Below are positions 1 through 21,415 of a stretch of 21,415 bases of DNA, piece by piece. This DNA comes from a virus. The notes beneath the pieces are model-generated. The model did not search any database and was not told the origin of the DNA. It saw nothing but the letters and a program-made list of their open reading frames with translations. The stretch's first letter is position 1. Every line of letters starts with the position of its first letter. The stretch is taken from positions 1 to 21,415 of IMG/VR virus record IMGVR_UViG_3300025120_000667; one strand, 5' to 3'. Position numbers and translations under genes: made by a program.

Positions 1-962
1 ACATTTACTCTGTCTATATACTTTTGATATTCTGCACCATTTGCTTGCGCCCATGCAGTGCCTCCTAATTGATTTAAAAGGTCGCCTAATTGTTTGATTT
101 GCTCTTCAGTAGCTTCAAACATAAAAGCCTCTACTAATAGTAATGTGCCACGCATAGAACTAATTAAATCTTGATCTGCACTAGTTGATATAACTTCTGG
201 TCCACCCTGTGCTACATCTGGTGTAGGTTCCATTTGTTTTAATAAGTTGTTTAATGCATCTATTGTTTTTTGTGTTTCTGGATCTGGTCCTGCTGGTGCT
301 GCACCAGGTGCTTTTGCTGTTGCAGTATTGCCGGCTAATGCCGCAAGTGTTTCTTGACCTGCTGCTCCGTCAACTGATAAACCTTTTGACTTTTGGAAAT
401 CTTGTACTGCTTTAAATGTACCATTACCGTACTTGCCGTCAACGCCATTTGGATCAAATCCTGCATCTAATAAGTCTTGTTGTAACTTTTTAATTTCAGG
501 CATTGCTTTTTTGCCGCCGTCTTGATATTGTTTCATCAAACTAGCAGTACTTGCTGGTGTTGCACTTGCTTGTGTTGCGGCTGCGTCTGCTGGACCGTCA
601 ACTCCTGCTGTTGCTTGTGTTGCGGCTGCGTCTGCTGGACCGTCAACTCCTGCTGTTGCTTGGCCTGCATCTGCTCCACCGCCTTGTGGTGCGGTGTCTT
701 GTGTTGCAGCTGCTGCATCAGCTGGTCCGTCAACTCCTGCTGTTGCGGCTGTTGCTGCTTTTGGGTCAGCGCCTGTTTTCTTTTGTACTGTATCAGCTGC
801 TGCTTTTGCAGTTTCGTCGTCTAAACCTAATGCTTTTTTACCGTAGGCTACAAGGTCGTCAAACCAACCTTCTTGCATTTCAGCTTCACGTTTTTCTTGT
901 AATGCTCTTGTTTCAATACCGTATGCATCAGCTGTTTTAATTAAATCTTTAATACTTTTCAT
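1..962 (-). CDS. Peptidoglycan-binding-domain protein with Ala-rich repeats, C-terminus off window
   Basis: An open frame runs leftward from an ATG at 962-960 and is still open at base 1; about 320 residues are visible. Residues 1-65 are charged and probably helical. Residues 70-140 are a low-complexity Ala/Thr/Gly/Asp linker with three copies of a unit containing ATAGVDGPADAAATQ. Residues about 153-211 match the PG_binding_1 fold: LQQDLLDAGFDPNGVDGKYG, then TFKAVQDFQKSKGLSVDG and LAALAG. This domain normally binds cell-wall peptidoglycan, so a virion or lysis-related role is likely. No catalytic domain is visible before the cut; one could lie beyond the edge. The start overlaps the stop of the upstream gene (ATGA), so the two are translationally coupled. 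The domain call is firm; the function is inference. Confidence 0.82.
   Translation of the reverse strand, partial: MKSIKDLIKTADAYGIETRALQEKREAEMQEGWFDDLVAYGKKALGLDDETAKAAADTVQKKTGADPKAATAATAGVDGPADAAAATQDTAPQGGGADAGQATAGVDGPADAAATQATAGVDGPADAAATQASATPASTASLMKQYQDGGKKAMPEIKKLQQDLLDAGFDPNGVDGKYGNGTFKAVQDFQKSKGLSVDGAAGQETLAALAGNTATAKAPGAAPAGPDPETQKTIDALNNLLKQMEPTPDVAQGGPEVISTSADQDLISSMRGTLLLVEAFMFEATEEQIKQLGDLLNQLGGTAWAQANGAEYQKYIDRVN
568..744. repeat. 45-bp in-frame tandem repeat inside the PGBD protein gene
   Basis: Two identical 45-bp units lie back to back at 568-612 and 613-657. A degenerate 48-bp relative, with a 3-bp insertion, lies at 697-744. The unit is a multiple of three and is read on the minus strand as Ala/Thr-rich linker residues including GVDGPADAAATQ. 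It reads as a coding minisatellite that could expand or contract the linker without a frameshift. Confidence 0.9.
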
Positions 963-1522
963 TTTTTACTCCCTACAGGGCTTGTGTTGTTTGGTGTGTC
1001 GTCTATATCCTTAGACTCTCCTGCCGGGACACCTTCCATGTGGTTAATATCTTTTTCTTTGCGGACGCCTTCTAATTCTTTTAGTAGGTCCATTACTCTA
1101 TTGCCTGCAACGCTTTCTTGAGCACTTTCTCCGCCCATGTCTTCAGTACCTAATACTGCTTCATATGGTTTATCTTCTGTTTCCATTTGTTGTCTTTCAA
1201 CAGGATCGTTTTCTCCTCTTACAACAATATGTGAATGTGGAACAGTACAGTTATCAACTAGATACTTTTCTAAATGATGTGATGTTGTTGGGTAGCTTAA
1301 TTCTGCTTCGTATTGCGTAACTTCTAAATTACTTAGCTGTGGAAAGTCTAACGGTTTCTCTGATATTGGACTTCTTTTGCCTGAACTTAGATTTACTAAA
1401 TCAAAACGTCCTAAGTGTTGCTCCATATGATCCGCAAATGCTTCTGGTAAATCACCAGCAACTCTGATCATAAATTTATATGTTTTTTGAGCTTCTGTCA
1501 AAAATTGTGTAAAATTTTTCAT
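959..1522 (-). CDS. Conserved marine T4-like phage protein with capsid-targeting-like N-terminus
   Basis: The 187-residue product is a protein type I recognise from marine T4-like phages but cannot assign a function. It starts MKNFTQFLTEA, close to the T4 internal-protein capsid targeting sequence (MKTYQEFIAEA). In T4 the prohead protease cuts after an (L/I)xE triplet; here LTE ends at residue 10. Residues 14-110 look like a compact alpha/beta domain, and the tail from about 110 is acidic and probably disordered, with SAQESVAGNRVMDLLKELE as a helix. An AGGA sequence lies 9-10 bases before the ATG. The gene sits between gp16 and the PGBD gene and overlaps the latter by 4 bases. A packaged internal head protein is one possibility, inferred only from the N-terminus. 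Confidence 0.75.
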   Translation of the reverse strand: MKNFTQFLTEAQKTYKFMIRVAGDLPEAFADHMEQHLGRFDLVNLSSGKRSPISEKPLDFPQLSNLEVTQYEAELSYPTTSHHLEKYLVDNCTVPHSHIVVRGENDPVERQQMETEDKPYEAVLGTEDMGGESAQESVAGNRVMDLLKELEGVRKEKDINHMEGVPAGESKDIDDTPNNTSPVGSKK

Positions 1523-1543
1523 AACTGTATTCCTATACTAATA

Positions 1544-2029
1544 CTATTTATCCATGTTCTTTAGTTTTTCTAATAAACTATTACGGTCCGTAACAATTAC
1601 GCCTTCGCCTTGCACAATACTGCCGTCGGCACCGGAATCTTTATCCGATTTTTCCTTTTTAAGTTGCAATTCAACCATTTTTAATTTTTTGTCCATCTTT
1701 GCAACTTTAGCATCTAATGATGTCTTTAACATACCGCCTGCTACTTCAAAGACTCTACCTGAGTATCTTGACTCAACATTCATACCCAAATCCATTAAAT
1801 CTTCGTAGCTTTGTAGTGCCCTTTCTGCAATATCATTAAGTTCACTGTCGGCTTTTTCGCCTAAACCTTTAACACTAGGCAATGCACTAGCAATTTTGTC
1901 AAACTCTGCAATATCTCTTATTGTTTCGTTATGTTCAACAACTGCTTGCTGTTTTTTACTAGTGTTATCTGCTTCAATAATTTCTTTTGACTCAGGTAAG
2001 TTTAGAAGTTCTTCTAATTTTTTTGTCAT
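1544..2029 (-). CDS. gp16: Terminase small subunit, gp16-like
   Basis: At 161 residues it is nearly the length of T4 gp16 (164). The layout fits: a short N-terminal segment (MTKKLEELLNLPE), a helical middle, then RVFEVAGGMLKTSLDAKVAK followed by a charged coiled-coil helix to about residue 130, which resembles the gp16 central helices (VFATLMGQMTTTNREIL in T4). The C-terminus DRNSLLEKLKNMDK resembles the gp16 C-terminal segment. In T4, gp16 oligomers recognise and stimulate packaging of concatemeric DNA with gp17; gp17 is not in this window. The neighbour gp4 is also a head-maturation protein. Ribosome binding is weak (GGTG before ATG). The assignment rests on pattern memory, not an alignment. 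Confidence 0.72.
   Translation of the reverse strand: MTKKLEELLNLPESKEIIEADNTSKKQQAVVEHNETIRDIAEFDKIASALPSVKGLGEKADSELNDIAERALQSYEDLMDLGMNVESRYSGRVFEVAGGMLKTSLDAKVAKMDKKLKMVELQLKKEKSDKDSGADGSIVQGEGVIVTDRNSLLEKLKNMDK
1545..1552 (-). promoter_or_regulatory. Late-promoter-like GATAAATA before the 187-aa gene
   Basis: The minus strand reads GATAAATA, one base from the T4 late element TATAAATA, 22 bases before the ATG at 1522. It overlaps the last codon and TAG stop of the gp16-like gene, so part of the match could reflect coding sequence. Its recurrence upstream of other virion genes here supports it. Confidence 0.45.
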
Positions 2030-2053
2030 GATTGCACCATAATTTGCTATTAT

Positions 2054-2061
2054 TATTTATC
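2054..2061 (-). promoter_or_regulatory. Late-promoter-like GATAAATA before gp16
   Basis: GATAAATA on the minus strand lies in the 88-base gap between gp4 and gp16, 24 bases before the gp16 ATG. Unlike the element at 1545, it is in non-coding sequence. The rest of the gap shows no clear terminator. Confidence 0.55.
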
Positions 2062-2117
2062 AAAGTCGTAATCGTACAAAAAAATATCGGTTTTATACAT
2101 TTGGTATACTTTGTCTA

Positions 2118-2552
2118 TTATCGCTTGCCATTATGGAATATATCCTGTTCGGTGACAACTCTAAAAACTATTTTATTTTGTTTGCAATATGCAGTAGCAG
2201 CTTCCCACTTTGCTTGGTTAATAATATAATGGGCTTGATTGTGTTTTGATCTACCTAATTTTTCTTTTATAGCTTGATTACTAGGTTTAACTTCAATAAG
2301 TTCTGCATGTTGTTTTCCTTTTGCATCAGTGTATGCAATAAAAAAATCAGGAACATAAATTGAATATTTTCCTGTTAATGGATTTCTATAAGGAATTTTT
2401 ATTGCTTCACTTGCCCATTTAGCAATATTTTCGTTTGAATCGCAAAACCTCATAAAGGCAAATTCCCATCCGCTTCTATAAGTTGGTGTTCTGTTTCCTA
2501 TATATTTTTCTGGAAATTTTGGTACAAACTTTCCCTGGGCAAACTTAGCCAT
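2118..2552 (-). CDS. gp4: Head completion protein, gp4-like, nuclease fold
   Basis: The 144-residue product matches marine-phage gp4 head completion proteins in layout: FVPKFPEKYIGN, then TYRSGWEFAFMRFCD, then KWASEAIKIPYRNPLTGKY, VPDFFI and ELIEVKP. These carry the residues of a PD-(D/E)xK / TnsA-like nuclease core: E30, D69, and E87-x-K89. In T4, gp4 acts late in head assembly and is needed to finish packaged heads before tail joining. Its start overlaps the stop of the 120-aa gene by one base (TAATG), suggesting coupled translation. Nuclease chemistry is inferred from the motif; the head completion role is known from the family. Confidence 0.82.
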   Translation of the reverse strand: MAKFAQGKFVPKFPEKYIGNRTPTYRSGWEFAFMRFCDSNENIAKWASEAIKIPYRNPLTGKYSIYVPDFFIAYTDAKGKQHAELIEVKPSNQAIKEKLGRSKHNQAHYIINQAKWEAATAYCKQNKIVFRVVTEQDIFHNGKR

Positions 2553-2914
2553 TAGAGAATGATATTTCTTTTTTCAGTTTTGTTTGCAGTATTTTTTACT
2601 TTGTATCCTAAAGTACTAGTTTTTAATCTATTATAGTTAAGTATTTCTGTAACAACTGCACTAAGTTGAACAGCCTCTAAACCTTTAAGTGTATCTAATA
2701 ATTCAAATACTTTAACATTATCTAACTTAGATTGTTGTAGTAAAACACCTGCTGTACTTATAGATGCATTTTTATCAAAACCTCTTTTGTCAAAAAAAGC
2801 AATTACTGCATCTACTTCATTTGCAGGGTAACTTAATTTTTGGTTAAAGTATTGATCAAAAAATTGGTTTACTTTAGTGTCATTAGTATTTGGCTGTGAT
2901 GGTAGACTAGACAT
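2552..2914 (-). CDS. Conserved small T4-like marine phage protein, unknown function
   Basis: The 120-residue product has no named domain that I can assign. The part from about residue 30 to 105, with VDAVIAFFDKRGFDKNAS, LLQQSKLDNVKVFELLDTLK and VVTEILNYNRLKTSTLGYK, is a strongly helical block that I recognise as recurring in marine T4-like phages. The C-terminus KRNIIL is short and basic then hydrophobic. It lies between the gp54-like tail gene and gp4, one base after the former and overlapping the latter by one base. That position suggests a virion assembly or structural role, but nothing in the sequence identifies it. Confidence 0.75.
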   Translation of the reverse strand: MSSLPSQPNTNDTKVNQFFDQYFNQKLSYPANEVDAVIAFFDKRGFDKNASISTAGVLLQQSKLDNVKVFELLDTLKGLEAVQLSAVVTEILNYNRLKTSTLGYKVKNTANKTEKRNIIL

Positions 2915-2915
2915 A

Positions 2916-4196
2916 TTATCTTCCTAATACAGTTTGGTTAAGATTTTCAAGTGCAGTGTCAGGTAAATTAGCATATGCTGCAGATCTACCATTTACACCC
3001 GATCCACCATTATTTAAGTAATCTTTTGTAAACTGGTTCTTCATTGCGGACGTTGCTGCAGATGGATTGTTTGCAAGTTGTTGTGCTTGAACTGTTTTGC
3101 TTACTGCTGATAAACCTGCAACTGCTACTGTTGCTAATGCTAAGTCCTTTGCGCCGCCTGAGCCTCCGTTTTTTGGAAAAAACGTATTTGCTACTCCACT
3201 TACATCAATACCTGCTGTTCTTCCAATAGCATCAGTGAGTGCATTAAATCCTGCTTGGCGTATTCCATCTTTAGATAAATTTCTTATATTTCCTATTAAG
3301 TTTGCTGCAGCTAATCCAGCTTGTAACGGATTAGAAAAATTCTCGCCTCTTGCTATAAAGCCATATAAATCTAGTGCGCCTCCGAATATACCTCCTAAAC
3401 CTAATTGTCCTCCACCTTGTAAGCTAATTGGACTAGGTGTAACATCGTAGTGTGTATTTCCAAAACCGGTTGGTGCTCCTGGACCGCCTTCTTGTACAGA
3501 TCCTTGATCGTAAAACACTGCTTCGTAAGCAACTGTTATACTATTCTCCATAGTGCCGCCACCATCAGATGAACTTACTGTATCGTGTGCCCAGTTGGTC
3601 AATATTGGATTGACTAGTGTATATGTTAAATATTCTTTTTTACTTAATTGTGTTATTTTAATACTTCTAAAGAAAGGTCTGCCAGGATTGTTATTATCCA
3701 TACCAAATTTATATTTGTTTCTAGACGGACCTTCATAAGTGCTATCAGGTGATTTTGCGAAAGCTCTTCCATTATCTAGATATTGGTTACCGTCAGCAAA
3801 ATAGTATCTATAGTATGCTTGTATCATTGCAGTTGTTAAACTTGCATTATCGTCATGAAACGTAATATTCACAGGATCATAAGCAATACCTGTTTGTACA
3901 TTTTTATTTCTATTATATTTTTTTACTGTAGAAGTTTGTGCAGTATACTTAGGTAAGTCTGCAGATTTTACTAGCATGCCAACTTCTGTTCTTTGCTTTT
4001 GACTAAAGGATGGTAATATGCCTGCGGCTACAGGATCTACTTCAAAAAATACATGATAAAGAAATTTTGTTTTAGGTGCAAGGCGTTGATCACCATCTGT
4101 AAATAGTCTAGCGGCATGTTGCCAATCGCCTAAATTACCTTTTGGATTTAATGCACCTTGTGCTACGTTATCTAAGAAACCTGTAAACTTGCTCAT
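2916..4196 (-). CDS. Tail-tube-like baseplate protein (gp54/gp48 type), tube initiator candidate
   Basis: The 426-residue product has a tail-tube-like middle: LVKSADLPKYTAQTSTVKKY, then YDPVNITFHDDNASLTTAM, and later NSITVAYEAVFYDQG. This order (target-vector motif, PVNITFHDD, beta strand ending in YD) resembles tube and tube-cap proteins such as T4 gp54 and gp48, and it directly follows tube gp19. The N-terminus (residues 1-60) includes KTKFLYHVFFEVDP. Residues about 245-426 are rich in Gly, Ala and Asn and may be a membrane- or baseplate-facing extension. At 426 residues it is longer than T4 gp54 (320). Which of the T4 initiator or cap proteins it replaces is not clear. Confidence 0.6.
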   Translation of the reverse strand: MSKFTGFLDNVAQGALNPKGNLGDWQHAARLFTDGDQRLAPKTKFLYHVFFEVDPVAAGILPSFSQKQRTEVGMLVKSADLPKYTAQTSTVKKYNRNKNVQTGIAYDPVNITFHDDNASLTTAMIQAYYRYYFADGNQYLDNGRAFAKSPDSTYEGPSRNKYKFGMDNNNPGRPFFRSIKITQLSKKEYLTYTLVNPILTNWAHDTVSSSDGGGTMENSITVAYEAVFYDQGSVQEGGPGAPTGFGNTHYDVTPSPISLQGGGQLGLGGIFGGALDLYGFIARGENFSNPLQAGLAAANLIGNIRNLSKDGIRQAGFNALTDAIGRTAGIDVSGVANTFFPKNGGSGGAKDLALATVAVAGLSAVSKTVQAQQLANNPSAATSAMKNQFTKDYLNNGGSGVNGRSAAYANLPDTALENLNQTVLGR

Positions 4197-4201
4197 ATAA
4201 A

Positions 4202-4209
4202 TATTTATC
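4202..4209 (-). promoter_or_regulatory. Late-promoter-like GATAAATA abutting the gp54-like start
   Basis: GATAAATA lies only 5 bases before the ATG at 4196. With T4 late-promoter geometry (octamer at about -13 to -6), transcription would begin at or next to the A of the ATG, giving a leaderless message. An AAGGA overlaps the element (4212-4208), so a longer read-through transcript could still use it as a ribosome binding site. Confidence 0.5.
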
Positions 4210-4233
4210 CTTATAAGTTATATGGGTAGATAA

Positions 4234-4262
4234 TAAAAAAGGGGAGTGTTAAACTCCCCTTT
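4234..4262 (-). terminator. Intrinsic terminator after the tail tube gene
   Basis: On the minus strand AAAGGGGAGT pairs with ACTCCCCTTT around the 5-base loop TTAAC; the run of six T continues into ATTA. The 7-bp GC-rich core (4241-4247 with 4253-4259) and trailing T-tract are a textbook rho-independent terminator, 30 bases past the gp19 stop. It isolates sheath-tube transcription from the baseplate/head genes downstream, which carry their own promoter-like element. Confidence 0.9.
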
Positions 4263-4292
4263 GAATAGTTTAAGCAGATTAGTTAATATTTA

Positions 4293-4919
4293 TTAACCGC
4301 CACCTGTTACTAAAGTACCAGCACTACGTCCAACTGCTGTTCCAATGCCAGTGCCTTGCGGTGTCTGTATTGCATTATCGTAGCGTATTGAAAGTGTAAC
4401 ACTTACAGGATCAGTTGAGTTACTGTATGCTAAACTATTATAGTTTGCACTTTCACAATAACATCCGTATAATTCGAATGTTTCTAATACTGCTGGTGTG
4501 TTAGCACCGTTACCACCGTCTAAGATTTCAATACGTGTAGTAAATTTATAATCTTGTCCTGATGCTGCACTTGACTGTTCGTAGAAATCAAATTGTTTCT
4601 GTAGTTGTTCACCAACAAGTTTTTGAACGTTGTTGTTAACATCTTCACGTAAGTTAAGTGAAATTGGTTCCCAACTGTGTTTACCAGCAAGGTAAACTCT
4701 TGAGTTGTAAACGTCTATAGTCATTTGTTCAAAACTTACGTTTGGTCGAGTTACGTCTATAACCTGTTTTGTAAGTTCAGTACTTGGTGTTGATACCCCA
4801 AAATTTTCAAGACTCACTCTAAAGCGGTATTGTAGTTTTGGCATCAACAAGCCCTGATTGCTTGCGGAATCTCCGCTCGCTAAAGGGACTGTAATTTTGC
4901 TTAATGTTGATATTGCCAT
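4293..4919 (-). CDS. gp19: Tail tube protein, gp19
   Basis: Hexamers of this protein stack to form the inner tail tube through which DNA passes. The 208-residue sequence has the full marine gp19 pattern: LMPKLQYRFRVSLENFGV (residues about 25-42), TELTKQVIDVTRPNVSFEQM, IDVYNSRVYLAGKHSWEPIS, NVQKLVGEQLQKQFDFYEQ, LDGGNGANTPAVLETFELYG and SIRYDNAIQTP. It is longer than T4 gp19 (163). The extra residues include a small Gly/Thr-rich C-terminus. AGGAG at 4930-4926 lies 6 bases before the ATG. It follows the sheath gene and is followed by a strong terminator, consistent with high-level expression of a sheath-tube pair. Confidence 0.95.
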   Translation of the reverse strand: MAISTLSKITVPLASGDSASNQGLLMPKLQYRFRVSLENFGVSTPSTELTKQVIDVTRPNVSFEQMTIDVYNSRVYLAGKHSWEPISLNLREDVNNNVQKLVGEQLQKQFDFYEQSSAASGQDYKFTTRIEILDGGNGANTPAVLETFELYGCYCESANYNSLAYSNSTDPVSVTLSIRYDNAIQTPQGTGIGTAVGRSAGTLVTGGG

Positions 4920-4940
4920 AATCTGCTCCTAATCTAAATG

Positions 4941-4948
4941 TATTTATC
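4941..4948 (-). promoter_or_regulatory. Late-promoter-like GATAAATA before gp19
   Basis: GATAAATA lies in the 32-base gap between gp18 and gp19, 21 bases before the gp19 ATG and upstream of its AGGAG. The 12-mer TAAATACATTTA that overlaps it (4946-4935) is repeated exactly upstream of gp18 (8345-8334). Confidence 0.6.
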
Positions 4949-4951
4949 CAA

Positions 4952-7900
4952 TTAAAGTCCTGCTATTTCGCCAGTATTTTTGAGTCTCAATGGAATGTAA
5001 ATAAACTCAACTGCTTTAACAGGTTCAATAGCAATGTCTAAGTATAGTTCATTTCTATCAATCCTTGCAGGTGTGTTATTACTTTCATCACATACAACTA
5101 AGAAGTCATACAATGCTCTTTGACCAACAAGCTCAAGCATTAAGCTCTCTGCTGCTTGTTTGATCTCATCACGTGTGATTTTATCATTTGGTTCAAAAAT
5201 GTAAGGTTTAGCAAGTTGATTAAGTTGACTACGTAAGTAGATAACCAAACGAGCCACGTTAATTCTATCTAAAGAACTAGCGCCTCTTGCACGAGTTTTC
5301 TGTCCAAAGTTAACAAGTCCAGCACCTGTAATAAACGTAATTGGGTTTATGTTGTTGCTGTAAAGTGTATCTCTTTGACCTTCATTTAGTGCTACTGCAT
5401 TAAATTCGCCTTCGCTATTAATGTAACCTGTTGAACTTGCGTTTGTAACTCCGCCACGTCTTGTACCTGCTGGTGCAAACCATGGAAAGCTAACTTGGTC
5501 ACTTAGTGCAATAGTTCTTAGCATCATGTGTGAAGCTGGAACTACAACGTTGTTACCAAAGTTGTCGCTTGTAAATCCTGCAGGATAAAATACACCTAAG
5601 TATTCATCTCTACTTACAAGTCCTCTATCATTGTCTTCAACTGCTGCGTTAACGTTAGTTGCCCATTCATTTAATGAAGTTGCATCTGGTGTTAATCTAA
5701 ATGGTGAGTCACCTAAAATAAATGCTGTTAAGCCTCTATCATAGTTCAAACTAATCATTTCGCCAATTAGTTCTGAATAACCTGGACATGCCATTAAGTT
5801 AAACAATCTTGACTCATCATCTCTAATGTCATCATTACTGTTAACTACTGCTTGCATTGCTTGAACAATAACTTTACGTTGTGCTTTACGTCCAAAGCTA
5901 CCTGAACCATCTTCTTGGTTTCCAGATTCTGTAACCCAACGGTGCTCGTAATACGATTCCATTGATTCGTCACTTGCTCTACCGTTATCTGCAGATGTGT
6001 CAACATAATTGCGAACAAATTTCTTAACATTAAATCCTGAACGTCTTAGATTCCATAACAACATACCTTTTGGATATAGTGCTGGATCCGGAGCGTCAAA
6101 GTCTAAGAAGTTACTTGTTAACAATGTACCAATTTCACCTTCAGTGTTACTATTTGCGCCTGCTGTATTATAACGTGCATCTGCAAATAATATACCATCT
6201 TCAGTTGTTTGGTCTGCTTTGTCTCTAAGTTCCCATCTGTTTGCTGCTGGAGTATTTGTTAAGTTATTGTTGTACACATAAATTTGTGGATAGTTTTCTA
6301 AGTCTGCTGTACTAATCCAAATATCCCCAGTTACTAATGCAGTACCGTCACTTTGTAGTGTAGGTTTAGTTGCACTTACTATTGGTCCTGCTGGATCAGT
6401 TTTCTTAGTATCGTCAGCATCATAATAAGGTGATGTGCTATCTAAGTATCCTACCCATGTTGAACCATTATGTATCATCATATCTACTTCGTCAACAACT
6501 GAATTGTACCATAATTGGCCGTTAGTTGCTAATGCACTTGGTGCATCATTAGAAGCAGTGTAGAATGCAGTACCTGTATCACTAACTGATTTCCATAAAC
6601 TTGCTCTAAGTTGATTTGGATTTGTGTCACCGTTAGTTCCTGCCTCGTAGTACAAGTTAGGTGTACCACTGCTTGAACTTACAAATGCTGTAAATCCTGC
6701 TGCAAGTAATTTTGCATCAGTATCAACTAATTTAATATCACCGCCTAATGCATGTTTAATAATAACTCTATTTTGAGCTGTAACTTCTGCTGAAACATTT
6801 TCAACGTTTGCATTATTAATTGCTGCTGCAAGTACAGATGCGTCTGCTGTTGCACCAGTAGCAGTAAATGATACTGTTGCTGTTGTACTAAATGTTGCTA
6901 CGCCGTTATCACTAGATGCCATAGTAAATGTATGTGTACCTGATGATATAGATGATGCAGTAATTACTGCACTTGATATTGTAGTTGGCGCAACGCCGTT
7001 ACGTTTGAACAATTTAAATGTTGCTAATGGCTGTGCATCTGCCGCAGTGTTTGTCATTGCGTAAATAGCGCCGTTTGCAATACCAGTGCCTCCACCAGCT
7101 TTATCTAAGTTAAAAATAGAGTCTTCGTTACTAGCATATAATGGTGCATCAACTGCGTCCCATAATAATGTAGCACTGTTCCAAACTTTAACTCTTAATC
7201 TTGCTCCACCGTTTGGACTTGTAGTTTTAAACCATACACTTCCTGTTGGGCGTGTGTAAGTATCAGATGTTTTAAATTCTGGTACACTTGTATGCTTAGA
7301 AACTTGTAGTGCAGGTGGAAAATATGTTCCAGCTGTAATTCCTAGCTCAGTAAGTAATGTGCTATCGCCAGCAATTAAGATGTCGCCACCTTGAGTTGAA
7401 TCAGCTGCTGCCGATCCAGTACCATCACTGTAGATTTCTAATCTACTGTCAACTGCCGCTGCTGTAACACCAGTAATGCTCAAACCATTAATAGTTGCAG
7501 CAACATCACTAACTGCATCTGAATCGTTTATTGCTACTGTTACACCGTTAATTGAAATATTGGCTGTAGATGCAAATGTTGGATTTGCAGATGTGCCTTT
7601 AATTGTAGGCCAACTTTTTGTCCATGCATCACTACCAACTAATACCCAAACACCTGAAGCGTTTCTGTAAAAAATTCTGTTTACAGTACTTCTTGAAACA
7701 ACTGCATAGTCACCTATTGCGCCTACTGATTGTTTTGGTATTTTTCCGTCTGTTCCGTTTGCATTTATTCCACCGTCTTCAACTAATGTTGAATCAGTAA
7801 TAACAAGTGGAGTCTTAGTTGTAAAACTTTGTCCGCCTGTTACAGTTTGTGCTGCTGAATTCCACTGTTGAACTCCAAAAGTAGAAGTTTGTGTATCTAA

Positions 7901-8308
7901 CCAGTATGTTCCTGCTGTTGGATTTGCCGAAGGTGCAGTTGCACTTGGGCTTAATTCAGCTAAGTCGATGTTTGCTCTTACTACATATGCTCTGTTGCTA
8001 ACTCCTAATAAAGAGTATGCAGCCTGTAAGCCATATTCGTTAAGCTCTCCGCCGTGTACTGGATTGTTATTTGTATCTGTTTGGAATACTGGATCTCCAA
8101 AAGTATCTGCTAAATCTCTTTGTGAAGTTAGTAGATATGGTTTGCCTGCATTCGCTGTTAATGTTCCTGCTGCTGTGCCTGTGCCAGCCGCGTTCTTTTT
8201 GTTGCTTGATGAAGCAACAAATATCATTGGTACAGTGCCAGGAGCTGCCGGAGTATAAAAACTCTCGTCAATTACGCTAACCTGTACGCCTGGTGATGTT
8301 AAAGCCAT
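4952..8308 (-). CDS. gp18: Tail sheath protein, gp18, with very large inserted region
   Basis: This is the contractile sheath subunit. The N-terminus (MALTSPGVQVSVIDES, then LLTSQRDLADTFGDP and YSLLGVSNRAYVVRANID, residues 1-115) and the C-terminal part from about 735 (FNVKKFVRNYVDTS, LMACPGYSELIGEMISLNYD, FPWFAPAGTRRGGV, NVARLVIYLRSQLNQLAKPY, AVEFIYIPLRLKNTGEIAGL) are clear sheath. At 1118 residues it is far longer than T4 gp18 (659). The extra middle (about 120-720) has two regions resembling flagellar hook IN motifs (about 247-330 and 474-541) and several short W-containing hairpin modules such as NGQLWYNS...GSTWVGYLD. These probably decorate the tail exterior. AGGAG lies 6 bases before the ATG. 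Confidence 0.95.
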   Translation of the reverse strand: MALTSPGVQVSVIDESFYTPAAPGTVPMIFVASSSNKKNAAGTGTAAGTLTANAGKPYLLTSQRDLADTFGDPVFQTDTNNNPVHGGELNEYGLQAAYSLLGVSNRAYVVRANIDLAELSPSATAPSANPTAGTYWLDTQTSTFGVQQWNSAAQTVTGGQSFTTKTPLVITDSTLVEDGGINANGTDGKIPKQSVGAIGDYAVVSRSTVNRIFYRNASGVWVLVGSDAWTKSWPTIKGTSANPTFASTANISINGVTVAINDSDAVSDVAATINGLSITGVTAAAVDSRLEIYSDGTGSAAADSTQGGDILIAGDSTLLTELGITAGTYFPPALQVSKHTSVPEFKTSDTYTRPTGSVWFKTTSPNGGARLRVKVWNSATLLWDAVDAPLYASNEDSIFNLDKAGGGTGIANGAIYAMTNTAADAQPLATFKLFKRNGVAPTTISSAVITASSISSGTHTFTMASSDNGVATFSTTATVSFTATGATADASVLAAAINNANVENVSAEVTAQNRVIIKHALGGDIKLVDTDAKLLAAGFTAFVSSSSGTPNLYYEAGTNGDTNPNQLRASLWKSVSDTGTAFYTASNDAPSALATNGQLWYNSVVDEVDMMIHNGSTWVGYLDSTSPYYDADDTKKTDPAGPIVSATKPTLQSDGTALVTGDIWISTADLENYPQIYVYNNNLTNTPAANRWELRDKADQTTEDGILFADARYNTAGANSNTEGEIGTLLTSNFLDFDAPDPALYPKGMLLWNLRRSGFNVKKFVRNYVDTSADNGRASDESMESYYEHRWVTESGNQEDGSGSFGRKAQRKVIVQAMQAVVNSNDDIRDDESRLFNLMACPGYSELIGEMISLNYDRGLTAFILGDSPFRLTPDATSLNEWATNVNAAVEDNDRGLVSRDEYLGVFYPAGFTSDNFGNNVVVPASHMMLRTIALSDQVSFPWFAPAGTRRGGVTNASSTGYINSEGEFNAVALNEGQRDTLYSNNINPITFITGAGLVNFGQKTRARGASSLDRINVARLVIYLRSQLNQLAKPYIFEPNDKITRDEIKQAAESLMLELVGQRALYDFLVVCDESNNTPARIDRNELYLDIAIEPVKAVEFIYIPLRLKNTGEIAGL

Positions 8309-8339
8309 GTTTTTCTCCTAATGGTACTTGTATTAAATG

Positions 8340-8347
8340 TATTTAGC
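8340..8347 (-). promoter_or_regulatory. Late-promoter-like GCTAAATA before gp18
   Basis: GCTAAATA lies 31 bases before the gp18 ATG on the minus strand. It overlaps the 12-mer TAAATACATTTA shared exactly with the gp19 upstream region. CTAAATA-type late elements are known from cyanophages. Confidence 0.5.
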
Positions 8348-8361
8348 AAAGTCAGATGAAT

Positions 8362-8380
8362 TATGGTATTAAATACCATA
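8362..8380. repeat. Perfect 19-base inverted repeat between gp18 and the HNH gene
   Basis: TATGGTATT and AATACCATA are perfect inverted arms of 9 bases around one A. The palindrome sits in the 106-base divergent region between gp18 (minus) and the HNH gene (plus), upstream of both promoter-like elements. It has no T-tract, so it is more like an operator than a terminator. The binding factor is unknown. Confidence 0.7.
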
Positions 8381-8402
8381 GGAAAAGGGATCGAAAAGGT
8401 GT

Positions 8403-8410
8403 GGTAAATA
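8403..8410 (+). promoter_or_regulatory. Late-promoter-like GGTAAATA before the HNH gene
   Basis: GGTAAATA followed by CAATATG places the element 4 bases before the ATG at 8415. It shares the TAAATAC core with the gp18 element on the other strand. It matches the late octamer less well, so confidence is lower. Confidence 0.35.
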
Positions 8411-8414
8411 CAAT

Positions 8415-8750
8415 ATGAGACCTTTATGTAAGTGCGGAGAACATCCTGCAGCAATAAATTATAAAAAAAATGGTCGCACTTATTATCGTAAAAAGTGTGA
8501 ACGATGCCTACGTAATGGTGTTAATTTTGGAGTGCCAAAATGGAAACAAGCAGGTTATCATAAGAAAACTAGTTGCGAAAAATGCAATTTTTCAAGTAAG
8601 TATCCTGAACAGTTTAATGTATTCCATATAGACGGTAACTTAAATAATGCACACTATAATAATTTAAAAACTATATGTGCTAACTGTCAAAGAGTTATGC
8701 AGAGGCAAGGAAGTCGCTGGAAGCAAGGTGATCTTGTACCCGACTTTTAA
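8415..8750 (+). CDS. Small HNH endonuclease-like zinc protein
   Basis: The 111-residue product has paired cysteines at C5/C7, C28/C31, C54/C57 and C88/C91, suggesting two zinc-binding clusters. The HNH-like core is FNVFHIDGNLNNAHYNNL (H71, D73, N78, N83). The N-terminus KNGRTYYRKKCERC and the C-terminus SRWKQGDLVPDF recur in related proteins of marine T4-like phages. Such proteins are annotated as HNH family; they may be free-standing homing endonucleases. The gene is on the opposite strand to its flanking genes, which fits an insertion. Its last 56 bases run antisense through the end of the gp1 kinase gene. AAGG is 14-15 bases before the ATG, too far for a good binding site. Whether it cuts DNA is not shown. 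Confidence 0.8.
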   Translation: MRPLCKCGEHPAAINYKKNGRTYYRKKCERCLRNGVNFGVPKWKQAGYHKKTSCEKCNFSSKYPEQFNVFHIDGNLNNAHYNNLKTICANCQRVMQRQGSRWKQGDLVPDF

Positions 8751-9306
8751 GTTGTTCTTTAGTTCCTTGATTGTCGATAATATTATTAAAATTTATGTTT
8801 GCCCAAGCCCATTCAGAAGCATGTACATCTTTTGGCTCTACTCCAATATCTTGATACATTCTAAACCATACAGGATCTGCTCCGCGTCTTATACGCCAAA
8901 CTTCGCCGTGAATGCTTTTAATCATATTTGCTTCGTTAGGAAAACGTACATCAGGAATTACAAAATTTGTCTTAGGACGTTGAGCAATTTGTTTCTTTAC
9001 AAGGCTTACCCAAATACTGTCATCAAATCCATTTCGCATACAGTCAGTTCCAAAAAGTTGAAGTACTAATCTTGGAGTAATATGTTTACCTGTTTCTGCA
9101 CTCCAAAAAGTATCTTTTTCTTCTCTCCAAACTCTACTGTCTTCAGTATCTCCTTCTAGCATTTGTCTGTCCCAACCAAATACTTCGGATACACCATCTT
9201 TTAGTTTGTCTGCAAAACTTAATTTTGTAAATTTATATTCATTAACTAGAGTATCAGCAACAGTACCTTTGCCACTACCAATTAATCCGCATATACCTAT
9301 TATCAT
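8695..9306 (-). CDS. gp1: Deoxynucleoside monophosphate kinase, gp1-like
   Basis: The 203-residue product has a P-loop at its N-terminus (GLIGSGKGT, residues 7-15, with K13), the kinase pattern LQLFGTDCMRNGFDDSIWV, and the conserved FVIPDVRFPNEANMI. These match the T4 gp1 dNMP kinase family, which phosphorylates dNMPs to dNDPs for phage DNA synthesis. It is somewhat shorter than T4 gp1 (241). AAGGA lies 7 bases before the ATG. It is a DNA-metabolism gene lying among virion genes, and it has its own consensus sigma-70 promoter. Its 3' end overlaps the convergent HNH gene by 56 bases. Confidence 0.92.
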   Translation of the reverse strand: MIIGICGLIGSGKGTVADTLVNEYKFTKLSFADKLKDGVSEVFGWDRQMLEGDTEDSRVWREEKDTFWSAETGKHITPRLVLQLFGTDCMRNGFDDSIWVSLVKKQIAQRPKTNFVIPDVRFPNEANMIKSIHGEVWRIRRGADPVWFRMYQDIGVEPKDVHASEWAWANINFNNIIDNQGTKEQLKSRVQDHLASSDFLASA

Positions 9307-9330
9307 AAAATTTCCTTAAACTTTATGTAT

Positions 9331-9359
9331 ATTATACACAATTATAATAGCAATGTCAA
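9331..9359 (-). promoter_or_regulatory. Consensus sigma-70 promoter for gp1
   Basis: On the minus strand TTGACA (9359-9354) and TATAAT (9336-9331) are both perfect and separated by exactly 17 bases. Transcription would start near 9325, about 20 bases before the gp1 ATG. The host sigma-70 RNA polymerase should use it without phage factors, predicting early expression of the kinase. Confidence 0.92.
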
Positions 9360-9367
9360 GTGATTTT

Positions 9368-10126
9368 TTAGCCTATTGTAAAGCCGTATCCTACGCCGCC
9401 AGCAACTTGTAGTTTAACTTCATCTTCAAGTTTTTCCATCTCTGCTTGTGCTTCTGCTTTAAGATTATCACCATTTAGAGTTGAACCTCCTTGTGGTCCT
9501 GCTACTGTAGCAAATTTACTACGTGCTTCGCCTAGCATATATTTACAACTTGCTAGTGTATAATCTTTAATCCATTGCTGTACTAGATAGTCTTCCATTA
9601 ACTGCTCGTCTGGTCTGTAGTTGTAACATTCTAGTAATAGTTCTTCTTCAGCTCTTGGGCGTTGTAATATTGTAAGTTCTTTAGTTGCAGTATTCCATTT
9701 GAATTCAATAAATGAACCAAACATTCTACCTACTAGTTCTTGGTACTGACTAAACATATCGTATGTAGCAAGTCCGCCTAGATTGGAACTTGACAACAAA
9801 TAAGTGTTAGTGTATGCCATGTTGAACGGCTCAAACAATGTTCCGCCATCGCCGCCACCTGAACGTGAACCAATTGAACGTCTGTATATTTGTCTTACTT
9901 CCATTACTTCGTTTGGTAATTTATAAGTATTTTGATCTATAATAGTTGGCATAAACATATATGATTCTTCAACACTATTATCACTTCTTTGTCTAAAACG
10001 TGACAATGCTTTGCCTAAAGCAGTTTCATAATGTATTGGATCTAGTTCTACATCAACCATTCCTCCACCTAAGAACGTATTAACGTAATCAAAAATCTTT
10101 TGTTTCATTGTTGTGTTTAAAGCCAT
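9368..10126 (-). CDS. gp13: Neck protein, gp13
   Basis: With gp14, gp13 closes the filled head and forms the neck that receives the tail. The sequence shows the marine gp13 pattern: FDYVNTFLGGGMVDVELDP, HYETALGKALSRFRQRSDNS, YKLPNEVMEVRQIYRR, QYQELVGRMFGSFIEFKWN, LLLECYNYRPDEQLMEDY, LGEARSKFATVAGPQGGS and a C-terminal GYGFTIG. T4 gp13 is 309 residues; this is 252. I chose the ATG at 10126 (MALNTTMKQ) over the one at 10141: GGAG at 10139-10136 sits 9 bases before it, and the predicted late transcript would start after the 10141 ATG. gp13 faces away from gp14 and is read toward gp1. Confidence 0.93.
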   Translation of the reverse strand: MALNTTMKQKIFDYVNTFLGGGMVDVELDPIHYETALGKALSRFRQRSDNSVEESYMFMPTIIDQNTYKLPNEVMEVRQIYRRSIGSRSGGGDGGTLFEPFNMAYTNTYLLSSSNLGGLATYDMFSQYQELVGRMFGSFIEFKWNTATKELTILQRPRAEEELLLECYNYRPDEQLMEDYLVQQWIKDYTLASCKYMLGEARSKFATVAGPQGGSTLNGDNLKAEAQAEMEKLEDEVKLQVAGGVGYGFTIG

Positions 10127-10144
10127 ATGTATAGTCTCCATTAG

Positions 10145-10152
10145 TATTTATC
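10145..10152 (-). promoter_or_regulatory. Late-promoter-like GATAAATA driving gp13
   Basis: This minus-strand octamer is one arm of the divergent palindrome. With T4 geometry the start would be near 10139, at the beginning of the GGAG ribosome binding site of gp13. That supports the gp13 start at 10126. Confidence 0.6.
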
Positions 10153-10168
10153 GTATTAGTGTACTATC

Positions 10169-10176
10169 GATAAATA
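10169..10176 (+). promoter_or_regulatory. Late-promoter-like GATAAATA driving gp14-gp15
   Basis: This is the plus-strand arm of the palindrome. Its last A is 5 bases before the ATG at 10182, so T4 geometry puts transcription start on that ATG. No Shine-Dalgarno sequence is visible upstream, so gp14 may be translated from a leaderless message. Confidence 0.6.
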
Positions 10177-10181
10177 TGTAT

Positions 10182-11318
10182 ATGCCAAGATTAAGTTTAT
10201 ATAAACCAGAGAAAACAAAAGACTACGAATTTTTAGATAATCGTATTCTAGAAATGTTTACTATAGGTGGTACAGATGTAAATATTCACAAGTACATTGG
10301 GGCTACTAGTCCTAGTGAAGCTGATGCTACAGCTGATCAACCTAAGTACGATGCTGTGAAAGAAACAAATATACAAGACTTATTGTTCCTTGAAAACAGA
10401 GATAGAAAGTATGATCCAGACATTTATACTATACGAGGTATGTATAATGTACAGGATATTGATTTTAATTTATCACAGTTTGGACTATTCCTACAAAATG
10501 ATACACTGTTTATGACAGTACATATTAATAGTAGTGTAAAGACAGTTGGACGTAAGTTAATGTCAGGTGATGTTATAGAATTGCCACATCTTAAAGATGA
10601 ATATGCAGCAAATGATTATGCTGTAGCTCTTAAGAGATATTATGTGATTGAAGAAGTTACTAGAGCAGCAGAAGGCTTTAGTCATACTTGGTATCCACAT
10701 TTGTACAGATTAAAATTAAAACAAATAGTTGACTCACAAGAGTTTAAAGATATATTAGATTTGCCTATGGATGCAGATGCTCCAGGACAAGGAACATTGA
10801 GAGATGCACTTTCTACTTACGAAAAAGAAATGCAAATTAATGAAGCAGTATTAAATCAAGCAGAAGCTGATGCGTCTAGTTCGGGTTATGATACTAGCCA
10901 TTTCTTTAGTTTGCAATTAGACAAAAATGGCAATACAGAATTAGTAGATACTGATAGTGACCAAATACCAGACACTATGCCAGGCCCTGCAAAAGATGGG
11001 TATAAAGGGTATCTGTTAGGTGACGGAATACCTCCAAATGGTGAAAGTTTTGGACACGGTATTACTTTTCCTTCTAGTACTACAGAAGGTGATTATTTTT
11101 TAAGAACAGATTTTTTACCTAATAGATTGTTTAGATTTGACGGAGCAAGATGGGTTAAACAAGAAGATAATGTACGTATGTCTATGACAAATAGTTCATC
11201 TAGACAAACGCAAAAAGGTACATTTGTAAATAACAGTACAACAAATACCATTAGCGGTGAAACAGTTAAAGAGAAACAAAGTTTATCACAAGCACTTAGA
11301 CCAAAGGCGGATAACTAA
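10182..11318 (+). CDS. gp14: Neck protein, gp14
   Basis: gp14 works with gp13 in the head-tail neck. The start MPRLSLYKPEKTKDYEFLDN and the following MFTIGGTDVNIHKYIG, DLLFLENRDRKYDPDIYTI, GMYNVQDIDFNLSQFGLFL, GRKLMSGDVIELPHLKDEY and RYYVIEEVTRAAEGFSHTWY are the gp14 signature of marine T4-like phages. From this start it is 379 residues, against 256 in T4. The extra C-terminal part carries the widespread module EGDYFLRTDFLPNRLFRFDG followed by ARWVKQED (bases about 11082-11170). The frame is open further upstream to 10113, but that part is not gp14-like and runs back across the promoter palindrome. An ATG at 10176 is the alternative start. The gene ends in a one-base overlap (TAATG) with gp15. 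Confidence 0.93.
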   Translation: MPRLSLYKPEKTKDYEFLDNRILEMFTIGGTDVNIHKYIGATSPSEADATADQPKYDAVKETNIQDLLFLENRDRKYDPDIYTIRGMYNVQDIDFNLSQFGLFLQNDTLFMTVHINSSVKTVGRKLMSGDVIELPHLKDEYAANDYAVALKRYYVIEEVTRAAEGFSHTWYPHLYRLKLKQIVDSQEFKDILDLPMDADAPGQGTLRDALSTYEKEMQINEAVLNQAEADASSSGYDTSHFFSLQLDKNGNTELVDTDSDQIPDTMPGPAKDGYKGYLLGDGIPPNGESFGHGITFPSSTTEGDYFLRTDFLPNRLFRFDGARWVKQEDNVRMSMTNSSSRQTQKGTFVNNSTTNTISGETVKEKQSLSQALRPKADN

Positions 11319-12820
11319 TGCAACATTTTTATGATGGACAAATTAGACGTTATATTACTCAAATTGTAAGGTTAATGAGTAATTTTTCTTACAAATCAGG
11401 CGATGGTACCTTGACTACAATACCAGTTATGTACGGTGACCTTACTAGACAAGTTGCAAGTATTATAAGAGACAATAGTGAAAATAAAATACCAAGTGCA
11501 CCAAGGATGTCTGTTTACATTACTGGGTTAGAAATGGACAATGCTAGGTTAGCAGATAGTAGTTATGTTAATAAATTAAATATTAGAGAACTTAAATATG
11601 ATACTAGCGGTAATGAGTACCTTAACAAAGAAGGTAAAAATTATACTGTAGAACGTTTGATGCCCACTCCTTATAACCTTACAGTTAATGTGGATATTTG
11701 GTCAACAAATACTGATCAAAAATTACAAATATTAGAACAAATATTGATGTTATTTAATCCTAGTTTAGAAATTCAAACTACAGATAACTATATTGACTGG
11801 ACTAGTTTAAGTGTTGTAAACCTAGAACAAGTCCAATTTTCAAATAGATCAATACCTGTTGGTACTGAATCAGAAATTGATATTGCACAGTTAACTTTGA
11901 AAACTCCAATATACCTAAGCCCACCTGTAAAGGTGAAACGTTTAGGTGTAATTACATCTATTATTCAAAGTATATTCAACGAAACAGAAGGAACTATAGA
12001 AGTAGATCTTTCACGTCCAATAACACAAGCATTCCAAGATAATTTACAACAGAACAATATAAAAACAAGAGTTGATATAAGCGACACTGGATCTATTGAG
12101 TATGCTAAAGAAAATAATGAGCCTTTTAAAGCTGATGTTGATGTAGTTTTTGAAAATAGTCATGACAATTATAATATACTAATAATGGATAGTAAAGCTA
12201 AACTTATTAAAAATGGAGTAGTAGAAAGCGAAACATGGACTGGATATTTAAAAAGTATTCCGGATGAATTTAGATCTGGTATAACACAAATTAAATTAAG
12301 AAGAGCTGACTATAGTACTGAAATTACTGGTACTGTTGCTATAAATTCTGCAAACGAATACGAATTAATTGTTAATTGGGACGCTGACACTTTACCTACA
12401 GATACAATTATTAATAGTTCTCTTGGAGACAAAAATAAGATTGATTATATAATTGATCCTTACAAAACAAATCCTACTACACTAAAGGCAGGCAACCCAA
12501 GAATACTAATTTTAGCAGATATTAACCCAAGTCCTAACGTAGGACAAGATGTTGGTGAAACGCCTGACAACTATGTGTATGACGGTCCTGATGCTTGGAA
12601 AAACAACGACGGCACTGATTTTGTTGCTCAGGAAAACGATATTATTGAATGGAATGGCACTAACTGGACTGTGATTTTTGATGCTAGTGCATACACATCA
12701 AATGCTACACTTTACACTACTAACCTAAATACAGGCATTCAATACAAATACCATGGAAACGAATGGTTATTAAGTTTTGAAGGCGAATATCAAAACGGAA
12801 CATGGCGCCTAGTATATTAA
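11318..12820 (+). CDS. gp15: Tail completion / sheath stabiliser protein, gp15, C-terminally extended
   Basis: gp15 caps the finished tail and stabilises the sheath end that joins the neck. Residues 1-210 follow T4 gp15: HFYDGQIRRYITQIVRLMSN, IPVMYGDLTRQV, IPSAPRMSVYITGLEMDN, RLMPTPYNLTVNVDIWS, QKLQILEQILMLFNPSLEI, and a strand ending TLKTPIYLSPPVKV. T4 gp15 has 272 residues and this has 500. The added half includes W-containing hairpin modules (DIIEWNGTNWTVIFD and YHGNEWLLSFEGEYQNGTW) like those in gp14, gp18 and the fibre-like proteins. It is translationally coupled to gp14. Confidence 0.88.
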   Translation: MQHFYDGQIRRYITQIVRLMSNFSYKSGDGTLTTIPVMYGDLTRQVASIIRDNSENKIPSAPRMSVYITGLEMDNARLADSSYVNKLNIRELKYDTSGNEYLNKEGKNYTVERLMPTPYNLTVNVDIWSTNTDQKLQILEQILMLFNPSLEIQTTDNYIDWTSLSVVNLEQVQFSNRSIPVGTESEIDIAQLTLKTPIYLSPPVKVKRLGVITSIIQSIFNETEGTIEVDLSRPITQAFQDNLQQNNIKTRVDISDTGSIEYAKENNEPFKADVDVVFENSHDNYNILIMDSKAKLIKNGVVESETWTGYLKSIPDEFRSGITQIKLRRADYSTEITGTVAINSANEYELIVNWDADTLPTDTIINSSLGDKNKIDYIIDPYKTNPTTLKAGNPRILILADINPSPNVGQDVGETPDNYVYDGPDAWKNNDGTDFVAQENDIIEWNGTNWTVIFDASAYTSNATLYTTNLNTGIQYKYHGNEWLLSFEGEYQNGTWRLVY

Positions 12821-12833
12821 AATAACTACTAGT

Positions 12834-13265
12834 ATGGAAAAGATTATTTGTAGTGGCGCACTACTATATTCATTAAAAACTAAAAGATTTTTGTTTTTGC
12901 ACCGACAAAATGGTAGTAAAAACAATCTTTGGGGCCTTGTTGGCGGCACTAACGAAGGCAAAGAAACTCCTTGGGAAGGCCTAAAGCGAGAAATAAAAGA
13001 AGAAATTGGAAACGTAGAAATAAAAAAAACTATTCCTTTAGAAACCTTTGTATCTAATGATGATAAGTTTAGCTTTCACACATATTTGGTTGTAGTACCA
13101 GAAGAATTTATACCAGAATTAAATCACGAACATGATGGATATGCATGGGTAAGTTTTGGAAAGTGGCCTAAGCCGTTGCATCATGGTTTACGTAATACAC
13201 TAAGCAGTAAAATAAATCAAACAAAATTAGAAACAGTTTTCAAAGTAATAGATTTAATAACATAA
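12834..13265 (+). CDS. Nudix hydrolase
   Basis: The 143-residue protein carries a Nudix box at residues 38-59: G38, then five residues to E44, seven more to R52-E53, then E56-E57 and G59 (REIKEEIG). The family hydrolyses nucleoside diphosphates linked to another moiety; the substrate cannot be read from the box. The upstream strand GALLYSLKTKRFLFLHRQ and WGLVGG are typical of the fold. It starts 13 bases after gp15 on the same strand, with no clear Shine-Dalgarno sequence, so it probably relies on coupling to gp15. Its place in a late virion operon is unusual for a metabolic enzyme. The fold is firm; the role is unknown. Confidence 0.92.
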   Translation: MEKIICSGALLYSLKTKRFLFLHRQNGSKNNLWGLVGGTNEGKETPWEGLKREIKEEIGNVEIKKTIPLETFVSNDDKFSFHTYLVVVPEEFIPELNHEHDGYAWVSFGKWPKPLHHGLRNTLSSKINQTKLETVFKVIDLIT

Positions 13266-13273
13266 GGTATAAA

Positions 13274-13657
13274 ATGCAAGATAACATAAAAAGACACGAC
13301 TGGGGTTATGAAATAACTTGGGCACAAACACAAGAATATACTGGCAAGGTAATTGTTTTTGAAAAGCCTGCTAAGTCAGATATTGTCTTTCATAACAATA
13401 CTACAAAGTCTTATTTTGTTAATCAAGGAAAATTTAGTTTTAAATGGATAGATACAAAAGACGGTAAAGTATATGAAAATAATCTAGGAGAAGGCGGTAC
13501 AACTACTGTAAAGAAATTAGTTCCATATAGTATTGAATGTGTGTCTGCAACTGGTTCATTGTCCGAAGTTAACAACGGAGAACTTCAAGAAGATGTACAT
13601 ATAGTACTACCTGCAAAAAATTTAGGAGAAAACAATGTTTCCACGATTAACAGATGA
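13274..13657 (+). CDS. Cupin-like protein
   Basis: The 127-residue protein begins HDWGYEITWAQTQEYTGKVI and continues with FEKPAKSDIVFHNNTTKSYF, VNQGKFSFKWIDTKDGKVY and a proline/strand turn (KLVPYSIEC). This is the pattern of small cupins related to the sugar-isomerase WGYE type. Only one obvious His (FHNN) sits where metal ligands usually lie, so enzymatic activity is doubtful. AAGG lies about 6-7 bases before the ATG. It follows the Nudix gene by 8 bases and overlaps the next gene by 23 bases. Substrate and role are unknown. Confidence 0.65.
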   Translation: MQDNIKRHDWGYEITWAQTQEYTGKVIVFEKPAKSDIVFHNNTTKSYFVNQGKFSFKWIDTKDGKVYENNLGEGGTTTVKKLVPYSIECVSATGSLSEVNNGELQEDVHIVLPAKNLGENNVSTINR

Positions 13658-13904
13658 TCCCAAGTTTAAGAAAGATTTAAACACGTTTCAGAACATAAGA
13701 GATCAGTTACCAACTGAACTATCAAAAAATACAATGTCTAGTATCTTAGATGATTTTATTTCGTGTGCTAAAAATATTGACACACATCATACTCCATATC
13801 CGGATGGTACAATTACTCCTGGTAAACTTAGAGAAACAAGACAAAAATTAGTTAATCTAAGAATGCAATTAGAAAAATTTGAAAGAGATTTTAAAGCAAG
13901 TTAA
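13635..13904 (+). CDS. Small unknown phage protein overlapping the cupin gene
   Basis: The 89-residue product starts MFPRLTDDPKFKKDLNTFQN and is mostly helical and charged, ending in a probable helix (TRQKLVNLRMQLEKFERDFK). I do not recognise a family. AGGAG at 13624-13628, inside the end of the cupin gene, sits 6 bases before the ATG and supports this start. It is the last gene of the plus-strand operon and overlaps the convergent minus-strand gene by 14 bases; no terminator hairpin is visible at the junction. Confidence 0.7.
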   Translation: MFPRLTDDPKFKKDLNTFQNIRDQLPTELSKNTMSSILDDFISCAKNIDTHHTPYPDGTITPGKLRETRQKLVNLRMQLEKFERDFKAS

Positions 13905-14760
13905 TTTGCTTAATTGTAATAGCTCCAAACATTGCTGCGTGTGCAACACATTGATAACGATAAGTTCCACTAATGCCGTAGGGCACTCTCCAATATAAAA
14001 CACCATTGTCTTGCTGATTAGCTTGGGAGCCTGTTTGAATAGTTCCTCCTGCACCTACATGATATAATCCTGTAGTTAATGGAGTTCCAGTTGAGTCTTG
14101 TATTTGGAAAGGATGTCCAGCTGCGTTAATATCAAACGCTATTGTTAATCCTGTTATAGCATGAATAGTAGGATTGTTTCCTGAGTAATGGTCTCCAAAA
14201 AGATATGCTGCGGTTCCAACTGCTGTTACTCTATACATTGCTATTGCAGGTTCAAATATTTCTGCTACAGTTAAATTTGCTTGTGTTGCGTCAGTTGTAC
14301 CACTAAACGTACTTGAACCACCGCCACCTCCACCGCTTTGATCATCAGCAGTAATTGTAAGTGAGCTTGTGCCAGCATCAAGACTTAATGATATACGATC
14401 TCCAGCAATAAAAGTAAAAGTATCGTTAGGTGTTCCTGGAGTTGCTACTGTGCCGCCTGCTCCGAAACCTTCAAATAAATTTTGCGATACTCCGCCACCG
14501 CCGCCACCGCCGCCTGTATAATTAACACTTAGATTGTTACCAGTGACAGATGTTGAAATACCTGTGCCGCCTACAATGTTTAATGTGTCGTCAGGTGTTG
14601 ATGCTGTTACACTTCCAACAGATCCTGTTACAGTTTTAAATACTGCTTGACCTGCTAAACTTGTAATCAAATTCCAGGTTGTTCCGTCCCATTGCCAAGT
14701 GCTTCCTCCACCTGAAAATGTTTCATTTAGTGTTGGTGTATTTGGAAAATTTATTGCCAT
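13891..14760 (-). CDS. Virion fibre-like protein with C-terminal cupredoxin domain
   Basis: The 289-residue product opens with NFPNTPTLNETF and STWQWDGTTWNLITS, a module common in phage fibre-like proteins. Glycine runs at 83-90 and 143-148 separate repeated beta blocks with NDTFTFIAGDRISLSLD. The last 120 residues look like a type-1 copper (cupredoxin) fold: GLTIAFDINAAGHPFQIQD with H216, and GTYRYQCVAHAAMFGAITI with C271, H274 and M277. The CxxHxxM spacing is that of amicyanin. It is the last of four consecutive accessory virion-like genes. Copper binding is inferred from the motif; nothing in the sequence shows redox activity. Confidence 0.75.
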   Translation of the reverse strand: MAINFPNTPTLNETFSGGGSTWQWDGTTWNLITSLAGQAVFKTVTGSVGSVTASTPDDTLNIVGGTGISTSVTGNNLSVNYTGGGGGGGGVSQNLFEGFGAGGTVATPGTPNDTFTFIAGDRISLSLDAGTSSLTITADDQSGGGGGGSSTFSGTTDATQANLTVAEIFEPAIAMYRVTAVGTAAYLFGDHYSGNNPTIHAITGLTIAFDINAAGHPFQIQDSTGTPLTTGLYHVGAGGTIQTGSQANQQDNGVLYWRVPYGISGTYRYQCVAHAAMFGAITIKQINLL

Positions 14761-14776
14761 AAGTAACCTCTCATAG

Positions 14777-14784
14777 TATTTATG
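14777..14784 (-). promoter_or_regulatory. Late-promoter-like CATAAATA before the cupredoxin gene
   Basis: CATAAATA overlaps the TAA stop of the YHYH gene and lies 16 bases before the ATG at 14760. Since it overlaps coding sequence, part of the match may be chance. GAGAGG serves as the ribosome binding site. Confidence 0.45.
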
Positions 14785-15625
14785 CTGACCTTTGTTGCTT
14801 AGTACTTGGTCCTACAATATACGGATAAGCAGGACTGTAAAAATTATTTAATTCAAAAGTTACAAAATATGCATATGTACCTGCAGGATAGTCTGGTGTT
14901 ACACAATATCTGCCATTGTATTGATCTAATGTACCTAAATTAGGACGGTATTCATAATCTTCTACAAAACTTCCGTTTGTATGCTGACGGTAACCAAATA
15001 GTCTACCTTCAGTAGGTTGACTTTTTAAACTGTAACTACTTGTCATTTGTGCAGTGCCGCCAGTATTAGAATCTGCAATATGATATCCATATGGTCCGTA
15101 TAAAGGGTATCCATCAAATATCCACCCAATAATTTTACTATGTCCATCAGTGTGTCTTAGATTATCTCCTAAGTGTGAAGTATCTTTATAATATGCATTA
15201 CTATTTGTAAATTTTGGATTTCTCCAACCTGTTACAACGAACGACCCTGAGCGGTAATTATATTGGCCACTAGACGTAACATACCCGCCGGATCGATCAA
15301 GTTTGTAATTTGTTTCTTTGTGAACTATATTCCAATTAAAGTTTGTAGGAGCTTGATCAGCTACTCCTGGTAGTACAGTGTTTCCAATATTAGAAGTATA
15401 TAATGTTACTCCGTTCATTGTAATTCCTATAGGATCTAATCCAGTTGCATGGGCTTGTTCTGTGTTTAAGCCTGCTCTATCTTCAAAAATAAAATTATGA
15501 GATTGTGTTACTATTGTATTACCATCTAGCCAACCTTCACGCTCTGTTACTCCGTCATTGACTAACGGATTTCCTGCTTCTGCTGGATACGGATCACCGT
15601 CACTTGAGATTGTTATTGTTGGCAT
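14780..15625 (-). CDS. YHYH-domain protein, altered YHYH motif
   Basis: The 281-residue product has the YHYH-domain signature: DGHSKIIGWIFDGYPLYGPY at about residues 160-179, and GRYCVTPDYPAGTYAYFVTF with PAYPYIVGP near the C-terminus. Residues 60-85 (IGITMNGVTLYTSN) also fit. The namesake YHYH stretch appears as YNYR at residues 122-125 (QYNYRSGSF), so the usual histidines are lost. Domain function is not established; related proteins occur in marine bacteria and cyanophages. AAGGAG lies just before the ATG. The gene sits between a subtilase and a cupredoxin-domain gene, and is probably an accessory virion or secreted-like protein. No signal peptide is visible. Confidence 0.82.
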   Translation of the reverse strand: MPTITISSDGDPYPAEAGNPLVNDGVTEREGWLDGNTIVTQSHNFIFEDRAGLNTEQAHATGLDPIGITMNGVTLYTSNIGNTVLPGVADQAPTNFNWNIVHKETNYKLDRSGGYVTSSGQYNYRSGSFVVTGWRNPKFTNSNAYYKDTSHLGDNLRHTDGHSKIIGWIFDGYPLYGPYGYHIADSNTGGTAQMTSSYSLKSQPTEGRLFGYRQHTNGSFVEDYEYRPNLGTLDQYNGRYCVTPDYPAGTYAYFVTFELNNFYSPAYPYIVGPSTKQQRSA

Positions 15626-15634
15626 TCTATCTCC

Positions 15635-17221
15635 TTATACACTTATAGGTCCGTTAAAAGTAAATGAACCAGAAGCAGACCATGTGTTAGTGCTTCCGTA
15701 TTTTCCGTACAACATTCTGTTAGGAGAACCTAACAAACTAGTTGAAAAAATATTATAATCAGTGTCACTGCCTGTTTCGTATAATACGTTCTGACTGTCA
15801 TTTATTATTCTGTTTTTTAGTTGAGCAGGGGTCAAGTCCGGACGTATTTGAGCATGTAGTGCCATAACTCCTACAACTTGAGGAGTGGCAAAACTTGTAC
15901 CATCTATGTTTGTAATTTTATAAGTTGCATCTGTAGGATAGTCTCCTGAACTATAAGCTGTTGTTGTACTATTTGCTGCTTGTATGTTATTTCCAGGTGC
16001 AAATATATCTACTGCTGGTCCTCTATTTGTATATGTTGCAGTTTTATCTTTATAGACTCCGCCGTCATCAATTGTGCTTGTATCTATTGCACCTACTTTA
16101 ATTGCAGTATCGCTATTAGGACTAGAACCTCTATGGTAATTATATGTTGATCCATTAATTACAAATGTATTATTGTAATCAGCGCCTGCTGATGTGTCTA
16201 TTTTATAAAAATCATTTCCTGCAGCAATTACTACGTGTATACCTGCTGTAATCATGTCGTCTACTTCTGCATCTGCAAAAGCATTTCTAACAGGTATTTT
16301 TCGAGTTGCTCCTACAGCTGGAGGTACAACTCCAGTTGCTGCCCATAAAGCTGCATCTGTTGTATAATCTACTCCCCAGGTCCAAGCTGTACCTCTGTAT
16401 GTACCACTTGTAGGATCTCCTATTTGTTCAGCAAGATATTCCCAACTCATATTTACTATTGTTGGTCGTTTGTATCCTGTTGCAGGATCTACACCTTTGG
16501 CATTGTGCCAAAGTCTAATACTGTCAAATGCATCTGCTAATGGAATACCTGTACTACTATCACCCGACCCTTCTAGGCCCGATAACTTTTGACTTCTTAT
16601 AGTTGCATTTTTTGCCCAACCATAAACTTTACCAGCAATTATACTTGCACATACTGTTCCATGTCCGTCAAAATCTCTGTCGTGATTAGCGTTTTGTGTA
16701 CCTGATAATCCTGATTCAGTATACCAGTTTGTAGATACATATCTTGTAACACCAGATGCATTTTGCCAATCAGGATGTAAAGGTTCTACTCCACTGTCTT
16801 GTATTATTATATCAACACCTGTTCCGTCTAATGCATATCTATAAGGTGTTGAAAGAGATTCATTATCTGCAAATAAATTTGTAGTTTCTATGCAACGTCT
16901 TAGTCCCCAATTATTATTTGCATTGTTTACTGTTCCGTTTTTTGAAAATATACCTGCCTGTGATGCTGACCGTACTATTTTAATATCATCTCTTTGATCT
17001 GGTGGAATCTCAACTGCTTCTATTCTACTGTCGTTAGCAAGTTCGATTGCTTCTTCATCTGTTAAAGAAAAATGTGTAATACGTGTTGATCCTGGTCTTG
17101 CATTTTCTACGTCAACAGACCTATTAGGTATATTTCCAGACCCTGTAGATGCTTTTAAGTCTTCTTCTACTTCTACTAAGTTTATACCTTTTTTAACTAT
17201 TACTGCGTATTCTTTTTCCAT
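15635..17221 (-). CDS. Subtilisin-like S8 serine protease, intact catalytic triad
   Basis: The 528-residue product is a complete subtilase: Asp142 in IIIQDSGVEPLHPDW, His187 in FDGHGTVCASIIAG, oxyanion Asn336 in VIAAGND and Ser443 in DGTSFATPQVVGVMALH. Residues 1-80 (AVIVKKGINLVEVEED, then THFSLTDEEAIELANDSRIE) resemble an inhibitory I9-type prodomain. The C-terminus, GSTNTWSASGSFTFNGPISV, looks like a tail or capsid attachment segment. There is no signal peptide, so it likely acts in the infected cell or on the virion. It lies 8 bases after a cupredoxin-fibre gene and 9 before the YHYH gene. Substrate unknown; it could process fibre proteins or degrade host surface protein. Confidence 0.93.
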   Translation of the reverse strand: MEKEYAVIVKKGINLVEVEEDLKASTGSGNIPNRSVDVENARPGSTRITHFSLTDEEAIELANDSRIEAVEIPPDQRDDIKIVRSASQAGIFSKNGTVNNANNNWGLRRCIETTNLFADNESLSTPYRYALDGTGVDIIIQDSGVEPLHPDWQNASGVTRYVSTNWYTESGLSGTQNANHDRDFDGHGTVCASIIAGKVYGWAKNATIRSQKLSGLEGSGDSSTGIPLADAFDSIRLWHNAKGVDPATGYKRPTIVNMSWEYLAEQIGDPTSGTYRGTAWTWGVDYTTDAALWAATGVVPPAVGATRKIPVRNAFADAEVDDMITAGIHVVIAAGNDFYKIDTSAGADYNNTFVINGSTYNYHRGSSPNSDTAIKVGAIDTSTIDDGGVYKDKTATYTNRGPAVDIFAPGNNIQAANSTTTAYSSGDYPTDATYKITNIDGTSFATPQVVGVMALHAQIRPDLTPAQLKNRIINDSQNVLYETGSDTDYNIFSTSLLGSPNRMLYGKYGSTNTWSASGSFTFNGPISV

Positions 17222-17229
17222 ACTTTATC

Positions 17230-18660
17230 CTACACAATAGCTGAATCGTCTACTCGTCTCCAGGCTCCGTTAACATATGCTTGTATTCTATTATCAGTAG
17301 AATTATATATTAAGTCTCCGTTGACTGCACTAAGAGCATCTCTTTGTGTATTTGTAAAAGTAGGTAATCTAAAAGGACCGCCAGTAGCGCCTCCGGTAAC
17401 TATAACTCCATCAGGTGCTGTCATAGTAAATGTAGTAGCACTTGTTATACTAGGTGAACCAACTCCTGAATTTAAAAAACTATCTGCTGTAATATCATCA
17501 GCAACAACATCTCCTAACGTAATACTTTGTGTAGTAGTGCTTCCTCTTGTAATAACAGTATCTAATGTATCTGATTCTGCAAGTCCGGAAATGTTTGGTG
17601 GTGTATAACTAAATTCGCCAGTGCTACTATTGTATGTAAGTTCACCGCCACCACTTGCTGCTTGTGTTAAAACACTAAATGCATCAAGGTCAGCACCACC
17701 ACCACCGCCGGAGGTTGTTGAACTTATTTTCAAAGTATTTGTAGAACTGTTAATAACTAATTCTATACCGTCGCCTTCTTCAAAAGTTAGTGTATCATTT
17801 GCAACATCGGCAACTATAGTAGCACTATCACTATCTTTTATTGTAACATTTTGGAATGTAGAAATATTAGGTACTGGTGTTGAAGGTTGTATCCATTGAC
17901 TAGAGTCTCCGTCGTTTACATAAACAAATAATCTACCTGTGTCACTTTTAAACCAAATAGTTCCTGCTTCTGGAGTTGTAGGTGCACTGTCTGATACTTC
18001 AATACTTGCACCACCGCCGCCACCGCCTGGTGGTGAAACAGTAATAGTACTACCCATATTGTTATGATTTGTACACCAATAGTAAAGTGTAGTTGGTGTT
18101 GAACTTGTTACTGTAATTGTAACTTTACGGTTTGTAGATTTTGCATATCTTGCATCATATACTGTTTTAGTTACGATGTCGTCATCTAAATAATAATTAA
18201 CTCCGTCAAGATATGTTGTACCTGTGCCTCGTGGTCCATTTTGGTCATCTGCACTAAAATTAAGTGGATGTGTATTTAGAGTTCCGCCTTCAGCATTAGG
18301 ATAATATAAATTAGTTTGATCTGATTGGTCAAACATATATGTGTATCCAACAACAAGATTTAATGCCGGCTTGTATACTCCGTCTACTACGTATACGTTT
18401 CCAGTATCAGGCGAAATGCCTGAAACAACTGTAATTGTATAAGTTAAAGCTGCAACCCCTGTTGAGCTTAGTAATTCATTAAGGTTAGAATTAGTAATAA
18501 CCGTAGCACCGCCACGAAGTTTTCCGTCATATAATCTTAAAGTTTTTGTGCCCTTGTCATAGAATACTTCGCCGCTTGATCCAACATTTCTGTCTAAAAA
18601 ATCATCAGGACGAGGTATTAATCTTATTCTATCAACAATAGGTGCGCTGTTTGATGCCAT
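17230..18660 (-). CDS. Virion structural/fibre-like protein with cupredoxin domain
   Basis: The 476-residue product begins APIVDRIRLIPRPDDFLDRN, with SSGEVFYDKGTKTLRLYDGK, which I recognise in structural proteins of marine T4-like phages. Residues about 72-208 look like a cupredoxin: VVGYTYMFDQSDQTN, then THPLNFSADD with H131, and TTLYYWCTNHNNMGSTITV with C196, H199 and M202. Glycine runs at 212-217 and 318-322 link beta blocks (EAGTIWFKSDTGRLFVYVND; LTFEEGDGIELVINSSTNTL). The C-terminal LPTFTNTQRDALSAVNGDLI and AYVNGAWRRVDD are a common fibre-tip module. The ribosome binding site is CAGG. It heads the four-gene group. Copper binding is inferred from the CxxHxxM motif. Confidence 0.8.
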   Translation of the reverse strand: MASNSAPIVDRIRLIPRPDDFLDRNVGSSGEVFYDKGTKTLRLYDGKLRGGATVITNSNLNELLSSTGVAALTYTITVVSGISPDTGNVYVVDGVYKPALNLVVGYTYMFDQSDQTNLYYPNAEGGTLNTHPLNFSADDQNGPRGTGTTYLDGVNYYLDDDIVTKTVYDARYAKSTNRKVTITVTSSTPTTLYYWCTNHNNMGSTITVSPPGGGGGGASIEVSDSAPTTPEAGTIWFKSDTGRLFVYVNDGDSSQWIQPSTPVPNISTFQNVTIKDSDSATIVADVANDTLTFEEGDGIELVINSSTNTLKISSTTSGGGGGADLDAFSVLTQAASGGGELTYNSSTGEFSYTPPNISGLAESDTLDTVITRGSTTTQSITLGDVVADDITADSFLNSGVGSPSITSATTFTMTAPDGVIVTGGATGGPFRLPTFTNTQRDALSAVNGDLIYNSTDNRIQAYVNGAWRRVDDSAIV

Positions 18661-18670
18661 ATTATGTTAC

Positions 18671-18687
18671 CTGTATATCTTATACAG
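18671..18687 (-). other. Small hairpin in the leader of the fibre-like gene
   Basis: CTGTAT and ATACAG form a perfect 6-base stem around a 5-base loop, between the promoter-like element and the AGG ribosome binding site. It could influence translation of the fibre-like gene or stabilise the 5' end; it is weak and AT-rich. Confidence 0.4.
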
Positions 18688-18695
18688 TATTTATT
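18688..18695 (-). promoter_or_regulatory. Late-promoter-like AATAAATA before the fibre-like gene
   Basis: AATAAATA lies 27 bases before the ATG at 18660 and overlaps the TAA stop of the upstream gene. It is followed directly by the small hairpin. It would separate the virion-like gene group from the halogenase operon. Confidence 0.5.
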
Positions 18696-19104
18696 AGTTT
18701 ATGACTTCGAACGATGAAAGCGATTGGCTTATTTCTAACACATTATCATTTTTTAACATAAACTTTTTTAGTTTTCGAATCGGTATGTTTATAGGGTTAT
18801 TGCTAGGAACTGTAACAGCTCGTATAGTATAACATTGTACATATGTGTATATACCAAACGTAACTACTTCTAATGGCGTATCTAAAAGTTGTTCATCTGT
18901 AATATTTTTAAGTGTAGCCACACACATTTCTTCTTTACCATTATCATCATACCAAAACATAATTTCGTTATGTTTAAGTAATGCATTTATAAATTTTAGA
19001 GCCTTAACTGGTTTGGTTTGATATTTTCGTAAGCTATATTGATCTTTAGGTTCTTTAAATTTTACGTCATACCATACATAGTCTTGAGTTTGTGTTTCTT
19101 CCAT
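18694..19104 (-). CDS. Uncharacterised phage protein, last gene of the halogenase operon
   Basis: The 136-residue product (MEETQTQDYVWYDVKFKEPK) has no family that I recognise. It is mixed alpha/beta: KPVKALKFINALLKHNEIMF and VVTFGIYTYVQCYTIRAVTV are clear helix and strand stretches. I start it at 19104, with AGGAAG ending 3 bases before the ATG and the start 1 base past the upstream TAA stop. The frame extends to 19134, but those ten residues would overlap the previous gene and lack a good binding site. It is co-transcribed with the three upstream genes. Confidence 0.7.
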   Translation of the reverse strand: MEETQTQDYVWYDVKFKEPKDQYSLRKYQTKPVKALKFINALLKHNEIMFWYDDNGKEEMCVATLKNITDEQLLDTPLEVVTFGIYTYVQCYTIRAVTVPSNNPINIPIRKLKKFMLKNDNVLEISQSLSSFEVIN

Positions 19105-19105
19105 A

Positions 19106-19843
19106 TTACTTCCTAAAATGTTTGAGCCAAGCATCTTTTAATACATTACGTTTTGGAAAGAAGCTCATATTCATAAAATAGTTCTTTTTCTTTTCCCAGG
19201 CTCTGTCTTTATCAGTAGCATCACGTACTTCAAAGTCAAATTGTTTTTCACTTATAGGTATTAGGTGACACAGGGGAGTTCCAATTTTTAACATAGTTTC
19301 TCCTTGTAATACATTCCAATTTACTTGTACGTTTACTTCATTACTTATGCCTGGATCTAACATGCCTATACTTGCATCAAAGTTACTTGTGTCTGAATAA
19401 GATAAAGGTAGCATTAAAAACTTTACACCCTTTGGTGCAATAATTCTCCAAGGAGTATTAAACTTTACTACACCCTTTATACTATAATGTCTTCTAGGTA
19501 AGTACTTTGTAATTTGTTCTTCGTGCTTACCTACTGGTGCAGTAACATCATCAATTGCAAGACTTTCAATATTGGCCGCCATCCATTTGAATGGATTATC
19601 AGGTCCTTCAGTTTTAATCATTACATCATGCCACATAGGAACTATATATCCGTGATTGTATAAATCAAATATACCGGGGCACTGCATTATATGGTTTGGA
19701 TTTATTTGCTGCGACATTGCAGATTTGTAATCTTGTCTTGCGGCATTCATCCACTTTGTTTCATATTTTTTTGCTGCATGTACAGGATATACATCTGCTA
19801 ATCCTGGTACTAAACTTACAAAAGTAATTTTTTCTTTACTCAT
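19106..19843 (-). CDS. Conserved T4-like marine phage protein, DUF6065-like
   Basis: The 245-residue product recurs, as far as I recall, in marine T4-like phages without a known function. Features: IMQCPGIFDLYNHGYIVPMW, then PRRHYSIKGVVKFNTPWRII, APKGVKFLMLPLSY, SIGMLDPGISNEVNVQVNWN and IKIGTPLCHLIPI-like strand pairs. The beta-rich pattern suggests a double-stranded beta-helix like DUF6065, but I cannot confirm that family. The C-terminus is helical and basic. Its ATG overlaps the oxygenase stop by 8 bases, so it is translationally coupled. Position after a 2OG oxygenase suggests a linked but unknown role. Confidence 0.65.
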   Translation of the reverse strand: MSKEKITFVSLVPGLADVYPVHAAKKYETKWMNAARQDYKSAMSQQINPNHIMQCPGIFDLYNHGYIVPMWHDVMIKTEGPDNPFKWMAANIESLAIDDVTAPVGKHEEQITKYLPRRHYSIKGVVKFNTPWRIIAPKGVKFLMLPLSYSDTSNFDASIGMLDPGISNEVNVQVNWNVLQGETMLKIGTPLCHLIPISEKQFDFEVRDATDKDRAWEKKKNYFMNMSFFPKRNVLKDAWLKHFRK

Positions 19844-20414
19844 AATCGACTATTATATCAAATGTTAAATTGATTCTTTCTCTGTTACTTAAATTAGGTT
19901 CTACTTCATGTGGTACCCAAGCTGGCCACATAATTAAATCACCATCCTTAGGATGAAAGTATGCATCTCTAACAAAAGGTGCAGTCTGCTTACAATCAGA
20001 TAATATATTTGCAGGGTTCATTAACCTAAGTGGTCCACAATCTGTTCCTTGCACATAGTATACACAACTAAAATTAGCACTCTTGTGAGAGTGTGTAACA
20101 TTTCTTGACCCTGGTGCATTAATGTTAGTCCAATATACAAAATTTTTTGACTTCACATTTATATTTTCAAACATTGGATCTTGTTTTTTATAAAAATCTA
20201 AAAATTCATCTGTAGTATCTTTTACAACGTCCAACAGCCAATCTATATCTTTGTAACTAACAGTGTTACGATAGCAACCTATATTTGACCTATAAGCGTT
20301 TGGAGTATCCTCTTGTGATACTTTAATTTGTTTTAACAGGTCTTCTCTTTGTTCTTTGCTTCCTATGTCTGCTTTTAATACACTGTCTGCTCTAAACAAT
20401 AATGTGCTATCCAT
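19836..20414 (-). CDS. 2OG-Fe(II) oxygenase
   Basis: The 192-residue product ends with the catalytic half of a 2-oxoglutarate/Fe(II) dioxygenase of the TIGR02466/PF13759 kind: THSHKSANFSCVYYVQ with H108 and H110, GPLRLMNP, then GDLIMWPAWVPHEVEPN with H169, and RERINLTFDI with R180, which would bind the 2OG carboxylate. In this family the first metal motif is HxH-like rather than HxD. It hydroxylates an unknown substrate. The start overlaps the halogenase stop by 8 bases and the end overlaps the next gene by 8, so the operon is coupled. Confidence 0.85.
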   Translation of the reverse strand: MDSTLLFRADSVLKADIGSKEQREDLLKQIKVSQEDTPNAYRSNIGCYRNTVSYKDIDWLLDVVKDTTDEFLDFYKKQDPMFENINVKSKNFVYWTNINAPGSRNVTHSHKSANFSCVYYVQGTDCGPLRLMNPANILSDCKQTAPFVRDAYFHPKDGDLIMWPAWVPHEVEPNLSNRERINLTFDIIVDYE

Positions 20415-21415
20415 TATACCATCCCTTTAGGTAGTTATAATGGTTTTGAAAATATTTTTCAGCCAATTCATTTTTATTTGAGATAGCTTCAGTGTAATAT
20501 TTTCCATATTGTTCTTGTTTCTCAGTAATATAAGGCTCAATGTTATCATATGCTCCTCCTGCCTTTAGCATACTAAACCATTGACATACGCTAAACATAC
20601 TATCAGGAGAATACATAAAATATCTTGCAGGCGCAGGCAATAAACTAGATATCATTTTTTGAGATCCTTCAGGTAAGTCCTCTAATTTTAAATTTCTTAT
20701 CTCTTTCCAATAATCTGTATCGCTCTTTGAACTATAATAGTAATGTGCCCAAACAAATGCAAGTATTTCGTCACTCATCATTTGAAAATGCTGGTTAATT
20801 CTTCTATGAGCAGTGGGGCTCCAAACATTTCCTGATTGGTTTAATTGTTCTGTAATGTATTCTACTACTGCTGTAGTAAAAGTAATACCAGTTGCTTCTA
20901 ATGGTTCTACAAATCCTGCACTAAGTCCTACTGCACACACATTTTTCTTTGCAATGTTTTTATGATAGCCTGTTTTCATTTTCAAATGTTTAATTGGTGT
21001 ATCAAAGTCGTTTAATGAAGTCCTAAATTCAGTTTCTGCTTGGTCTTGGCTAATAAAATCACTAGAATATACATATCCGTTACCAATTCTGTGGTATGTT
21101 GGTATAGTCCAACGCCAACCACTGGTCATTGCGGTTGCTTTTGTGTAAGGGTGACATTCTTTTTCAGGATCTTTGTATTGTACCGGCATTGCCATAGCAC
21201 TATCATTAGCTAACCAACGCTTATAAGGTAAAAATGGTTCTCGAAGAGTCTTTTCAAGTAATATACTTTCAAATCCAGAGCAATCTATGAATAGATCAGC
21301 TTCGTATTTGGTTCCATCTTCGTTTACGAGAGCAGTTATACCATCATCGTCAGTAAGTACCTGTGTAATCTTAGTATCAACATAATTTATTTTTGTAAAA
21401 ATTAGTTTTTTGATA
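20407..21415 (-). CDS. Tryptophan halogenase family protein, N-terminus off window
   Basis: The frame is open from base 21415, so the N-terminus lies beyond the right edge and about 336 residues are visible. Motifs are clear: DLFIDCSGFESILLE (about 21291-21247), WxWxIP as GWRWTIPTYHRIGNGYVYSS from about 21120, and GLSAGFVEPLEATGITFTT near 20925. This is the flavin-dependent tryptophan halogenase family, which uses FADH2, oxygen and halide. The FAD-binding GxGxxG and the catalytic Lys would be upstream. Such genes occur in cyanophages but their substrate is unknown. An internal ATG at 21195 is not the start; the protein continues through it. It is translationally coupled to the 2OG oxygenase. 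Confidence 0.93.
   Translation of the reverse strand, partial: IKKLIFTKINYVDTKITQVLTDDDGITALVNEDGTKYEADLFIDCSGFESILLEKTLREPFLPYKRWLANDSAMAMPVQYKDPEKECHPYTKATAMTSGWRWTIPTYHRIGNGYVYSSDFISQDQAETEFRTSLNDFDTPIKHLKMKTGYHKNIAKKNVCAVGLSAGFVEPLEATGITFTTAVVEYITEQLNQSGNVWSPTAHRRINQHFQMMSDEILAFVWAHYYYSSKSDTDYWKEIRNLKLEDLPEGSQKMISSLLPAPARYFMYSPDSMFSVCQWFSMLKAGGAYDNIEPYITEKQEQYGKYYTEAISNKNELAEKYFQNHYNYLKGWYNG

Follow-up and report, generated by a model that had tools for sequence, protein, structure and literature searches.

Analysis of a record of 21,415 bases from a marine virus of bacteria (hereafter, the window) and of related phage loci indicates that a cluster of four tail-type genes contains a conserved unit, widespread among related phages, of three genes rather than four: a fibre-like protein with a cupredoxin domain (CUPa), a subtilase (S8), and a second protein with a cupredoxin domain (CUPb). 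We lean towards the interpretation that this unit comprises an exchangeable surface protease mounted on the virion beside fibre caps that bear metal sites. The presence of the module in virions is supported by homologues; the metal loading, the timing of protease activation and the host-surface substrate are what we infer.

Organization of the locus

All four genes are located on the minus strand and follow one another in transcription order: CUPa, a fibre-like protein of 476 aa (17230..18660), the S8 subtilase proenzyme of 528 aa (15635..17221), a divergent YHYH-family protein of 281 aa that appears to be inserted in the S8-CUPb slot (14780..15625), and CUPb of 289 aa (13891..14760). The gaps between the window ORFs are 8 bases for CUPa/S8, 9 for S8/YHYH and 19 for YHYH/CUPb, exactly as described in the sequence-only reading of this DNA, which reported four consecutive co-directional genes with gaps of 8-19 bases.

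The tail sheath protein of the window is closest to those of Atu_ph07 (43%), Phosso and PA5oct-type jumbo phages. Atu_ph07 and Phosso each also encode an S8 protein, surrounded by tail-type genes. Because of this affinity of the sheath, a cyanophage origin of the whole window was rejected, and the initial reference to marine T4-like genomes needs care, the sheath being of the Atu_ph07 type.

Several other genes were observed around the module. A tryptophan halogenase (3e-71) and a 2OG-Fe(II) oxygenase are encoded upstream of it (19836-21414, minus strand), and the same pair precedes the module in L007, L010 and L019. A convergent block (12834-13904, plus strand) runs from an 89-aa ORF through a cysteine dioxygenase-like protein of 127 aa and a NUDIX protein to a gp15-like sheath terminator; most close relatives have this block after the module as well. 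At the other end of the window (3-962, minus strand), a gene cut by the record end encodes a peptidoglycan-binding domain protein (PF01471, 5e-17) with TAGVDGPADAAATQ repeats. A Cys/His-rich ORF of 111 aa (8415-8750, plus strand), for which no Pfam match was found, overlaps the end of a dNMP kinase gene on the opposite strand.

Cupredoxin domains in CUPa and CUPb

CUPa is composed of a conserved N-terminal domain (PIVDRIRLIPRPDDFLDRNVGSSGEVFYD), a cupredoxin domain (aa 74-212; 18025..18441, minus strand) and a subsequent fibre-type region, and it matches the profiles of a tail fibre (phrog_9729, 2.3e-19) and a baseplate wedge protein (phrog_708, 9.7e-15). In CUPb, a short conserved N-terminal domain is followed by fibre-type repeats and a C-terminal cupredoxin cap (aa 160-289; 13894..14283, minus strand). 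The predicted metal ligands are His131, Cys196, His199 and Met202 in CUPa, and His216, Cys271, His274 and Met277 in CUPb. The amicyanin-like CxxHxxM motifs initially noticed in both fibre-like proteins are thus situated inside true cupredoxin domains with the full His-Cys-His-Met set.

The evidence for the fold comes from several comparisons: (i) the CUPb domain profile retrieved blue copper proteins from PDB sequences at E-values of 1e-4 to 1e-2, including copper nitrite reductase (1.1e-4), plastocyanin (3.1e-4), rusticyanin and amicyanin, (ii) the CUPb model, confident over residues 160-289, matched rusticyanin in Foldseek (6.8e-6) and copper nitrite reductase with Z 11.6 over 112 residues at 2.5 A, and (iii) the CUPa and CUPb domain profiles matched each other with the ligands in register (E 2.7e-7). 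The CUPa profile retrieved nothing meaningful from the PDB by sequence, and the assignment of this domain as a cupredoxin rests on its ligand pattern and on the profile-profile match to CUPb.

Of 154 CUPb-type domain matches, 148 retain the His-Cys-His-Met set. Among 45 CUPa-type matches, 32 have His-Cys-His-Met and 9 have His-Cys-His-Gln, 41 together (duplicates were not removed from either set). Glutamine is a known axial copper ligand in stellacyanin. Given this conservation of ligands in relatives, the CxxHxxM motifs are not due to chance. Both cupredoxin domains probably hold a metal, most likely copper. As to a cellular origin of CUPb, no relative was confirmed by the pattern-plus-tblastn scan of genome contigs.

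CUPb also matches the profile of gp9, annotated as the baseplate wedge tail fibre connector of cyanophages (phrog_677, 4.7e-36). The gp9 proteins of S-SSM5, S-B64, S-RIM8 and ACG-2014d (L274, L275, L276 and L188, respectively) have a C-terminal cupredoxin domain in which all four ligands are present, and a structure search of viral predictions independently yielded cyanophage gp9 connectors, long tail fibres and S8 proteins. The similarity links aa 88-285 of CUPb to the C-terminal half of the gp9 profile, covering only positions 216-410 of 412, whereas CUPb has an N-terminal domain of its own. Because the similarity does not extend over the full length, with the N-terminal half of the profile unmatched, the assignment of CUPb as a T4-type gp9 connector was rejected.

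S8 is a proteinase K-type subtilase with a propeptide

The S8 protein matches the Pfam family Peptidase_S8 (9e-28). Its AlphaFold2 model (pLDDT 87, pTM 0.88) has a subtilisin fold and aligns with keratinase 5wsl (Z 36.0) and aqualysin 4dzt (Z 35.9). The proteinase K-like catalytic domain (aa 101-510; 15692..16921, minus strand) includes Asp142, His187, Asn336 and Ser443, which are invariant in an alignment of 35 sequences. In the wider set, counted over sequences with a residue aligned at the position and without removal of duplicates, Asp, Asn and Ser are found in every sequence (133, 136 and 136, respectively) and His in 137 of 139. In L075, L078, L080, L088, L089, L141 and L176, ~300 aa are inserted between the catalytic residues Asp and His. 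A match in Acinetobacter MD-2021a was set aside, being surrounded by bacterial genes.

An N-terminal propeptide (~aa 1-95; 16937..17221, minus strand) is predicted from model topology and from structural alignment. Residues 1-84 of the model follow the beta-alpha-beta-beta-alpha-beta order of I9 propeptides, with a low-confidence linker at 86-95. From residue 1 or 2 onwards, the model superposes on pro-subtilisin E (3whi; Z 31.2, 333 residues) and likewise on ProN-Tk-SP (3afg) and fervidolysin (1r6v), all three being structures that include the propeptide. An I9-type propeptide is therefore assigned from these two lines of evidence; sequence alone barely reveals it, the Pfam I9 profile matching one of 38 members at E 0.15. 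No hydrophobic signal sequence was visible when the protein was inspected by eye. The initial description of an intact S8 protease is confirmed and extended to a proteinase K-type subtilase with all catalytic residues and a pro-subtilisin-like propeptide.

Conservation and exchange of the unit

To describe the neighbourhoods of these genes, viral contigs were scanned with the S8 and CUPb profiles, and together with loci from phage records 179 sequences were analysed. Clustering at 90% identity gave 39 CUPb-selected clusters (35 with enough upstream sequence) and 52 S8-selected clusters (49 with downstream sequence). S8 is encoded directly upstream of CUPb in 26 of the 35 CUPb-selected clusters, and in one more cluster a YHYH gene and then S8 are found at this position. 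Starting from S8, CUPb is the next gene in 23 of 49 clusters, lies within three genes in 2 and is fused in 4, for a total of 29. The S8-CUPb pairing is not obligatory, since ~20 of the 49 clusters have no CUPb nearby. S8 and CUPb are mostly separated by 9-31 bases, and the gene upstream of S8 often overlaps it by 1-4 bases.

The slots of the unit are variable. Other, fibre-like genes are present between S8 and CUPb in L048 and L082. S8 is absent between CUPa and CUPb in L134, L154, L155 and L161, and its place is taken by a protein of 352-355 aa in L125, L126, L157, L159 and L169. This protein, encoded for example at 7910-8977 of L125 and at 7923-8981 of L157, had no significant Pfam or PHROG match.

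The YHYH gene is observed in the module only in the window, in L006 and in the fragment L105/L201; it was accordingly rejected as a core member and, judging by this distribution, is an insertion of the close lineage of the window. The search for co-occurrence proposed at the outset thus upheld the association of the subtilase with the cupredoxin proteins, with YHYH not being a regular partner. The membership of the protein in the YHYH family also stands in part. It matches PF14240 at 3.2e-33 with 115.8 bits, above the curated cut-off of 25; the name-giving motif, EYHYHS in the cyanophage ACG-2014d, is changed to EYRYRS in nearby relatives and to YNYR in the window, and we therefore describe this protein as a divergent relative. 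The YHYH domain has been predicted to be a metal-dependent hydrolase from its conserved histidines and an aspartate (PMC7824862). With the motif altered to YNYR here and to EYRYRS nearby, the window protein has probably lost at least part of this proposed site.

Fusions provide another link between the components. A C-terminal cupredoxin domain is attached to S8 in L005, L055, L059, L073, L057, L061, L064, L068 and L135, as well as in the isolates ACG-2014e (686 aa) and ACG-2014h (974 aa). In P-SSM2, the gene following S8 encodes a tail fibre with two cupredoxin domains. Cultured Synechococcus phages with the set include S-CREM1, S-H38, ACG-2014e/h and S-SCSM1. The S8 protein of S-SCSM1 (SSCSM1_228) also bears a lectin-like Laminin_G_3 domain.

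Evidence for location in the virion

In the S-SCSM1 record, the tag 'virion protein' is attached to the S8 protein SSCSM1_228, the cupredoxin-bearing long tail fibre SSCSM1_231 and the YHYH-bearing wedge SSCSM1_15. The corresponding paper describes mass spectrometry of CsCl-purified virions with 45 proteins detected (PMC9602691). These tags follow the experiment only approximately, since we counted 48 of them in the record and the genes for terminase, hub proteins and other structural components carry none. In Atu_ph07, the S8 gene is gp329, as counted from named genes. According to the genome description, three clusters hold most of the virion proteins detected by mass spectrometry, one of them being CDS 284-329 (PMC6102473), so that gp329 is the end gene of a virion cluster. 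The virion-proteome homologues are only ~27-29% identical, and this evidence concerns homologues of the window proteins. The initial suggestion is thus supported in part: the subtilase and the cupredoxin proteins form a co-occurring set of virion type, with homologues that are tagged as virion proteins or lie in virion-protein clusters, and YHYH is not part of the regular set.

Proposed role of the unit and alternative explanations

A swappable protease mounted on the virion is the simplest account of these observations, since it covers the linkage, the fusions, the exchangeability and the virion tags. The proposed pathway would proceed as follows: (i) CUPa and CUPb would be structural proteins of the fibre or baseplate-connector type, whose cupredoxin domains probably bind a metal and may act as rigid, protease-resistant caps, (ii) S8 would be made in the cytoplasm as a zymogen inhibited by its propeptide and built into the tail beside or on a cupredoxin-capped protein, (iii) the propeptide would keep the enzyme silent until release, after which it would be active on the released virion, and (iv) the active protease would cut host-surface proteins, allowing the tail to reach its receptor or the membrane. 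The N-terminal propeptide would also suit a protease used in assembly only, and this counts against the surface-protease interpretation.

The sequence-only reading had offered such an assembly function, with the protease maturing the fibre proteins. In this explanation, which we consider rather unlikely, S8 would process the fibre proteins, or its own propeptide and C-terminal extensions, while the tail is being assembled and would remain in the particle as a spent enzyme. Tight linkage with, and fusion to, fibre-type domains are in its favour, and a zymogen-type propeptide in a protein lacking a signal peptide fits cytoplasmic timing. Serine proteases are also used by phages for head maturation. 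Nevertheless, we disfavour fibre maturation, given that CUPa/CUPb pairs are found without S8 between them, or with the unrelated 352-355 aa protein instead, and that S8 is itself fused to cupredoxin domains or, in S-SCSM1, to a lectin-like domain.

The lack of a visible signal peptide and the patchy distribution of S8 across tail modules are also consistent with a protease that works within the infected cell or at lysis, with host proteins as possible targets, and is only co-packaged or co-expressed with the tail genes. We regard this as quite improbable, as the cupredoxin and lectin fusions, the S-SCSM1 virion tag and the surrounding tail genes in the phage genomes examined fit a structural position better. 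A domain that serves mainly for binding or as a structural scaffold, with proteolysis of little weight, could accommodate the members with ~300 aa insertions between Asp and His, but it is very improbable, retention of the catalytic residues in essentially every aligned S8 protein being unexpected of a scaffold.

Returning to the virion-mounted protease, the tail-associated enzymes known so far mostly cut polysaccharide or peptidoglycan, and a mobile subtilase on the virion would be their protein-directed counterpart; it could explain how large marine phages pass protein surface layers. A more far-reaching idea, which we hold to be doubtful, is that many marine phages have functional blue-copper sites in their tail fibres and gp9-type connectors, and that in one widespread module such a site is coupled structurally and functionally to a virion-borne subtilase, with the metal state or host-surface metal uptake systems aiding recognition or triggering proteolysis at infection. 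A working blue-copper site in fibres or connectors would be a virion metal site for which we found no earlier description. With conserved type-1 copper ligands present in fibre proteins as well as in the gp9 proteins of cultured cyanophages, the question of virion copper is directly testable. If virions do contain copper, phages would be a copper-binding colloid in sea water, as proposed for iron.

Comparison with known systems

In the open-access literature, which was the scope of our search, no papers on cupredoxin domains in virions or on virion subtilases were found. The initial statement that no described system has this combination therefore holds for that literature, whereas single parts are known: S8 peptidases have been noted in cyanophages (PMC3037559) and YHYH domains in phage tails (PMC7824862, PMC7029224). 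The window YHYH protein shares the PF14240 match with the latter (PMC7824862), but it is a stand-alone protein with the motif YNYR, whereas most relatives are fused to large proteins.

The S8 protein resembles the proteinase K-type subtilases of MEROPS family S8, such as aqualysin I and Meiothermus keratinase, in its catalytic fold (Z ~36), in 32-33% identity over the aligned part and in all catalytic residues, and its propeptide has the same position as in pro-subtilisin. It differs from them in its phage tail gene context, in having no visible signal peptide and in the fusion of its relatives to cupredoxin or lectin domains. The S8 domain is homologous to that of the cyanophage proteins SSCSM1_228, PSSM2_297 of P-SSM2 and those of ACG-2014e/h, where tail fibre genes adjoin and a cupredoxin is either fused or present in a neighbouring fibre protein; the identity is only ~24-34%, and the flanking fibre genes differ.

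CUPa and CUPb share the cupredoxin fold and the His-Cys-His-Met ligands with the type-1 copper proteins amicyanin, plastocyanin, rusticyanin and NirK, the CxxHxxM spacing being that of amicyanin, and some CUPa relatives have Gln for Met, as in stellacyanin. Unlike these proteins, the phage domains are located in fibre-type or connector-type proteins, have no known electron partner, and their copper site is predicted from the ligands. A metal site in a phage fibre protein has also been proposed for the iron-binding (HxH) tail fibre tips of the Ferrojan/Trojan horse hypothesis (PMC11705849), from which CUPa and CUPb, with their predicted cupredoxin site, differ in both fold and ligand set.
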